NCBI GenBank assembly: GCA_002030045.1
Contig: LQBI01000024.1
Location: forward strand, 124,001-188,000
DNA length: 64,000 bases
Direction: 5' to 3'
Source: Candidatus Aegiribacteria sp. MLS_C
GTDB taxonomy: Bacteria > Fermentibacterota > Fermentibacteria > Fermentibacterales > JCC-6
A program made the position numbers and the translations under genes. Of this stretch, positions 1-64,000 are shown in pieces. How positions within the stretch are numbered: position 1 is the first letter of the stretch; each line of letters begins with the position of its first letter. The notes under the pieces are model-generated. The model had not been told where the DNA came from. It did no database searches and saw nothing but the letters and a program-made list of their open reading frames with translations.

Positions 1-534
1 CGCCGGGCCAGTATATCGGTCACAGCTTTCTTCGGAAGGTCCAGGGACCTCATACGGTGGGAGCCGGGGGCCGAGGGCATATGGAGTCCGGTGAACAGGG
101 CAAGGGTTGCCAGAAGGGGGGTGGAAGCCGAAGGATGGGCCAGCATAGGGAGCATGGAACTCCTGGGGACCCTCACTGTCCTGGAGGTGAGGGACGACGA
201 TCCATGCTCCCCGGAATTCGGCAGGACCCTTCCCTACGTCCCGGACCACACATGGTCGCTGAAAGCCTCCATTGCACTGGACCGCAAGTGGCGTGTGAAT
301 GCTGGAGCGAGGGGCATGGGCATACGCTTCACCAACTACAGCGAGACTTCCTGGCAGGCAGCGTACGCCCTGCTGCAGGCTGGCATCGATTTCAGGCCGT
401 CGTTGCATGCCGGGATCACAATGGAACTGTCGGTGGACAACCTGCTGGACGAGGAATACCTTGAGACCAGCGGGTTCCCCGGAAGGGGAAGGACCTTCCG
501 GGCCGGGCTGAGATGGACCGGGTCCGGATCATGA
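1..534 (+). CDS. TonB-dependent outer-membrane receptor, C-terminal part (5' end outside window)
   Basis: The reading frame is open from base 1 to a TGA at 532-534, so only the last ~177 residues are present. Alternating hydrophobic/polar strands and the segments WSPVNRARVARRGVEAEG and DNLLDEEYLETSGFPGRGR match the last barrel strands of BtuB-like receptors. In that family the 'NLFDxxYexxxGYPxPGRxF' motif precedes the terminal strand; here the protein ends FRAGLRWTGSGS, not in the usual terminal aromatic. Such receptors take up corrinoids, siderophores or other ligands across the outer membrane using TonB/ExbBD energy. A propeller lipoprotein starts 25 bp downstream. The substrate cannot be read from this fragment. 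Confidence 0.8.
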   Translation, partial: RRASISVTAFFGRSRDLIRWEPGAEGIWSPVNRARVARRGVEAEGWASIGSMELLGTLTVLEVRDDDPCSPEFGRTLPYVPDHTWSLKASIALDRKWRVNAGARGMGIRFTNYSETSWQAAYALLQAGIDFRPSLHAGITMELSVDNLLDEEYLETSGFPGRGRTFRAGLRWTGSGS

Positions 535-559
535 ACACTTGAAGGGAAAAATACTGGAC

Positions 560-1564
560 ATGAATATCATCACAGGAATACTGACGGCGGTCCTGCTTCT
601 CATCCTCTCATCGACCGCATGCAACTCCCCCGCGGATCCGGGATCATCCCCGAACCCGCCCGGAAACATCATAGCATGGTTCAACGGTCTGGGCAACAAC
701 GTCGACCTGTATTTCCCCGCGTCCGATTCCCTTGTCCAGGGAGCGTACATCACGGGGGAAGTCCCGAACGACATCCTCTCCCCGGAACAGGGGCTGATGG
801 TAGTCCTCAGCTCGCTCGACGCACGGATACAGGTGTTCGAGACCGACTCCACCGGCTCGGAGTACTTCTCAGTACAGCTCCCCTCCGGAAGCAACCCCTA
901 CCTGATGTCCTGGGACGGCGAGCACCTCTGGGTCACCCTCCTGCTCACCTCGCAGGTCGCACGGGTCGACCTGGTCCCCGGTGGCGGCGTGGAACTATTC
1001 GACCTTCGCGGGAACCCGACATCCATCGCTTCCACCGGTCAGAGGGTGTTCGTAGGTAACGCATCATGGCCCGACCCCAGCGTCACCGGAGGCATAACCG
1101 TCCTTGACGCTTCCACGGGGGACAGCCTGGGCTCCGTGCAGACACCCGACAACGTGATCTTCCTGAAATACTTCGAGAGCACCGGAATGGTCCACGCCGT
1201 GACCACCACCTACACGGGGGACGGTCTGATCAGCATACTGGACCCGGTCTCCATGGAGATAACGGCCCAGGTACCTACGGGAGGCTCTCCCGGACAGCCC
1301 GTCGAATGCGGCGGGGGATTCGTGGCCGGCGGCGGCTGGGCGTCCGGAAGCCTTTACTTCTACGGCGAATCAGGTGTACTGGAGGATGAATGGGACACCG
1401 GGCACCTTTCGGCGGCGGGAGTTGTCTGCCTCGGGGACACCGCCTACGTGACCGATCCGACGAAAAACGTGGTTTTCGTCGCCGACTGCGAAGGGAGATC
1501 GCTCCTGGACACCCTTACTGCCGGCGCCTCAGGTCCGCAGGGCATCACCTCCGTCTCTCCCTGA
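560..1564 (+). CDS. YncE-like beta-propeller lipoprotein
   Basis: About 334 residues with a lipoprotein signal peptide (hydrophobic stretch LTAVLLLILSS followed by TAC), so probably anchored at the cell envelope. The mature part has repeated blades of the YncE/NHL kind, such as GGITVLDASTGDSLGSVQ, GLISILDPVSMEITAQV and the end NVVFVADCEGRSLLDTL. I chose ATG 560; an in-frame TTG at 539 would add seven residues before the signal peptide. The gene begins 25 bp after a BtuB-like receptor. In Bacteroidetes-type corrinoid loci, propeller lipoproteins often accompany such receptors, so a substrate-capture or accessory role is inferred. The exact ligand is unknown. Confidence 0.65.
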   Translation: MNIITGILTAVLLLILSSTACNSPADPGSSPNPPGNIIAWFNGLGNNVDLYFPASDSLVQGAYITGEVPNDILSPEQGLMVVLSSLDARIQVFETDSTGSEYFSVQLPSGSNPYLMSWDGEHLWVTLLLTSQVARVDLVPGGGVELFDLRGNPTSIASTGQRVFVGNASWPDPSVTGGITVLDASTGDSLGSVQTPDNVIFLKYFESTGMVHAVTTTYTGDGLISILDPVSMEITAQVPTGGSPGQPVECGGGFVAGGGWASGSLYFYGESGVLEDEWDTGHLSAAGVVCLGDTAYVTDPTKNVVFVADCEGRSLLDTLTAGASGPQGITSVSP

Positions 1565-1586
1565 CCCCGAGTGTCCCGTTCTGGTG

Positions 1587-1723
1587 CCGGGCCCGGAAAA
1601 TGAGACATCCTGTATACGATTCCGGGCTTCGGAAGCATGTTCCGGGCCCGGAAAATGAGACATCCTGTATACGATTCCGGGCTTCGGAAGCATGTTCCGG
1701 GCCCGGAAAACGAGACATCCTGT
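1587..1723. repeat. 55-bp tandem repeat, 2.5 copies, with nested palindromes
   Basis: Copies start at 1587, 1642 and 1697, an exact 55-bp period. The third copy stops matching after 1723. Each copy opens with the palindrome CCGGGCCCGG, extended to TTCCGGGCCCGGAA in copies 2 and 3. Each full copy also contains a second dyad around GCTTCGGAAGC. The region lies between the propeller lipoprotein and the PHP-GT4 gene and has no convincing ORF of its own. Confidence 0.9.
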
Positions 1724-1789
1724 GAATGACTGATGTGGTTCCGCGATTGAACAGGCTGCATATTACGGCTTGTCCATCCGGGAGGTGAA

Positions 1790-4153
1790 ATGTCGTTCCT
1801 TTCATGTGACCTTCATGTTCACTCCAGGTTCTCAAGCGAATCCGGGAGATGGGTCCTCAGATCGCTGAAGACTCCGGAGAGCTTCACTCCGCCTGAACTG
1901 ATCTACGAGCTCACCCGAAAAAGAGGCATGGACTTCGTCACGATAACCGACATAAACACAATAGAGGGAGCAATGTCCATCGCTCACCTGCCAGGAACCT
2001 TCGTAAGCGAGGAGGTCATGACCTTCCTGCCTGGGTCCAGGACATCGGTGCATATACTCCTCTTCAACATCTCTCCCGTGCAGCATGACGAGATATCCAG
2101 GACCAGGGACTCCTTCTTCGATCTGATGGAATACGTCGATGAACAGGGTATCATCAACTCACTGGCCCATCCCTTCTACTATCCCGGCACCGACCTCAGG
2201 AGCGATGAATTCATCACGGTGGCCGGCAGGGTGGGGTTGCTCGAATCCCTGAACGGCACCAGGTCGTCGCTGGAAAACAGATCGGTGGTACCCATTGCCA
2301 GGGCCATAAGAAAGGATCCCTCCTTCAGCGGCTTCACCGGAGGCTCCGATGACCACTGCGGCAGGTTCATGGGGCTCACCTATACCTCGGTCGAGGATGC
2401 CGGTAACCTGAATGATTACCTCGAGGGAGTCCGGGCTGGAGAGGGAATACCCAGGGGAGAGCACGGCAACGCCGTAAGGTCGGCCTATTCCGTGTATTCT
2501 ATAGCCTACTCCTTCTACCGGGACAGACTGACGGCAAAGAAGGTCCCGGCCATCGCCACAATGGCAGCGGACCGTTTCTTCAGACCGTCCCTGTCAAGCG
2601 GTGAACCCACGGTATGGCACAAGGCGGACCTGCTGTTCCATCAGTTGATGAAGAAAGCGAAGAAGTCCGGTGAATCCGATTTCGAGACCATTTTCGCCGA
2701 CCAGCTGATCGAGATAGGAAAGGACCTGAACCTTAGATCGGGCAGTCCCGAGCTTGAGGCAGAAGGTATCGACGAGAGGACGTTCGAGATTCTCAACATG
2801 CTCTCGAACAGACTCTTCCAGCATTATTCGTCTCTGCTCGTGAAGAGACTTGCGGACGGCAGGATACTGGATGCCCTGGAGGCATTCACGGCGCTGATAC
2901 CGGTTATACTCCTCAACGTGCCCTATCCCGTCTCCTATCTCAACAGTAAAAAAGGCCGTGAAGCAGTGGCGGAAGTCGCCTCACGGGTCATGCCCGAACT
3001 CTGCGATTCCCTTGTCGATCCCGACAGGAGGGTCTGGTTCACAGATACCATAGATGACCTCAACGGAGTATCGAGGACTATCCAACGATTCAGCAGACTG
3101 GCCATGGACAGCGGCAGGGAGATGGCGGTCATAGCATCACAGAGCAGGCCCCTCTCATTCCCGGGATGGGTAGTGAATTTCCCGCCAATAAGGGAATTCC
3201 CCGTACCCGACTATCATTCGAAACTCCTCTCCATACCCCCTTTCCTCGAGGTACTCAGGTTCGTAGAGGAGCAGGGCTTCGGAATGATGTACATCTCCAC
3301 TCCGGGACCGGTAGGCTTTACTGCGCTTGGTATCTCCAGGATTCTGGGCATACCCGCTGCCGGGATATACCACACCGACTATCCGAGACACGTTAACCAC
3401 ATAATCCAGGACGGCAAGATGGGGGAATTCGCCGGAACCGCCGCAGCCTGGTTCTACAGCAACCTCGACATTGTCCTCGTTCCGAGCAGGTTCTACATGG
3501 ACGACCTGGAGCAGATGGGCATTCCTAGAGCGAGGATGAGGCTTTTCCCCAGAGGTACCGACTGCAGCACGTTCTCTCCGGAATGGAGGTCGGCAGATTT
3601 CGTCAGGCGTTTCGGGGGCAAGGAGAATGCCACCAGACTCCTCTACGCAGGCAGGATATCCCGTGAGAAGGACCTCGATGTCCTTGCCAAGGCTTACCTC
3701 AAAGCCAGGCAATCGCTGCCTGACCTTGAACTGTACATGGCCGGAGACGGACCTTATCTCGGGGACCTCGTGAACCTACTCAGCGGGAAGGGATGCCATT
3801 TCCTCGGGGAACTCGGGGGAGAACAGCTCTCCATGGCCTATGCCTCCGGAGATATCTTCGTATTCCCCAGCTCCACCGACACCTTCGGCAACTCAGTCCT
3901 CGAGGCTCAGGCTTCGGGCCTTCCCGCAATCGTCAGCGACAGCGGAGGACCGCAGGAGATAATAATCCCCGGCGAGACAGGCCTGGTATTCCCCAGCCAC
4001 GATCCCGATTCCCTTGCCGGTACCATAGTCAGTCTCGCCACCGATCGGGAAACCCTGCGCAGGATGGGGGAGAAGGCAAGGAACCTTGCAGTATCCAGGA
4101 CATGGGAAAGAGCCTTTGAAGACCTCTGGAGCATCACACCGGTATCGGACTGA
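1790..4153 (+). CDS. PHP-domain phosphoesterase fused to GT4 glycosyltransferase
   Basis: The product is 787 residues. ATG 1790 is preceded by GGGAGGTG at 1780-1787. Residues 1-~230 form a PHP metal-dependent phosphoesterase domain: the first metal motif DLHVH is near residue 7, SLAHPF near 124 and GGSDDH near 183. A middle segment (~230-460) has no clear family. Residues ~470-787 are a GT-B glycosyltransferase of family 4: an acceptor domain with YHTDYPRHV, then LLYAGRISREKDLDVL, and the nucleotide-sugar site GNSVLEAQASGLP near residue 700. It probably glycosylates a lipid or cell-surface acceptor while the PHP domain hydrolyses a phosphoester. Substrates are unknown. It stands alone between a repeat region and a tRNA. 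Confidence 0.85.
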   Translation: MSFLSCDLHVHSRFSSESGRWVLRSLKTPESFTPPELIYELTRKRGMDFVTITDINTIEGAMSIAHLPGTFVSEEVMTFLPGSRTSVHILLFNISPVQHDEISRTRDSFFDLMEYVDEQGIINSLAHPFYYPGTDLRSDEFITVAGRVGLLESLNGTRSSLENRSVVPIARAIRKDPSFSGFTGGSDDHCGRFMGLTYTSVEDAGNLNDYLEGVRAGEGIPRGEHGNAVRSAYSVYSIAYSFYRDRLTAKKVPAIATMAADRFFRPSLSSGEPTVWHKADLLFHQLMKKAKKSGESDFETIFADQLIEIGKDLNLRSGSPELEAEGIDERTFEILNMLSNRLFQHYSSLLVKRLADGRILDALEAFTALIPVILLNVPYPVSYLNSKKGREAVAEVASRVMPELCDSLVDPDRRVWFTDTIDDLNGVSRTIQRFSRLAMDSGREMAVIASQSRPLSFPGWVVNFPPIREFPVPDYHSKLLSIPPFLEVLRFVEEQGFGMMYISTPGPVGFTALGISRILGIPAAGIYHTDYPRHVNHIIQDGKMGEFAGTAAAWFYSNLDIVLVPSRFYMDDLEQMGIPRARMRLFPRGTDCSTFSPEWRSADFVRRFGGKENATRLLYAGRISREKDLDVLAKAYLKARQSLPDLELYMAGDGPYLGDLVNLLSGKGCHFLGELGGEQLSMAYASGDIFVFPSSTDTFGNSVLEAQASGLPAIVSDSGGPQEIIIPGETGLVFPSHDPDSLAGTIVSLATDRETLRRMGEKARNLAVSRTWERAFEDLWSITPVSD

Positions 4154-4162
4154 CGGAGATTC

Positions 4163-4299
4163 ATGGGCGAAGAACATGAAGCGTAGAGCCGCTCCTGGCC
4201 ACACAGGGCGAAAACATGGGTTGGATAATGGAGTTTTGCCGCTGGCAAAACTCCCAAGCTCCTAGTCAGAATGGGCAATGAACATGCGACGTAGAGCCG
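4163..4299. repeat. Imperfect 29-bp direct repeat, 108 bp apart
   Basis: Copies at 4163-4191 and 4271-4299 share 24 of 29 bases (ATGGGC..A.GAACATG...CGTAGAGCCG). They bracket the hairpin at about 4229-4253. The second copy directly abuts the CCA end of the minus-strand tRNA-Pro. They may be remnants of a local duplication. Confidence 0.7.
4229..4253. terminator. Hairpin between convergent PHP-GT4 and tRNA-Pro genes
   Basis: An 11-bp perfect stem GGAGTTTTGCC/GGCAAAACTCC closes a three-base loop (GCT). It sits between the plus-strand PHP-GT4 gene and the minus-strand tRNA-Pro, where a bidirectional terminator would be expected. There is no T tract on either side, so intrinsic termination is uncertain. 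Confidence 0.45.
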
Positions 4300-4376
4300 T
4301 GGTCGGGGCGGCCGGATTTGAACCGGCGACCCCCTGCTCCCAAAGCAGGTGCGCTACCGGGCTGCGCCACGCCCCG
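4300..4376 (-). tRNA. tRNA-Pro (TGG anticodon)
   Basis: On the minus strand the gene starts CGGGGCG at 4376 and its acceptor stem closes with CGCCCCG. The anticodon arm CCTGC-TTTGGGA-GCAGG gives anticodon TGG. The T arm has GGTTCAAATCC. CCA is encoded at 4302-4300, giving 77 nt in total. Confidence 0.97.
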
Positions 4377-4399
4377 GACCATGGATCCTCGAAGGCTCT

Positions 4400-4429
4400 A
4401 TTCTACAAAACCAGACCTCTTCCGCACAA
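4400..4429 (-). promoter_or_regulatory. Promoter candidate for tRNA-Pro
   Basis: On the minus strand TTGTGC (4429-4424) is followed after 18 bp by TAGAAT (4405-4400). The -10 lies 23 bp before the tRNA 5' end. The same TAGAAT -10 precedes tRNA-Leu(CAG). Confidence 0.5.
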
Positions 4430-4450
4430 GTCCTAAGAATCGCTTCTGGC

Positions 4451-4480
4451 TTGACTTACATCCGCTTCAGGAACCATATT
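4451..4480 (+). promoter_or_regulatory. Promoter candidate for the M14 peptidase gene
   Basis: TTGACT at 4451-4456 is followed after 18 bp by CATATT at 4475-4480, within an AT-rich patch CATATTATATC. The start codon follows about 60 bp downstream. Confidence 0.45.
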
Positions 4481-4541
4481 ATATCTTTCCGCGTTCCCTG
4501 TTGTGAGCATCCTGAAAAAAACCCGGAAGGGATCTATATCT

Positions 4542-6215
4542 ATGAGCAGTTTCACCGTTGCGGCCGTACTCGTGCTCTCTGGAGCCCTGTTCGCGGGTGA
4601 CCGGGAAGCGAACGAAGTGGAGTTCAGCTACTCCGTCCCCAGGTACTCGGTGATGGTAACCCTGTTCTCTCCCGGGGACGCACACTACCTGCAGGACCAG
4701 GGATTCCACGTGGAATGGGCCCGCGAGGGCAGGGCGATGGTATATGTGGATGCAGAGCAGGAGGAGATGCTGAGGAGGATCGGCTTCGATCCCTCCAGAG
4801 TGCGGACCCCGGAACCTCTTGTACCGTATCCCACGATAGATGATATATACGATTCCATAGACGCCGTTGTATCCTCGCATCCGGACATCTGCAGGAAGGT
4901 GACGATCGGCACCAGTGTGCAGGGCCGCCCCCTGGAGGCCGTCGTGGTCTCGGACAACGTGGACCAGGAGGAGATCGAGCCCGAGATGAGGCTCCACGGA
5001 GCCATCCACGGCGACGAGAAGACATCGGCAATGACCGCCCTCACCTTCCTGGAAGTACTGACGGACAACTACGGCACCAGTCCCCTCTGCCAGTACATGG
5101 TGGATACATGCGAACTCTGGGTGATCCCCGTGGTCAATCCCGACGGATACGTCGCAAACCAGCGTTACAACGCCAGCGGTGTGGACCTCAACAGGAATCT
5201 CAGCTACATGTGGTCCTCCGGCGGAGGCGGAGGTGCCTACCCGTTCTCCGAGCCTGAGACCCGGGCACTGAGGGACATGACGATGCAGAACTGGCCGGAC
5301 GTGGAGAACTTCATCAATCCCTTCACCGCCGGACTCTCTCTCCACGGCGGAGAGGACTGCATAAACACCGTATGGAACTATACCGAAGTCCCGCTGCCCG
5401 AGGACTCGGCTCTTATCCATGGCCAGGCCATCGACTACGAGAACAGCCCGGGAATACTCAGTTACTTCGGGGGAGACTTCTGGGTGGCTTTCCCCGGTGC
5501 AAGCTGGTACGTCATCACTGGTGACGTCAACGACTGGAGCTACGGCGAATGCGGCACCGTGGACCACACGATAGAGGTACACGACGACAAACAGGCCTCC
5601 GACTGGCCAGGAGTGGCCAACGCTCATTACATGGCCATGCTCGACCTCTTCATCAACAGCACTCACGGCATCTGGGGCACAGTCAAGGACTCCGGCGGGA
5701 ACCCTGTCGACGCCCTTCTCGAGATCGGCGTCCAGGATGGGGTGGATTCACAGGCACTCCGGTTCTGCCGCACCGACGTTACGCTCGGAGACTACAACAA
5801 GGCCCTGGTACCCGGAACCTACGATGTAACCGTTTCAGCCGAGGGATACGAGTCCCAGACCGTGCAGGACGTGGCCGTAGGTCCCGAGGAGAGGGTCGAG
5901 GTCAGCTTCGTGCTCTATCAGACAGGTGTCGAGGGATCAGGCACCGGAACCACCCTTGCCGACTTCTCTGTTCATCCCAATCCCGCGGCCGCATGGTGCA
6001 GCTTCTCCATACCTGTCACGGGGGTTGGAGGTACGGTTGAGATCTATGATATTACCGGCCGTTCAGTAGTGGTCCAGACGGTATTCCCGGAGGAGGCCGG
6101 TTTCGATTGGAACCTCAGGGACTCCGGAGGCGTTCCGGTCCCGGCAGGAATGTACCTTGCAAGGTACAGCAGTTCGAACGGGGAATGGACCGCAAGACTG
6201 GTGGTCGAAAGGTAG
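4542..6215 (+). CDS. Secreted M14 zinc carboxypeptidase with C-terminal sorting domain
   Basis: The product is 557 residues from ATG 4542, which has GGAAGGGA nine bases upstream; a GTG at 4503 in frame is less likely. A signal peptide (TVAAVLVLSGALFAG) leads into an N-terminal propeptide-like region and an M14 domain. The zinc ligands are HGDE near residue 156 and a later His in SLHGGED near 267; the probable catalytic Glu is in HTIEVHDD near 344. A carboxypeptidase regulatory-like beta domain (GIWGTVKDSGGNPV) follows. The protein ends in a type IX-style sorting domain (VHPNPA...EIYDITGR...VPAGMYLARY). It probably trims peptides at or outside the cell surface, feeding a protein-fermenting lifestyle (inference). 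Confidence 0.9.
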   Translation: MSSFTVAAVLVLSGALFAGDREANEVEFSYSVPRYSVMVTLFSPGDAHYLQDQGFHVEWAREGRAMVYVDAEQEEMLRRIGFDPSRVRTPEPLVPYPTIDDIYDSIDAVVSSHPDICRKVTIGTSVQGRPLEAVVVSDNVDQEEIEPEMRLHGAIHGDEKTSAMTALTFLEVLTDNYGTSPLCQYMVDTCELWVIPVVNPDGYVANQRYNASGVDLNRNLSYMWSSGGGGGAYPFSEPETRALRDMTMQNWPDVENFINPFTAGLSLHGGEDCINTVWNYTEVPLPEDSALIHGQAIDYENSPGILSYFGGDFWVAFPGASWYVITGDVNDWSYGECGTVDHTIEVHDDKQASDWPGVANAHYMAMLDLFINSTHGIWGTVKDSGGNPVDALLEIGVQDGVDSQALRFCRTDVTLGDYNKALVPGTYDVTVSAEGYESQTVQDVAVGPEERVEVSFVLYQTGVEGSGTGTTLADFSVHPNPAAAWCSFSIPVTGVGGTVEIYDITGRSVVVQTVFPEEAGFDWNLRDSGGVPVPAGMYLARYSSSNGEWTARLVVER

Positions 6216-6244
6216 AAGAAGAACTCTGAAAGGTACTACGAAAG

Positions 6245-6502
6245 ATGGCACACAAGAAATCATCCAGCAGCTCCAGGAACGGCAGAGACAGCGCCGGGAG
6301 GAGACTTGGCCTCAAGGCTGCAGCTGGTGAATGGGTCTCCGCAGGAACCATCATCCTTCGACAGAGAGGCACCCGGATACACCCAGGTGTCAACGTCGGC
6401 AGGGGAAACGACGACACACTGTTCGCCAAGGCTGACGGCAGGATAGAATTCCACAGCATGAGGGGCAGAAAGGTCGCTTCGGTTATTCCAGAACAGGCCT
6501 GA
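6245..6502 (+). CDS. rpmA: 50S ribosomal protein L27
   Basis: This 85-residue protein has the L27 signature: an N-terminal [15 protein letters not shown], then [26 protein letters not shown] in two adjoining parts, and [15 protein letters not shown]27 lies at the peptidyl-transferase centre, where its N-terminal tail contacts tRNA. The start at 6245 gives Met-Ala directly, so there is no Firmicutes-type cleaved N-terminal extension. The usual partner rplU (L21) is not upstream; the neighbour is a secreted peptidase. The gene lies 8 bp before hutI and may be co-transcribed with it. Confidence 0.97.
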
Positions 6503-6510
6503 AGAACCGA

Positions 6511-7785
6511 ATGACCGACAGGGCGGATCTGCTCATCACCAACATCGGCGAACTGGTCACCATGGCCGGTACGCCGATACCAAGAAGGGGAGAGGACGCT
6601 CGTTCGATTCCCCTGTCCAGAGATTGCGCCCTGGCCTGTGGCGGAGGCAAGGTACTGGGTACCGGACCTCTGGACGATATTCTGCTCACGGTATCAGTCG
6701 ACCAGGACACAGTGGAACTGGATGTCTCCGGCCGGCTTGTCACTCCGGGTTTCGTGGATTCCCACACGCATCCCCTTTATTACGGCGACAGGCAGGACGA
6801 GTTCGCCATGAGGGCGGCAGGCGCGGACTACGAGGAGATAGCGGCTTCGGGAGGAGGCATCCTCAACAGCGTCAGACGAACAAGGGAAGCGACCTCGGAA
6901 CAGCTCAGGGATACACTTGAACGTCACCTGTACACAATGCTTACCCACGGGACCACCACCGTCGAAGTGAAAAGCGGTTACGGCCTCGACCTGGAAACAG
7001 AGCTGCGATGCCTGAGAGTGGCGGCCGAACTCTCGAATGAGTGGCCTCAGACGATCCTCAGAACCTTCCTGGGCGCCCACGAGGTGCCCCGGGAGTTCAT
7101 GGGCAGAGCCGACGACTACATCGAATACATTCTTGAAGAGGTCCTTCCGGCAGTAAGGGAGGAAGGTCTCGCCGACTTCGTCGACATCTTCTGCGAAAAA
7201 GGTGTCTTTACTCCCGAGCAGTCGCTCAGATACCTGAAAAAAGCGGTCGAGATGGGGTTCGGCGCCAGGATCCACGCCGACGAGTTCCATGACACGGGCG
7301 GAGCCGCCGTTGCCGTGGAGGTAGGAGCGTTCAGCGCCGACCACCTGCTCTCAATATCGGAGGATAACATAGCCAGGATAGCCGGAAGCAGCACTGTGGC
7401 GACACTTCTTCCGGGAACCGCCCTCTTCCTCGGGAAACCTTTCCCTCCGGGGCGCAGGCTCCTTGACGCCGGAGCCGCAGTCGCCATAGCCACGGACTTC
7501 AACCCGGGAAGCTGTTTCTGCGAATCCATGCCATTCATGGTGAACCTTGCCGTCTGCCAGTGCGGCTTCACGGTGGAGGAAGCAATCACCGCGGCCACTG
7601 TGAACGCAGCTGCCTCGCTCGGCATGGGAACCAGAAAAGGTACCCTTGCACGGGGCTCCGATGCTGATATGATTATCTGGGACCTTGATGATTACCGCGG
7701 TATTGCGTATCACATGGCGATACCCGATATTGCGGACGTGGTTGTCTCCGGACAACCGGTATCAACCGTCTTTGAGGAAAGCTGA
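6511..7785 (+). CDS. hutI: Imidazolonepropionase
   Basis: The 424-residue amidohydrolase opens 4-imidazolone-5-propionate to N-formimino-glutamate, the third step of histidine degradation. Visible signatures are the metal-binding VTPGFVDSHTHPL near residue 80, VEVKSGYGLDLETELR, HADEF (metal His) and ATDFNPGSC near the C-terminus. The length fits the family (about 400-425). It starts 8 bp after rpmA with no strong ribosome binding site. No hutH, hutU or formiminotransferase gene is in the window, so the rest of the pathway must lie elsewhere or be absent. Confidence 0.95.
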   Translation: MTDRADLLITNIGELVTMAGTPIPRRGEDARSIPLSRDCALACGGGKVLGTGPLDDILLTVSVDQDTVELDVSGRLVTPGFVDSHTHPLYYGDRQDEFAMRAAGADYEEIAASGGGILNSVRRTREATSEQLRDTLERHLYTMLTHGTTTVEVKSGYGLDLETELRCLRVAAELSNEWPQTILRTFLGAHEVPREFMGRADDYIEYILEEVLPAVREEGLADFVDIFCEKGVFTPEQSLRYLKKAVEMGFGARIHADEFHDTGGAAVAVEVGAFSADHLLSISEDNIARIAGSSTVATLLPGTALFLGKPFPPGRRLLDAGAAVAIATDFNPGSCFCESMPFMVNLAVCQCGFTVEEAITAATVNAAASLGMGTRKGTLARGSDADMIIWDLDDYRGIAYHMAIPDIADVVVSGQPVSTVFEES

Positions 7786-7812
7786 AACTGCAGCTCAGCC
7801 AGGGGATGAAAG

Positions 7813-9870
7813 ATGATTGACATTGAGCAGCGGCGAAGAGTCCAGGAGCTGATCCAGGAAGGCAAGTACGACAGTGCCGAGAAGGTCCTGAACAAGATGA
7901 TGGACGATGATCCCGAAGAGGCATCCATACATAACACCCTGGGTGACGTACTCATGAAGCTGGACCGCAAGGAAGAGGCCCTGGACCATTTCGGAAAGGC
8001 CGGACAGTTCTACTGCAACAGCGGTCTGCACTCAGCCGCCCTCTCCGTGGCCAGAAAGGCACTGAGAGTAGACACGACCTACGCCCTTGCCCACTTCATC
8101 AAGGCCGTGAGTTTCGAGATGCAGGAGAAGTTCGAGGACGCAAAGCAGGAGTATCTCATGTACCTGAAGTCCAAGCCTTCCCTGAAGGAACTGCCTGTCC
8201 TCAAATCGTGCCATGCCATGATGCGGCTCGAAACCGAGGACAACATGTGGGTCATCCGCTTCGCCAAGGTGGCTGCCGCCATTGAGGACGAGGTTTCTCT
8301 CAAATACGCAATAAACATGTCCAGAGAGAGGGGAATGAAGGAGCAGGCGCAGCTTGAATCGATGCTGTCCAAGCTCATGGTCAAACTCCGTCCCGAGACC
8401 GCTAAACAGAAACCCGCTCCGAAGAGGGTCGAAAAGCCCGAGACAAAACAGGCGCCCAAGCCTGAACCGAAACCGGCTCCAGTGGTCGAGAAGAAGCCAG
8501 AACCCGAGCCCGAACCGGAGCCCAGGCCGCAGCCGGAACCGGCTCCAGTGGTCGAGAAGAAACCTGCGCCCGAGCCCGAACCGGAGCCCAGGCCGCAGCC
8601 GGAACCGGCTCCAGTGGTCGAGAAGAAGCCAGAACCCGAGCCCGAACCGGAGCCCGAGATTGCGGAGGAGGAGCTGGAGCCAGCCGAGTTCGATAACATG
8701 GCTCCGACAACCATGCTCGACGAGGTCGAGTTCGAGGAGACCGATTTCCTGGAGGAATTTGAGGGCGATACATACGACGACATGCAGGACACCTTCACTC
8801 CCCTCGAGCGGAAGAGGATAGGTGAATACTTCATCGCGGAAGGCCTTCTGGAAGCTTCTGACGTGCTCAAGGCCCTGGAAGTGCAGAAGGAGAACCAGCC
8901 CGACCACAAACTGGGTGACATACTGGTCGGCATGAACCTCGTATCCGCCAGGCAGCTTCAGGAAGCCTTGTCACTCCAGGTGGAGGACATGAGAAGGAAC
9001 CTGGACAGGTCCAGAGGGGACGGTCTCGGTTACGTCGAACTCGGTAACCTCCTGCTGGAGGTCGGTGACTTCTACGGAGCCATAGATTCCTACCTGAGGG
9101 CATGCACCATATACAGGGCAAACGAGCGGGAATACATGGTTTTCGAACTCCTCGAGGGAGTCCTGGACATATGCCCTGAATCCCTGAGCGCCGCCAAGGA
9201 GATAGTCAGGATAAGGAAGGCGATGGACACCGAGGGACAGGCCAGGGCCTTCTACCGGCTTGCAGTTGCCTACCTTCTCAACGACAGTCCGCATGAGGCC
9301 CTCGCAGCTCTGGAGAAGGCCGTCTCGGTCGATCCCAGCTTCGAGATGGCAAGGACCCTTATGGAAGGTATCAGGCCCGGACTGGCCGACAGCGAGGATT
9401 ATACGGACATAGCCATGATCCTGGCGGACATCGACCGTAAGTTCGACAAGAACTCGGCCAAAGCCCTGGCCTCCATCATAAAGGAGTTCCAGGAGGGTAT
9501 AGACACCGCCGTACCCATTGACGACTACAACACCCACTACGATCTCGGCATAGCATACATGGAGATGGGTCTTTTCCGCGAAGCCCTGTCCGAGTTCGAT
9601 CAGGTCCTCAAGAGCCCCGATTTCAGGATGAAGGCCCGTGAGATGCTGGGCAGGTGCTGTCTGCATCTCGAGAGGTACGACGAGGCTGAGGACCATTTCC
9701 GCAAGGGTCTTTCCACCGCCGCCGGGGATCTTAAGTCCTCGGTCGGGTTCCATCTGGCCATCGCCGACGTGTACAGGGCCACAGGCAGGACCTCACAGGC
9801 TGACAGGGAGCTGGCAGCGGCGGCCAAGCTGGACCCTGAGATGGTCAAGGTGCAGCACTCTCTGGAGTAG
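7813..9870 (+). CDS. TPR protein with Pro-Glu linker and MshEN/GspE-N-like module
   Basis: The 685-residue product has three parts. Residues 1-~195 are TPR-like helices ([23 protein letters not shown]). Residues ~197-285 form a low-complexity Lys/Pro/Glu linker containing three 22-residue repeats. Residues ~335-400 ([18 protein letters not shown]...[21 protein letters not shown]) resemble the N-terminal domain of type II secretion/type IV pilus ATPases (MshEN), which binds cyclic di-GMP in some members. The rest is further TPRs. There is no signal peptide, so it is probably a cytoplasmic scaffold. It is followed after 3 bp by the DUF512 radical-SAM gene. Function is not known. Confidence 0.75.
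8471..8662 (+). repeat. 66-bp in-frame tandem repeat coding a Pro/Glu-rich linker
   Basis: AACCGGCTCCAGTGGTCGAG recurs at 8471, 8537 and 8603, an exact 66-bp (22-codon) period. It encodes [20 protein letters not shown]-type units. The near-identical DNA suggests recent expansion by slippage or unequal recombination. Confidence 0.9.
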
Positions 9871-9873
9871 TAC

Positions 9874-11085
9874 TTGCTCCGTATTCGAAGCATCAAGGTT
9901 CCGTCCCCGGCGTCGTCCGCGGGGATCAGACGTTCGGACCTGCTGGTATCATGTGACGGTCATGAGCTGGAGGACTGGATCGACTTCTACTTCCATGGCA
10001 GCGGTCTGAAGATACAACTCCTCTTCAGAAGAGCTGGTATCCAGCGAAGTACAGTTCTCAGGCGAAGTCCGGGAAACGATTGGGGCATCACCTTCCAGGG
10101 ACAGGAGCCCAGGCGCTGCCGCAGGAAGTGTGTCTTCTGCTTCGTAGACCAGCTCCCGGAGGGAGTAAGACCCTCGCTCAAGGTCAAGGATGACGACGTC
10201 CGTTACTCATTCATCAGCGGCACCTACACTACTCTGCACGAAGGCGATGCTGAATTCGCGCTGAGCCGCAGGCTCTCGCCCATCCACATATCCGTCCACG
10301 CGACCGATCCGTCGGTGAGAGGCCGTCTTCTGGGCACCGGCAGGGAAGAACCTGTCATGGAGAGTCTCATGAAACTGTCGGCGGGTGGCATTCAGATGGA
10401 GACTCAGATAGTGGTGGTACCCGGTTACAACGACGGGGCTGTCCTCGAGAGTACGATGAAGGACCTCTTCTCGATCAATGGCGTTTCTTCCGTGGGACTT
10501 GTGCCCGTTGGCCTTACAGCTTTCAGGAAAGGACTCACTGAGCTCCGAAGACCTGACAGGGATGAATCAGCCTGCGTGATAGATCTCTGCGGGCACTGGC
10601 GAAAGACCGCCGCAGTGAACGGGAGAGGCGGGTGGGCATTCCCCTCCGACGAATTCTTCATCATCGCGGACAGGGGTATACCTGGACCCGGATACTACGA
10701 GGGGTGCACCCTGAGGGAGAACGGCATAGGGATGCTGGCTGAACTCCGGGAACTCAAGGGCAGGAAATGGAAGGGGGAGGGTCTCGTGCTGACAGGTGAG
10801 CTGGCGGCGCCCTTCCTGAGCCAACTGTTCGAGGGAAGCGGTTACGGAGTGGCTTCGGTCCGTAACGATTTCCTGGGAAGCAGCGTGGGAGCGGCGGGTC
10901 TGATAGCAGGCCGGGACGCTGTCAGAACTGCCCTGGAGCATCGCTGTTCGTATAATAGGATGATACTCCCGTCTGTGATGTTCAATCATGATATGCAGAC
11001 ACTGGACGGTCTTACATCGGCGGGAATAGGTGTCCCTGCAGGCATGGAAGTGGTCATTGCGGAAAGCCTTGAGGAGCTGGAGTGA
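9874..11085 (+). CDS. DUF512 family radical-SAM protein with PDZ-like N-terminus
   Basis: The start is TTG 9874, with GGAG six bases upstream inside the end of the previous gene (403 residues). Residues 1-~60 resemble the short PDZ-like segment of the family (SPASSAGIRRSDLLVSCDGH). The cluster CRRKCVFCFVDQLPEGVR near residue 86 supplies the CxxxCxxC iron-sulfur/radical-SAM motif, followed by DDDVRYSFISGTYTTL, a strong family signature. The C-terminal DUF512 domain contains VGLVPVGLTAFRKGL. The reaction of this widespread family is not established. The gene is packed directly between the TPR protein and the kinase-like protein. Confidence 0.9.
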   Translation: MLRIRSIKVPSPASSAGIRRSDLLVSCDGHELEDWIDFYFHGSGLKIQLLFRRAGIQRSTVLRRSPGNDWGITFQGQEPRRCRRKCVFCFVDQLPEGVRPSLKVKDDDVRYSFISGTYTTLHEGDAEFALSRRLSPIHISVHATDPSVRGRLLGTGREEPVMESLMKLSAGGIQMETQIVVVPGYNDGAVLESTMKDLFSINGVSSVGLVPVGLTAFRKGLTELRRPDRDESACVIDLCGHWRKTAAVNGRGGWAFPSDEFFIIADRGIPGPGYYEGCTLRENGIGMLAELRELKGRKWKGEGLVLTGELAAPFLSQLFEGSGYGVASVRNDFLGSSVGAAGLIAGRDAVRTALEHRCSYNRMILPSVMFNHDMQTLDGLTSAGIGVPAGMEVVIAESLEELE

Positions 11086-11086
11086 C

Positions 11087-11890
11087 ATGATAACGCTGCC
11101 CATATACGTGATCTTCCTGTGTTTCCTGGGCATCCTCATGGGAATGGAGATGAACAGGAGGAAACGGATCGAGTTCCAGAAGCGGATCATCGAGCTGGAG
11201 AGCAGAATGGAACTCCTCAGGGAGGAACTGATCGAACTCGAGAACCTCAAGTCGGAAATGCTCTCCAGGATAGGCGTCTCCCTGAGAAAGCCTCTGGAAT
11301 CGGTCAGGGAGACCGTGATAGGCCTTTCCAGACCGCTGGACCGCTACCCCGAGGTCAAGGACCAGCTCTCCAGGCTTGTTGTGGAGATAGAGGAGATAGA
11401 GAACTTCCTCAACGTGATGCACGAGCTGGCAGCACTCGAGCATATGGACCTTGCAAGCGAGGCCCGTGAGGAGGAGGGGGGTGGCGGCGAACCCTGGATA
11501 TCACTGGACACCCTTCTCTTCGACACGCTGAAGGAATGGAACGACCAGCTGTCCGAAAAGAGCATGTCCCTGGCCCTCTCGGTGGACGAGGACGTAAGAG
11601 TGGCCGGAAGTCGCTACTATCTCAGGCACGCTCTCGACAACATCCTCTCCGAGATAACTCGAATGATGGCACCTGGCACCCTGATCCACATAGTCCTTCA
11701 GAAGGTGGGCGACAGGGCCAGGTTGAGCATCATTTCCAAGGGAGACAGGGCGCCCGGGTCCGAGAAGTCGGCATTCGGAGCTGAGCTGGCCAGACAGATA
11801 GTGAGTGCCCACGACGGCTGGCTGACCGGTGACGACCAGACCGGTAGTTATGCTATCGAACTGCCTTCCGGCGGCAGGGCAAGGAAGTGA
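11087..11890 (+). CDS. Membrane-anchored histidine-kinase-like protein lacking the phospho-acceptor His
   Basis: The ATG at 11087 lies 1 bp after the previous stop, with GAGGAG upstream (267 residues). One N-terminal membrane segment (LPIYVIFLCFLGILMGME) is followed by a coiled coil and a dimerisation helix. That helix aligns with HisKA: LKSEMLSRIGVSLRKPLESV matches the usual LK..F..N.SHELRTPL, but Val replaces the catalytic His. The C-terminal ~120 residues resemble a degraded HATPase domain (YYLRHALDNILSEITR as the N-box region) without clear G boxes. It is probably a signalling or scaffold pseudokinase. It overlaps the manB region by translational coupling. Confidence 0.7.
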   Translation: MITLPIYVIFLCFLGILMGMEMNRRKRIEFQKRIIELESRMELLREELIELENLKSEMLSRIGVSLRKPLESVRETVIGLSRPLDRYPEVKDQLSRLVVEIEEIENFLNVMHELAALEHMDLASEAREEEGGGGEPWISLDTLLFDTLKEWNDQLSEKSMSLALSVDEDVRVAGSRYYLRHALDNILSEITRMMAPGTLIHIVLQKVGDRARLSIISKGDRAPGSEKSAFGAELARQIVSAHDGWLTGDDQTGSYAIELPSGGRARK

Positions 11891-11904
11891 AAGGAGGACC
11901 GCCT

Positions 11905-13263
11905 ATCAATCGAGAGATATTCAGAAAGTACGACATCAGGGGAGTCTATCCGGAGGATCTGTCCGCTGAGGTCACTATAGCGCTGGGCCGCGTACTGGGA
12001 GAAATGGCGGGCGAACATGCCCTCATCGGAAGGGACTGCAGGGAATCCGGCAGGATGCTGATGGAATGGCTGGCCGCCGGCATGACCGAGTCGGGGTGCC
12101 GGGTAGGCGATCTGGGAGTTCAGACCACACCCATGACCTATTACGCGGCCCATTCCCTCAAACCGGGTCTCACAGTGATGATAACCGGCAGCCACAATCC
12201 GCCGGAGTACAACGGTTTCAAGATAATGAAGGGCCTGGAGACAATCTACGGGCAATCCATCACGGAGATAGGCAACAGGATGGAGGGTGTTTTAACCTCC
12301 GGCACCCCGGTCGGTCCACCTCGGCTGGAACAGTTATCTGTAAGACAGTCCTACATGGACAGGCTCCTTGGCGAATTCTCACTGGGCCGGTCCCTCAAGG
12401 TGGTAGTTGACGCCGGAAACGGAACCGGATGCGATCCGGCGGTGGAAGTACTGGAAAGACTGGGATGCAGGGTCGTCCCTCTCTACTGCTCAATGGACGG
12501 CAGCTTTCCCAATCACCATCCCGATCCTACGGTGGAGGAGAACCTACGGGACCTCAAGAGCAGCGTTGTCCGGGAGAAGGCGGACATCGGAATAGCCTTC
12601 GACGGCGACGCAGACCGTCTGGGCGTGGTGGACGACAGGGGAGAAACCGTCTGGGGCGACAGGATACTCATGCTCCTTGCGGGACATCTCCTGAGAACCA
12701 ACCCCGGAGCCACTGTCATCTCGGAGGTCAAAGCCTCAAGACTGCTCTTCGAACAGGTGAAGACGGCCGGAGGCAGACCCTTCATGTCCCCCACCGGGCA
12801 TTCTCTCATTAAGAAGGCGATGGTTGAACAGAATGCTCTCCTTGCAGGCGAGATGAGCGGCCATATCTTCTTCAGGGACAGGTACTACGGCTATGACGAC
12901 GCACTGTACGCAGCTCTAAGGGTACTTGAGATACTCGGCTCTGATGACAGGCCGCTTCATAGTCACTTCAAGGACCTGCCGGAGGTCTTCTCGACCCCCG
13001 AGATCCGGGAGGACTGCTCTGACAGTTCGAAATTCGCCATCGTGGACAGGGTGGTGGAACTGCTGCAGGATGACGGGTATGGAGTGAACACTACCGACGG
13101 TGCCAGAATCGACTTTAAGGACGGCTGGGGACTTGTAAGGGCCTCCAACACGCAACCGGTCCTGGTCCTGAGGTTCGAGGCTGGAACTCCCGAAGCCCTC
13201 GCTGACTATGAGAGAACGACCAGAGACTACATTTCCAGAGCCAGGAGGGACTTGCATGTCTAG
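11905..13263 (+). CDS. manB: Phosphomannomutase/phosphoglucomutase
   Basis: The enzyme interconverts hexose 1- and 6-phosphates for sugar-nucleotide synthesis. All alpha-D-phosphohexomutase landmarks are present: the phosphoserine loop TGSHNPPEYNGFK, the metal loop DGDADRLG, the sugar loop GEMSGHIFF and the phosphate loop RASNTQPVLVLRFE. The family N-terminus (NREIFRKYDIRG) coincides with ATC at 11905, which has AAAGGAGG (11890-11897) seven bases upstream. The alternative is GTG 11887, overlapping the previous stop with only AAGGA close by. I favour ATC, about 452 residues. The product could feed rfbC-type sugar pathways. Confidence 0.9.
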   Translation: MNREIFRKYDIRGVYPEDLSAEVTIALGRVLGEMAGEHALIGRDCRESGRMLMEWLAAGMTESGCRVGDLGVQTTPMTYYAAHSLKPGLTVMITGSHNPPEYNGFKIMKGLETIYGQSITEIGNRMEGVLTSGTPVGPPRLEQLSVRQSYMDRLLGEFSLGRSLKVVVDAGNGTGCDPAVEVLERLGCRVVPLYCSMDGSFPNHHPDPTVEENLRDLKSSVVREKADIGIAFDGDADRLGVVDDRGETVWGDRILMLLAGHLLRTNPGATVISEVKASRLLFEQVKTAGGRPFMSPTGHSLIKKAMVEQNALLAGEMSGHIFFRDRYYGYDDALYAALRVLEILGSDDRPLHSHFKDLPEVFSTPEIREDCSDSSKFAIVDRVVELLQDDGYGVNTTDGARIDFKDGWGLVRASNTQPVLVLRFEAGTPEALADYERTTRDYISRARRDLHV

Positions 13264-14248
13264 AGAACTCATTGAAGAACTTGAGAAAAGGATTTCCACG
13301 GAGATCCCCCTTCTCGACGAACTGCAGTCGGGGTTCTCAAGGGTCATCGTGGGACAGGAGGAACTCAGGACCGGTCTGATCACGGCCCTTCTATGCGACG
13401 GGCATGTACTGATCGAGGGAGTTCCGGGTCTTGCCAAGACCCTTGCGGCACGGACACTCGCCAGGTGCATAATGGCAAGCTTCTCGAGGATCCAGTTCAC
13501 GCCCGACCTGCTCCCCACCGATCTGACTGGAACGATGATCTTCATGCCGGAGACCAGCACCTTCGCGGCCAGGAAGGGACCGGTATTCGCCCAGTTCATC
13601 CTGGCCGACGAGATAAACAGGGCGCCCGCCAAGGTGCAGAGCGCTCTCCTCGAGGCGATGCAGGAGAGACAGGTCACATTCGGAGGCCATACCCACACGC
13701 TTCCAGCTCCTTTCTTCGTCATGGCAACACAGAACCCCATAGAGCAGGAGGGTACATACCCGCTCCCGGAAGCCCAGGTCGACAGGTTCATCATGAAACT
13801 GAAGGTAGACTACCCGACCTCGAGCGAGGAGATCGAGATACTGAAGAGGATCGGTGGAAAGCCTGTTCCAGCCATAGAAGCGGTGATGACTCCCGAGAAG
13901 ATACTGGAGCTGCAGAGACTCGCCTCCGACATCGTCGTGGAGGATCCGGTGATGGACTACATGGTGCGCCTTGTTGCGGCAACGCGCCATCCCAGACAGG
14001 CAGGTCTCAAGGACCTCGAGGACCTCGTCTCGGTGGGCGCCAGTCCGAGGGGAACCCTTGCTCTCCTGGCGGCATCCAGAGCGAGAGCTCTTCTGCAGGG
14101 GAGGGCCTTCGTATACCCGGAGCTTGTCAAGGAAGTAGCCCATGATGTACTGCGCCACAGGATAATACTCTCCTTCGAGGCGGAGGCCGAGGAGATAGGT
14201 GTGGAACAGATCATAGACAGGATCCTTGACAGGATACCGGTCAAGTAG
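13256..14248 (+). CDS. moxR: MoxR-family AAA+ ATPase
   Basis: The 330-residue ATPase starts at ATG 13256 with AGGAGGGA just upstream and overlaps the manB stop by 8 bp. Walker A is GVPGLAKT, Walker B is FILADEINRAP, followed by the conserved VQSALLEAMQERQVT and sensor 1 ATQNPIEQEGTYPLPEAQ. MoxR ATPases act as chaperones for partners with VWA domains. Here it leads a seven-gene, overlapping plus-strand operon (moxR, DUF58, membrane protein, two VWA proteins, TPR protein, BatD-like), the classic Bat arrangement. Confidence 0.95.
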   Translation: MSRELIEELEKRISTEIPLLDELQSGFSRVIVGQEELRTGLITALLCDGHVLIEGVPGLAKTLAARTLARCIMASFSRIQFTPDLLPTDLTGTMIFMPETSTFAARKGPVFAQFILADEINRAPAKVQSALLEAMQERQVTFGGHTHTLPAPFFVMATQNPIEQEGTYPLPEAQVDRFIMKLKVDYPTSSEEIEILKRIGGKPVPAIEAVMTPEKILELQRLASDIVVEDPVMDYMVRLVAATRHPRQAGLKDLEDLVSVGASPRGTLALLAASRARALLQGRAFVYPELVKEVAHDVLRHRIILSFEAEAEEIGVEQIIDRILDRIPVK

Positions 14249-14254
14249 CCCGCT

Positions 14255-15145
14255 GTGCCCATGGAGACTGTACACTCGCTCTTCAAGAGGGTCCGGAGGA
14301 TCGAGCTTCAGACCAGGAAACTGGTCGCGCAGCTTGTGGGAGGGGATTACAGTTCGGTCTTCAGGGGACACGGAATGGAGTTCTCCGACCTCAGGCCCTA
14401 TACCGAGGGCGACGATCCCAAGACCATAGACTGGAACGTTTACGCCAGGACCAGGTCCCCGTTCGTCAAGGTGTTCACGGAGGAGAGGGAACTGATGGTC
14501 CAGATGCTGGTCGACCTCTCCGGCAGCCTGAGGTTCGGATCGCTCAACCTCACCAAGGCCGAGAGGGTGGCGGAGGTGGCCGCCGTACTGGCCCTATCAG
14601 CGGCCGAAAGCGGCGACAGGGTAGGGATGCTGACCTTCTCGGACACCGTGCACGACTACGTTCCTCCCGATAAGGGAAGGAAACACGCCCTAAGCATCGT
14701 CAGGCGGATCCTGGAGGTCCCTGACAGGCAAGCCCACGCCGACCTGGACAACGCGCTCTCGTATATGGGAAGGGTGCTGAAGCGAAGGGCGCTGATATTC
14801 ATCATCAGCGATTTCGCCTTCCCATCCGGCAGCAGGCTGCTGAAAGCCGCCGTCCAGAAGCACGACGTGGTGGGCATACACGTCTTCGATCCACGGGAGA
14901 TACACCTTCCCATGATGGGCAGGGTCAGGTTCAGGGACCCGGAGACCGGTATCGAACAGGTTGTGAACACCAGTTCACCATCGTGGAGGAAAAAGTTCGC
15001 CGACAGGGTAGGGGAGGTGCAGAGGTCCAGGGAGGAACTCTGCCGTGAGAACAGGCTCGACCTGGTCAGCATCTCCACCTCGGACAACCTGATACTACCT
15101 CTTAGGCGTTTCTTCGAGCTCAGGAAGAAGAGACGGAGGCGATGA
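14255..15145 (+). CDS. DUF58 domain protein (Bat operon)
   Basis: About 295 residues. The start may be GTG 14255 or ATG 14261; neither has a good ribosome binding site. The DUF58 signature GMEFSDLRPYTEGDDPKTID plus WN appears near residues 46-67, with the von Willebrand-like DLSGSLRFGS near residue 90 and a C-terminal positively charged tail. DUF58 proteins are regular partners of MoxR ATPases. Its final codons overlap the next gene as ATGA, so the two are translationally coupled. Confidence 0.9.
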   Translation: MPMETVHSLFKRVRRIELQTRKLVAQLVGGDYSSVFRGHGMEFSDLRPYTEGDDPKTIDWNVYARTRSPFVKVFTEERELMVQMLVDLSGSLRFGSLNLTKAERVAEVAAVLALSAAESGDRVGMLTFSDTVHDYVPPDKGRKHALSIVRRILEVPDRQAHADLDNALSYMGRVLKRRALIFIISDFAFPSGSRLLKAAVQKHDVVGIHVFDPREIHLPMMGRVRFRDPETGIEQVVNTSSPSWRKKFADRVGEVQRSREELCRENRLDLVSISTSDNLILPLRRFFELRKKRRRR

Positions 15146-15990
15146 CCGTGACCGGTCCTTTCCTCGTGCTCATCCTTCTTGGCCAGACGCTGGAGGTCCC
15201 TCTTGGAGAGCCCTTCCTGCTGGACTACGGCGTTCCCCCGGAAATGGAGCCTCTTCCCCTGGAACCAGGCGAAGGCTACAGCGTACTGGAACAGCGCAGG
15301 GACAGCGTGCTCATCGTCCCCCTCGCGCTTGATACGCTGGAACTGCCGGAGATGAGGGCACTCTACGGAAGCAGGGAGATGCTCTTCCGACCTCCTGTCG
15401 TGACGGTGACCCGTACCATGCCGGACACGACCTGGACGGTCCCCGTGTTCACCTCTCCCATCGATATGCACATACCCGCCGGCTTCCCGACGGACTACCT
15501 TCTAAGGCATGTCTTCTGGACGAAATGGGGCAGGGCCCCCTCCAAGACCTGGATACTTCTCCTTTTTGCCGCGATTGTCCTCCTTCTCGTGGCAACCCCC
15601 TTCTGGCTCCTGAGGAGAAGGAAGAGGGACGTGGAGGAAGTCCCCGCAGTTAGGTCCCGGCACCTGTCACCGGTGGACGAGGCCCTGGCACTGCTTGACT
15701 CGAAGGCATTCGCGGAGGGCAGATGGACCGAATACTATCGTGACGTTGAGGAGCTGCTGAGGGATACCGCAGCCTTCAGGTTCGGAGTGACGAACCGTGC
15801 CCTCACCTGGATGCAGATATCGAGTCAGCTCTCGGGGGACCGTGAGGGACGCCGGTTCATAGAGGCATCCAGTGACCTGGTGAGTGAGATCGTCCTGCAG
15901 AGATACGCATCCTGGGGCGGTTCCAGGGACAGGGCCAGGCGGTTCACGCAGAATCTGGCGGACCTGAGGAAGGAGTGGCACGCAAGATGA
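15142..15990 (+). CDS. Bat-operon membrane protein with short N-terminal domain and one TM segment
   Basis: The 282-residue product has a short N-terminal hydrophobic stretch (GPFLVLILLGQTLEV) and a beta-rich extracytoplasmic region of about 100 residues. A transmembrane helix (TWILLLFAAIVLLLVATPFWLL) and a basic stop-transfer RRRKRDVEE follow. The cytoplasmic helical tail (LSPVDEALALLDSKAFAEGR...YYRDVEELLRD) resembles that of DUF4381-type proteins that occupy this slot in other Bat operons. Its role is presumably as a structural part of the complex. It overlaps both neighbours. Confidence 0.65.
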   Translation: MTVTGPFLVLILLGQTLEVPLGEPFLLDYGVPPEMEPLPLEPGEGYSVLEQRRDSVLIVPLALDTLELPEMRALYGSREMLFRPPVVTVTRTMPDTTWTVPVFTSPIDMHIPAGFPTDYLLRHVFWTKWGRAPSKTWILLLFAAIVLLLVATPFWLLRRRKRDVEEVPAVRSRHLSPVDEALALLDSKAFAEGRWTEYYRDVEELLRDTAAFRFGVTNRALTWMQISSQLSGDREGRRFIEASSDLVSEIVLQRYASWGGSRDRARRFTQNLADLRKEWHAR

Positions 15991-16925
15991 CCCTGCAGTT
16001 CCCGTTTGCGCTGCTCCTATTCCCCCTGCTCCTGATCCTGGTACCCCTGCTTTCCAGGACCAGGCCTTCGCATTCCCAGACCTACAGCGGCCCCTTCAGG
16101 TTCAGTTTCACAGCGGGTTCGGCCGGCGAGAACGCGGCCCTGCTGCTCCAGTGGCTGGGTATCGCGCTGCTCTGCGTTGCTCTGGCGAGACCGCAGAAGG
16201 GCTTCGAGAGGCTTCCTGAAGCCGGGGAAGGAGTGGACATAATAATAACCCTCGATGTATCCGGAAGCATGACCCAGACCGACTACTATCCCAGCAGGCT
16301 GGCGGCTGCCAAGAAGGCCGCCCTGACATTCATCGACGGTCGTCCCAACGACAGGATAGGTCTGGTTATATACGCAGAGCAACCAAGGACGCTGTGTCCC
16401 CCGACCTTCGACCATTCAACCCTGGAACGGTTCATACAGGAGGCGGACCTGGGTATCCTTCCAGACGGGACAGCCATCGGGGCCGGTCTTGCGGTTGCGG
16501 CAAGGGGTTTCAACTACTCCACCACCTCGAGGCGTGTGGTGGTCCTCATCTCCGACGGTGAGGACACTTCCAGCCAGATCGATCCGATAACGGTCGCCCG
16601 GGCGGTCCGTACCCTTCACGGTGACAGCCTCAAGGTGTATACCGTCGCCATCGGTACACCATCCTCCGAGGAGGGGCTGGGCGTGGACAGGGAGACCCTT
16701 TCCCGGATCGCATCAATGAACGGGGGGCGTCTCTTCGACGCCGAGTCCCCCGAGGACCTGGACCAGGTCTACGCGGCGATAGACAGCCTCGAGGCGTCCA
16801 CACTGCCCGCAGAGGGCCTTTTCGTCTACAGGGATTCCTATATGTCCTTCCTTGTGATCGGAGCGCTCCTTCTGGTGGTTTCCACGGTGATGAGACAGGG
16901 ATATCTGAAGGTGGTGGGGGATTGA
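15987..16925 (+). CDS. batA: VWA-domain membrane protein, BatA-like
   Basis: ATG 15987 overlaps the previous stop as ATGA, with AAGGAG upstream; GTG 15975 is an alternative. About 312 residues: an N-terminal membrane helix (FALLLFPLLLILVPLL), a second helix near residue 55, a von Willebrand A domain and a C-terminal helix (MSFLVIGALLLVVSTV). The MIDAS motif DVSGSMTQTDYYPSRL is complete (DxSxS), with the following Thr and Asp in the expected DGTAIGAGL and ISDGED segments. The domain is predicted to bind metal and ligands on one face of the membrane. Assignment as BatA rests on order and domain layout. Confidence 0.9.
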   Translation: MTLQFPFALLLFPLLLILVPLLSRTRPSHSQTYSGPFRFSFTAGSAGENAALLLQWLGIALLCVALARPQKGFERLPEAGEGVDIIITLDVSGSMTQTDYYPSRLAAAKKAALTFIDGRPNDRIGLVIYAEQPRTLCPPTFDHSTLERFIQEADLGILPDGTAIGAGLAVAARGFNYSTTSRRVVVLISDGEDTSSQIDPITVARAVRTLHGDSLKVYTVAIGTPSSEEGLGVDRETLSRIASMNGGRLFDAESPEDLDQVYAAIDSLEASTLPAEGLFVYRDSYMSFLVIGALLLVVSTVMRQGYLKVVGD

Positions 16926-17908
16926 GCTTCAACTATCCGTTCCTTCTGCTCCTTCTCCTTCTTGTGCCGCTCTATCTCTGGCTCAGGGCCAGGTGGCACA
17001 GCAGGGAGATGAAGGCTCTCAGGGTCTTCGTCAGGCCCGTTCTGTGGGACCGGGTAGTGATCAACCCTCCGCCTCCCAGACTGGTCTCCAGGACTCTCTG
17101 GGCACTGGTTATCGCGCTTCTTGTGTTAAGCCTCAGCGGTCCCACATGGGGCCGGACAGAGGCGGTGGTATCCACCGGAGGCAAGAATCTGGTTGTGGCG
17201 CTGGACGTCTCACAGTCCATGGCCTCTCTGGACGAGATACCCTCCAGGCTGGCCCGGGCGTCAGGGGAGATTGAGCGGCTGGCGGAAGAACTCCGCGATG
17301 TCAGGATAGCGCTGGTACTCTTCTCCGGTTCATCGAGGCTGACGGTACCCCTTACCCTGGACAGGGAGTTCCTCGCAGGCAGGCTTCCCGAGGATCCCTG
17401 GAGCAATCCGGACATAATGCCGGGAACAAGACTGGGAGACATGGTCCAGCTTATGGGCAACTCCCTTCCGGACATGGACCTGGAAGCCAGCCTCGGCATC
17501 ATCTTCAGCGACGGCGGTTTCCACGATTACGCAGTCGAGAGCGCCATAGAGGCCGCCGCCGGTAACAGCATGAGGCTGATCACGGTGGGGGTCGGAGGAC
17601 CGGTGGAAGTACCCGTGCCCACCCGGGAGGGAGGAGTGCTGGTGGCCGCGCCCGGGGATACGGTGATGACCAGGCTGGAGGAGGGATCGCTCAGGGAACT
17701 GGCGGAGAGGACCGGAGGGATATACCTCCGGCTTTCCGGTCCCGACGACCTGGTATCCGTCACCAGGAGTTTCCTGGAGAGCATCTCCAGCCGGAACAGC
17801 GAACTGGCAACCGGCGGCTCAACAGGAAAGAGGCGCTACCAGTACTTCCTCGGGGCTGCGCTTCTCCTGACTGGCGTATCCCTGATCCTCGAGAGGAGGG
17901 GAATATGA
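16922..17908 (+). CDS. batB: VWA-domain membrane protein, BatB-like
   Basis: TTG 16922 overlaps the previous stop as TTGA. The 328-residue product has an N-terminal helix (FLLLLLLLVPLYLWL), a second helix (TLWALVIALLVLSLSG), a von Willebrand A domain with MIDAS DVSQSMASLDEIPSRL, and a C-terminal helix (YQYFLGAALLLTGVSLIL). It is a paralogue of the preceding BatA-like protein, as usual in Bat operons. Both are thought to form a membrane complex handled by MoxR. The C-terminus overlaps the next ATG as ATGA. Confidence 0.88.
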   Translation: MSFNYPFLLLLLLLVPLYLWLRARWHSREMKALRVFVRPVLWDRVVINPPPPRLVSRTLWALVIALLVLSLSGPTWGRTEAVVSTGGKNLVVALDVSQSMASLDEIPSRLARASGEIERLAEELRDVRIALVLFSGSSRLTVPLTLDREFLAGRLPEDPWSNPDIMPGTRLGDMVQLMGNSLPDMDLEASLGIIFSDGGFHDYAVESAIEAAAGNSMRLITVGVGGPVEVPVPTREGGVLVAAPGDTVMTRLEEGSLRELAERTGGIYLRLSGPDDLVSVTRSFLESISSRNSELATGGSTGKRRYQYFLGAALLLTGVSLILERRGI

Positions 17909-18654
17909 TCCTCCTTCTGTGCCTTGCTCTAATCATGCAGACAGGACCCTCCCCGGCAGAACTCGGAGGCAGCGCCATTCAGCTTCTTCTTTCGGGGGAT
18001 GCCGGGGCGGCAGGCCCGATCCTCCAGGAACTCTATTCCCGAATGCCCCGCAACGGAAGGATAGGGTACAACCTGGCGGCTTCCGCCTTCATGACCGGTT
18101 CGTACCAGGTTGCCGATTCGGTCCTCTCGGAACTGTCTCCAGACGGTCTGGACGAGGACACGCTGTCCACCGCCCAAGACCTCACGGCACTTGCGCTTGC
18201 CATAAGCAACAATGATTACGCCGGCGTTGAGTCCGCAGTAGAGAGGCTCAGGGCAAGCGTTTCCGACGGCAATTCGCCCAGTTGCGAGATCACCGGACTT
18301 GAAGCCGGTCTCAACTGGCTGGAGCACCACGACCCCCCCGAGGAACAGCAGGACAGCCAGGACCAGCAGGAGAACCAGGACCGGCAGGACGACCAGGACC
18401 GGCAGGACGACCAGGACCGGCAGGACGACCAGGACCGGCAGGACGACCAGGACCGGCAGGACGACCAGGATCAGCAGGACGACCAGGATCAGCAGGACGA
18501 CCGGGACCGGCAGCAGGTTCAGCCACCGCCGTCTGTCGAAGAAATGACCCCCGAGCAGGCCAGGGCGATCCTCGACCTGGTGGAGGAGAACCAGCAGCCC
18601 GAGGACTCGTTGGGTACCGGCAAGGCCGGTACCCCGGCGGGACCCGAATGGTAG
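17905..18654 (+). CDS. batC: BatC-like TPR protein with Asp/Gln tandem repeat
   Basis: This 249-residue protein has a signal-like N-terminus (ILLLCLALIMQTG), a helical TPR-like region (residues ~20-140, e.g. GRIGYNLAASAFMTGSYQVAD) and a long hydrophilic run of QDRQDD-type hexapeptides (residues ~150-202). It ends in a conserved-looking tail, PPSVEEMTPEQARAILDLVE. BatC proteins in Bacteroidetes have the same plan: TPRs, a charged or Gln-rich linker and a short terminal helix. It overlaps both neighbours. The exact length of the repeat tract is probably variable between strains. Confidence 0.75.
   Translation: MILLLCLALIMQTGPSPAELGGSAIQLLLSGDAGAAGPILQELYSRMPRNGRIGYNLAASAFMTGSYQVADSVLSELSPDGLDEDTLSTAQDLTALALAISNNDYAGVESAVERLRASVSDGNSPSCEITGLEAGLNWLEHHDPPEEQQDSQDQQENQDRQDDQDRQDDQDRQDDQDRQDDQDRQDDQDQQDDQDQQDDRDRQQVQPPPSVEEMTPEQARAILDLVEENQQPEDSLGTGKAGTPAGPEW
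18349..18511 (+). repeat. 18-bp coding microsatellite (Gln-Asp-Arg-Gln-Asp-Asp units)
   Basis: CAGGACCGGCAGGACGAC is repeated in tandem, perfectly in the centre and degenerating at both edges to CAGGATCAGCAGGACGAC and similar. The period keeps the reading frame. It encodes an acidic, Gln-rich flexible linker in the BatC-like protein. Confidence 0.92.
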
Positions 18655-20228
18655 GATTCCTCCTGCTGTCAGCGCTGGTCATGCAGCCTCCTGAGGTTAG
18701 CATCACCGTTCCGGATTCGGTCAGTACCGGAGAGGTGTTCCAGTGCCTGGTGAACGTCGAGGGCCGGGACCTCCAGGATATCGACTGCACGCCGGTGTAC
18801 TCCGACAGTCTGGAGTACCTGGGTCTGAGCACCATGAGTTCCTTCTCTTCCGTAAGCACACCGTCGGGCACCCGGGTATCATCGAGCGTGACCCTGACCA
18901 TGAATTTCTCTGCAAATACCGAGGGTATACACACCATCGGACCCCTGACGCTGACCTCCTCCGGCAGGACACTGTTCACGAGTACCGAATACCGCGTGAC
19001 CTCTTCAGGCAGCGGACCTGCCCTCCCGGCTGTTCCGACGGGCCGGCAGGGGGGAGGAGGACCGGAGGATGCCATCGCCTGGATGGAAGTGGAGATCGAT
19101 ACCACCGGGAGGGTCTACCCGGGCCAGACCTTCATGGCTGACTACTACATCTGCAAGACCGTTCCCACTGTACAGGTCGTTGACCTCTACCTCGATCCTT
19201 CCGACTACGCCACGTCCAGTCTCTCCAGACAGATCGAAGAACTACAATGGATACGGGAAAAGGACGGGACGTACCGTACCTGGCTGGCCACCATGGAAAT
19301 AACGCCAGCTTTCGCCTGCACCCTCTCACTTCCGGTACTCAGAGGACGGATCGGTCTGCCCGGAGGCATGCTGCGTCCGTCCAGGGATTACATGATCTCT
19401 TCGGAAGGCGTCACCATTCCGGTCTATGCTTTCCCATCAGAGGGAATGCCGGAGAACTTCGACGGCATGACGGGAGACGTGGTCTTCACCTGCGAAAGGA
19501 TAAGCAGAGGTTACAGCCCCGGCGGAGAGAGATGCGTGAGGATCACCGCTACCGGTCCCGGTTCGAAGAACCTCGATGAACTTCCTGAACTCACGGTGGA
19601 CGGTCCCGCCGTTATTATGCAGGGAAGGTGTTTCAACACTGTCAGAGGAGAGAGGGCATGGGACATCCTTGTCCAGCCCTCGGACAGCGGCAGGGTGGTA
19701 ATAGGTCCGGACAGCATCGCCTGGTTCGACACCGCCGCGGAAGAATACAGGCAGGCTGTCATTCCTCCGTGTACCCTGTCAGTGTACCCCATAAGGGGAA
19801 GCGCAGCGGATCTCTCTTTCCTGGACGAGGAGAACGGCGGTTCCACTCTTTTCTGGATCATTACAGTTGCGCTCATGCTCCTTGCCTCCCTGTTCCTCAT
19901 AGTCCGCTATCGCAGCCGTGTCTCCGGACCAGCCGACGTGATGGCGGCCGAGGATGTGGAGGAACTCCTGACCGCACTCGGCGACAGGCTTTCCATAGTG
20001 CTTACAGGCACGAGAAGCTACATTGGTTCCGAGGTGCTAGGCGAGATCCTGGACGGCTGTTCACTGGATTCCATGGTCGCAAGGAGGCTTCTCCGGCACT
20101 GGAAGGACCTTGAGCTGCTGCTTTCCGGCAGTAAGGTCTCCGCGGAACAGCTGAAAAGGCTCAAGGAAAAGAGCCGCGAGCTGATTGCCGAGATCGAGAC
20201 CGAGATGTACCGTACCGAAAAGGACTGA
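18648..20228 (+). CDS. batD: BatD-like oxygen-tolerance protein
   Basis: The 526-residue protein closes the operon and overlaps batC by 7 bp. A weak signal sequence (GFLLLSALVMQP) precedes several beta-sandwich domains typical of BatD: VSITVPDSVSTGEVFQCLVN at the N-terminus and MEVEIDTTGRVYPGQTFMAD near residue 145. Next come a transmembrane helix (FWIITVALMLLASLFLIV near residue 405) and a cytoplasmic helical tail ending RELIAEIETEMYRTEKD. BatD is thought to bridge the VWA proteins in the envelope and affects aerotolerance or stress resistance in Bacteroides and Leptospira-type systems. Confidence 0.82.
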   Translation: MVGFLLLSALVMQPPEVSITVPDSVSTGEVFQCLVNVEGRDLQDIDCTPVYSDSLEYLGLSTMSSFSSVSTPSGTRVSSSVTLTMNFSANTEGIHTIGPLTLTSSGRTLFTSTEYRVTSSGSGPALPAVPTGRQGGGGPEDAIAWMEVEIDTTGRVYPGQTFMADYYICKTVPTVQVVDLYLDPSDYATSSLSRQIEELQWIREKDGTYRTWLATMEITPAFACTLSLPVLRGRIGLPGGMLRPSRDYMISSEGVTIPVYAFPSEGMPENFDGMTGDVVFTCERISRGYSPGGERCVRITATGPGSKNLDELPELTVDGPAVIMQGRCFNTVRGERAWDILVQPSDSGRVVIGPDSIAWFDTAAEEYRQAVIPPCTLSVYPIRGSAADLSFLDEENGGSTLFWIITVALMLLASLFLIVRYRSRVSGPADVMAAEDVEELLTALGDRLSIVLTGTRSYIGSEVLGEILDGCSLDSMVARRLLRHWKDLELLLSGSKVSAEQLKRLKEKSRELIAEIETEMYRTEKD

Positions 20229-20298
20229 CGAGCCCTTACGGCCTCCCTATATTCCTGCGACGATTTAATGATACGGTAGAATCGACCTCGATTGTTCG

Positions 20299-21765
20299 AT
20301 GCAGGATTGGGGTTTCCACATGGTGGCCAACATCGTAGCGCTGTCTCTCTACGCCGTTCTCATAGTTCTGATAGGTCTCAAGGGTCTCAGGAGGACCAGT
20401 ACCTACTCCGATTTCCTCCTCGGAGGAGGGAAGATCGGTCCCTGGATGACGGCCTTCTCCTACGGTACGGCCTACTTCTCCGCCGTGCTTCTCATCGGCT
20501 TCGCAGGCAAGCTTGGATGGGGGTTCGGCCTCTCCGCCATGTGGGTGGCCGTGGGGAACACTCTCATAGGTACACTTGGCGTATGGCTGCTCCTGGGGCA
20601 CAGGATAAGGGAAGCCGCCCAGCGTTACGGCGTCCATACCATGCCGGAGTATCTCGAGGCAAGGTATTCGAGTCCGTTCTTCAAGGGTTATTCGGCCCTG
20701 GCCATCTTCGTATTCTTCATACCCTACACCGCCGCCGTGTTCATGGGACTCAGCTACCTCTTCGAATCGACCTTCGGTATCAACTACGACCTGGTACTGC
20801 TTTTCATGGGACTTTTCACAGGGATATATCTTATAATGGGCGGTTACAGGTCCATCGCCATGATAGACGTCATCTTCGGCATCGTTATGACCATCGGTGT
20901 CCTCATTCTCCTCTGGTTCAACCTTCAGAAGGGGGGAGGTCTGCCGAACATCACCGATTCCCTGAGGGCCATCGAACCGAAACTGGTTTCCCCTGTAGGT
21001 CCTCCCGGCCTCGTTCCCCTTCTCTCACTGGTCTTCCTTACGAGCGTGGCCCCTTTCGCCATGCCCCAGCTCCTTCAGAAGTTCTACGCCATAAGGGACC
21101 GCAGGGCAGTCAGAATCGGTACCGTGGCTTCCGCAGTTTTCGCTCTCCTGGTAACCGGCATAGCCTACTTCACCGGCGCCCTGACCAGGATATTCCTTTC
21201 CCCGTCCAATGCTCCCGGTGCCTTCGATAACGGCGCACCCCTGTTCGACAACCTCATCCCGGAGCTTCTGGTCAACGTGATACCGGAGGGTCTCACGGCG
21301 GTCATACTTCTGCTGGTTCTCTCCGCTTCCATGTCTACACTGGCCGCACTGGTCCTGGTATCAAGTTCCACTGTGACGAAGGATTTCTACAACGGTTTCA
21401 TAAGGAAGAACGCCTCGGACAGGTCCCTTACATCTCTGGGCAGGCTCAGCAGCGGATTCTTCATAGTGCTCTCCATCATACTTGCTTGGACGAAGCCCGA
21501 CGTCATCGTGACGATACTCTCCATATCCTGGGGAGCCATAGCTTCAGTCTTCCTCGGACCCTTCATATGGGGGATCCTATCGAAAAGGATGAGCAGAACC
21601 GGAGCGATAACGGCATCCCTTGCAGGCCTCGGTACCTGTCTGTTCCTCTTCTTCACGCAGGAGGCGTCCAGGATACCTCAGTCCGCATCCACGGGAATGA
21701 TCGTCTCGCTGGTGGTTCCCGTGTTCTTCCTGCCGTTCGGAAGAAAAAAAGAGAAGGTGTCATAA
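20299..21765 (+). CDS. Sodium:solute symporter (SSS family)
   Basis: The 488-residue integral membrane protein has about 13 predicted helices. The N-terminal helix is LYAVLIVLIGLKGLR, followed by the SSS signature-like GGGKIGPWMTAFSYGTAYFSA and later GVHTMPEYLEARY, a typical PutP/SGLT element. ATG 20320 (VANIVALSLY) is an alternative start. It imports a small organic solute with sodium; proline, pantothenate or a sugar are all possible, and the sequence alone does not decide. It is monocistronic, with TAGAAT at 20271-20276 as a possible -10 and a palindrome/repeat region behind it. Confidence 0.88.
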   Translation: MQDWGFHMVANIVALSLYAVLIVLIGLKGLRRTSTYSDFLLGGGKIGPWMTAFSYGTAYFSAVLLIGFAGKLGWGFGLSAMWVAVGNTLIGTLGVWLLLGHRIREAAQRYGVHTMPEYLEARYSSPFFKGYSALAIFVFFIPYTAAVFMGLSYLFESTFGINYDLVLLFMGLFTGIYLIMGGYRSIAMIDVIFGIVMTIGVLILLWFNLQKGGGLPNITDSLRAIEPKLVSPVGPPGLVPLLSLVFLTSVAPFAMPQLLQKFYAIRDRRAVRIGTVASAVFALLVTGIAYFTGALTRIFLSPSNAPGAFDNGAPLFDNLIPELLVNVIPEGLTAVILLLVLSASMSTLAALVLVSSSTVTKDFYNGFIRKNASDRSLTSLGRLSSGFFIVLSIILAWTKPDVIVTILSISWGAIASVFLGPFIWGILSKRMSRTGAITASLAGLGTCLFLFFTQEASRIPQSASTGMIVSLVVPVFFLPFGRKKEKVS

Positions 21766-21834
21766 CTGTTCATGGGATGAGGTGATGCTGGTCAGGGTGG
21801 AGGTTCGGGGCTATACCAACAATGTCCGATAAGA

Positions 21835-21894
21835 GATATTATGTAAAGTCATAACCATGAATAGTCCACGTTTCCTATGACTGTACATAATATC
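21835..21894. repeat. Long AT-rich inverted repeat (19-bp arms, one mismatch)
   Basis: GATATTATGTAAAGTCATA (21835-21853) pairs with TATGACTGTACATAATATC (21876-21894) at 18 of 19 positions across a 22-base loop. It lies 70 bp after the symporter gene in a patch much richer in AT than its surroundings. It could be a terminator-like hairpin, a protein-binding dyad or the end of a small mobile element. Confidence 0.8.
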
Positions 21895-21925
21895 GGTCCA
21901 TATGATACTAGTAGTTTTTGGGTTC

Positions 21926-22065
21926 GTTCTTCGCTCTTTCTTCGGGATCAATATCAGTCGGTTCTTCGCCCGTGCTTCTGGATCAGTATCAATCGGTTCT
22001 TCGCTCTTGTTTCTAGATCAGAATGAGTTCGTTCTTCGCCCGTGTTTCTAACACTTCCAGCAAAA
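21926..22065. repeat. 35-bp tandem repeat, four degenerate copies
   Basis: GTTCTTCGC recurs at 21926, 21961, 21996 and 22031, an exact 35-bp period. Copies share GTTCTTCGCyC..k.TTCTnGATCA. The fourth copy decays before the terminator at 22062. There are no spacers, so it is not a CRISPR array. The rest of the 21766-22112 gap holds the palindrome at 21835-21894 and no convincing gene. Confidence 0.85.
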
Positions 22066-22088
22066 AGAGCCGGGCTCGCGCCCGGCTC
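22062..22088 (-). terminator. Rho-independent terminator of the long minus-strand block
   Basis: On the minus strand GAGCCGGGC-GCGA-GCCCGGCTC (22088-22067) is followed directly by TTTTTG. This perfect 9-bp GC-rich stem and U tract lie 24 bp past the stop of the last gene of the minus-strand cluster. Confidence 0.92.
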
Positions 22089-22112
22089 ATCTCGCTCCTG
22101 CGTGCTTTCGAC

Positions 22113-22847
22113 TCAGTCCATGGCCACCTGGAGGCGGGCCATCTGATACCTTACGAAATCCGTGGTGTCGGGGTTTATTCCGAGGGCTGTCTGGAGGTTC
22201 TCCAGAGAGCCTGTGTAGTCCTGCATGGCGTAGTCTATCCTTGAAAGTCCTGAATAGGCCTCCCAGGCGAGCTGCGAGTTCTCCGGCACGTTCTGCAGTA
22301 TCTCGTTGTAATGCTCCCTGGCAACTGCCAGGTCGGCTCCGCCGCCCCTGTTCTCCAGTGCCATTGCAAGATGGAGGCTGGCCGAGTTCTTCAGATCATC
22401 TGCCGGATCCGATGCCAGGAAATCCTGCAGTTCGGGAATGACCTCGCTCTCCATTCCGAAGAGTATCCCTATCTTTGCCGCCAGTATCATTGACCTCTTC
22501 CCCGGAAGCCTTCCCGGATACGACCTGTAGTTGTTCCTGGCTATCTGCCTCGCTGTCTGTAGCTGGCTCACCGAGGTCTGCATGTCTCCGTAGTGTATAA
22601 GGTTATCCATCGCCATGTTGTAGAGCTGATGGGCGAGAAAGTACTGCGCCCTGCATTCGTTGGCCTGTCTCGCAGAGTTGCTGTTGATGGACTGTATAAC
22701 CAGAACTCCGACGATGATGACAGCGGCACCGATCACGAACTGCTTCACGTGTTCCTGAAGGTAACTCATTCCCTTCAGAAGCGCATCGTTGACCGGGTCC
22801 TTCTTGAGTTCGGTCTTGGTCAGTCTTTTCCTTGTCCTGTGGGCCAT
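22113..22847 (-). CDS. Membrane-anchored TPR protein (YfgM-like)
   Basis: This 244-residue protein has a basic, Lys/Arg-rich cytoplasmic N-terminus (HRTRKRLTKTELKKDPV) and one transmembrane helix (FVIGAAVIIVGVLVIQSI near residue 38). A periplasmic set of TPR helices follows (LKNSASLHLAMALENRGG, AWEAYSGLSRIDYAMQDYTG). The layout matches YfgM-type proteins, which assist periplasmic protein handling at the Sec translocon. That role is an inference from architecture. It is the last gene before a strong terminator and follows coaE by 18 bp. Confidence 0.75.
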   Translation of the reverse strand: MAHRTRKRLTKTELKKDPVNDALLKGMSYLQEHVKQFVIGAAVIIVGVLVIQSINSNSARQANECRAQYFLAHQLYNMAMDNLIHYGDMQTSVSQLQTARQIARNNYRSYPGRLPGKRSMILAAKIGILFGMESEVIPELQDFLASDPADDLKNSASLHLAMALENRGGGADLAVAREHYNEILQNVPENSQLAWEAYSGLSRIDYAMQDYTGSLENLQTALGINPDTTDFVRYQMARLQVAMD

Positions 22848-22865
22848 CGCATCTCCCGATTCGTA

Positions 22866-23492
22866 TCAGATTCTGTTAAGCGTTTTCAGAATAAGGTGGA
22901 ATATAGTGATCATCCGCTCCTGAAGGTATTGCGGACCGCCGCTGTTCTCGATCACATGATCCGCCATCGCCGCCTTCCCGTCAAGGTCCATCTGGCTCTC
23001 CCAGCGTCTGCGCGTGACCTCCGGCGGTATACCGTCCATCTCGTAGATCCTGCGGGAACACCTCTCGAAGGTATCCTTCACCACCACGGTACTGTCGAAG
23101 AGCTCCGCAAGCCCGAGTTCGAAGAGAAGGGCGCCCTCGAGGACCCATACTCCCCCCTGCACCCTCGCCCTTCGGGCTGTCATCCTCGCCCAGCGCACCA
23201 TCCTCGGGTGAACGACCGAATTGAGTGCCTGCAGTCTATTCGAGCCATCGAATACCATTCCCGAGAGCGTCCGCCTGAGTTCCGGAGCGACCATTCCCGC
23301 CATCTCCGGCATTCCGAAACTTCGGGACAGCTCCTTCGTCACGAAACCCTTCTCCAGCATCCTGTGCCCGAGGATGTCAAGCGAGCATACCCCGTCAGCG
23401 AGCCCTTCCAGTGCCGCCGCCGCCGTACTCTGACCGCATCCGCTGTTGCCGGTCACCCCGATGAGAACGGATACCCCCGGTTCCGGCTTCAT
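22866..23492 (-). CDS. coaE: Dephospho-CoA kinase
   Basis: About 208 residues. It phosphorylates the 3'-hydroxyl of dephospho-CoA, the last step of coenzyme A synthesis. The P-loop is GVTGNSGCGQST near the N-terminus. Other family features are SLDILGHRMLEKG (normally D-AD), VVHPRMVRWAR and LLFELGLAELFDSTVVV; NVVHP/LLFE are CoaE hallmarks. The first conserved acidic motif is atypical (LDI rather than DAD). ATG 23492 overlaps the mtaB stop as ATGA; ATG 23507 is an alternative. The C-terminus is short but complete. Confidence 0.85.
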   Translation of the reverse strand: MKPEPGVSVLIGVTGNSGCGQSTAAAALEGLADGVCSLDILGHRMLEKGFVTKELSRSFGMPEMAGMVAPELRRTLSGMVFDGSNRLQALNSVVHPRMVRWARMTARRARVQGGVWVLEGALLFELGLAELFDSTVVVKDTFERCSRRIYEMDGIPPEVTRRRWESQMDLDGKAAMADHVIENSGGPQYLQERMITIFHLILKTLNRI

Positions 23493-24826
23493 CTCCTGTC
23501 CCAGCATACAGATCCGCTCTCCAGTGTAAGCGTGACCAGGTCCCCCTCCGTACTGCCTTCCGGTGCAATTACAGGTATGTAGTTGTCCGTCATACCTATG
23601 AGGTTCCCGGAAGGCTCATGGACCCTGGATTCAACCAGCAGGGTAACCGCGGATCCTACCTGAGATTCCCTGAAAGCCCTCCTCTTGGCCTTTGAAAGGT
23701 CTCTCAGCTGCTCCGCCCGATGGGTCACCGTTTCTGTATGCACCATTTCCCCTGACATCCCGGCCGCCGGTGTGCCCGGCCTGGGAGAAAAGGGGAACAC
23801 ATGCAGATAGGCCACGGCCGGATGGGAGACCAGGTCGACCGTACTTCGAAAATCCTCGTCGGTCTCCCCCGGGAAACCCACAATCACGTCTGAACCTATT
23901 CCGATTCCCGGAAAGAGTCCCGCCGCGGCATCGAAGAGTTCCCTTACATCACTGGAACCGTACCTTCGCCCCATTCTCTCCAGTATCCTGTCGGAGCCGC
24001 TCTGTACAGGTATGTGCAGATGCCTGCAGACCCCGGGGAACGCAAGCCCCTCCAGGATGTCCCTTCGAAGTCCCATGGGCTCCATCGAACTGAGTCTCAG
24101 CCTGAAGCCGCCGATACCCAGAAGGTCCCTTACGAGATGCACGAGACCGTAGGACTTCCCGTAGAGGTCCCTGCCGTACTCGACCAGGTCCACGCCGGTC
24201 AGGAGTATCTCCCTGAACCCGGACCGTACCAGCACCGAGGCATGTTCCATGACCACTTCCCTTGGCTGGCTCCTGGAAGGCCCTCTTGCGAATGGTACGA
24301 TGCAGTAGGTGCATCTGTGGTCGCACCCGTCCTGGACCTTCAGAAAGGCCCGTGTTCGGGACATCACCTGCGGTGCGCCGGCGGGAAAGATCGACAGCTC
24401 CGGATGCGTTCCGTGCCCGACGCTGAACTTGAGCCCCGCGTACTCCGCCACTTTCTCCACGAGTTCTTTCTTGGCGGTGTTGGGCAGCAGAAGCACGCGC
24501 TCTCCCCTGAACTCCTCCGGAGCTACCTGTGCAACGCAGCCGGTTACCACTACAAGTGCATCCGTCCTCCTGCAGAAGCTCCTTACAGCCTTCCTCGACC
24601 TGGCGGTGCTCCTTCCGGTGACCGCACAGGTGTTTACCAGGATTATGTCAGCCGAACCGGCGTCCGGTGCCCTGTGGAGTCCGCACCCGGTCCTGAACTC
24701 CTCAAGCAGGGCTTCGGTCTCGTAGGCGTTCAGCCTGCAGCCCAGGGTATATCCCCATATACTCCCGGGTATCGAGTTTCGAAGCGGGAGGGAGTCGTCC
24801 TCCCTCCCGCCCTCTTTTTGGAACAC
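23489..24826 (-). CDS. mtaB: MtaB-type tRNA methylthiotransferase (t6A to ms2t6A)
   Basis: This radical-SAM enzyme methylthiolates t6A37 in ANN-decoding tRNAs. The UPF0004 domain has GYTLGCRLNAYETEAL and NTCAVT; the radical-SAM cluster is CDHRCTYCIVPFARGPSRS. HIPVQSGSDRILERMGRRY and IVGFPGETDEDF are family blocks, and a C-terminal TRAM-like domain follows. The start is unclear: GTG 24826 lies just after the rpsA stop and ATG 24859 overlaps rpsA. From either, a perfect 11-bp hairpin (24784-24810) falls inside the first codons, before the conserved domain begins at about 24760. Co-transcribed with rpsA and coaE. Confidence 0.88.
   Translation of the reverse strand: MFQKEGGREDDSLPLRNSIPGSIWGYTLGCRLNAYETEALLEEFRTGCGLHRAPDAGSADIILVNTCAVTGRSTARSRKAVRSFCRRTDALVVVTGCVAQVAPEEFRGERVLLLPNTAKKELVEKVAEYAGLKFSVGHGTHPELSIFPAGAPQVMSRTRAFLKVQDGCDHRCTYCIVPFARGPSRSQPREVVMEHASVLVRSGFREILLTGVDLVEYGRDLYGKSYGLVHLVRDLLGIGGFRLRLSSMEPMGLRRDILEGLAFPGVCRHLHIPVQSGSDRILERMGRRYGSSDVRELFDAAAGLFPGIGIGSDVIVGFPGETDEDFRSTVDLVSHPAVAYLHVFPFSPRPGTPAAGMSGEMVHTETVTHRAEQLRDLSKAKRRAFRESQVGSAVTLLVESRVHEPSGNLIGMTDNYIPVIAPEGSTEGDLVTLTLESGSVCWDRR
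24784..24810. terminator. GC-rich hairpin between rpsA and the conserved part of mtaB
   Basis: GCGGGAGGGAG-TCGTC-CTCCCTCCCGC forms a perfect 11-bp stem. On the plus strand it is followed by CCTCTTTTT. On the transcribed minus strand it is preceded by an A-rich run and followed by TTCGAAAC, so it may act as a processing or attenuation hairpin behind the highly expressed rpsA. Confidence 0.5.
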
Positions 24827-24836
24827 GGTATTCAGG

Positions 24837-26774
24837 CTATTCCGTCTTCTCGTCCTCATCTTCCGATTCGCCGCCGGAGGTTTCTGCCTCCTCCTGTGAC
24901 TCAACGGGTTCTTCCTCTTCGGCTTCAGGATCCTCCCCGTCCTCGTCACCGGGTATCTGATCGGGTACCATCCGCCCGGATTCCTCCTCGACTTCAGGCT
25001 CTTCGTCCCCGGTCTCGTAGTCGGAGTAGCTCCCGTCCTGGCTGGCTTTTTCGGTGGTTTCAGCCTCAGGTTCCCTCTCGCGGTTCTCGAGGTTCTCCCT
25101 GAAGGCCTGGAGTTCCTCCATGGGCCTTCCGTTGAAGTAGCTCCTCACGCTGAGTACGATCCGGCGGCTGGACGGTTCCAGCTCGATCACCCTCAGTGGC
25201 AGCTCGTCGCCGACCCTGATGACCTCGGAGGGGTCCTCCAGCTCTTCCCAGCCCAGCTGGCTCTGGGGTACGAATCCCTCTATGTAGTCGTCCAGGCGGA
25301 CGACCACTCCGCGGTCCAGCAGCTGGACCACTTCGCCCTTGGCGTCCTTCCCGACCGGATAGCGCTGGTCCATGGTGTCCCACGGATTCTCCTGTGTCTG
25401 CTTCAGTCCCAGTGAGATACGGTTGTTCTCCACGTCGATGTTCAGCACTACCACCCTCAGGGTGTCACCCTTCTTGAGGATGTCCGATGGATGATTTATG
25501 CGTCTGATCCAGCTCATATCGCTGATGTGGACCAGGCCGTCTATGCCCTCCTCGATCTCCACGAAGGCTCCAAATGCGGTGAGGTTCCTTATCTTGCCCT
25601 CGATTTCGGTTCCCACGGGAAATCTCTCCTCGATGGAATCCCAGGGGTTGTCCAGTGTCTGCTTGAGGCCCAGGGAGATCTTCTTCTCCTCCTCGTCCAC
25701 GTTGAGGACCATGACCTCGATCCCGTCACCCACTGTAAGGACCCTGGAAGGATGGCGGATGTGCTTCGTCCAGGACATCTCGGAAATGTGAATGAGACCC
25801 TCGACGCCCGGCTCGAGCTCGACGAAGGCTCCGTAGTCGGTGATGCTGGCCACTTTCCCCGTGGCTATGGAGTCCACAGGATAACGCTCGGCTACGCCGT
25901 CCCAGGGGAATGGCTGCAGCTGCTTGTAACCCAGTGATATGCGCTCACGGTCCCTGTCGAACTTGAGGATCTTCACCTGTATCTCGTCACCTATGGAGAA
26001 CATGTGGGAAGGATGCCTCACCCTGCCCCAGCTCATGTCGGTTATGTGAAGGAGACCGTCGATACCTCCCAGGTCGACGAATACGCCGAAGTCAGTGATG
26101 TTCTTGACGATACCTTCACGGACCTGTCCCTCCTCCAGCTCCTTGATCAGGGCTTCCTTCTGTTCCGCCCTGGCCTCCTCGAGCACCTGTCTCCTGCTGA
26201 CGACTATGTTGCGCCGCCTCTTGTTAAGCTTTATCACCCTGAAGTCGAACTCCTTGCTGATGAACTGCTCGAGGTTGGGCACCTGCCTCAGGGCGACCTG
26301 GGAACCTGGAAGGAAGGCCTCGACGCCCATGATCCTCACCTTGAGACCGCCCTTGATCCTGCGGACTATGGTTCCCTTTATCTCGGAACCGGTGTCGTAG
26401 GCGTCCTTGATGTCCTTCCAAACCTTGTGGAAGTGAGCCTTCTCCTTGGAGACGGAAACCCTTCCGTCCTGGTCCTCCAGGGTCTCGATCAGAACATCGA
26501 CGGAATCTCCCGGCACTATCTCCTCGTCCTTGCCGAACTCGCTGATGGGAATAATGCCCTCGCTCTTGTAGCTGATGTCGACTATCACCTCGTTGCCGAC
26601 CCTGCGCAGTATTCTGCCCGTCACTATGGTACCGGGTCTGATCTGGTCTGATCCTATGTTATCCATGTACTGGGCCTCCAGCTCCTCCCGCTGCTTGCGG
26701 GAGTAGTCCTGGCCCTCTATTGCCTCTATCTCCTCGGGAGTGAGACCTACTACGAGTTCTTCCTTCTCTGACAC
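24837..26774 (-). CDS. rpsA: 30S ribosomal protein S1
   Basis: About 645 residues from GTG 26774, which has AGGAAAGGAAG just upstream; the frame stays open to 26825 but that would overlap plsC. There are six S1/OB domains, each with the usual core, for example ITDFGVFVDLGGIDGLLHIT, ITDYGAFVELEPGVEGLIHI and LTAFGAFVEIEEGIDGLVHI. Domains 3-5 are most alike; domains 1-2 are ribosome-binding types. An acidic tail (residues ~560-645, rich in Glu/Asp) is longer than in E. coli. S1 delivers mRNA to the 30S subunit. The order cmk-plsC-rpsA is a widespread arrangement. Confidence 0.96.
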   Translation of the reverse strand: MSEKEELVVGLTPEEIEAIEGQDYSRKQREELEAQYMDNIGSDQIRPGTIVTGRILRRVGNEVIVDISYKSEGIIPISEFGKDEEIVPGDSVDVLIETLEDQDGRVSVSKEKAHFHKVWKDIKDAYDTGSEIKGTIVRRIKGGLKVRIMGVEAFLPGSQVALRQVPNLEQFISKEFDFRVIKLNKRRRNIVVSRRQVLEEARAEQKEALIKELEEGQVREGIVKNITDFGVFVDLGGIDGLLHITDMSWGRVRHPSHMFSIGDEIQVKILKFDRDRERISLGYKQLQPFPWDGVAERYPVDSIATGKVASITDYGAFVELEPGVEGLIHISEMSWTKHIRHPSRVLTVGDGIEVMVLNVDEEEKKISLGLKQTLDNPWDSIEERFPVGTEIEGKIRNLTAFGAFVEIEEGIDGLVHISDMSWIRRINHPSDILKKGDTLRVVVLNIDVENNRISLGLKQTQENPWDTMDQRYPVGKDAKGEVVQLLDRGVVVRLDDYIEGFVPQSQLGWEELEDPSEVIRVGDELPLRVIELEPSSRRIVLSVRSYFNGRPMEELQAFRENLENREREPEAETTEKASQDGSYSDYETGDEEPEVEEESGRMVPDQIPGDEDGEDPEAEEEEPVESQEEAETSGGESEDEDEKTE

Positions 26775-26802
26775 TTTCTTCCTTTCCTCCGTTCCCGGGC
26801 GT

Positions 26803-27438
26803 TCACCCACGGTAGAGCCCGGCATTCCGGCCGGTCGCCTCGATGGCGGACATTATCTCGTCCGCAACCGCCATGCTTCCGGCCCTCCGTTTGATATCCA
26901 GTATCCTGCCGATCGGTATCGGCCTTCCGAAATTCACCGAGAACCCGTCACCGGTACGCAAGAAGGCCCTTCGGGCCCTGTCGGTCCCCCATACGAAGGC
27001 GGGGACCACCGGAGCGCCGGAGGATACCGCGACGAGCCCTATTCCGGCCTTGACCGGAAGCAGCTTTCCGTCATGGCTCCTCGTTCCCTCGGGGAATATC
27101 ACCACCGCATCTCCGCACCTTAGTATGTCTATCGCCTCTCTCAAAGCCCTTGTGTCAACTCCGGACCTGTTCACCGGGAAGGCGTTGAGCTTCCTGAGCC
27201 AGAAACCGGTGAACCTGCTCCTGAACAGCTCCACCTTGGCCATGAAGGCTACGGGTCTCGGAATTGCACACCCGAGCACGGGCGGGTCAAGCTCGGATAT
27301 GTGGTTGCAGGCTATGATAAGCCCTCCCCGTCTCGGCACCATATCGCGGCCGGTTACCCTGAGGCCGAAGAGGACCCTTCCGAGCTTGCCTCCGTAGAAC
27401 TGGATCCTGCTCCTGAGGGAGCCTCTCATAGGGTTCAT
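26803..27438 (-). CDS. plsC: 1-acyl-sn-glycerol-3-phosphate acyltransferase
   Basis: This 211-residue acyltransferase adds the second fatty acid to make phosphatidic acid. The catalytic NHISELDPP (H-x4-D) is near residue 45, and FPEGTRS near 115 binds the glycerol phosphate. An N-terminal amphipathic region suits the inner membrane. ATG 27438 overlaps the cmk stop as ATGA, with GGAGAGGG upstream. It lies between cmk and rpsA. Confidence 0.93.
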   Translation of the reverse strand: MNPMRGSLRSRIQFYGGKLGRVLFGLRVTGRDMVPRRGGLIIACNHISELDPPVLGCAIPRPVAFMAKVELFRSRFTGFWLRKLNAFPVNRSGVDTRALREAIDILRCGDAVVIFPEGTRSHDGKLLPVKAGIGLVAVSSGAPVVPAFVWGTDRARRAFLRTGDGFSVNFGRPIPIGRILDIKRRAGSMAVADEIMSAIEATGRNAGLYRG

Positions 27439-28091
27439 CCAACCCTCTCCCTGAAGAGTCTCAGAACCTCTTCTGTCTGCCTGACTACGCTCATGAGAGT
27501 GGAATCCATGATGACCGCCCCGGGGGCGAGCCTCAGGGGACTGTCCGAACGGGTCCTGTCCCGCCTGTCCCTCGTCAGCTGTGACCTCAGGATCGCGTCG
27601 AAGTCGGCCTCTTCCCCCCTGCTCATCAGCTCCCTCCACCTCCTGGTGACCCTTACGGCTACATCCGCGATCACGTATACCTTCAGATCCGCCAGGGGGA
27701 AGACAACGGTACCCATGTCCCTGCCCTCCGCCACAGTATCGTGCTTGTCGGCGAAGGTCCTCTGGAGCGCCACCATCTCCCGTCTCACGGGAGTGCCCGA
27801 AGATATGACGCTGGCTGCATCGCCTATGGAAGTCGTCCGGATCAGGCCTGATACGTCCTCCCGGTCGATGAGGACCCGTCCGTCGATGATGTCTATGGAA
27901 TGGCTCCGGATCACGGAGGCGATTCTCTCGTGGTCCTCCAGCTGTATTGAATTCCTGACTGCGAGAAGTGCCGAGGCCCTGTACATGGCCCCGGTATCGA
28001 GATATGAGAAGCCCAGCCTGTCCGCAACCAGTCTGGCCGTAGTGCTCTTCCCGGAAGCGGCGGGTCCGTCTATCGCTATGACTCTAGTCAG
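27435..28091 (-). CDS. cmk: Cytidylate kinase
   Basis: It phosphorylates CMP/dCMP. The P-loop IAIDGPAASGKSTTA, the LGFSYLDTGAMYRA motif and AEGRDMGTVVFP identify the enzyme. The conserved N-terminus lies upstream of the first ATG in frame (27986). The frame is open only as far as a TGA at 28100-28098, and between them there is no ATG, GTG or TTG. Candidate starts are CTG 28091 (GAAAGGG about 11 bases upstream) and ATA 28079. I give CTG, about 218 residues. Either the start is non-canonical or the assembly has an error here. Confidence 0.88.
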   Translation of the reverse strand: MTRVIAIDGPAASGKSTTARLVADRLGFSYLDTGAMYRASALLAVRNSIQLEDHERIASVIRSHSIDIIDGRVLIDREDVSGLIRTTSIGDAASVISSGTPVRREMVALQRTFADKHDTVAEGRDMGTVVFPLADLKVYVIADVAVRVTRRWRELMSRGEEADFDAILRSQLTRDRRDRTRSDSPLRLAPGAVIMDSTLMSVVRQTEEVLRLFRERVG

Positions 28092-28161
28092 GCAAGGTCA
28101 CACCCTTTCGTTCAAAGTGGCTGCAAATATCTGAATAAGTGGATTTTGCGTCAAGGCCGGA

Positions 28162-28878
28162 TCAGCGGACGAGCCCGACAGCCTCACCCAGTATCCTGAG
28201 CTCATCACGCGTCAGCACGCGGTAACTGCCTCTCCTGACACCGTCCACCCTGAGGGGTCCGTACCTCACTCTCTCCAGACCTCTGACCTCGACGCCGCAT
28301 ACTTCGAAGAGCCTGCGAACCTCCCTGTTCATGCCCGTGTGGAGGATTATCCTCACCGACGTGCTTCCCGTCATGGTCACGGAATCAGGCCTGGAGTATT
28401 CACCCGGACCGATTCCGGCACCCTTCCTCAGGCAGTTCAGCTTTCCGGTGGACAGAGGGGCCGGAAGGACCACCGAATACTCCCTCTCCACCTCCCAGGA
28501 CGGATGCGTCAGCCTGTTCACCAGCTCTCCGTCATTGCTGAGCAGGAGCAGTCCTCCGGTATTGACGTCCAGCCTTCCGGCGGGCACCGTGCCGGGCGGC
28601 AGTCCTTCCATCAGTTCGGTAATGGACCTTCCAACTCCTTCGGCCAGGGTCGTCTCGTATCCGAGAGGCTTGTTGAGTATCGCGGTCTTCAGGGGCTGTT
28701 CCTGGACAGGCTCGCTCTGGAAGGAGACACGGTCCCCTTCCATGACCCTGTACCCGGGTACCGTTACTGTTACTCCGTTGACGCGGACGTTCCCCTGCTG
28801 TATGAGCAGATCGCTTTTCCTTCTCGAGGCTATGCCCGCCCTCGCCAGGTAGCGATTAAGACGGATGCCCTCAGTCAT
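28162..28878 (-). CDS. rluB: Ribosomal large-subunit pseudouridine synthase B family
   Basis: The 238-residue protein has an N-terminal S4 RNA-binding domain (IRLNRYLARAGIASRRKSD) and a RsuA/RluB catalytic domain with the Asp in GRLDVNTGGLLLLSNDG near residue 103. RluB makes pseudouridine in the 23S rRNA peptidyl-transferase region; RluB, RluE and RsuA are close relatives, so the exact site is inferred. The scpA-scpB-rluB order is very common. The start overlaps the scpB end by 8 bp. Confidence 0.92.
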   Translation of the reverse strand: MTEGIRLNRYLARAGIASRRKSDLLIQQGNVRVNGVTVTVPGYRVMEGDRVSFQSEPVQEQPLKTAILNKPLGYETTLAEGVGRSITELMEGLPPGTVPAGRLDVNTGGLLLLSNDGELVNRLTHPSWEVEREYSVVLPAPLSTGKLNCLRKGAGIGPGEYSRPDSVTMTGSTSVRIILHTGMNREVRRLFEVCGVEVRGLERVRYGPLRVDGVRRGSYRVLTRDELRILGEAVGLVR

Positions 28879-29452
28879 CTTCCCGCCTCTCGAATAGATC
28901 CCTTTCCTCCATCTCCGAGGGGCTCATGGAAAGCAGTTCCTCGATCTCCTCGTACCTTGGAAGGTGGTCCAGGTCGGTGAGACCGAAGTACTCCAGGAAG
29001 GTCCTGGTAGTTGAGTAGAGAAGCGGCCTTCCGGGAGTCTCCATTCTTCCTGATATCCTTATCATCTCCCTTTCGAGAAGAGTCCTGATCGCGCTGTCGC
29101 AGTTCACTCCCCTTATGGACTCCACCGCCATCCTGGTGCACGGCTGGCTGTAGGCTACGACCGCCAGCGTCTCCAGCGCCGCCCTCGAGAGTTTTCCAGG
29201 CTTCCTTCCCTCGAAAAGCTGGGATACAACGTCTCCGAACTCGCTTTCGGTCGCGATCCTGAAACCACCCGCCACTTCAATGATGCCTACGGCGTGATGC
29301 TGTTCGCGGAAGGCCCCGTTAATGCGGTCCAGAGCCTGGTGAATAGAATCCTCCCCGCTTCCGGTGTATTCGCAGAGCTGTCTTATGCTCAGGGGTTCGT
29401 CCGAAGCGAATATCAGGGCTTCAACCTCTCTGGCCAGTCTGTCAAGGATCAA
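28871..29452 (-). CDS. scpB: Chromosome segregation/condensation protein ScpB
   Basis: This 193-residue protein contains two winged-helix units. LAREVEALIFASDEPLSIRQL starts the first; GKLSRAALETLAVVAYSQP followed by RMAVESIRGVN marks the second and is diagnostic. ScpB dimers join ScpA and SMC to form the bacterial condensin. The gene overlaps both scpA (11 bp) and rluB. An Asp/Glu-rich C-terminal tail is present. Confidence 0.95.
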   Translation of the reverse strand: MILDRLAREVEALIFASDEPLSIRQLCEYTGSGEDSIHQALDRINGAFREQHHAVGIIEVAGGFRIATESEFGDVVSQLFEGRKPGKLSRAALETLAVVAYSQPCTRMAVESIRGVNCDSAIRTLLEREMIRISGRMETPGRPLLYSTTRTFLEYFGLTDLDHLPRYEEIEELLSMSPSEMEERDLFERREDD

Positions 29453-30191
29453 CGTTCCACCTCTCGGTGCGCCGAAGCCTGATCTCGGAAAAGGGATACG
29501 CCTGCTGGAATCCGATCCAGCCGCGCCTTACAAGCTCCAGCACGGTTATGAAAAAGGATACGATCCTGGTCGGAGTGGGGTCCGGCCCAACTATCGTCCA
29601 GAAACTTACCGTGTCCCCGGGAGGTATCCTCCGACCCAGGTGCTCTATGCATTCGCTTATGGTCAGGAGTGTCCTTCTTATCCTCTGGGACGGTATCTCG
29701 GTGTCCTCCTCGGACAGGCTGCTCAGGGCTTTCAGCAGGTCCATCAGAGAAGCCTGGCCCGGTTCCGCCGGCGCCGTATCCTCTGACCACCTCTCCCTCT
29801 CCCCGGGAGATGTGTATATGTCGGTCCAGGTCTCCTCGCTCCTCTGAAGCTCCTCCGCGATCTCCCTGAAGGTCCTGTACAGTATCAGCTGCCTGCGGAG
29901 TTCGGCCCCGGGATCGGGTTCGTCATCGCCGCCTTCGTGTCTGGGGAGCAGTGCACGGCTCTTCATCCTGGTAAGGGTGGCGGCCATTACCAGGTACTCG
30001 CTGGCAACATCCAGATCCAGTTCCTGCGCCATCCTTATGTAGGTGCAGTACTGGTCTGCCACATGGGCGACAGGAATGTCGTATATGTCTATCTCGTCGC
30101 GCCTGATGAGGTAGAGGAGGAGGTCCAGCGGGCCTTCGAATGAATCCAGCTCTATCCTGCAGCTGACCCGGACCTGAACACCCTTGGTCAA
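29442..30191 (-). CDS. scpA: Segregation and condensation protein ScpA
   Basis: The kleisin subunit of SMC-ScpAB. TTG 30191 overlaps the era stop as TTGA, giving about 249 residues; the frame is open further upstream inside era. The N-terminal domain has FEGPLDLLLYLIRRDEIDIY with IPVAHVADQY and YLVMAATLTRMKSRALLP, the ScpA hallmark that contacts the SMC neck. The C-terminal winged helix includes ILELVRR-type TVLELVRRGWIGFQQAYPF. Length is normal. Confidence 0.94.
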   Translation of the reverse strand: MTKGVQVRVSCRIELDSFEGPLDLLLYLIRRDEIDIYDIPVAHVADQYCTYIRMAQELDLDVASEYLVMAATLTRMKSRALLPRHEGGDDEPDPGAELRRQLILYRTFREIAEELQRSEETWTDIYTSPGERERWSEDTAPAEPGQASLMDLLKALSSLSEEDTEIPSQRIRRTLLTISECIEHLGRRIPPGDTVSFWTIVGPDPTPTRIVSFFITVLELVRRGWIGFQQAYPFSEIRLRRTERWNVDP

Positions 30192-31060
30192 CAGACGTAC
30201 CCGAATTCCACGAGGTCTTCCCGGTTTTCCGGCCAGGACTCCCTCACTTTGACCCACAGGTCAAGGTTCAGCGGTCTCTCTATGATCCTGGAAGCGCTTT
30301 CGGAAGCTATTCGGGCTATATGCTGCAGCATGGACCCCTTTTTTCCTATCACCACGCCTTTGCTTGAGTGTCTGGCAACGTAGAGGTTCGTCCTGACATA
30401 CCTCTTCTCGTCCCTGATGGAGAACTCCTCGATCTGTACCGCCGTGGTGGATGCTATTTCCGGGGGCAGCGCGCAGAAGAGGCTGTACCTGATCTGCTCG
30501 CTCACCAGGAACCTCTCGGAGTGAAGAGATATGCAGTCATCAGGGAAGAGTTCGACCCTTCCCGGGATCTTTGCGGACACTGAGTTCACAAGCGACTGTA
30601 CACCCTGCCCGGAAAGGGAGCAGACCGGAACGATGTCGGTCGAGTTCACGGCCATGGAGACCTGGTTGACCAGGGCTCCGTGCAGTGAGGCCGGAAAATG
30701 GTCGATGAAGGACGGTGCAACGATAAGGGGTACGTCCCTTATCTTCGCCAGGAAATCCAGGACGTGGGAGGAATCGAGCTGAGCCGAGAGCTGGTTGGAA
30801 TTGAGGACCAGGCAGTAGAGGTCCGCACCGGAAACGGGAAGACATCCGGACCCTGAATCCAGGGGTGGAGTATCTATGAAGCAGATCTGGACATCATCTG
30901 TCATGAGTATGCTGGTCACGGGTATCCTGGTCATGCCCGGATGCTCGTGTGAAGGGCAGATCCTCCTTCCGGTCAGGGCGTTGACCAGTGCCGACTTGCC
31001 GGAATTGGCAAGCCCGACCACTGCGACGTAACCGGACCTTATTCCATCCGCCTGCATCAT
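30188..31060 (-). CDS. era: Era-like GTPase with degenerate G3/G4 motifs
   Basis: The 290-residue protein aligns with Era along its length. G1 is GLANSGKSA. The C-terminal KH domain is intact (GVVIGKKGSMLQHIARIA, then LDLWVKVRESWPENREDL), so binding near the 16S rRNA 3' end is plausible. G3 reads DTPP instead of DTPG, and the base-specificity motif NKxD is replaced by PSFID. The spacing between G3 and G4 is also short. Guanine-nucleotide use may therefore be altered or lost. The gene starts inside the end of the PQQ gene (ATGA-type overlap). Confidence 0.85.
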   Translation of the reverse strand: MMQADGIRSGYVAVVGLANSGKSALVNALTGRRICPSHEHPGMTRIPVTSILMTDDVQICFIDTPPLDSGSGCLPVSGADLYCLVLNSNQLSAQLDSSHVLDFLAKIRDVPLIVAPSFIDHFPASLHGALVNQVSMAVNSTDIVPVCSLSGQGVQSLVNSVSAKIPGRVELFPDDCISLHSERFLVSEQIRYSLFCALPPEIASTTAVQIEEFSIRDEKRYVRTNLYVARHSSKGVVIGKKGSMLQHIARIASESASRIIERPLNLDLWVKVRESWPENREDLVEFGYVC

Positions 31061-32559
31061 GGACTCCCGGCAGCCGGCGACCCTCCGGCTTCCTCTTGGA
31101 CAACCGGCTCGCTTTCGTCCTCCAGGGGCATGACGGTCCCCTGATGAGGGGTTTCCGTTTCCGCCGGGAGGCTGTCCCGGTGGACCGCGGGTACCGAATC
31201 CTCCTGCGCTGAATGTGTTTCGGGGTCGACCGTCTCCCCGTCCCCGGGTTCATAAGCGGCTTTCATCTCCGGAAGTGTTCCTCGAAGGGCCCTGAAATCA
31301 CCGGAAGTATTGCCGAAATAGAGCATCCCGTCGCAGATGAGGGGTGCGGTGCCCGAATAACCGTCCATCTCCAGAGAATCGATCTTGGCGCCGCTCTGCA
31401 GGTCCAGAAGGTGCAGCCTCTGGTCGTCACAGGCGAGGTACACCGTACCGTCAGCCACCGCGGGAGGCAGCTGCAGCCAGTTGTCGAATTCCTGCTCCCA
31501 GAGAACCTCTCCCCCGTCCCTTCCGAGACACACCAGTGTGCCTGCGTTGGTTCCCACCAGTACTCTACCGCCGGTTACGACGGGCCTTGCCAGTACACAC
31601 CTCCCGGAAGCGTCGATCACGTCCGTCTCCCACAGCAGGTCACCGGTGCCCAGGTCGAACCTCCTGACCATCCCCCCGGAGAATGCCACGTATACCGAAG
31701 TGCTGTCCGCCGATGGCGGAGAGGCCTGCGTTGAATTGTCCCTCGACCACTTTACTCCACCGTGAGCATCCACCACGGCGGTGATCCCCGATTCGGAGGT
31801 GAATACCGCCAGGGTATCCACGACGGCGGGACCCAGTACGATACCGCCTATATAGGCGTCCCATACCGGGGAGCCGGTGGACCTGTCGAGAGCACAGATC
31901 CTTCCCATGGAGTTGCCGGCGAGCACCAGGGTGTCGCACATGACGGCAACGTCGCAGAAGACATGGTATCCCAGCCCCGAGGACCACTGCTTCGAGCCGC
32001 TTGACCTGTCCAGAGCGTACACATAACCGTCCTGACCTCCGATGAACACCATTGAAGAATCAACTGCAGGTTCCCCGCAGATACCGCAGGAGGTTGCGAA
32101 GGACCACCTGACAGCTCCCGATGATGCATCCACCGCCCGGAGGTACCCGTCGTTGCAGCCCATGTAGAGGACTCCTCCCACCATGGCCGGTGAGGAGAAG
32201 AATTCCCTGCCTCCGCTGGATTCCAGCTGCCACAGGAGCTGGAAAGGCGCCCGGACCCCGGGTCCCCATCCGGCATCGCCCATGGATCCGGCCCTGGCCT
32301 GCAGCCACTGGCCGGGTCTCGTCTCGAAGGCCGTGTCCGGAGGAATGGCCGGGACATCGCTTGGAGGACCATCCTCCTGAAGGGCCTGCAGGGCTGCGTT
32401 GCGTTCGCCTCCGTCCCCTCCTGACCTGAATACCGTGGAGAACAGGAACAGCAATACAAGTGCCCCCATGAGGCTGCCCCCGATCAGTGTCGACGCCCTG
32501 GAATCGCTGCCACCCGTGTTCTCGACGTGTTCTTCTGCATGCAGCCGTGTTCTGCTCAA
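31057..32559 (-). CDS. PQQ-repeat beta-propeller protein with N-terminal membrane anchor
   Basis: The 500-residue product starts at TTG 32559 with AAGGAATG upstream. After a short cytoplasmic end it has one membrane helix (LIGGSLMGALVLLFLFSTVF) and then a propeller with at least six PQQ-like blades, such as GVLYMGCNDGYLRAVDASSG, SMVFIGGQDGYVYALDRSSG and GTVYLACDDQRLHLLDLQSG. The tail (residues ~425-500) is acidic and low-complexity. The fold resembles BamB, but no BAM gene is close, and PQQ cofactor use is not implied. It lies between the cell-wall L,D-transpeptidase and era. Confidence 0.8.
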   Translation of the reverse strand: MSRTRLHAEEHVENTGGSDSRASTLIGGSLMGALVLLFLFSTVFRSGGDGGERNAALQALQEDGPPSDVPAIPPDTAFETRPGQWLQARAGSMGDAGWGPGVRAPFQLLWQLESSGGREFFSSPAMVGGVLYMGCNDGYLRAVDASSGAVRWSFATSCGICGEPAVDSSMVFIGGQDGYVYALDRSSGSKQWSSGLGYHVFCDVAVMCDTLVLAGNSMGRICALDRSTGSPVWDAYIGGIVLGPAVVDTLAVFTSESGITAVVDAHGGVKWSRDNSTQASPPSADSTSVYVAFSGGMVRRFDLGTGDLLWETDVIDASGRCVLARPVVTGGRVLVGTNAGTLVCLGRDGGEVLWEQEFDNWLQLPPAVADGTVYLACDDQRLHLLDLQSGAKIDSLEMDGYSGTAPLICDGMLYFGNTSGDFRALRGTLPEMKAAYEPGDGETVDPETHSAQEDSVPAVHRDSLPAETETPHQGTVMPLEDESEPVVQEEAGGSPAAGSP

Positions 32560-32606
32560 CTGTCATTCCTTCCCGGGAACAGAGTGACCCGGCACATTGA
32601 GTACAC

Positions 32607-33413
32607 TCAGTATATCACCACCGGAGCACCGACAGGAAGCGTCCGGTAGAGAGCCTCCAGGTCCGCACTGCCTATCCTTATGCATCCGTGGCTGACGTTC
32701 ATTCCCCTGCCTACTCCGTAATGGATCAGGATGCCGCCTCCCAGGTCCAGCTTGTAGGAGCCGAGGGCGCCCGGGACCCTCTGCACGAACAGCCTCTCTC
32801 CAGCTGAGAGTGAATCGTTGTAATAGGCTATCTGGTCCTCCCAGGGTATCGTATCGGGAATGACGATGTACTCCTCCGGTTCCGGAGGGGTCATGTCCAT
32901 CTCCTCCCAGTACCAGTCGGGTCTGTACCAGTAGGGGTTCTCTCCCTTCCTGACCACGTACCTCAGCCCCCTGGGAGTCGAGAAGTCCCAGACCCTCCCA
33001 TTCTCGTTGCTGGTCCAGCCCTTGCCCGTGCCGCAGTATCCGGACCTGACCATTATATCGGTCCCGTCTTCCAGGTTCCTCCTGAGATGGAACCTGTTCT
33101 GGTATGTGTCTATCAGGAGGTAGTATCCCACGTAATCGTTCCGCAGCTCCAGCATTTGCAGACGGGCCTCCAGTGAGTCCGCCCTCCTGCACATCATTTC
33201 CAGCGAATCGGCCCGCATGGTGCAGAACCTGTGAATGCCCGCCAGCGTATCCCTCTGGGACGTGATCTCCCGAATACGGGAATCGGCGTAGCCGTACTGC
33301 ATATGCAGGGTCCCCAGTCTCCTCGACAGGGTGTCCGCCGTCACGAGAGTCACCGAGAGGGCGGCCGCCAGTACGCATATAAGGACTATCAGTGGTAATT
33401 TCAGACTGTCCAT
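32607..33413 (-). CDS. L,D-transpeptidase (YkuD domain)
   Basis: The 268-residue protein has a signal-anchor (LPLIVLICVLAAALSVTLV), a coiled coil (residues ~30-95) and a C-terminal YkuD domain. The catalytic motif is HYGVGRGMNVSHGCIRI (His, Ser, Cys, Arg all present). Such enzymes make 3-3 peptidoglycan crosslinks or attach lipoproteins to the wall in the periplasm. It is followed 47 bp later by the PQQ propeller and preceded within 10 bp by an M15-type peptidase, so a cell-wall module is likely. Confidence 0.92.
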   Translation of the reverse strand: MDSLKLPLIVLICVLAAALSVTLVTADTLSRRLGTLHMQYGYADSRIREITSQRDTLAGIHRFCTMRADSLEMMCRRADSLEARLQMLELRNDYVGYYLLIDTYQNRFHLRRNLEDGTDIMVRSGYCGTGKGWTSNENGRVWDFSTPRGLRYVVRKGENPYWYRPDWYWEEMDMTPPEPEEYIVIPDTIPWEDQIAYYNDSLSAGERLFVQRVPGALGSYKLDLGGGILIHYGVGRGMNVSHGCIRIGSADLEALYRTLPVGAPVVIY

Positions 33414-33423
33414 TCATCGCCTT

Positions 33424-34356
33424 TCAGATGACCGGGTTCTCCACCAGGTTCCTGCATGTGGGCCATACGGCCCTGCTTCCCCTGGTGTCGATGTGGACGA
33501 AGGGACCGTGGGTCGGTATCCACCTGTAGGCGGAGGCCCCTCCGGTGACGACCCTGCCCTGGACCTCCAGCGTGCGTACCAGTTCCACGAGATATTCGCC
33601 GTCGTAGACATCCACCCTCTTGTTGCGGTCGATGTCGTCCATGAGGCCGTTGGCCGGCCAGCTCTCTATCCAGATGTCCGCCGCCATTCCGTACAGGTGC
33701 AGGCTCTCGCTGGTCTCGTTCCCTATGGCCGCGTTGTATGCGGGAGTCCGGAAACCGCTCAGGCAGTAGATGGAGGATGCCTGGGGGTACACCTCTGACA
33801 CCGCAGAGAAGAGTTCCTCCATCTTGTCAGCCAGTCGCAGGTCCAGTGCAAGGTACTGAGGGTAGCTTCCCTCGACGTGCCCCAGGAAATCCCCGAGGGT
33901 AAGATGGGTAGTGATCCTTGTGCCGGACCCGGCCGCGTCCATCTCGATGAACCAGTCCGGCCTGTCCTCCATGCCGTTGCCGTCCCCGTAGCTCCCGATG
34001 GGGAACGAGTTCAGGGTTGTGGTCCTCCACCTGCACGTCTCCACCGGTACGATCACGGAGTACTTGTATGTTCCTTCGGAAGTGCTGACGTCCATGTGGT
34101 AGATTCCGTGTCCCCTGGGTGCCCTCCACCCGAACGAGGAACCCGAGCCGCTCCCCGGGGTTCCGGCGGTGAAGCTCCAGCCCGCCTGAGCACCCTGATC
34201 GAGGGTCAGAGTCACGGTATCCCCGGGTATGACCACGAAAGCCGTCCTGTATTCCGGAAGCAGTTCTCCATCCACCCTCAGCCGAAGACCCGGGTCCGCT
34301 GAGGCGGGGTCGTCGGCTGTGGAGAAGAGCATCATCCATGTCAGGAGCCAGTGCAT
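33424..34356 (-). CDS. Secreted M15-type peptidase (DUF882/peptidase M15_3)
   Basis: About 310 residues from ATG 34356 with AAGGAGA upstream; it overlaps the purN 3' end by 16 bp. A short signal peptide (HWLLTWMMLFSTADD) precedes a beta-rich region (~20-170) and a zinc peptidase domain. That domain has SGFRTPAYN, SLHLYGMAADI (the M15 SxHxxGxAxD motif) and a third zinc His in FVHIDTRG. These enzymes cut D-Ala-containing peptides in peptidoglycan. It partners with the adjacent L,D-transpeptidase. Confidence 0.87.
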   Translation of the reverse strand: MHWLLTWMMLFSTADDPASADPGLRLRVDGELLPEYRTAFVVIPGDTVTLTLDQGAQAGWSFTAGTPGSGSGSSFGWRAPRGHGIYHMDVSTSEGTYKYSVIVPVETCRWRTTTLNSFPIGSYGDGNGMEDRPDWFIEMDAAGSGTRITTHLTLGDFLGHVEGSYPQYLALDLRLADKMEELFSAVSEVYPQASSIYCLSGFRTPAYNAAIGNETSESLHLYGMAADIWIESWPANGLMDDIDRNKRVDVYDGEYLVELVRTLEVQGRVVTGGASAYRWIPTHGPFVHIDTRGSRAVWPTCRNLVENPVI

Positions 34357-34979
34357 GTTTCCACTCTCCTTCCCCTGACCGCCAGTCTGCCGGAGCAGTG
34401 CAGTCTGACCGCCTCCGGGTAGGCCAGGTGTTCCTGCTCCAGGATCCTCGCGGAGAGACTCTCCACATCGTCGTAGTCCATAACCGGCACGACCCTCTGA
34501 ACGATGACCGGCCCGGTGTCCACACCATCGTCGGCGTAATGGACGGTGCAGCCGCTCACCTTCACACCGTAGCGCAGTGCCTGATCCTGGGCATCCAGAC
34601 CCGGGAATGACGGCAGAAGCGAAGGGTGGATGTTCATGACACGGCCACCGTATTCCTCCAGTATGGGACCCTTCAGTATCCTCATCAGACCGGCCAGGCA
34701 TACGAGGCCTACTCCACGGCTTCGCATGAAGGAGACCCATTCACCCTCCTCCTCGATACCGAACCTGGTCCGATACCTTCCCGGGGTCATATAGACCGCC
34801 TCCACGCCAAGTCTTTCAGCCTTCTTCAGAACCTGTGCCCCGGGATTGTCGGTTATCAGCAGTGCCACCCTTCCCCTGCCGGTGTCCCCGCTGCACAGGG
34901 CTTCGAAGTTCGAACCCCTTCCGGAGGCCAGCACCGCTATTCTGACGGTTCCTTCCGCGCTGCCCGAGGCGATTGTCAT
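34341..34979 (-). CDS. purN: Phosphoribosylglycinamide formyltransferase
   Basis: The 212-residue enzyme formylates GAR with 10-formyl-THF in purine synthesis. Motifs: VLASGRGSNFEAL near the N-terminus, MNIHPSLLPSFPG with the catalytic Asn/His, and HYADDGVDTGPVI containing the conserved Asp. ATG 34979 overlaps the previous stop as ATGA. No other purine genes are nearby; it is embedded in an envelope/cell-wall cluster. Confidence 0.95.
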   Translation of the reverse strand: MTIASGSAEGTVRIAVLASGRGSNFEALCSGDTGRGRVALLITDNPGAQVLKKAERLGVEAVYMTPGRYRTRFGIEEEGEWVSFMRSRGVGLVCLAGLMRILKGPILEEYGGRVMNIHPSLLPSFPGLDAQDQALRYGVKVSGCTVHYADDGVDTGPVIVQRVVPVMDYDDVESLSARILEQEHLAYPEAVRLHCSGRLAVRGRRVETCTGS

Positions 34980-36208
34980 ATGCCGTTCCCCTCCTCGAGA
35001 CTCCGTCGCCTGTCGCTGAAACTCCAGGTCACTCCGAAGGAATAACTCCTCCAACTGTCCAGGACGTCCTCTGCGGCAAAGATGAAAGCAAACCTGCCCA
35101 ATGTAAACATCGTCCTCAGGTCGATGGTTCCGGAGGTAACGGTGTCACTGTCCGCAACTTCCCATGACAGCCCCCCGTATATCCTTCCCGAACGGCCCCA
35201 CCGCAAAGCGGGCATGAAGGTACCGGAGAACCGTACGGTGTCGCCGAGCAGGAATACACCTGAATTGAGCAGCCCACTCCTGCCGGACATGCCCGCCTGC
35301 AGCCCGCCCTCGAAGGAGCCTTCCTCGACCTGCACGAAGGCTTCCAGCGGACCCGTTCCCGCAGCACCTATCAGTACCGCCTCATCGCCGGGAGGCAACG
35401 CAACTCCTGCCTGAAGGCGAATGGGACCCGGCCGTGCCGACAGCCCCGCCGTACCGCCGGCCGCAAGTTCCCCGTCATCGTCCTCGAGATCCCCCCTGAG
35501 TATCACGGACAGCGCTCCGAGTGGCATTCCCGCCCTCAGGTGCCCCTCGGCCGAGTACGCTGAATCACCCTCCATGGAAACCGCGGCCGCTGTCATGATA
35601 TCCATCTCGTCCCACGGGAGATCCATGGTTCCCGCAAGTTCCCAGTAGCCGCTTCCGGAGCGGAAATGGGCGAATGTCACCTTCGCCGTCCAGGATGCGG
35701 ATCCCAGTCCGCTCCAGAGAGCGTATCCGTCCTCCTCTCCCTGCCAGCCCCTGCCCCCCGTCTCGAAGGCTCCGCTGCCAATGACCAATCTCTGGTCGCT
35801 CAGGGTATCGTCCCTCGCCATGTGCAGGTCGATTGACAGCATGGAGAACAGCGGCCTTCTCAGTCCCGCCGAATACCTGTTAGCACCCCCGGTGTTCTCG
35901 ATTAGTCCGATGGAGCTTGCGAAGGAACTCTCCGGTAACGTATGGGAAGAGAAATCCATCTCCCACCTCCCTGCGCCCCATACGCCTGCTTCCAGCGGCG
36001 TGAGGACCCTGAGCGTGTCATATGATCCCCATCCCGGAAGTGGTTCGTTCCCGGCTGCAGTGAGCGGCATCCCGTCAACAGCAACCGCTGACGGCCATCC
36101 GGGAAGGAAGGGGGCTCCCCATCCGTATCCCAGGTGTTTCTCCAGGGCGTCCCAGGGCTCCGGTATGACTGTCCATGCGATCAGTGCGGGGATCATGATC
36201 CAGCTCAT
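34976..36208 (-). CDS. Outer-membrane beta-barrel-like protein, unknown family
   Basis: The 410-residue product starts at ATG 36208, overlapping pgi as ATGA. A signal peptide (WIMIPALIAWTVIP) is followed by PSAVAVDGMPLTAAGNEPL with LRVLTPLEAGVWGAG. This looks like a TonB-receptor plug strand pair (VxVDGxP...I.VL.GP.s..yG), but no TonB box or full plug is evident. The rest consists of many alternating amphipathic strands such as SASWTAKVTFAHFRSGSGYW, ending SYSFGVTWSFSDR. It probably forms a small barrel in the outer membrane. The family is not recognised. Confidence 0.6.
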   Translation of the reverse strand: MSWIMIPALIAWTVIPEPWDALEKHLGYGWGAPFLPGWPSAVAVDGMPLTAAGNEPLPGWGSYDTLRVLTPLEAGVWGAGRWEMDFSSHTLPESSFASSIGLIENTGGANRYSAGLRRPLFSMLSIDLHMARDDTLSDQRLVIGSGAFETGGRGWQGEEDGYALWSGLGSASWTAKVTFAHFRSGSGYWELAGTMDLPWDEMDIMTAAAVSMEGDSAYSAEGHLRAGMPLGALSVILRGDLEDDDGELAAGGTAGLSARPGPIRLQAGVALPPGDEAVLIGAAGTGPLEAFVQVEEGSFEGGLQAGMSGRSGLLNSGVFLLGDTVRFSGTFMPALRWGRSGRIYGGLSWEVADSDTVTSGTIDLRTMFTLGRFAFIFAAEDVLDSWRSYSFGVTWSFSDRRRSLEEGNGI

Positions 36209-37464
36209 CGATCCTCGTATCCGGGTCTTCCCAGGGCACGGTAGGTCAGGACCTTTCCCCGTTCCACTCCCGGCTGGTCGAGAGGATCGATCCCGATGGC
36301 CAGCCCGCACAGAACGGTGGATATCTCCAGTGCCATCATCAGCCCTCCAATTGCGAGAGGTCCGAATTCATTGAGGTGTATGTAGCTCACCGGCAGACCT
36401 CTCTCCTCCAGGGCCTTTCCGGTTGCCTCGGCCTCGGCGGTCCGCAGCCTGTCGAGTCTCAGTCCCTCCAGGTAGGCCATGGATGGGTACCCTTCAAATC
36501 CCCCGGGTACGCGACCGGAATCATCCGACTCCGGAGTGGTCAATATGGTGACGGTCTTGTCGGGAGGACCCTCCATGAAGAGCTGTACCAGGGAATGCTG
36601 GTCCGCAGGGCCCCGGCAGGCAAGCGGTGTCTGACCGGTGTTCAGCCGGGACCCGTCCAGTCCGAATCTCTTGCCAAGGCTCTCCGCCCATAGCTGGGCG
36701 AACCATAGGGCCGTGCCGAACAGACGGTCGTCGTACACGAAAAAGGGATGCACAGGACGTTCCTCGAAGTTATGCAGGAACGCCGAGGCGATACGGCCGG
36801 CCAGGCTTTCGGAACCCAGCGACCTGAAATCCTCAACAACCTCCCCGGCACCTCTGAGCAGCTCACCTACGTCGATCCCGGCATATGCCGCCGGAAAGAC
36901 CCCCACCGGGCTCATGACGCTGAACCTGCCACCAACTGAAGGCGGCACGGGAAGGGTCCGCCAGCCCCTGTCGGAGGCCAGCCTCCTCAGATCCCCCTTT
37001 ACGGGATCGGTTACCGCCACTATTCGGTCTGCGTGGTCGGGAGTCCCGGATATCCACTCGTGAAGCAGGAGGAATACGGCCAGTGTCTCCGCCGTCCCGC
37101 CCGACTTCGTTATTACTGCCAGTGAAGTATCATGCGGCGGAAGGTTCCTTACGAGTCCCTCAATGCGTGCGGAATCGGGCGTATCGGCTACGGTTACCGA
37201 ATCGCCTTCATCGAATGCTTCCAGAAGGGCCTGCAGACCCAGCGACGAACCACCGATCCCCGCAACGACCATCGACGAGGATATCCTTCTCATGGCATCC
37301 GCCATCTCAAGTGAATCCTCCAGGAGACCGGCGTCGCCGGGCAGGTCCATGAAGCCCAGCCTGCCGATCCGCTCCCATTCTAGAAAAGCCTCCAGGACAC
37401 TGCCGGAGATCGGCTCGTGCCCGAAACCGGTGTTGAAATCGATGAAACCCACGTTACTGCTCAA
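36205..37464 (-). CDS. pgi: Glucose-6-phosphate isomerase
   Basis: About 419 residues, the short bacterial form. Signatures: VVAGIGGSSLGLQALLEAF, VITKSGGTAETLAVF (phosphate-binding SGxT), VGGRFSVMSPVGVFPAAYAG and the C-terminal GIDPLDQPGVERGK with the catalytic Lys. TTG 37464 with GGAG nine bases upstream is the preferred start; GTG 37530 is possible but overlaps less conserved sequence. It catalyses G6P to F6P in glycolysis and gluconeogenesis. Confidence 0.94.
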   Translation of the reverse strand: MSSNVGFIDFNTGFGHEPISGSVLEAFLEWERIGRLGFMDLPGDAGLLEDSLEMADAMRRISSSMVVAGIGGSSLGLQALLEAFDEGDSVTVADTPDSARIEGLVRNLPPHDTSLAVITKSGGTAETLAVFLLLHEWISGTPDHADRIVAVTDPVKGDLRRLASDRGWRTLPVPPSVGGRFSVMSPVGVFPAAYAGIDVGELLRGAGEVVEDFRSLGSESLAGRIASAFLHNFEERPVHPFFVYDDRLFGTALWFAQLWAESLGKRFGLDGSRLNTGQTPLACRGPADQHSLVQLFMEGPPDKTVTILTTPESDDSGRVPGGFEGYPSMAYLEGLRLDRLRTAEAEATGKALEERGLPVSYIHLNEFGPLAIGGLMMALEISTVLCGLAIGIDPLDQPGVERGKVLTYRALGRPGYEDR

Positions 37465-37522
37465 ATCGGATCTCCGTCCCGTCCCGGTCCGTCCCGGCCA
37501 CTGCTCCCTGCAGCAACCTCCT

Positions 37523-38431
37523 TCATTCACCCGTCCAGGTCCTGAGGCACCCTTCAATGGCAGATTCCGGAAGTACCAGCATACTTCCCCCGCTGTTTAC
37601 TCCCATCCTTACGACCGCTACCGTATCCCCCGCCTCAGTGATGAGATAGCTGGACATCCCGCTTTCGAACACCCCTATCCTGTCCACGGCGACGATCCCC
37701 GCGAAGAGCCTGCGAATGTACTCCTCGTCTCCTGAATATACAGCGTAACCCGCAAGCTCCTCAACGAAAGCCGCGGAATCATCTCCGGGGGGCCAGTGAT
37801 CTATCATGGCACCTTCCGGCGGATGCACCGTGAACAGTTCCCGGCCCGCGATCGAGACGGTTGCCAGTACCATGCCCGGGGTAACGCGGTCTCCACGACC
37901 GGCATGCATTTCGACCAGGGTTCCCTCCAGCGGAGAGAGAAAGGGCTCAGCGCCGGCTCTCTCCAGTGAGTCGACGAGCCCGGCGAGACTGTCCACCCTC
38001 AGCAGGAGCAGACTGTCAGACGGGGAGGCAGAAAGCCTTGCGGTGGCCATGTCCAGCTCCATCTCCAGCCTTTCCAACAGGACTGCACCGATGTCCATCA
38101 CCACCGTGCAGAGGGTATCCCCGGCCATCAGGCGGTCGCCGGACAAGGCGGCAACGGAATCAACGCTGCCGGCGCCCTCCCCCTCCCACCTCAGGACCAG
38201 CGTTCGGGAAGGGACCGGTTCCACCGCGAAATTCCCCGTAGGACCGTGTTCCACCAGGACAGGGTCCCGGGGACTGCTCTCCTGCGCGACCTCCGGCTCC
38301 CCCCCTCCGCAGCCGAGGAGGGCCATGGATGTGATGATCGCCGGCAATGGCCTCAGAACAGTTCTCCAGTGCTTTCGGACTGGACAAGCCGCTGCACCGG
38401 TAGTACTATTCACAGGCCGTGTAGAATTCAC
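37523..38431 (-). CDS. Periplasmic adaptor-like lipoprotein (biotinyl-lipoyl fold)
   Basis: Around 302 residues. GTG 38431 follows AAGGGGG at a good distance. A lipoprotein signal (ITSMALLGC) gives the mature protein CGGGEPEV. The body holds two half-hairpin lipoyl-like segments (DRLMAGDTLCTV and SPLEGTLVEMHAGRGDRVTPG) joined by a coiled coil (ERLEMELDMATARLSA). This resembles membrane-fusion proteins of RND/ABC efflux pumps. No pump partner is next to it. It is divergently transcribed from the lipoprotein at 38462 across about 30 bp. Confidence 0.65.
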   Translation of the reverse strand: MNSTRPVNSTTGAAACPVRKHWRTVLRPLPAIITSMALLGCGGGEPEVAQESSPRDPVLVEHGPTGNFAVEPVPSRTLVLRWEGEGAGSVDSVAALSGDRLMAGDTLCTVVMDIGAVLLERLEMELDMATARLSASPSDSLLLLRVDSLAGLVDSLERAGAEPFLSPLEGTLVEMHAGRGDRVTPGMVLATVSIAGRELFTVHPPEGAMIDHWPPGDDSAAFVEELAGYAVYSGDEEYIRRLFAGIVAVDRIGVFESGMSSYLITEAGDTVAVVRMGVNSGGSMLVLPESAIEGCLRTWTGE

Positions 38432-38461
38432 CCGTAACACCCCCTTGATGAAAGCAGTGGA

Positions 38462-39172
38462 ATGTTATCCTCAAGTACAGCCAGGTTGTCGTGCCTGGCA
38501 GCCCTTTTAGCCATGGGATGCGGAGAGACCCGCACTTCAGGCTTCTATGCGGGGGCCACCACCACACGGACCTCCCGTGACACCACATCCACTATATATA
38601 CAGCATCGACGTTCGCCGCAGCACCGGACCGGGAGGACACCCTTCTCAACGAGACCTTCGACGGCATTATGGCTGAACCATTCGGTCCCTCCTGCCACTA
38701 CCCGATATACAACGGCTCGATGCACATAGACAACTCCGTATTCGACGATCCGGTGATCCTGCTCTCCACGGCGGGACTCGTCGGCGACGGTCTCGTGGAA
38801 GCTCAGTTCGACATCGTGGATGCTCCCTCGCACTGCGTCGTTGGACTGGTCCTCAGGGCGGAGTCGACCCAGGACTTCCTTCTTGCGGGGGCGAACTCCA
38901 GGGGGCAGTATACCGTCCAGAGGTCCCTGAGGGGTCTCTGGCTTCCTGTGATGGGCATGGATCCCTTCGAATCCAGCAGGCTCCTTCCCTACGGGCAGCC
39001 GGGTGTTGAGGTGTCGGCCCTCGTCCATGGCAGCTACGTAGACCTGAGGATCAACGGCCAGCTGATACAGGTGGTCAGGACCGATCTTCCCGCCACCGGC
39101 CAGGTGGGAGTCTTCGTCGACGGCTACGCGAACGTCAACCTGGACAGGCTCACGGTGGTGCCCTCGGAATGA
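38462..39172 (+). CDS. Lipoprotein with concanavalin-like fold
   Basis: The 236-residue protein has a lipobox (LAALLAMGC) and a Ser/Thr-rich linker. The remaining domain (LLNETFDGIMAEPFG ... QVGVFVDGYANVNLDRLTVV) resembles 3-keto-disaccharide hydrolase-like/LamG jelly-rolls that bind sugars. No catalytic residues stand out. The stop overlaps the polysaccharide deacetylase ATG (ATGA), so the two are coupled and probably act on the same envelope glycan (inference). Confidence 0.6.
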   Translation: MLSSSTARLSCLAALLAMGCGETRTSGFYAGATTTRTSRDTTSTIYTASTFAAAPDREDTLLNETFDGIMAEPFGPSCHYPIYNGSMHIDNSVFDDPVILLSTAGLVGDGLVEAQFDIVDAPSHCVVGLVLRAESTQDFLLAGANSRGQYTVQRSLRGLWLPVMGMDPFESSRLLPYGQPGVEVSALVHGSYVDLRINGQLIQVVRTDLPATGQVGVFVDGYANVNLDRLTVVPSE

Positions 39173-40122
39173 ACTGCCTCCTCCTCCTGGCGTCCCTCAT
39201 CGGATGGTCTCCCGCTGTAGGCAGGGCCACGCCACTGGAGTACTGCGATCCTGATGAGCTGGATTCGCCGGGACCCAGCGGCATCCCTGTCCTCATGTAC
39301 CATCATGTGAGCGATCCCGTGAATGGATACTACGGAGTATCAACCCACCGCTTCCGGACCGACCTGGCCCAGCTGGACCGGGCCGGATTCTGCCTCATAG
39401 GTCCTGATGACATCGGTAACGGCCTCATGACGGTACCTCCGGACAGAAGACCCGTAATGCTCACCTTCGACGACGGCTGGCAGGACAACTTCAGCTTCAC
39501 CCGTCTTCCCGACGGTTCATGGGGAACGGATCCGTCCTGCGCTCTGGCGATCCTGGAGGAATACTGCGAGGATAATCCGGACTTCGGCCACGGAGCGGTC
39601 TTCTTCATCTCCTGGGACAAAGTCCCCTTCGGCCAGGAGGAGTTCGTGGCGGAAAAGATGAATCTCCTCCTGGACATGGGCTACACGGTGGGGAATCATA
39701 CCTTTCGTCACGCGAGTTTCATGAGGCTGCCTGCGGCCAAATGGGAGGAAGCCGTGGTCAGGGCGCTGCAGAGGTTCCGGAGCAACCTGGGTATCAGGAC
39801 CTGGACTGTTGACACCCTTGCATATCCCGGGGGCATGCTGCCCAGGGGATGCGATGCGGAGGAGATCCTTGCGGAGATGCAGTTCGACGGCAGAAATGCG
39901 GTGACCATGGGCTTCCTCGCCAACGGCAGCGTATCGTCGATGGCTTCGCTTCTATCCTCCGAAAACGGGTGGTTCCGCCTCGGCAGGCTGGACATGAGCC
40001 AGTATTCCGTGGCCGAACTCCTCCGGTGGAGCAATCTGATGCAGCCCGAAATCAGGGAGGACCTGCACGATCCACTCAGCAGGAGGATCCTCCGCCTCTC
40101 TTCTCCGTCCCTTCGAACCTGA
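39169..40122 (+). CDS. Secreted polysaccharide deacetylase (NodB domain)
   Basis: The 317-residue protein has a signal peptide (NCLLLLASLIGWSPAVG) and a NodB domain. IPVLMYHHVSDP opens it, LTFDDGWQDN carries the catalytic/metal Asp pair, and GNHTFRHASF gives the two metal His residues. LAYPGG matches the later motif. It removes acetyl groups from a surface polysaccharide or peptidoglycan. Translationally coupled to the upstream lipoprotein. Its 3' end overlaps the convergent nitroreductase gene by 47 bp. Confidence 0.88.
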   Translation: MNCLLLLASLIGWSPAVGRATPLEYCDPDELDSPGPSGIPVLMYHHVSDPVNGYYGVSTHRFRTDLAQLDRAGFCLIGPDDIGNGLMTVPPDRRPVMLTFDDGWQDNFSFTRLPDGSWGTDPSCALAILEEYCEDNPDFGHGAVFFISWDKVPFGQEEFVAEKMNLLLDMGYTVGNHTFRHASFMRLPAAKWEEAVVRALQRFRSNLGIRTWTVDTLAYPGGMLPRGCDAEEILAEMQFDGRNAVTMGFLANGSVSSMASLLSSENGWFRLGRLDMSQYSVAELLRWSNLMQPEIREDLHDPLSRRILRLSSPSLRT

Positions 40123-40879
40123 TTCGGTAATCCCTTCCCGGAAACATGCCGAATGGTTCCCTGCCGGGATATCCAGCGCAGAGCACTGCCGTAAGCCTCA
40201 TTCCTGACGTCCCGGCCAGGTGCCAGGAAGGGAAGAGCGGATAGAGCCTCTCGGCGACGCCGTTCCAGAATGTGCCCAGACCCATTGAAACGGCATGGTA
40301 CATGACCGTGGTGGCGGCGATGACGCCGTCGGTGCGTCCGGTGGGGTTCCTCCCGGGAACGAAGAAGAAGATGACCACAGGAGCATCCCTGAACACCAGG
40401 TCCTCACCTCCCGCCAGCCGTGCGAATACCCTCCGCATTCCGGTGAGCGCTCCTGCAAGCTGCAGCAGTCCCGTACGGCGGAGCATTCTTGCCAGACGTA
40501 CCACGGGTCCGGAGAACCTGTTCGAAGCACCCTCGCCTCTTGCTGTCACCACCAGCAGACCCTGTGCGTTGCGACCGGTCGGGCACTGATCCAGTATCGA
40601 GAGAAGTTCCCTTATCTCCTCTTCGGAAGGTATTCTGTCACTGAAACACCTTACCGATCTCCTGTTCTCCAGCAGCCTTCTGAACCCCTCCGGACCGGGA
40701 ATACCCTCATGTTCCAGCGGCTTCAGACCGAATGCGTTCTCCGGGCAGTAGACGCCGCAGTGTCCGCATCCGATGCATACGGAGTCCTCAAAGTCGGGAA
40801 GACTCCCGCCGCTGATGGTCACGGCACCGGTCGGACATACATGAAAGCACGTGCCGCACCCGGTGCACTTCTCCGGAAT
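40076..40879 (-). CDS. Ferredoxin-domain nitroreductase
   Basis: The protein has two 4Fe-4S motifs, CTGCGTCFHVCP and CIGCGHCGVYCP, followed by a nitroreductase domain. That domain has RRSVRCFSDRIPSEEEI for FMN phosphate contact, and GLGTFWNGV near the C-terminal part. Such proteins reduce quinones, nitro compounds or similar acceptors with electrons from the clusters. The start is unclear. ATT 40879 has GAGGAG six bases upstream and gives the usual 'PEKCTGCG' N-terminus; TTG 40906 overlaps the previous gene and lacks a good site. About 267 residues. Confidence 0.85.
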   Translation of the reverse strand: MPEKCTGCGTCFHVCPTGAVTISGGSLPDFEDSVCIGCGHCGVYCPENAFGLKPLEHEGIPGPEGFRRLLENRRSVRCFSDRIPSEEEIRELLSILDQCPTGRNAQGLLVVTARGEGASNRFSGPVVRLARMLRRTGLLQLAGALTGMRRVFARLAGGEDLVFRDAPVVIFFFVPGRNPTGRTDGVIAATTVMYHAVSMGLGTFWNGVAERLYPLFPSWHLAGTSGMRLTAVLCAGYPGREPFGMFPGRDYRIRFEGTEKRGGGSSC

Positions 40880-40889
40880 GAAGGACTCC

Positions 40890-42479
40890 TCAGGGCAGAA
40901 TCTCAATGTCCACGTCCCTGGTCATCAGGCCGGGCTGGACCAGCACGACGCCGGGGTACGTACCGTACGGCTCGGTGCCGGTCCAGGTACCGTCATCGTC
41001 GAGGTCTACGAAGGCCGCCACTGTGTACCTTCCGGCAGGCACCTCATCCACGGTGTAATCCCCGGTTCCCACGTCGATGTATGTAACCCTGGAGTCTGAA
41101 TCCCCTCCTGTCCGCCTTATCTGCAGTAGGATGCGGCTTCCCTGCACGCCGGTCACTCTTCCGGAAAGGGCCCCCGGTTCGTCGCCCCAGAGGGTGGAGA
41201 AACTCCATGAAAAGGGTTCCGTGAGCGTATCTCCCCATAGCGTTCCGATACCAGGCCGGAGCAGGAACCGGTACTGCTGTTCTCCGATCAGCTGATGCCG
41301 GGGATGGAACTCGAAGGACCTCCCGTCCACCACCGCCAGGGAACCGCTGACCTCCGTGCTGTCAACTACCCTGTGCAGCTGCAGTTTCTCCGCCAGTGTG
41401 TCCGGATGGACCCAGTAGTTGAACGAGATCAGGAACGGTCCGCCCGGAGGCGCGTTGTCGGATCCCGGAGGAGGAAAGAAGGACCTCACCCTCAGTGAAT
41501 CGGACGGGATCGTGTCCACTCCGTAGAAATCCATGGAATCCGGTCTCGAAGGATTGCCCATGAGGTCCTCCACATAACCCGCGAAGGCAGTCAGCCTCGA
41601 ATCCGGGAGTTTCCCGGTCTCGACGATGACCGAAGGGGATGACGCCCCTCTCGACAGCCAGTAGCCGTTCAATGTGACTCCAGATCCGGTGCTGTCTTCG
41701 ATGACCACCTCTCCCCTGCCGAAGGAAGGGTAGGAGACCTCCTCGCTGAACTGGAAGGTGACATGGTAGGAATCACTGGCCAGGACTTCCACCAGTATCG
41801 GCCCTACGGTATCCACCACGGTGAGGACCGGGTCCAGGAAGAGGGTATCCCCGGCCGACAGCTCCAGTGTCGTGTCGAATCCCGCCTCCTCTTCAGGGTC
41901 CCATTGGAAGGACCTGTCAGGATCCTCGTAGCAGAGGAGCCTGTACTCCCCTTCCTGCAGCCATCCCAGTACAGCCTCAGAGGAGGAGTCCGCTGATGTC
42001 CGCCTCACAAGGGCCGTGTCCCGGTACAGCTCGATGAGGGTCACCGAGGTCAGGCTCCCGCCGCCCTGTCTGGTCAGCCTGGTGATGACGGCACCGGAAG
42101 GAAGCGAATCTGAAGCGGTGTAGACCAGGTCGACTGGAAAGCCTGCCTCGTTCCCCCTCATATCACTTATTCCAGCGGGAAGATGGATGATCAGAGGCTC
42201 CTCTCCCGGGGAAGCGGCCAGCTCTATCCTCATACGGTCCCCTCCGGTGTGCAGTTCATGATCCACAGGCGGATAAAGGAAAACGGACGCCGAGGACGGG
42301 TCCAGGCGCTCGCTCCACATGACCGTCACCGTGCGCAGGTCTCCGTGGCCTGTTCCAGGTTCGGGTTCCACCGACAGTATGGAAGGCGGCGTCTCGTCCT
42401 CCGGACCTCCTCCCGGCGCCATCATCCTCGCGCAGGACAGCGCTCCGAGAAGGGCGGTATACAGAGCGGTCCTCCTCAT
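40890..42479 (-). CDS. Big_5/Ig-like domain lipoprotein (GGGPEDxTPP type)
   Basis: The 529-residue protein has a lipobox (LLGALSC) and the mature start ARMMAPGGGPEDETPPSILS, a hallmark of a lipoprotein family common in Bacteroidetes/Chlorobi. Bacterial Ig-like (Big_5) domain(s) follow (SVEPEPGTGHGDLRTVTVMW, and again near residue 340). A C-terminal carboxypeptidase-regulatory-like beta domain (DVGTGDYTVDEVPAGRYTVA) and VVLVQPGLMTRDVDIEI end it. It is predicted to sit on the outer membrane; its job is unknown. It overlaps the ParB/TPR gene as ATGA-type. Confidence 0.78.
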   Translation of the reverse strand: MRRTALYTALLGALSCARMMAPGGGPEDETPPSILSVEPEPGTGHGDLRTVTVMWSERLDPSSASVFLYPPVDHELHTGGDRMRIELAASPGEEPLIIHLPAGISDMRGNEAGFPVDLVYTASDSLPSGAVITRLTRQGGGSLTSVTLIELYRDTALVRRTSADSSSEAVLGWLQEGEYRLLCYEDPDRSFQWDPEEEAGFDTTLELSAGDTLFLDPVLTVVDTVGPILVEVLASDSYHVTFQFSEEVSYPSFGRGEVVIEDSTGSGVTLNGYWLSRGASSPSVIVETGKLPDSRLTAFAGYVEDLMGNPSRPDSMDFYGVDTIPSDSLRVRSFFPPPGSDNAPPGGPFLISFNYWVHPDTLAEKLQLHRVVDSTEVSGSLAVVDGRSFEFHPRHQLIGEQQYRFLLRPGIGTLWGDTLTEPFSWSFSTLWGDEPGALSGRVTGVQGSRILLQIRRTGGDSDSRVTYIDVGTGDYTVDEVPAGRYTVAAFVDLDDDGTWTGTEPYGTYPGVVLVQPGLMTRDVDIEILP

Positions 42480-43630
42480 CGGGCAAAGTCGCCTTCGCCG
42501 AAAGAACTCCTTCTCAGGGAACTGGCCTTCCTGTAGAACGCGGCAGCCTCGGTATCCCTCTTCATCTTCTCGAGCACTATGGCAAGTTCCACCAGATAGT
42601 CGGGCTCATCGGGAACCAGCTCCAGCGCAGTCCTGAGTGCGCTTTCGGCGGCTTCAAGGTCGCCTGTCAGGTTCTCGCACTTCCCTATGAAGAACCACGC
42701 CGGAGCGTAGTCCGGATGATCCTCTACCAGATCCTCCAGTATCCTGGTTGCCTCGCGGTAGAGTCCGTTCCGGAGTTTCGCCACTCCATCGAGGAACGCC
42801 ATGTCCACTGAGTCCAGCCGATTCCTGGCGGCTTCTTCGCGCCAGTTACCCCTCCAGAGCGTTATTATCCTCAGCAGCGGACGTACATGCGAATGCCGCA
42901 CGACCCCGCGTCCGGGAGGCTCACGGCCGGCCCTTTCCACCGGTTCCTGCATCCTGTCCTCCTCTTCGCTCATGAGATCCTCAAGGTCCGGCAACACGGA
43001 TCCCTCCTCCTTCTCCCCGTTCTCCTTCCCGTCGGCGAAGAGCGCCATCTGCCTGCCGGTCAGCTTGCCCCTCACAAGGTGTTCGAACATCTCCTTCTGA
43101 TCCTTGACGCTTGAGACCCTGACTATGGGCCTGAGCTGGAACTCGCTTATCTCGTCAGTAAGCAGCAGCTTTCGCCTCATCTCCTCCGGGAGCTTCAGAA
43201 GGTTCAGTATCTGTGTTATCCTGGCCCTGGAATACCCCAGCATCTCGGAGAGCCTGCTTCTGTTCTCGCAAAGCTCGTTCCTCAGGAGAGCGTCGAATAG
43301 CATGGCTTCCTCCATGCAGTTCCTGACCGACTCGTGGGCAAGGGAGATATGCACTCCGCTCCTGATGACTATGGCCCTGACAGTGTACTGCCCGCGCGCC
43401 TGAATCCTCCAGAAACTCCTGTGATGAGCGAGGAGGGTGAACTCCTTCACTTCCGCCTCCGGCGCCTCCTTCTCCCTAATCAGCACCGGAGGGACGAAGG
43501 GCTCCTTCTGATGGCTTTCGGGGTTCCATTCCTCGGGAGGTTCTATGTAGTCGATATCGTCGGTCTTCACCTCCTCCAGGAGCATGTGTTCCAGTATGTC
43601 TCCCGAATCCCTCTTCTTATCCATCATCAT
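42476..43630 (-). CDS. ParB/KorB-type HTH protein fused to TPRs
   Basis: The 384-residue product has an N-terminal segment of ~60 residues rich in Glu/Pro and then a small domain (60-110). The ParB-like HTH region is NRSRLSEMLGYSRARITQILNLLKLPEEMR in two overlapping parts (~120-150), with TDEISEFQLRPI as in KorB/ParB. Then come a Glu-rich linker (~200-235) and TPR helices (~280-370, APAWFFIGKCENLTGDLEAAESAL). The ParB N-terminal nuclease/CTPase domain is missing. It may be a DNA-binding regulator that recruits partners through the TPRs. It overlaps miaA as ATGA. Confidence 0.7.
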   Translation of the reverse strand: MMMDKKRDSGDILEHMLLEEVKTDDIDYIEPPEEWNPESHQKEPFVPPVLIREKEAPEAEVKEFTLLAHHRSFWRIQARGQYTVRAIVIRSGVHISLAHESVRNCMEEAMLFDALLRNELCENRSRLSEMLGYSRARITQILNLLKLPEEMRRKLLLTDEISEFQLRPIVRVSSVKDQKEMFEHLVRGKLTGRQMALFADGKENGEKEEGSVLPDLEDLMSEEEDRMQEPVERAGREPPGRGVVRHSHVRPLLRIITLWRGNWREEAARNRLDSVDMAFLDGVAKLRNGLYREATRILEDLVEDHPDYAPAWFFIGKCENLTGDLEAAESALRTALELVPDEPDYLVELAIVLEKMKRDTEAAAFYRKASSLRRSSFGEGDFAR

Positions 43631-44556
43631 CCCCCTTTGCGGAAGAGCAGGGATTCAGCCTCTACGGCGTTTTCCCCGCTGATCCAGGTAATTCCAGGGA
43701 TCCTCCTGAACATGTTCCTCTGTCTTCTGACCAGATGCCAGGTGCTGGTCTCGATAGCCCTGATCAGCCGGTCCAGCCCCTCTATATCTCCATCGAGGTA
43801 GTCCAGGACCTCTCTGTAGCCGATAGTCCTTCCAAGGGCGCTCTCCCTGCCGTAGCCTTTTTCCAGGAGGCCGCGCACCTCATCGACCAGCCCGTTCCGG
43901 ATCATTCGGGATGTCCTCTCGAATATTCTCATCCTCAGTTCACCGTCCGGGACCTCTATTCCCGTTATCGAGTACAGCTTCCTGACCGCAGGGTCGCCGC
44001 CTCTCCTCAGGGTCGAAGCCGGTTCACCCGCAAGGAAGAGCAGTTCGAGGGCCCTCACCTGCCTGCGCGCGTCCCTTTCGCCTATGCTGTCCGCGGAAGC
44101 GGGATCGGCCATGCGGAGCAGTGCCATCATGAAACCCGGGTTTTCGGCCTCCAGTGTTCCCAGTCCCTCCCTGACACCGGGACATCTTCCGGGCATCGGG
44201 TCGAGAGCGCCTGTGAGGGCCATGATGTAGAGTGCCGTACCACCGCAGACCACGGGAATGGAACCCTCCCCGAGCATGACGGCCATCAGCTGCTCCGCCC
44301 TCCTTGCGAAGTCGCCGGCCGAGAAATCAGAATCCGGATCAACTATGTCCACCATATGGTGAGGCAGGTGCTCCATCTCCCCTGCAGAGGGCTTTGCGGT
44401 CCCTATGTCCATGCCCCTGTACACCTGCCGGGAATCAGCACTTATGACCTGGAAATCATGTCTTTCCCTCAGTCTCATGAGGAGATCTGTCTTGCCCGAG
44501 GCTGTGACTCCCACCAGCACTGGAGTTGGCGGGCCATTCTTCGAACCGCCGGCCAT
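43627..44556 (-). CDS. miaA: tRNA dimethylallyltransferase
   Basis: The 309-residue enzyme attaches a dimethylallyl group to A37 of tRNAs that read UNN codons. P-loop GVTASGKTDLL is near residue 16; VISADSRQVYRGMDIGTAKP and the DFSAGDFARRAE and VVCGGTALYI blocks follow. The C-terminal swinging helix region has RRQRNMFRRI. It is transcribed from the same block as mutL and tRNA-Leu(UAA), one of its expected substrates. Confidence 0.95.
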   Translation of the reverse strand: MAGGSKNGPPTPVLVGVTASGKTDLLMRLRERHDFQVISADSRQVYRGMDIGTAKPSAGEMEHLPHHMVDIVDPDSDFSAGDFARRAEQLMAVMLGEGSIPVVCGGTALYIMALTGALDPMPGRCPGVREGLGTLEAENPGFMMALLRMADPASADSIGERDARRQVRALELLFLAGEPASTLRRGGDPAVRKLYSITGIEVPDGELRMRIFERTSRMIRNGLVDEVRGLLEKGYGRESALGRTIGYREVLDYLDGDIEGLDRLIRAIETSTWHLVRRQRNMFRRIPGITWISGENAVEAESLLFRKGG

Positions 44557-44557
44557 G

Positions 44558-46234
44558 CTATCTGCCGAACCGCTGGTCGAGTTCGTCGAAGGTGATCTCC
44601 AGGACCGTGGGTCTGCCGTGGGGACAGTGGAAAGGGTCCGAGGTGGAGAACAGCCTGTCCACCAGGTGACGCGCCTCCGAGGGCGAAAGCGGGTCCCCGA
44701 ACTTCACTGCTCCCGCGCAGGCCGCGGCGGCGGCCACTCGCTGATGAACCGCCATGGCCTGGTACTCCGGGCTCCTCAGCGACCGGATGATCTCCCTGAG
44801 TGCATCTATCCCGTGGAAAGTCCCCTGTGGCACCGACGTAAGCACCAGTGTACTCCCCTCGGTACGGAAATCGAATCCCGATCTCATCAGGACCTGCCTG
44901 TAGGTCTCCAGGAGTTCCAGCTCATCCGGGTCCAGGTCCATCGTCTCGGGCAGCAGCAGGGTCTGGCCTCCCGATGAGGAATCCTGCTCCATCGTCTTCA
45001 GGACGGTCTCGAAAAGGATCCTCTCGTGTGCAGCATGCTGGTCCACCAGGACTATCCCCTTGTCGGTGGATGTCACCAGGTACGCCCTCCCTATCTGGAC
45101 GATGGGGAACTGTCCCCGCTCCGCTGTCCTGTCCATGTCCTCCAGAGGTGCCTGGGCCTCCATCGCCACCCTGAAGAGTTCCGGTCCGCCGGAGGCCTCG
45201 GGACGGTAATCCCGGTAACCCTGTATCACCCGCTCCATCCCCATTCCGGAAGCCATTCGGCTTCGACCCTCTCTCATCAGCCCTCCGAGGGCCGACTCCA
45301 GGGCCCTGACCATTCTCGACACCTCTCTGAACCTGACCTCCCTCTTGGCCGGATGCACGTTTACGTCAACCTGGCCGGGAGGTACCCTGACGATACAGCA
45401 TAGAAGGGGATGTCCCGCCGGACCCGACAGCGAGGACTCCAGTATTCCGGAGAGCAGACCGGAGGCAACCAGTCTTCCGTTTACGATCAGGTACTGATGC
45501 GTCTTCCTGTTCCACAGGCTGGAAGGGAACCAGACCAGGGAAACCGAAGTCCCCTCATGCTCGCCTTCCGCGGTGGCGTATCTGATGTCCTCCGGCAGGT
45601 CGAACCTGTTTATGAGCCTTCGGCTGACCGATTCCCCGGGGGGCAGGTTGAAGAGCACCCTGCCGTTATGGCTGAGCGTGAAACCCGTCCCGGTGCCGGC
45701 GAGAGCGCAGCCGGTCACGAAACGTTCGGCCCAGGAGAGTTCTGTGGACTGGGTGCGGAGGAACTTTCGCCTCGCGGGCTGGTTGTAGAAGAGTCCCCCG
45801 GCGGTCACGGTCGTTCCCCTGGTCCTCGGAGCGGGCGAGACACCGGCGAGCACTCCGCCGTCCATTCTGAGTTCCCAGCCATCTCCCCCGTCGCTGGTCA
45901 CCATCCTGAAATGGGTCACCGCCGCTATACTGGGAAGCGCCTCCCCCCTGAACCCCATGGTGGCTATCGAAGCCAGGTCCTCCACGGAAGCGATCTTGCT
46001 GGTGGCATGCCGCTGTACCGCGAGGAGCATGTCGTGCCTGCTCATTCCGCAGCCGTCGTCCCTCACGGTAATGGACTTGCGGCCGCCCTGCTCCAGCTCG
46101 ACAGAGATACTGGAAGCTCCGGCGTCCATTGCGTTCTCGACAAGTTCCTTGACAACCGATGCCGGCCGTTCCACCACCTCTCCGGCTGAAATGAGGTTGA
46201 TGACGCTGTCTGGAAGCACCCTGACCTGTCCCAA
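44558..46234 (-). CDS. mutL: DNA mismatch repair protein MutL
   Basis: About 558 residues from TTG 46234 with AAAGGT upstream; the start is 18 bp after the tRNA CCA end. GHKL ATPase motifs: ELVENAMDAGAS, DDGCGM, ATSKI and GFRGEALPSIAAVTH. The C-terminal domain has DQHAAHERILFE, fitting the metal-binding endonuclease motif DQHA(x2)E(x4)E, and CPHGRPTVLEI. So this MutL is predicted to nick DNA itself, as in bacteria without MutH. Adjacent to miaA, a frequent neighbour. Confidence 0.95.
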   Translation of the reverse strand: MGQVRVLPDSVINLISAGEVVERPASVVKELVENAMDAGASSISVELEQGGRKSITVRDDGCGMSRHDMLLAVQRHATSKIASVEDLASIATMGFRGEALPSIAAVTHFRMVTSDGGDGWELRMDGGVLAGVSPAPRTRGTTVTAGGLFYNQPARRKFLRTQSTELSWAERFVTGCALAGTGTGFTLSHNGRVLFNLPPGESVSRRLINRFDLPEDIRYATAEGEHEGTSVSLVWFPSSLWNRKTHQYLIVNGRLVASGLLSGILESSLSGPAGHPLLCCIVRVPPGQVDVNVHPAKREVRFREVSRMVRALESALGGLMREGRSRMASGMGMERVIQGYRDYRPEASGGPELFRVAMEAQAPLEDMDRTAERGQFPIVQIGRAYLVTSTDKGIVLVDQHAAHERILFETVLKTMEQDSSSGGQTLLLPETMDLDPDELELLETYRQVLMRSGFDFRTEGSTLVLTSVPQGTFHGIDALREIIRSLRSPEYQAMAVHQRVAAAAACAGAVKFGDPLSPSEARHLVDRLFSTSDPFHCPHGRPTVLEITFDELDQRFGR

Positions 46235-46252
46235 GGCATACCTTTCATCCGG

Positions 46253-46340
46253 TGGTGCCGGGAGAGGGACTCGAACCCTCACGCCCCACAGGGGCAACGG
46301 ATTTTAAGTCCGTTGTGTCTGCCAGTTCCACCACCCCGGC
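46253..46340 (-). tRNA. tRNA-Leu (TAA anticodon)
   Basis: On the minus strand, GCCGGGG at 46340 pairs with CCCCGGC-type acceptor bases near 46257. Anticodon arm ACGGA-CTTAAAA-TCCGT gives TAA with A36-A37-A38. The long variable arm of class II tRNAs (GCCCCTGTGGGGC) and T arm GGGTTCGAGTCCC are present. CCA is encoded at 46255-46253. Confidence 0.97.
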
Positions 46341-46354
46341 ATTCTGTTAACGCA

Positions 46355-46383
46355 AATATATCCACGGAAACGGCTGCCTACAA
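46355..46383 (-). promoter_or_regulatory. Promoter candidate for tRNA-Leu(UAA)-mutL-miaA
   Basis: On the minus strand TTGTAG (46383-46378) is followed after 17 bp by TATATT (46360-46355), 14 bp before the tRNA 5' end. This matches the pattern at the other two tRNAs. Confidence 0.6.
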
Positions 46384-46416
46384 CGAATGCGTGCCGATGA
46401 GGGCTGCCGAAGGGTA

Positions 46417-47244
46417 TCAGACACCGCCTGGAGAGTAGCGGAAAACCATGACATTGTACTCATCAGCCGGTTCCCAGGTGGTGTAGCCCCTGCCGCGAGC
46501 GGCATCCATCAGGTCGGTCCGGGACTCGTGAAGCACTATACATGCGCGAGACTCTCCCCTGCATGATGCCGCGGCTTCCACTCCCTCAAGGAAAGCTTCG
46601 GGATCCTCCCGTGAACCGAATACGGGAGTGGCCTCGTCGGACCCTTTCCGTCTGAGGAAGCCGACTCCCCGGAAGCCCCAGGCCTCGCAGTTCTCCAGGG
46701 CCCAGCTCATTCCCGGACCGCATGCCCTGGGATATTTCCAGCCGCAGGGTATGTGACCGGTGACCTCGCTGAACACCACTTCACCCGGGGACAGGGGAGC
46801 GGCCGTTCCTGTACCGGCGTCGATGCCCTCACTGTAAATCAGGAGGAACCTGTTGACCACCTCGAACCCCTGGGCCATGGAGATGTGTATGCTCTCGCGG
46901 TTGCCGAAGTACGTGGAGAACTCGAGGCAGGATCCTTTTCCGCTCTGGATCATGCCGGTGCCGATGAGGAATGCGGACCCGGCCAGCTGCTTCCCCAGTC
47001 CCCTTCCCCTGAGGTCTGCATGGATTCTGAGTGCCTCCATCCACAGAACTCCGCAGGGCATCGGTGATATTCTGAAGGTACCCGCCACCCTGCCTTCCCA
47101 CAGTCCTGCGTAGAGGGTCCCGTCCTCTATCCACTCCGCCGCCGCACCCTCCAGGTAGTCATCCCCCTCCCAGGTGAGCCTGGAGATCTCGGCTATGGCT
47201 TCCAGGTCGTCAACCCCGGCTTTTCTTACCGATATTCCATCCAT
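46417..47244 (-). CDS. GNAT-family N-acetyltransferase
   Basis: This 275-residue protein starts with a GNAT domain (SVRKAGVDDLEAIAEISR). The acetyl-CoA motif A appears as MEALRIHADLRGRGLGKQL near residue 70, followed by SAFLIGTGMIQSGKGS. The second half (VVFSEVTGHIPCGWKYPRAC onwards) is a second, degenerate GNAT-like unit as in other two-domain members. Substrate unknown. It reads divergently from fusA across about 95 bp. Confidence 0.82.
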   Translation of the reverse strand: MDGISVRKAGVDDLEAIAEISRLTWEGDDYLEGAAAEWIEDGTLYAGLWEGRVAGTFRISPMPCGVLWMEALRIHADLRGRGLGKQLAGSAFLIGTGMIQSGKGSCLEFSTYFGNRESIHISMAQGFEVVNRFLLIYSEGIDAGTGTAAPLSPGEVVFSEVTGHIPCGWKYPRACGPGMSWALENCEAWGFRGVGFLRRKGSDEATPVFGSREDPEAFLEGVEAAASCRGESRACIVLHESRTDLMDAARGRGYTTWEPADEYNVMVFRYSPGGV

Positions 47245-47338
47245 CAGATCAACTCCAGTGAACGTGCAGCGGCCGGCGGCCTTATATTAGACGCCTTAAG
47301 AAGGCATCGCTGGTCCCATTTCTCCGGACAGGAATAGA

Positions 47339-49435
47339 TTGAACGGAAGTGCTCCATTGTCAAGGAAATTCCCGATAGATAGGCTGCGTAACATAGGGAT
47401 CATGGCCCATATAGACGCCGGAAAGACGACGGTGTCCGAAAGGATCCTTTATTACACCGGCAGGCTCCACAGGATGGGCGAGGTTCATGACGGACGGGCT
47501 GTCATGGACTGGATGGACCAGGAGCAGGAACGGGGCATCACGATCACCAGCGCAGCCACGGCTACCGTTTGGCGGGACCATATGATAAACCTCATCGACA
47601 CTCCGGGTCACGTGGATTTCACAGTGGAGGTGGAGAGGAGCCTCAGGGTCCTGGACGGTGCAATAGCGCTGTTCTGCGCTGTGGGAGGAGTAGAACCCCA
47701 GTCCGAGAACGTATGGCGCCAGGCTGTGAAGTACTCCGTGCCCAGAATAGCCTTCGTGAACAAGATGGACAGGCTGGGGGCCGACTACTTCGGCGTGGTT
47801 GGCTCAATCCAGGAGCAGCTGGGCGCGAATGCAGTCCCTGTAGTGATTCCTATAGGTTCGGAGGACGGTTTCAGGGGAATCGTCGACCTGGTCCAGGGTT
47901 GCGCCGTGTACTACGACAGGTCGGACAGCGGAATGACCTGGTACGAGGAGCCGGTGCCCGAAGAGATGGAAGAGGAAGCGGAGAGATGGCGAAGGAACCT
48001 CGTGGAGAAGGTGAGCGAGGTTGACGAAAGGCTCTTCGCGAAATACTGCGAAGGCGAGGAAATAGAGAAGGAAGAGCTTATCGCCGCTCTCAGGAAGGCC
48101 ACCCATTCGCACAGGGTCTGTCCCGTGCTCTGCGGGAGCGCATACAGGAACATGGGCGTACAGAGACTCCTTGACGCAGTGATAAACTACCTGCCCAGCC
48201 CCCTGGACCTTCCTCCGATAATCGGCAGCTGTCCCGAAGGTAATCCCATCGAGCGTGTCCCCAGGGACGACGGACGGCTCGCGGCCCTGGCCTTCAAGGT
48301 AGTCACGGACAGGCACGTGGGGAAGCTGGTCTATGTAAGGGTCTACTCGGGTACCCTCGAGGAGGGCTCCTACGTCTACAACTCGTCCGAGAACACCATG
48401 CAGCGCGCAGGTCGTCTGCTGAGGATGCATGCCGACAAGCGTGAAGCCATCGACGCCATGTATACCGGCGAGATAGGAGCCGTTACAGGATTGTCCGGGA
48501 CTTCCACCGGCGACACCATCTGCTGCCGGGAGCATCCCATAATCCTCGAGGCGATAGAGTTCCCGGCACCGGTTCTGAGCGTTGCTGTCAGACAGGACAG
48601 GAAGGGCGACAGGGACAGGCTTCCCAGAGCCCTGGTGAAACTCTCCCAGGAGGATCCTACCTTTACCGTCTCCACCGACAGCGAGACCTCCGAGACCATC
48701 ATATCAGGCATGGGTGAGCTGCACCTGGAGATAATCCTTGAGAGGCTCAGGAGGGAGTTCGACGTCCAGGTGACTACCTCGCCGCCGCGAGTGGCCTACA
48801 GGGAGACCATGACCTCAAGCGTGGACGTGGATGAGAGACTGGCGAAGCAGACCGGTGGCAAGGGCCAGTACGCCCACGTCATGATGACCCTGGAACCGAT
48901 GTCACCGGGACACGGTTTCGAGTTCAGGAACAGGGTGAGGGGCGGGAACATACCCAGGGAGTTCATCCCTGCAGTGGAGAAGGGTGTCGTCAGGGCCATG
49001 GCCGCAGGCGTTCTGGCGGGGTTCCCCGTGGTCGACGTGAGGGTGACCCTGAACGACGGCTCCTTCCATGAGGTCGACTCATCGGAGATGGCCTTCAGGC
49101 GATGCGCGGAATCCGCATTCAGGAAAGGTTTCATGAAGGGCAAGCCGCAGCTCCTCGAGCCCCTGATGACCGTCAGCGTCACAACGCCGGAGGAATACGC
49201 TGGCAATGTGACCGGAAGCATCTACGAGAAGCGCGGCGGCATAACCTCCATGGGGAGACAGGGCAGCGCACAGGTCATCAGGGCGCTCATACCCCTCTCA
49301 GGACTGTTCGGATACGCCACTGAACTGAGAAACATGAGCCAGGGAAGGGCTTCCTTCTCGATCCACTTCGATCACTATGAGGCCGTACCCTACTCCATAG
49401 CCGAGAAGGTCCTGGAAGAACTCAGGAGGGGTTAG
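47339..49435 (+). CDS. fusA: Translation elongation factor G
   Basis: The 698-residue GTPase translocates tRNA and mRNA through the ribosome. G1 is AHIDAGKTT, the switch region [14 protein letters not shown]3 [10 protein letters not shown], and G4 [10 protein letters not shown]. Domain IV ends in [19 protein letters not shown], and the C-terminal elements are usual for EF-G. The start is TTG 47339 or TTG 47357 (GGAAG eight bases upstream). It is a single gene without the usual rpsL/rpsG neighbours and may be a second paralogue. It ends overlapping rdgB tail to tail. Confidence 0.95.
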
Positions 49436-50022
49436 AGCCGCAGCCCGGAGGACAGGAGCCTCTCCCGCAGTTCCATCAGCGCACGGGCCCTGTGACTGAT
49501 CCGGTTCTTCTCCTCCTGTGTGCACCTGGCGAAGGTGTGGTCCAGCCCGTCCGGAAGGAATACGGGATCGTAACCGAAACCGCCTTCTCCGTCCGGGCTC
49601 TCCAGTATCCTGCCAATGATCTCCCCCTGCACCGAGAATTCCATATCCGGTGAAACGAAAACAGCCGCCGTCCTGAAGCAGGCCCGTCTGTTCGTCTCGC
49701 AAAGCATGGTTCTGAGGAGCTTGTTGATGTTGTTCTCGTAGGTGCAGTCGAAACCGGCGAATCTTGCTGCGTAGATCCCGGGAGCGCCACCCAGGATATC
49801 GACGAACAGCCCCGTATCCTCCGCAACTGCCGGCAGTCCGGTCCTCACCGCAGCATGCCTGGCCTTCAGGAAGGCATTCTCCTCAAGAGTGGAACCCGTT
49901 TCCTCGACCGACCAGCTCGGAATCATGTCACCTGCGGGGATCACTTCCATGTCCAGGTCCATGAGAAGATTCCTGAGCTCCCTGAGTTTGTCCGGATTGC
50001 CGGATGCCAGCACGATTCTCAT
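49432..50022 (-). CDS. rdgB: dITP/XTP pyrophosphatase (HAM1 family)
   Basis: This 196-residue housekeeping nucleotidase removes dITP and [20 protein letters not shown] at the N-terminus, [20 protein letters not shown] and the later [14 protein letters not shown] are the family blocks. ATG 50022 overlaps the rph stop as ATGA. With rph, a GerM-like gene and murI it repeats an order also known in Bacillus (racE-ysmB-gerM-rph-ysnA). Confidence 0.95.
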
Positions 50023-50732
50023 TCTCCGCTGGCCTCCATCTGAACGGGGAGGATCAGGCCGGTCACGGCCTCCAGGGCCATTCCGCCCATCTCCTCCAGC
50101 ACGGTGAGAGGTACCGTGCCCTTCTCGGCAGTTGCCTGCATCTCTACTATTCCACCCGACTGGAAGGCCACGAGGTTCATGTCCAGCGAAGCCCTGGAAT
50201 CCTCCTCGTAACACAGGTCAAGCAGTACCTCCCCGTCCACCACTCCGAGACTTACGGCGCCGACGTAGCCCCTGAAGGGGTCCTCCTTCATCCGACCCTC
50301 GACCAGCTGTCTCCTGATTGCCAGTCTGAGGGCTACGGCGCCTCCGACGATGGAGGCCGCCCTGGTGCCCCCGTCGGCTACCAGCACGTCGCAGTCCACG
50401 GTGATGGTCCTCTCACCCATGGCTTTCAGGTCCACGGCCTGCCTGAGGCTCCTTCCGATGAGTCTCTGTATCTCCTGGGTCCTGCCTCTGGCACCTGTCC
50501 GCTCCCTCTTCACCCTCCTGTTCCCGCTGCCGGGAAGCATGGAATACTCGGCGGTGACCCATCCGCTTCCCTGTCCCGTCAGGAAGAATGGAACCTTGTA
50601 CTCCACAGTGGCCGAGCAGAGGACCCGTGTCTCACCCCAGGTTATAAGCGCGCTGCCCTCGGGCAGTGGCTGGTAACCCGTCTCTATCTCTATTTCCCTC
50701 AATTCGTCCCTGTCGCGTCCGTCGGCTCTCAT
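50019..50732 (-). CDS. rph: RNase PH
   Basis: The 237-residue exoribonuclease trims tRNA 3' ends using phosphate. Blocks: SALITWGETRVLCSATVEYK, GWVTAEYSMLPGSGNRR, the phosphate-binding RTQEIQRLIGRSLRQAVDL and TVDCDVLVADGGTRAASI. Length is normal. It overlaps rdgB as ATGA and is 28 bp from murI. Confidence 0.95.
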   Translation of the reverse strand: MRADGRDRDELREIEIETGYQPLPEGSALITWGETRVLCSATVEYKVPFFLTGQGSGWVTAEYSMLPGSGNRRVKRERTGARGRTQEIQRLIGRSLRQAVDLKAMGERTITVDCDVLVADGGTRAASIVGGAVALRLAIRRQLVEGRMKEDPFRGYVGAVSLGVVDGEVLLDLCYEEDSRASLDMNLVAFQSGGIVEMQATAEKGTVPLTVLEEMGGMALEAVTGLILPVQMEASGE

Positions 50733-50760
50733 CGGTCTCCCATCCGGATCCTGTTCCCCC

Positions 50761-51570
50761 TCATCGGTGCAGGTCGCCCACCTCGACGTGGGTCACGAGT
50801 GGGACCGACCTGCCCAGGAACCTCTGTGCTATCTCCTGGAACTTCAGTGGAATGTCGCTCACGTAGAAGCTGTTCTCACCGGATCCTCCCTCGTTGCGAA
50901 GCCCTTCGCTGTCCAGTATTGTGGAAACCTCCGCCGCCGTGGCCCCGGCTGAATCCACCAGACTGATCCCGGGTCCGAGCACACCGGCCAGGGCCTCCTT
51001 GAGAAGAGGATAATGGGTGCAGCCCAGCACCAGGGTATCGATGCCCTCGCTTACCAGTGGCGAGGTATACTCCCTGAGTACCAGTTCCGTTATCCTGTGT
51101 TCCAGCCACCCCTCCTCCACCAGGGGGACCAGCAGCGGCGAGGGCTGTGCGACCACCCGCAGGACTGTGCCGAAGGACCTGAGGGCCTTCTGGTAGGCTC
51201 CGCTGGATATGGTCCCCAGCGTACCGATGACACCTACTATGCCGTTCTGGGTGGAGGCGGCCGCGGTCTTCGCACCGGGCTCGATGACACCTATAACAGG
51301 CACGTCCGCGAACTCCCTGAGAGCGGGGAGACTTACGGACGATGCCGTGTTGCAGGCCACCACGAGGAGCTTGATACCCTTGCCGAGGAGAAATTCGGCG
51401 TCCTCGATGGAGAATCTGACGACGGTCTCCGGTGACTTGGAACCGTAGGGAACACGTGCAGTGTCCCCGAAATAGACCACGGATTCCCCCGGGAGAAGCG
51501 TGTTTACCGCTCTCACCACGGTGAGCCCGCCCACACCTGAGTCGAAGATGCCTATCCTGCGCGAACTCAC
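50761..51570 (-). CDS. murI: Glutamate racemase
   Basis: The 269-residue racemase supplies D-glutamate for peptidoglycan. IGIFDSGVGGLTVVRAV, YFGDTARVPYGSKS and the catalytic Cys residues in VACNTASS and VLGCTHYP are present. GTG 51570 overlaps the GerM-like gene stop as GTGA. Linked to an amidase gene upstream in the same operon, consistent with cell-wall work. Confidence 0.95.
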   Translation of the reverse strand: MSSRRIGIFDSGVGGLTVVRAVNTLLPGESVVYFGDTARVPYGSKSPETVVRFSIEDAEFLLGKGIKLLVVACNTASSVSLPALREFADVPVIGVIEPGAKTAAASTQNGIVGVIGTLGTISSGAYQKALRSFGTVLRVVAQPSPLLVPLVEEGWLEHRITELVLREYTSPLVSEGIDTLVLGCTHYPLLKEALAGVLGPGISLVDSAGATAAEVSTILDSEGLRNEGGSGENSFYVSDIPLKFQEIAQRFLGRSVPLVTHVEVGDLHR

Positions 51571-52196
51571 TGCCTGAAGACTCCCTCGATGCCCCTGAGC
51601 GGGACACCCTCGGAATACTGGGCCATGAGGTTACCCGCCACAAGGGGAAAGAGCCTTGTAAAACAGATGAACCTGCTCTCGATGGTCATCCTGAGTCCGG
51701 CTACGTCCCTCTCCTCGGGGAGGTCGACGTATATCGTATCAAGCCTTGTGAAGACGTAGACCATGTCCAGGTCCTCCACTCCCATGCCGGTTTCCATAGC
51801 CCACCTCTTCACCAGGAAGAGGGCCTCAAGGGGTTTCTGGGGCACGGCCGGAGCTTCGGGAAGCGAATCCACCACGGGTTCGGAGGAACTCGAGACCCAC
51901 AGGGAACAGGGAGTCAGTTCCCAGGAAGCTTCCGGACCCTCGGGGAGTTCCTCGACCTCCGGCAGGCTTATCCTTGACTCCGGCGAGTAGAAGGTCTCAG
52001 GCTGGTAGTCCTGGGCGGTACCCTCCCCGGTGCTCTCCGCGGGCCGGTCCAGCCCCAGGGTCCTGTTGAACATGTTCAGACCGGCGGATACCACGAGGTA
52101 GCAGATGGCTATGATGCCGACTATGATGCCCAGTCTTGCCAGCAGCCATCGGACATCTTCCCGTTCCGGTCTCCTAAGGGGTCCTGCATCCATCAC
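51567..52196 (-). CDS. Membrane protein in GerM position
   Basis: The 209-residue protein has a cytoplasmic start, one helix (LGIIVGIIAICYLVVSAGL), a Pro/Glu-rich linker (~60-110) and a C-terminal domain. That domain has LDTIYVDLPEERDVAGLRMT and the end QYSEGVPLRGIEGVF, weakly like GerMN (strand V.VdLs.ef, VqlLieGkp). The gene context between an amidase and murI supports a GerM-type envelope protein, but this is an inference; the sequence match alone is poor. Confidence 0.55.
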   Translation of the reverse strand: MMDAGPLRRPEREDVRWLLARLGIIVGIIAICYLVVSAGLNMFNRTLGLDRPAESTGEGTAQDYQPETFYSPESRISLPEVEELPEGPEASWELTPCSLWVSSSSEPVVDSLPEAPAVPQKPLEALFLVKRWAMETGMGVEDLDMVYVFTRLDTIYVDLPEERDVAGLRMTIESRFICFTRLFPLVAGNLMAQYSEGVPLRGIEGVFRQ

Positions 52197-53338
52197 TGAT
52201 CCTCCATCAGACCGAGTACAGCGTCAACAATAGCTTCTGCAGCGGCGAGACGGAAGTCCAGGCTCTGGAGCAGTCTCTCCTCCTCCGGGTTGGAGATGAA
52301 GGCCAGTTCAACGAGGATGGAAGGCATCAGAGCCCCACGGAGAACGTAGAAACCCGCCTGCTTCACTCCCCTGCTGATGTTCGACGGGAACCTCTCCTCC
52401 AGTCTCCTCTGAACCTCCACGGCCATGTTGCTGCTTCGTTCCAGGTAGATGCTCTGGGCCATGTCCGCAAGCAGGAAGGCAAGCGGGTCATCCTGCATGC
52501 CCGGTATCGACCCCTGGTCCTCGTCGTACTGTATGGCACTGTTCTCCAGCATCTCCACCGCTCTGCCGTCGTCGGTCCTGGCCCTGGACAGGAAGAATGT
52601 CTCGAAACCGTTGGCGGATGACCTGGTGGCGGCATTGCAGTGAATGCTTACGAAGAGGTCCGCCCTGTTGGCGTTGGCCATTCTGGTCCTGTCCCCAAGC
52701 GACACGTATTCATCGGTGTACCTGGTCATCACCACCTCGAGTTCCGGATGCCTCACATTGAGTATGTCCCTTACCAGCAAAGCAATCTCCAGGGTCCTGT
52801 CCTTCTCGTAGGTCCCCGATGGCCCGATGGCCCCGGGATCCCTGCCGCCGTGCCCGGGATCTATGACCACGCAGTCGAAATCATCCAGCCAGGGCGATTC
52901 CATTCCGCTTCCAAGGACCGCCATCAGGGCCGAATCCTCCATGACCGGAGGCTCCGTGTATCGAGGCTCCTCGGGTGGTCCATTCCAGCCCAGTTCCGGG
53001 AAGGGCAGCGGTTCCGACGCCCTGAGGAACAGGAGCAGGGTCGTTCCGTCCTCGGAAAGCGAGTAATCAAGCGAGTCCACCGCTTCTGTGCCCTCGATCC
53101 GAAAGCCGCAGGAATCGGGATGCAGTTCCCATCCGAGGACCCAGAAGGGGAGGTAGGCGTCGGGAAGAAGGACCTGCATGCCGGGTCTGACGTCCACTGA
53201 ATACCCTTCAACGGTGACACTGTCCTTCATCGGCAGGCTGGAGGTAAGCTCGAAGATCACGCCGTCGAACCTGGGTATGACCCTGGTTTCGGCGTTGCAG
53301 GGAGCCAGGAGCCCGACCAGCAGGATAAGGCTATTCAT
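52193..53338 (-). CDS. N-acetylmuramoyl-L-alanine amidase (Amidase_3)
   Basis: The 381-residue enzyme cleaves the amide between muramic acid and the stem peptide. Signal peptide LILLVGLLAPCNA; then a beta-rich (AMIN-like) region (~20-150); then VIDPGHGGRDPGAIG with the first zinc His, the Glu in EKDRTLEIAL, SIHCNAA with the second His, and LVELAFISNPEEE with the catalytic Glu. It is secreted to the periplasm. Overlaps smpB by 8 bp upstream and the GerM-like gene downstream. Confidence 0.92.
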   Translation of the reverse strand: MNSLILLVGLLAPCNAETRVIPRFDGVIFELTSSLPMKDSVTVEGYSVDVRPGMQVLLPDAYLPFWVLGWELHPDSCGFRIEGTEAVDSLDYSLSEDGTTLLLFLRASEPLPFPELGWNGPPEEPRYTEPPVMEDSALMAVLGSGMESPWLDDFDCVVIDPGHGGRDPGAIGPSGTYEKDRTLEIALLVRDILNVRHPELEVVMTRYTDEYVSLGDRTRMANANRADLFVSIHCNAATRSSANGFETFFLSRARTDDGRAVEMLENSAIQYDEDQGSIPGMQDDPLAFLLADMAQSIYLERSSNMAVEVQRRLEERFPSNISRGVKQAGFYVLRGALMPSILVELAFISNPEEERLLQSLDFRLAAAEAIVDAVLGLMEDQ

Positions 53339-53798
53339 CGCTTCTGGACGCCCTCTTCATCTCGGTCCTGATCCTTCTCTCGCTGTCCCTCTCAGCTATG
53401 TCCTGCCTCCTGTCGTACTTCTTCTTTCCCCTGCACAGGCCTAGGAGAAGTTTCGCCCTTCCTCCCGCCAGGTGGACGTCCAGCGGTATCAGAGTATTCC
53501 CCTTCTCCGTCACCGACCTGGCCAGCTTTCGAAGCTGTCTCCTGTGGGCCAGGAGCTTGCGGGGCCTGTACGGATCGTGGTTGTCCCTGGCCTGCGGATA
53601 CTCCGCCACATGCATCTGGTTCACCCAGAGCTGGCCGTGTTCGTCGAAGGCGGCGTAGGATCCGCTCAGGCTGACCCTGCCCTCGCGTATCGACTTTATC
53701 TCGGACCCGACCAGGACAAGTCCTACCTCCAGGGAATCCAGTATCTCATATTCGTGCCTGGCCCTGCGGTTCCTGGCGATCACCCTGCCCTGGTCCAT
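53331..53798 (-). CDS. smpB: SsrA-binding protein
   Basis: This 155-residue protein binds tmRNA for ribosome rescue. ARNRRARHEYEILDSLEVG, GSEIKSIREGRVSLSGSYA and LHVAEY-like QMHVAEYPQ are signatures; the basic tail DRRQDIAERDSERRI is typical. ATG 53798 gives the usual length. No tmRNA gene is visible in the window. Confidence 0.96.
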   Translation of the reverse strand: MDQGRVIARNRRARHEYEILDSLEVGLVLVGSEIKSIREGRVSLSGSYAAFDEHGQLWVNQMHVAEYPQARDNHDPYRPRKLLAHRRQLRKLARSVTEKGNTLIPLDVHLAGGRAKLLLGLCRGKKKYDRRQDIAERDSERRIRTEMKRASRSDE

Positions 53799-53860
53799 CC
53801 GGCCTCCATTCCCAGAAGCTGTGAATATAACCAGGGACCATTCGCGATGTGATCCGAGCA

Positions 53861-53889
53861 TTGACTTGGCGACGGTTTCTTCCTAGAAT
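53861..53889 (+). promoter_or_regulatory. Promoter of tRNA-Leu(CAG)
   Basis: TTGACT at 53861-53866 is followed after 17 bp by TAGAAT at 53884-53889, 14 bp before the tRNA. This is the clearest sigma70-type promoter in the window. Confidence 0.75.
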
Positions 53890-53903
53890 CGCCGGACGGA
53901 CGA

Positions 53904-53992
53904 GCCGAAGTGGCGGAATAGGCAGACGCGCTAGGTTCAGGACCTAGTGAGGATTGTTCCTCGTGGGGGTTCAAGTCCCCCCTTCGGTACCA
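53904..53992 (+). tRNA. tRNA-Leu (CAG anticodon)
   Basis: GCCGAAG pairs with CTTCGGT at the acceptor end. Anticodon arm CTAGG-TTCAGGA-CCTAG gives CAG. There is a long variable arm (TGAGGATTGTTCCTCG) and a T arm with GGGTTCAAGTCCC. CCA is encoded at 53990-53992. Confidence 0.97.
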
Positions 53993-53994
53993 GT

Positions 53995-54028
53995 GGCCCG
54001 GGTATCCCTGGATGTCCGGGCCTCTCTT
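53995..54028 (+). terminator. Terminator-like hairpin after tRNA-Leu(CAG)
   Basis: GGCCCGG (53995-54001) pairs with CCGGGCC (54016-54022), with an inner ATCC/GGAT pairing, followed by TCTCTT. It begins 2 bp after the tRNA CCA. Confidence 0.6.
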
Positions 54029-54042
54029 CATGCACCATCCGT

Positions 54043-54558
54043 TCACCATCCGGTTCCCGGGTTGTCCCTGTCCCTCTCCGACAGGAGAGGGTCTTTCAGC
54101 CCCCATTCTATTCCGAGGGCCGGGTCGTCCCAGGCTGTTCCGAACTCGTCGGTGCCGTCGTAATAGCGGTTGACCACATAGATCAGAATGATATCGCTCA
54201 ATGCAGCGTAACCGTGGGCGACACCGGGGGGTATGAGAAGGCCTCGGGGATCATCCCCGCCCATGCGGAGCGTGACCGCCGTCCCATGTGTTGCGGAATC
54301 GCGTCTGAGATCCGCCAGGCCGACGTTCATGTTGCCCCTGACAGGCACCCAGAGGTCCCACTGCCTTTCATGGTAGTGCATCCCTCTCAGGACGCCGGCC
54401 CGGGAAATGGAGCAATTGACCTGTACCTGGTCGGTGAACAGGTCTTCCAGCCATTTCATTCTGAAGAGCTCGAGGAAACTACCCCTCGAGTCCGGAACAC
54501 GGACGAGCTCCAGCAGTCTCACGCCATCGATACCGCACCGGGTCTCATTCAAAGCCAA
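54043..54558 (-). CDS. rfbC: dTDP-4-dehydrorhamnose 3,5-epimerase
   Basis: The 171-residue cupin acts in dTDP-L-rhamnose synthesis. DSRGSFLELFRMK opens it, QVNCSISRAGVLRGMHYH contains the catalytic His, and LLIPPGVAHGYAAL with IEWGLKDPLLSERD end it. TTG 54558 is the start. No rfbA, rfbB or rfbD gene is in the window, though manB-type enzymes feed similar pathways. Convergent with tRNA-Leu(CAG). Confidence 0.92.
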   Translation of the reverse strand: MALNETRCGIDGVRLLELVRVPDSRGSFLELFRMKWLEDLFTDQVQVNCSISRAGVLRGMHYHERQWDLWVPVRGNMNVGLADLRRDSATHGTAVTLRMGGDDPRGLLIPPGVAHGYAALSDIILIYVVNRYYDGTDEFGTAWDDPALGIEWGLKDPLLSERDRDNPGTGW

Positions 54559-54632
54559 TCTCCTTCCGGTTGCATTCAGACCATTGAAGATACTAGATTG
54601 CCATCTCTACAGGAATGCCGGAAGGAGTCCGC

Positions 54633-55265
54633 ATGAACAGGGAAGAGCGCACAGTTATACTGCTCGAGAGACTCCCGAAGATGTATCCGGACGCCCGGTG
54701 CCTGCTGGAGTACGACGGCAGCGCGGAGAGGCTCCTGATATCGACGATACTCTCCGCCAGAACAACCGATGATGCGGTCAACAGGGTCGCCCCTCTGCTC
54801 TGGAGCAGGGTCGGCGATCTCCGGGGGCTGGCCGGTGCCAGCCGCGACCTGGTGGAGGATATAGTGCATCCGCTGGGCTTCTTCAGGTCCAAGGCAAAGG
54901 CCGTTCAGGAGGCCGCCGCGTGGGTCCTGGACAGAGGTTCCGTTCCCGGCAGCATGGAGGAGCTGGTCAGGATCCCGGGTGTCGGAAGGAAGACCGCCGG
55001 CGTTGTTCTGGGAGAGGTATTCGGTGTACCTGCGATCATAGTCGACACTCACGTGGGGAGACTCGCAGGAAGGCTGGACCTCGCCAGGGTCCGGGACCCT
55101 GACAGGATAGAGGCCAAGCTGCGTTCCGTGGTCCCTATGGAAGCCTGGACCTCCTTCAGCCATCAGCTTGGGTTCCATGGAAGGAGAGTGTGCACATCCA
55201 GGGCTCCCGACTGCACCTCGTGCGGCCTCAACGATGTCTGTCCAAGGAGAGGTGTGCCCGGCTGA
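54633..55265 (+). CDS. nth: Endonuclease III
   Basis: About 210 residues from ATG 54633 with AAGGAG six bases upstream. This DNA glycosylase/AP lyase removes oxidised pyrimidines. The helix-hairpin-helix is IPGVGRKTAGVVLG with the catalytic Lys; VDTHVGRLAGRL has the catalytic Asp. The 4Fe-4S cluster motif is CTSRAPDCTSCGLNDVC (C-x6-C-x2-C-x5-C). Convergent with the TPR/REC gene. Confidence 0.96.
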   Translation: MNREERTVILLERLPKMYPDARCLLEYDGSAERLLISTILSARTTDDAVNRVAPLLWSRVGDLRGLAGASRDLVEDIVHPLGFFRSKAKAVQEAAAWVLDRGSVPGSMEELVRIPGVGRKTAGVVLGEVFGVPAIIVDTHVGRLAGRLDLARVRDPDRIEAKLRSVVPMEAWTSFSHQLGFHGRRVCTSRAPDCTSCGLNDVCPRRGVPG

Positions 55266-55269
55266 AGGA

Positions 55270-57282
55270 TCAGGTAGGCATCATTATGGATATGTTGAGC
55301 ATGAGGGTGTCCAGGTTGTAGGGTTTCTGCATGAATACGATCCTGTTCTCCCTGAGGTACTCCATGTCCCGCGGACTCACCGGATAGCCGCTACCCGCAA
55401 GGATGGGCAGGCTCCTGCTCCTCTCCCTTATGCTCCTGAGCAGATCGATACCCGATCCGTCGGGAAGGAGGAGGTCCACGAAAACGCACCCAATTTCCCC
55501 CTTGTCGCTCTCCAGCATTTCAAGTGTCCTCTTCAGGGAAGATGCCACCGCTACCGGGTATTCGTTCGCCTCGAAGAATGTTATCAGCAGCTCGGCCACC
55601 TCTGGATCGTCCTCCACCACAAGGATGTAATGCTCGGAATATGATCCTCCGTCGGTCATGTATTCCTGCAGGGATTCCCGGTCTGCCGTCTGTTCCTCCG
55701 AAGTTTCATCGTTCGAGTCCCTGAGGTTCTCCAGGTAGTTGACCAGCGGGAAGGCCTTCCTGACCGCCTCGACGCTCTTCTCCAGCCTCTCCCCGGCCTC
55801 CTCCGGCAGCGTTCCCGCATCGAGAAGGTTCTCGGAACTCTCTATGGCCAGTGTCAGCATCTCCCTCAGTTCCATCCCTGCGGCATGGACCCTCTGAAGA
55901 ATCAGTTCCAGCTCCATCTCCACACCGAAATCCCTCATGCGGCCGAACTCAGTTTCCCCCCGGGCGTCCGGTCCCTGTACCTCCCCGGGCCTGCCGGCCG
56001 CCTGCTCCAGCGCCTGCTTCTCCCTCTCCAGTTCGATGTTCCTGAGCCTGTAGAGAGAGGCTTCCTTCCTGGCCTGTTCAACCTCGTGGACCACCCTGAG
56101 GTTCCGAAGGCGGTTAGCCGCCCTTTCGGACTTGAGTCGTTCCTCGATATCGTGGTGGAGCTGCAGATGCATCAGGGCCTTCTCGTACGATCCCTCCTCC
56201 TCGAATATCGAGGAAAGGTACCTGTGTATATCGGACAGCTGCGGTTTCAGGTCCTTGTTGCCCGCGATCTCGAGTGCCTCCGCAAGTCTGTCCAGGGCCT
56301 CCCTCCTTCTTCCGGCCCCCGCCAGGACCCGGGCGATCCCGACCAGTGTGTCGGATGCTCCCTGGCTGTCGTTCATCCGCCTGAAGATGACATTGGCTTC
56401 ACGGAAGTACTCCATTGCCCCTTCATGTCCGGCTTCAAGGACGCACCTGCCCATGTTGGCCAGGACAAGGGCCTCTCCCTTCTCGTCCTCCAGTTCCCGG
56501 AACATTCGAATGGACCTGCCGTAGTTCTCCATGGCCTCTTCGTAACGTTCGAGGACGGTCATGACCGTCCCGGTGTTGTCCGCCACCACCGCCATGGCCT
56601 GCTTCATGCTGCCGGCCTCCGCCATCTCCGAAGCCATGTTCAGGTAATCGAGGGCCGCTTCGTACATCCCCATCCTGCCGTATATCTCACCCATGTTGAT
56701 CAGAGCTGCGGTCTTGAGGTCAGCCGGCCCCTCCAGACCCTCCGCCATCTCGTATACCTGGACGTATTTCTCAAGGGCCCTTTCGGTATCACCGAGCTGG
56801 AGGTAGACAGCTCCGAGGTTGCTCAGGATGCCGGGATCCGGCGATCCGCTGAGCTTCATGTGCAAACTGTGAGCCTCAAGGTAGTTCTCAAGGGCGCTTG
56901 CGTACCGGCCCCATCTGAAGAAAACGGATCCGGTCACGTTGAGGGCATGCCTGACCCCCGCCTCGTTCCCGGTCCTGCGGTAGAGTTCCATGCCGTTCCT
57001 GGCAGCGGTCTCCGCCGCCTTGAACCTGGACATGTGCATGAGACCGATGGCCCTGGACATGTAGCATTTCGGCAGTTCATCCTCGAAACCGACCCTGCCT
57101 GATATCTCGATGGCCTCGTCAGCCAGAGAGACGGCCCTGGAAGGATCGGAATACTTGACCGCCCATGAGAGTTCCGCAAGTGCGGCAACCCTCTCCCTGT
57201 CTCCGGAAGCCGCGGCCAGACGTTCTTCCATTTCCTGAAGGCTGCTTCCGGTCTCCCTGCTCAAGCTCGGTTCCCCTTCCAA
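55270..57282 (-). CDS. TPR protein with C-terminal response-regulator receiver domain
   Basis: The 670-residue protein starts at TTG 57282 or TTG 57264 (GGAAGGGG upstream). Residues ~30-380 are about eight TPRs of the Rap/adenylate-cyclase type (ALINMGEIYGRMGMYEAALD, ALVLANMGRCVLEAGHEGAM). A coiled coil follows (~380-430), then a helical segment (~450-530). The C-terminal REC domain (~550-670) has the acidic pair VVEDD, phospho-acceptor Asp in FVDLLLPDG and Lys in FMQKPYN. No output domain exists; the TPRs may be the output. No kinase is adjacent. Confidence 0.82.
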   Translation of the reverse strand: MEGEPSLSRETGSSLQEMEERLAAASGDRERVAALAELSWAVKYSDPSRAVSLADEAIEISGRVGFEDELPKCYMSRAIGLMHMSRFKAAETAARNGMELYRRTGNEAGVRHALNVTGSVFFRWGRYASALENYLEAHSLHMKLSGSPDPGILSNLGAVYLQLGDTERALEKYVQVYEMAEGLEGPADLKTAALINMGEIYGRMGMYEAALDYLNMASEMAEAGSMKQAMAVVADNTGTVMTVLERYEEAMENYGRSIRMFRELEDEKGEALVLANMGRCVLEAGHEGAMEYFREANVIFRRMNDSQGASDTLVGIARVLAGAGRRREALDRLAEALEIAGNKDLKPQLSDIHRYLSSIFEEEGSYEKALMHLQLHHDIEERLKSERAANRLRNLRVVHEVEQARKEASLYRLRNIELEREKQALEQAAGRPGEVQGPDARGETEFGRMRDFGVEMELELILQRVHAAGMELREMLTLAIESSENLLDAGTLPEEAGERLEKSVEAVRKAFPLVNYLENLRDSNDETSEEQTADRESLQEYMTDGGSYSEHYILVVEDDPEVAELLITFFEANEYPVAVASSLKRTLEMLESDKGEIGCVFVDLLLPDGSGIDLLRSIRERSRSLPILAGSGYPVSPRDMEYLRENRIVFMQKPYNLDTLMLNISIMMPT

Positions 57283-57330
57283 GGATCCCTGTCATATGCC
57301 ACCGACGAAAAGTATGAATGCTCGGTTGAG

Positions 57331-57360
57331 TATATAAGCACTCGGGGTCAGGCCCAACAA
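57331..57360 (-). promoter_or_regulatory. Promoter candidate for the TPR/REC gene
   Basis: On the minus strand TTGTTG (57360-57355) is followed after 18 bp by TATATA (57336-57331), about 50 bp before the coding region. It lies right after the terminator of the upstream gene. Confidence 0.5.
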
Positions 57361-57365
57361 GACAC

Positions 57366-57398
57366 CAAAGAAAAGGGCCCGCACAAAGGCGGGCCCTT
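57366..57398 (-). terminator. Rho-independent terminator after the two-repeat secreted protein
   Basis: On the minus strand AAGGGCCCGC-CTTTGT-GCGGGCCCTT (57398-57373) runs into TTCTTT. A perfect 10-bp stem lies 17 bp past the stop codon at 57416. Confidence 0.9.
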
Positions 57399-57415
57399 GA
57401 TCGCACTCGTGTAAC

Positions 57416-58051
57416 TCAGTTGTCGATGTCGCCCAGGTCCACGGGAAGGTAGAGGCCTTCCTCTCCCACCCAGACCTCCCAGAAGGTGTAGGTGTCGCCG
57501 TCCTCGTCCTCGCACTGGATGTCGTAGTAATCCCCTCCCTCGACCCAGAAGGTGAACTCGTCACCCGAGTACAGGATCTCGCTTCCCAGCCTGTCGTCGC
57601 CCCACTCGGTGTAGGAGGAGGGATTCGCGTAGATCCAGTAGATGTCGTATCCGCCGGTGTCGTTGTAGATGGTTATGGGAGCGTCTCCGTAAACGGTGTC
57701 GCCGCCGCTGCTGCCGCCGTATCCCATGTCAGCCTCGCCGAGGTCGTCAAGGGTAACGTACCATGCGTAGTAACCGTCGATATCGACGTTCCACCTTATG
57801 TATTCATCCTCGTCCTCGTCCACGAGTCGGATGTCGTAGACTCCGTCGCTGACGGTGAAGGACACCGAGGAACCGGAAGGCACTATCTCGGTCTCGTCCA
57901 GCCAGTCGTCACCCCAGGAATCGCTGCTGACGGGACTGATGTAGATCCAGTAGATGTCGTATCCACCGGTATCGTTAACGATCTCGATGGTACCCCCGGA
58001 TACGGTCGCGAGAAGTCCTAATGCGGCCAGCAAGAGGATCGTTCTCTTCAT
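57416..58051 (-). CDS. Small secreted acidic protein with two repeated domains
   Basis: The 211-residue product starts at ATG 58051 with AAGGAGG five bases upstream. Signal peptide KRTILLLAALGLLATVSG. Two copies of a ~90-residue beta-rich domain follow: each begins NDTGGYDIYWIY, continues with SWGDDWLDETEIVPSGSSVS or EWGDDRLGSEILYSGDEFT, and ends with an acidic YDI..eDEDgD.Y block. Aromatic residues and Asp are abundant, suggesting a calcium-binding surface or matrix protein (inference). It has its own promoter and terminator, so it is an independent unit. Family not recognised. Confidence 0.7.
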   Translation of the reverse strand: MKRTILLLAALGLLATVSGGTIEIVNDTGGYDIYWIYISPVSSDSWGDDWLDETEIVPSGSSVSFTVSDGVYDIRLVDEDEDEYIRWNVDIDGYYAWYVTLDDLGEADMGYGGSSGGDTVYGDAPITIYNDTGGYDIYWIYANPSSYTEWGDDRLGSEILYSGDEFTFWVEGGDYYDIQCEDEDGDTYTFWEVWVGEEGLYLPVDLGDIDN

Positions 58052-58089
58052 CTCAACCTCCTTGTTTGTGGTCTGGAAACACGGAATTG

Positions 58090-58119
58090 AAGCTACTCCA
58101 TAGGGAGATATCTTGTCAA
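58090..58119 (-). promoter_or_regulatory. Promoter candidate for the two-repeat secreted protein
   Basis: On the minus strand a consensus TTGACA (58119-58114) is followed after 18 bp by TAGCTT (58095-58090), about 40 bp before ATG 58051. Confidence 0.55.
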
Positions 58120-58207
58120 TCCCGGCCGCAAGTGACACTATTGGCATCAGGTATTATTCTAGATCATAAGGCTTAAATGAAAACGCATTTGGACGGGCGG
58201 TCAGGAA

Positions 58208-61200
58208 ATGTACAGGTCTCTTGCGGCGGCGTTATCGATGGTCTTCAGCGCACTGGCAGGTCAGGTAACTGCGGACCTCACGGACCTCGCGGCGCTTCCG
58301 GTGGAGATCCTGGGAAGTGCGGAAAGTACTCTGCCCATGGTCACTGGCGGCTACGCAGGCGCCAGGGCGGGGCTTCCCATGCTTCCGTCCATCCCGGTCA
58401 CACTGGACCTGCCTCCGGGTACCGAGGCGCTGTCCGTGGAATCCACCGCTTACTGGGAGACACTGGCCGCCGATGTGCATCTTCCCCCTCTTCCGGATCC
58501 AGCACCGCTTTCCTTGGCCTCCCTGCATACCGCTGCGGTGGAGGACCCTGAGGTCTACGGATCGGAGGGTTTCTGGCCGCGGCAGCCGGTATCGCTTTCC
58601 GGAACGGGGTTCAGGGAGGGCTCGCCCGTGGCGGAACTACTCGTCAGTCCCGTCAGATGGGACCCGGAAACAGGTGAGCTCCAGAGGATGACGGGGCTTT
58701 CGGTCACCGTCACCACCGCGCCTTCGTCCTCGTCTCCTGTCCCGGAAAGGGATACGGCTTCCAAGAGAATGCTCATAGTCACGGACCAGTCGCTGATGGA
58801 GTCATTCGAGTTGCTGGCCCTGCGCAGGACCGACCAGGGCATACTGACGCAGGTCGTGACCACCGATTACGTCTACTCCGTTTCCTCTGGAAGGGACCAG
58901 GCCGAGATGCTTCGGAACTTCGTCAAGGACTATCGGGCGTCCTACGGTCTGGACTATCTGCTTCTCGGGGGGGACGTGGACCTTGTCCCCTACAGGAAGG
59001 CCTATGCAATGACCTGCGAGGCGTTCATGCACGCAAGGGAGGACAGCCTTCCCTGCGATCTCTATTTCTCCGACCTGGACGGCGACTGGGACGCCAACGG
59101 GAACGATGTCTTCGGAGAGGTGGATGACGGTGTGGACCTGCATCCGGACATCTGGGTGGGAAGGGCTCCGGTTGAGAACCTGGCCGAAGCCGAAACCTTC
59201 GTATCCAACATCGCCGCATACGAGGACTGCCTGCACGACGATTTCTACCAGAATGTCCTGTTCCTGGCAGCGGTGCTCTGGTGGTCCCCGTACACCAATT
59301 CGGCCGAGAGCAAGGAACTGATAGACGAGGAGTACCTGCCCGGCTTCCTGGAAATAACCAAGCTCTACGAGGCTCTGGGCAACGAGAACCTTGCCACCAC
59401 CATGGCCGCAATGAACGAGGGTCAGAACTACATCAACCACAACGGCCACGCATGGTACAGCACACTGGGCGTTGGGGACGACTACATGTCAATCTCCGAT
59501 GTGGACGCCCTTGACTCTGACCGGAGGTTCGGCGCCACGATGTACTCCATCGGCTGCTGGAGCGCCGCTTTCGACTTCGACGCCATAGCCGAACACTTCC
59601 TTACCAATCCCGATGCCGGAACAGTGGGATACCTCGGGAACTCCAGCTACGGCTGGGGATCGCCGGGAAACCCCTGCTACGGCTATTCCGACGCCCTCGA
59701 CCACCTGTTCCACGATCTGCTCTACAGCGACTGGTCGCTGTCCACCGGACAGCTCCTTGCACTGACCAAGGAGTACTTCATTCCCTTCAGCCAGTGGGAG
59801 AACGTCTACAGGTGGCACCAGTACGACGTCAATCTCCTGGGAGACCCTTCCGTAAGGCCCTACAGGGCCTTCCCCGGCAGCGTCCTGATCGAATGCCCGG
59901 AACACGCCGCACCGGGCACACAGTTCTTCCCGGTACAGGTCACGGGAGCCTCCACCGAAGGTCTTACCCTCTGCCTCACCGACCGCGGCAGCAACTGGCT
60001 GGTGACCGAGCTGGACGCCACGGGCTACCACAGCTTCCAGCTGGACTATCCTCCATCCGATTCACTGAGGATCACCGTCACCGGTCCCGGCGTCAGAAGG
60101 ACTTCCACCGCAGTTCCGGTTAACGGCGGGCCTCAGCCGGTCATTGCCGGTGTCGTAATCGACGACCCCGGAGGGGACGGCATGCTTACCCCCGGCGACG
60201 GGGCCTCTCTGGAACTGACCATCCTCAACCAGGGCGACCAGGGACTGACGGACGTAAGCCTCGAGGCGGTCCTGGAATCAGGTCCAGGGTCCATGGTCCA
60301 GTCATCCGTGGATTTCGGCGACCTCCCGCCTGGGGAATCCTCCGCAGGTTCCGGACCCGTGGTCGTACAGGTGGACAGTTCCGCCTGCAACGGCCAGGTG
60401 ATGAACATGCTGATGCAGGTATCCGCAGCCGAGGGATCATGGGGACTGGAGCTATCCCTGCCGGTCTGCGCGCCCGGTCTGTACTTCGCCACATACGAAA
60501 TAGACGACAGCTATGGCGGCAACGACAACGGTGTGGCCGAGCCCGGAGAAACGGTGGACCTTACTGCCTCCATCGCCAACTTCGGCCTTCAGGCAGCGGA
60601 AACGGTGACCGTGGTCATGCACCCGTGTCCCCCCTACATCAACTGGATAACGGACTCGGCATCGGTTGGATCGATCCCGGCCGACGGCACCGCCAGCTTC
60701 CTCCTCACCTGCCAGCTGGACGGTTCCACTCCAGAACCTTCCTTCCCCTGGCTGCTCATGGACATCTCCTCGGAGACCGCCGCCTACTTCTCACTGGACT
60801 CCCTTCAGCTCAACGTCGGGGTTACGGGTATTTCCAACGACGTGGAGTCCGGTACCGCGGGATGGACACACGACGGGAGCGGCGACCTCTGGAACATCAC
60901 CAGTTCCCAGAGCCATTCGGCTTCCCATTCCTGGCACTGCGGGGACGCAGAGGGATACGATCCCGGAATGAACTGCGCCCTCTATTCGCCTGTGATCACC
61001 CTCTCACCCGGAGCGGAACTGAGCTTCTGGGCATCCTTCGATACCGCCATCTACGGCAGCGACGGACTGTACATAATAGTCGAGGGCACCGAGCAGACAC
61101 TGAGGGACACGCTGGACTACATCGGTTCCGGAGGAGCTCTGGGTCCGGGAAGAGGGATCGGCACCGGCTGGGCCATGTGGAGCTACGGACTGGACGACTG

Positions 61201-61594
61201 GAACGCCGGCCAGACAGTGCAGCTGGAATTCAGGTTCGTCTCCGATACGGATTCGGACACCGGAATGGGCTTCTACATAGACGACATGACCATCGAGGGA
61301 GCCTACGTCGGTTCCACTGGAAGCGGCGGGTCTTCCCCCCCGCTTCCCGTCATGGGGGATCCTTCGCCCAACCCGGCCGGGAACTGTTTCTCCGTCCCCA
61401 TCAACCTTACCTCTGGGGGCAGATGGGAATTCTCCGTATACGATATATCCGGACGACTCGTCCTGCAGGACTCGGGGGACGCTCCCTTCACCGGGCTGCT
61501 TGAAGTCGACTGCTCGGGACTCTCATCCGGGATCTACCTCCTGAGACTTTCAGGTGAGGCGGAGGCCAGGGGAAGGCTCGTGATACTGAGATGA
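58208..61594 (+). CDS. Gingipain-type C25 cysteine protease with C-terminal sorting domain
   Basis: The 1128-residue protein has a signal peptide (SLAAALSMVFSALAG), an N-terminal propeptide-like beta domain (~20-190) and a C25 catalytic domain (~195-560). DYLLLGGDVDLVPYRK and DLYFSDLDGDWDANGND (putative calcium site) lead to the catalytic His in INHNGHAWY near residue 412 and Cys in YSIGCWSAAFDF near 449. CARDB-like and jelly-roll domains follow. The end PSPNPAGNCF...SVYDISGRLV...SSGIYLLRL is a type IX sorting domain. It is predicted to be an extracellular protease. Its stop abuts the stop of the convergent FG-GAP gene (61595). Confidence 0.92.
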   Translation: MYRSLAAALSMVFSALAGQVTADLTDLAALPVEILGSAESTLPMVTGGYAGARAGLPMLPSIPVTLDLPPGTEALSVESTAYWETLAADVHLPPLPDPAPLSLASLHTAAVEDPEVYGSEGFWPRQPVSLSGTGFREGSPVAELLVSPVRWDPETGELQRMTGLSVTVTTAPSSSSPVPERDTASKRMLIVTDQSLMESFELLALRRTDQGILTQVVTTDYVYSVSSGRDQAEMLRNFVKDYRASYGLDYLLLGGDVDLVPYRKAYAMTCEAFMHAREDSLPCDLYFSDLDGDWDANGNDVFGEVDDGVDLHPDIWVGRAPVENLAEAETFVSNIAAYEDCLHDDFYQNVLFLAAVLWWSPYTNSAESKELIDEEYLPGFLEITKLYEALGNENLATTMAAMNEGQNYINHNGHAWYSTLGVGDDYMSISDVDALDSDRRFGATMYSIGCWSAAFDFDAIAEHFLTNPDAGTVGYLGNSSYGWGSPGNPCYGYSDALDHLFHDLLYSDWSLSTGQLLALTKEYFIPFSQWENVYRWHQYDVNLLGDPSVRPYRAFPGSVLIECPEHAAPGTQFFPVQVTGASTEGLTLCLTDRGSNWLVTELDATGYHSFQLDYPPSDSLRITVTGPGVRRTSTAVPVNGGPQPVIAGVVIDDPGGDGMLTPGDGASLELTILNQGDQGLTDVSLEAVLESGPGSMVQSSVDFGDLPPGESSAGSGPVVVQVDSSACNGQVMNMLMQVSAAEGSWGLELSLPVCAPGLYFATYEIDDSYGGNDNGVAEPGETVDLTASIANFGLQAAETVTVVMHPCPPYINWITDSASVGSIPADGTASFLLTCQLDGSTPEPSFPWLLMDISSETAAYFSLDSLQLNVGVTGISNDVESGTAGWTHDGSGDLWNITSSQSHSASHSWHCGDAEGYDPGMNCALYSPVITLSPGAELSFWASFDTAIYGSDGLYIIVEGTEQTLRDTLDYIGSGGALGPGRGIGTGWAMWSYGLDDWNAGQTVQLEFRFVSDTDSDTGMGFYIDDMTIEGAYVGSTGSGGSSPPLPVMGDPSPNPAGNCFSVPINLTSGGRWEFSVYDISGRLVLQDSGDAPFTGLLEVDCSGLSSGIYLLRLSGEAEARGRLVILR

Positions 61595-62809
61595 TCAGTC
61601 CAGCAGCACGAATGCGGACGAGAAACCGGCTCCTCCGGTATCAAGGAGTATGAAGTAGGTGCCTGAGGGTTGACGCGTCATGTCGATGACCAGCCGGTGT
61701 TCTCCATGCGCCAGCGTTCCCATATCGTTCTCCTCCACCGTCCTGCCGTCGATGGACAGTATTCGGACCAGTGCAGGTGTCGGTTTCCGGACCGAAATGG
61801 TCAGCGTGACCGCTGCGACCGCCGGATTCCCGTTCCGGAGGCGGATGCAGGGAACTCCCTCTTCCCACTGGTGCGGTCCGGTACCGGTGCTCTCAAGTCC
61901 AAGGAAGAGATGTATGGTTCCCTCCCAGGTGGAAGCCAGGAGATCGGGCAGTGCATCCCCGTTCCAGTCGCAGATCGATGGTCTGACGCAAGTTGTGAAG
62001 TTGATCTCCTGGCCGTCGGCGACCAGGTGGCTGTACTCGAGGAAAAGAGGGTCCTCCGGTGTACCGGAGTTCATGTAGCACGGGATCCTGCCCGTCGTGT
62101 TCCCGACTATTAGGTCCTCCAGTCCGTCCCCGTCGAGATCTCCGAAGTCCGGGTAGGATGCGTACAGCTGGATCGGCTCGCCTCCGCAGGTCACGGTATC
62201 GGTACCGCTGAAGAGGGGCTGTCCGGCGCTTCCCTCGTTCACATACAGGAAGAGGCCCGTCGGAACACCCTCCATTCTTCCCACCACCAGGTCGGTCAGA
62301 CCGTCACCGTTCCAGTCCGTTGCGCTGGGTGCGGAATTCAGGCCCACGTGTATCGGTCTTCCGGCAACCGGGACCATAGGACCCTGCTCGAGGTATATGT
62401 CCCCGAAGGACAGCCGCCTGAAGTAATAGACGTTGCCGAGCCTGTCACCGACCACGATGTCCAGGCGTCCATCGCCGTCCCAGTCCACAGCCTGCGGACT
62501 GGTGGCTCCGGTGCATCAACCGTAGGGAACGGAGAGGTAGTCGGCCCCGTCAAGCAGGTACTGGAACCCCTGGAACTCAGGAGAACCGGGCGTTCCGGTA
62601 TTGGCGTAGAACCTTATCCTGCCGTAATCGAACTGACCGCAGATCAGGTCCCTGAGACCGTCACCGTCCCAGTCCACCAGGAGGGGCGCTGCGTAGCCGC
62701 CCACATCTATCCGGTCCCCCGAGCTGGTCAGCTCCCCGAAGTAGGTGAACTCCAGGGGCAGACTCATCGAACATGCCGCCATTATCAGCTGCGGGTACAC
62801 GTACTTCAT
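61595..62809 (-). CDS. Secreted FG-GAP/VCBS repeat protein with an internal in-frame TGA
   Basis: ATG 62809 follows GGAAGGAGGGAG. The signal peptide is YVYPQLIMAACSMSLP. FG-GAP blades recur as PLLVDWDGDGLRDLICGQ, VDWDGDGRLDIVVGDR, TDWNGDGLTDLVVGR, GDLDGDGLEDLIVGN and CDWNGDALPDLLAS. A sorting-like end (ILSIDGRTV...SGTYFILL) closes it. After residue 97 (...LSVPYG) a TGA at 62518-62516 interrupts the frame, which continues without shift as CTGATSPQAVDWDGDG. So this is either a selenoprotein read as G-U-C-T-G (full length 404 residues) or a recent nonsense mutation splitting the gene. Confidence 0.65.
62480..62502 (-). promoter_or_regulatory. SECIS-like hairpin 13 nt after the in-frame TGA
   Basis: On the minus strand CCAGTCC-GCAGGCTGT-GGACTGG forms a perfect 7-bp stem with a 9-base loop that starts with G. 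The loop begins 20 nt after the TGA (62518-62516). This fits the general bacterial SECIS geometry, but short stems also arise by chance. Confidence 0.35.
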
Positions 62810-62945
62810 GGCTCTCCCTCCTTCCCGGTATCGAAGATAGGTCCGTTTGCGGCGGCTGGCAACGATGGATCCGTTGCATCATTGACGAGGTTACCGGACG
62901 GAAGCCCGCTGTCAGTATATTCACTCCTGAACCGAAGGGATGGAA

Positions 62946-63962
62946 ATGAAAGTTTTCTACGCCTCAACGAAGAACGGAGTCAGGTCCGCCGTGAGGGATA
63001 TGATCGAGGCGGCAGGTTTCATGAGCCTCCTTCCGCGGGGAGAGGATATCCTTGTCAAGGTCAACCTCACATGGGACTATCTGATGCCCGGCGTCGACAC
63101 CTCCCCATGGGTTGTGGAGGCCTTCGCCGAGGCCGTCGGAGACCATGTGGGCAGAATACACCTTGGCGAATCCAGCCAGATCCTCGTCGATGCGACCAGG
63201 GCATTCGAGGTGACGGGTATGAAGGCGGCGGCCAGGCGGAGGAACCTCGTATGGCACGACTTCTCCAGGGAGGAGTGGGTCAGCAGGGAGATTAACGGTC
63301 TGAGCTTCTCCATACCCGAGATCTGCACCAGGATGCCGGTCGTCTCGATACCTGTGGTCAAGACCCATTACAGGTCCGTCATCTCCGTGGCCCTTAAACA
63401 CCTGTACGGCTGCCTCGACGACAACAGGCACAACTACCACTACAGGCTGGCCGACTACGTGACGGCGGTGAACGCCGCGATACCGGTGCTCTTCACGATC
63501 GCAGACGGCACATTCTCTCTGGAGGGTAACGGACCCAAGCCCGGAATTCCGAAACAGACCGACTTCATCGCCGCATCCGAGGACAGGGTGGCTCTGGATT
63601 ATTCCGTGTCCCGGGTCATGGGCCTGGACCCTCTATCGGTGGAGACCACGCTGAAGGCTTACGGGACCGCGGGAAGCATCGAGAACGTCATCGACGTCTG
63701 CCTGCCCCCCCTTGAAACCCCCCCCTCCTTCAGTTTCGTGAAGGCGGCGCCCAATTTCGTCGCGAAGATCGAAGGTATCCTCAGGGGCAGGCGGAAACGG
63801 GAACCGGGAACCGACGGGCCGCTGATAGGGATCATGAAGTACGGCGCCAGGAGATGGTACAACCTTGCCTACCACCTGCTGGGGCAGGGCAGGCAGGCTC
63901 GAGGTATCATTCAGGAAAGCTACTACGGCCCCCAGTGGAGGGGCCTGCGGGAACCGGAGTGA
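62946..63962 (+). CDS. DUF362 domain protein
   Basis: About 338 residues from ATG 62946 (AAGGG six bases upstream; ATG 62940 is also in frame). VKVNLTWDYLMPGVDTSPWV, HLGESS and VSIPVVKTHYRSVISVALKHLYG followed by GCLDDNRH fit the DUF362 family, whose members are often fused to or coupled with ferredoxin domains. No cluster-binding motif is present here. Function unknown, possibly a redox or radical-related role. It diverges from the FG-GAP gene across about 135 bp; TATATT at 62916-62921 may be its -10. Confidence 0.82.
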   Translation: MKVFYASTKNGVRSAVRDMIEAAGFMSLLPRGEDILVKVNLTWDYLMPGVDTSPWVVEAFAEAVGDHVGRIHLGESSQILVDATRAFEVTGMKAAARRRNLVWHDFSREEWVSREINGLSFSIPEICTRMPVVSIPVVKTHYRSVISVALKHLYGCLDDNRHNYHYRLADYVTAVNAAIPVLFTIADGTFSLEGNGPKPGIPKQTDFIAASEDRVALDYSVSRVMGLDPLSVETTLKAYGTAGSIENVIDVCLPPLETPPSFSFVKAAPNFVAKIEGILRGRRKREPGTDGPLIGIMKYGARRWYNLAYHLLGQGRQARGIIQESYYGPQWRGLREPE

Positions 63963-63963
63963 G

Positions 63964-64000
63964 ATGGACCTGAGAGGGCAGATAGGAATGGGGATCGACG
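63964..64000 (+). CDS. Start of a further gene, cut by the window end
   Basis: ATG 63964 lies 1 bp after the DUF362 stop and reads MDLRGQIGMGID to the edge. Twelve codons are too few to identify a family. Close spacing suggests one operon with DUF362. Confidence 0.4.
   Translation, partial: MDLRGQIGMGID

Follow-up and report, generated by a model that had tools for sequence, protein, structure and literature searches.

A gene on the minus strand of the window (the whole 64,000-nucleotide stretch that was analysed, from Candidatus Aegiribacteria sp. MLS_C) most probably encodes a selenoprotein, the UGA that interrupts its frame being very likely decoded as selenocysteine (Sec). On sequence grounds, a probability of about 0.96 was assigned to the reading in which this UGA is decoded by the genome's own SelA, SelB, tRNA-Sec and SelD and directed by a bacterial SECIS (bSECIS) hairpin. 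In the proposed mechanism, the hairpin downstream of the UGA would direct Sec insertion by this system, and the product would be an exported protein made up of an FG-GAP propeller of about five blades and, behind it, a C-terminal beta domain of the T9SS-sorting type; the loop that precedes the inner strand of blade 2 would carry a vicinal Sec-Cys pair. The decoding system is canonical, and the protein family is new and widespread as far as the checks made here can show.

Gene, hairpin and decoding machinery

Translation confirmed that the frame from 62809 to 61595 is interrupted solely by the TGA at 62518-62516, as stated in the preliminary description, and that the same holds for the placement of FG-GAP repeats on either side of it: the upstream part matched FG-GAP_3 with an E value of 1.3e-4, which is below the Pfam cut-off, and the downstream part with 4.6e-19, the PF13517 match in the downstream part scoring 69.2 bits against a gathering score of 26.9. 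The individual features are listed in Table 1. The DWDGDG loop of blade 2 follows immediately on the Sec-Cys loop, and its coding sequence shares bases with the hairpin's 3' arm. The anatomy of the gene is constant among the compared homologues, with about 98 residues before the UGA and about 305 after it.

Table 1. Positions of features of the predicted selenoprotein gene, numbered from the first letter of the window
Feature	Positions	Strand	Basis or detail
Predicted selenoprotein gene, ATG to terminal TGA (61597-61595)	61595..62809	-	404 residues, predicted Sec at 98; homologues with equal anatomy
Shine-Dalgarno-like AAGGAGG	62817..62823	-	Sequence; 7 nt 5' of ATG
FG-GAP blade 1 loop DWDGDG, residues 46-51	62657..62674	-	Translation and Pfam matches
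UGA codon, very likely Sec, residue 98	62516..62518	-	TGA aligned here in 108 compared loci; paralogue
Predicted Sec-Cys pair U98-C99 in YGUCTG	62513..62518	-	Alignment; Cys-Cys in SelA-less planctomycetes
Putative bacterial SECIS hairpin	62480..62502	-	5' arm 62502-62493, loop GGC 62492-62490, 3' arm 62489-62480
FG-GAP blade 2 loop DWDGDG, residues 109-114	62468..62485	-	Translation and Pfam matches
FG-GAP blade 3 loop DWNGDG, residues 165-170	62300..62317	-	Translation and Pfam matches
FG-GAP blade 4 loop DLDGDG, residues 224-229	62123..62140	-	Translation and Pfam matches
FG-GAP blade 5 loop DWNGDA, residues 281-286	61952..61969	-	Translation
C-terminal beta domain, T9SS type A sorting-like, residues 328-394	61628..61828	-	TIGR04183 18 bits, cut-off 23

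The convergent neighbour (58208-61594, plus strand) encodes a 1128-residue peptidase C25 (gingipain-like) with a Por_Secre_tail sorting domain, and its stop abuts that of the predicted selenoprotein gene (61594/61595); this sorting domain suggests that a T9SS is present in the lineage. A gene for a DUF362 protein (62940-63962, plus strand) lies divergently on the other side. No partner gene was common to the flanking genes of ten loci of the family and no redox partner was found nearby, so that the functional proposal made below is based on the motif and not on an operon.

Bacterial SECIS elements have been modelled with a loop of 3-9 nt, a stem of 4-16 bp, a G in the first two loop positions, a distance of 16-37 nt from the UGA and an energy of at most -7.5 kcal/mol (PMC13188914). 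The hairpin of the window gene lies within these bounds, with a stem of 10 bp that begins 13 nt after the TGA, the 3-nt loop GGC 23 nt after the TGA and an energy of -15.5 kcal/mol. The preliminary description had placed the hairpin at the same 13 nt but had drawn it with 7 bp and a 9-nt loop, which is not its best form. Compared with synonymous recodings of the same peptide, the folding of the region gave z = -4.1, and an equally strong qualifying hairpin was found at 10 of the 1937 TGA trinucleotides of the window, this one included.

A search for the Sec machinery, suggested beforehand as a check, found SelA, SelB, tRNA-Sec (selC) and SelD all encoded in the genome, a 2.98-Mb MAG of Candidatus Fermentibacterota that is 97.65% complete. 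SelB adjoins SelA, and the anticodon of tRNA-Sec is UCA. SelD of this genome is itself Sec-containing, with an in-frame UGA in GPCAGUAGK (L194, G000:C32:128345-129268) and a hairpin CCA-GGC-UGG. It shares with the window gene the loop GGC and nearly equal spacing from the UGA (22 versus 23 nt) and differs from it in being an unrelated protein; it serves as an internal positive control.

Conservation of the UGA and the hairpin

The second copy of the gene in the host genome is 42% identical and has one TGA, at the identical codon (VPYG-U-CTGATSPQ around the UGA in the window copy, MAYG-U-CTGSTNPQ in the paralogue). In a search of 42 genomes from the phylum, almost all long matches contained exactly one in-frame TGA, and the 108 compared loci with TGA at the aligned column come from Fermentibacterota and other phyla. 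Tandem Sec-containing copies are common (L149, L150, L165, L029, L025/L049), and the largest number of TGA copies in one genome is nine (G028). At this site homologues usually had TGA and less often Cys, and no member of the family had Trp; entries with TGG at the aligned column were unrelated FG-GAP proteins brought into that column only by the alignment. The Sec-Cys pair in G-U-C-T-G that readthrough had been expected to give recurs as YGUCTG in the paralogue, and UC is the most frequent pattern of the family. Other variants are CU (HCUPKTG), UGVC or UGYC, and U alone (UGHAA, UNDWS).

Two copies are without Sec, namely L174 (TDDCP) and L036 (GETTG, in which U and C are both lost). The latter belongs to a tandem pair whose other copy has GUCTG; its hairpin is still kept, and it is perhaps a recent inactivation. 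At a further locus (L198, G036:C381:20300-21500), TAA stands in place of TGA at the Sec codon. This is perhaps a decaying copy, since its sequence also includes a stretch of N and, further on, damage to the frame.

In the pairs examined, pN was well below pS both before and after the UGA, with dN/dS of 0.07-0.47 where computable; both halves of the protein are under purifying selection.

The apical stem of the hairpin is formed in TGA copies by the codons of (N/S/G)-P-Q-(V/A)-(V/A)-D. Relatedness among the sequences means that the following counts are not independent. The hairpin-closing wobble base (position 3 of the second V/A codon) was G in 103 of 103 distinct sequences around the TGA and in 0 of 8 Cys copies, against a background in the same genes of 26% GTG among Val codons and 21% GCG among Ala codons; the base before Pro was T in 100 of the 103, and Asn before Pro was encoded by AAT in 43 of 43 cases (background 40%). 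GTG pairs with the Pro codon CCA and GCG with CCG (15 of 15), a compensatory change, and a further double change in the stem replaces C-G by U-A. The bSECIS geometry first proposed for the window gene is conserved in the family, with compensatory changes.

A strict version of the bSECIS model from PMC13188914 was passed by 75% of 109 distinct sites, which likewise come from related sequences and are not independent, compared with 3.0% of synonymous recodings (random draws of synonymous codons) and 5.6% of all TGAs of the window. About a quarter of the sites failed this cut-off, mostly on energy. A plain minimum-free-energy test over 51 nt, significant in 32% of single genes, was weak per gene, and the hairpin-specific test with the synonymous-codon null was therefore used instead. 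The SECIS-like test was also passed after 11 of 36 terminal TGA codons of family genes from Fermentibacterota and Planctomycetota, where the hairpins are perhaps terminators; hairpins alone are therefore not trustworthy evidence of Sec.

Outside Fermentibacterota, homologues with the motif GUCxGFxPQ and its relatives were found in Planctomycetota, Binatota and Armatimonadota, and isolated Verrucomicrobiota genomes contain a copy with one TGA; at least five phyla are represented in all, and the family numbers roughly 200 loci or more. Plasmid records held distant FG-GAP proteins only. Contigs labelled Stahlbacteria or WOR-3 (L048, L050, L061) hold sequences closely related to the Fermentibacterota copies, which reflect either horizontal transfer or misbinning or mislabelling.

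SelA is nearly universal in Fermentibacterota and its co-occurrence with the family there carries no information as a test, so the comparison was moved to Planctomycetota. TGA copies were present in 91 of 392 planctomycete genomes, and SelA in 88 of these 91 versus 156 of the 301 others (Fisher p 9e-18, a value that ignores phylogeny). The three TGA-copy genomes with no SelA match (G246, G283, G401) are possibly incomplete MAGs. Cys-Cys occupies the site in a clade of six genomes (YCCVGAQPRFVD), none of which gave a SelA match. Cys replaces Sec also in G260 (GCCIGFTPQ) and at locus L067 (GCYVGF), in both cases with SelA present in the genome. A maximum-likelihood tree contains at least three Sec/Cys changes, with the Cys copies nested among Sec copies.

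Predicted fold and export

An AlphaFold2 model of the window protein, built together with 51 relatives, has a pLDDT of 91 and a pTM of 0.75. The order of strands in the model and the five loops of DxDxDG type point to a propeller of five blades with a beta domain behind it. Foldseek searches of the PDB returned generic propeller matches only, with low whole-chain TM-scores, among them the BBSome and integrin alpha propellers, CRTAC1 and five-bladed glycosidases. By the predicted order of strands, the Sec-Cys pair immediately precedes the inner strand of blade 2 and would sit on a face of the propeller, near its axis. DxDxDG blades and the propeller fold are shared with known FG-GAP/VCBS proteins (PF13517, PF01839; integrin alpha, CRTAC1, BBSome), from which the window family differs by the Sec-Cys insert before the second blade and, judging by strand count, by having about five blades. 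To our knowledge, known FG-GAP/VCBS proteins contain no Sec.

The C-terminal beta domain resembles that of T9SS type A sorting-domain proteins (TIGR04183, PF18962); the window copy falls below the TIGR04183 cut-off (Table 1), the paralogue L011 exceeds it with 34.7 bits, and the planctomycete proteins had no match to this model. By eye, the window copy has a short hydrophobic N-terminal start, and L011 and most relatives have typical ones. The product is probably exported.

Alternative readings and relation to known selenoproteins

A private nonsense mutation, a pseudogene or a sequencing or assembly error that splits an ordinary FG-GAP gene at 62516-62518 is very improbable. The window gene is known from a single MAG sequence and the homologue with TAA at the site looks broken, but the paralogue and over 100 loci drawn from many assemblies all have TGA at this codon, which neither error nor private nonsense can explain, and the low pN relative to pS downstream of the TGA and the conservation of SECIS wobble bases also argue against such damage. 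A plain nonsense mutation, which the preliminary description had retained as the main alternative, is ruled out for the family by the conserved TGA. Reassignment of UGA in the lineage to Trp or another standard residue would equally place UGA within genes. It is refuted by the use of UGA as the terminal stop in 37 of 111 compared genes whose end was seen, the window gene included, in agreement with the earlier judgement that TGA is a normal stop here and general recoding unlikely; with each gene having a single in-frame TGA, always in the same column, TGG absent from that site throughout the family, and tRNA-Sec and SelB present, this reading is exceedingly improbable. Read-through without Sec, or a regulated stop, would yield a 97-residue product and a full-length one carrying an ordinary inserted residue. 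The stable downstream hairpin could promote read-through as well, and Sec insertion is rarely complete, so that a truncated product is also likely. Nonetheless, the association with SelA across Planctomycetota, the Cys-Cys replacement in the SelA-less clade, and a loop geometry that is that of a bSECIS and matches SelD of the same genome make this reading quite improbable and favour decoding of the UGA as Sec.

For the Sec-Cys pair so encoded, the motif tentatively points to an extracytoplasmic selenol/thiol redox site cycling as a selenenylsulfide, a role given somewhat less than an even chance; a soft-metal(loid) ligand site appears the next most likely. A selenoprotein lacking redox catalysis, in which the pair would be a structural or ligand site (for example for a soft metal or selenium) in an exported binding protein, is on balance unlikely. 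FG-GAP propellers are binding scaffolds as a rule, and no redox partner gene lies nearby, both of which would suit such a site; most selenoproteins, however, are redox-active, and the variants UC, CU, UGVC/UGYC and CC resemble redox motifs. Also consistent with a ligand site, the catalogued CU- or UC-type selenoproteins include metal- and organometal-related proteins (PMC13188914).

Adjacent Cys and Sec are catalogued as CU in HgcA, SaoL, SaoC, KCU-star and MbdU, and as GxUC in a CopZ-type 2Fe-2S protein (PMC13188914). These proteins resemble the window family in having a single Sec beside Cys and in decoding by UGA and bSECIS, and differ from it in having other folds and being mostly cytoplasmic or membrane proteins, none of them an FG-GAP propeller. 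No FG-GAP, VCBS or propeller family is included in the lists of prokaryotic selenoprotein families or subfamilies from 2022 (87 entries, PMC9312934) and 2026 (119 entries, PMC13188914) or among the nine families of deep-Sep (PMC12013277). No selenoprotein model of NCBIfam 20 matched at E values up to 1, and no relevant link of selenoproteins with FG-GAP or VCBS repeats was found in the open-access literature.

Listed selenoproteins are mostly thioredoxin-like. The gene described here adds an apparently uncatalogued and widespread selenoprotein family built on the FG-GAP beta-propeller, a scaffold absent from those listed. About one in four of the sampled Planctomycetota genomes and most Fermentibacterota have members of this family, as do at least three other phyla. 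Its genes are probably annotated as truncated or missed altogether. With a chance close to even, these propellers may constitute a new structural class of extracytoplasmic selenoenzyme, with a Sec-Cys selenenylsulfide switch on the propeller face and up to nine copies per genome, that would rank with the common selenoproteins in both Planctomycetota and Fermentibacterota and would have been missed because gene callers stop at UGA. As a data set on SECIS elements the family is clean and includes natural Sec/Cys switches, one of them coinciding with the absence of SelA, and it raises the testable question of what task exported Sec-Cys propellers would have in these mostly uncultured bacteria.
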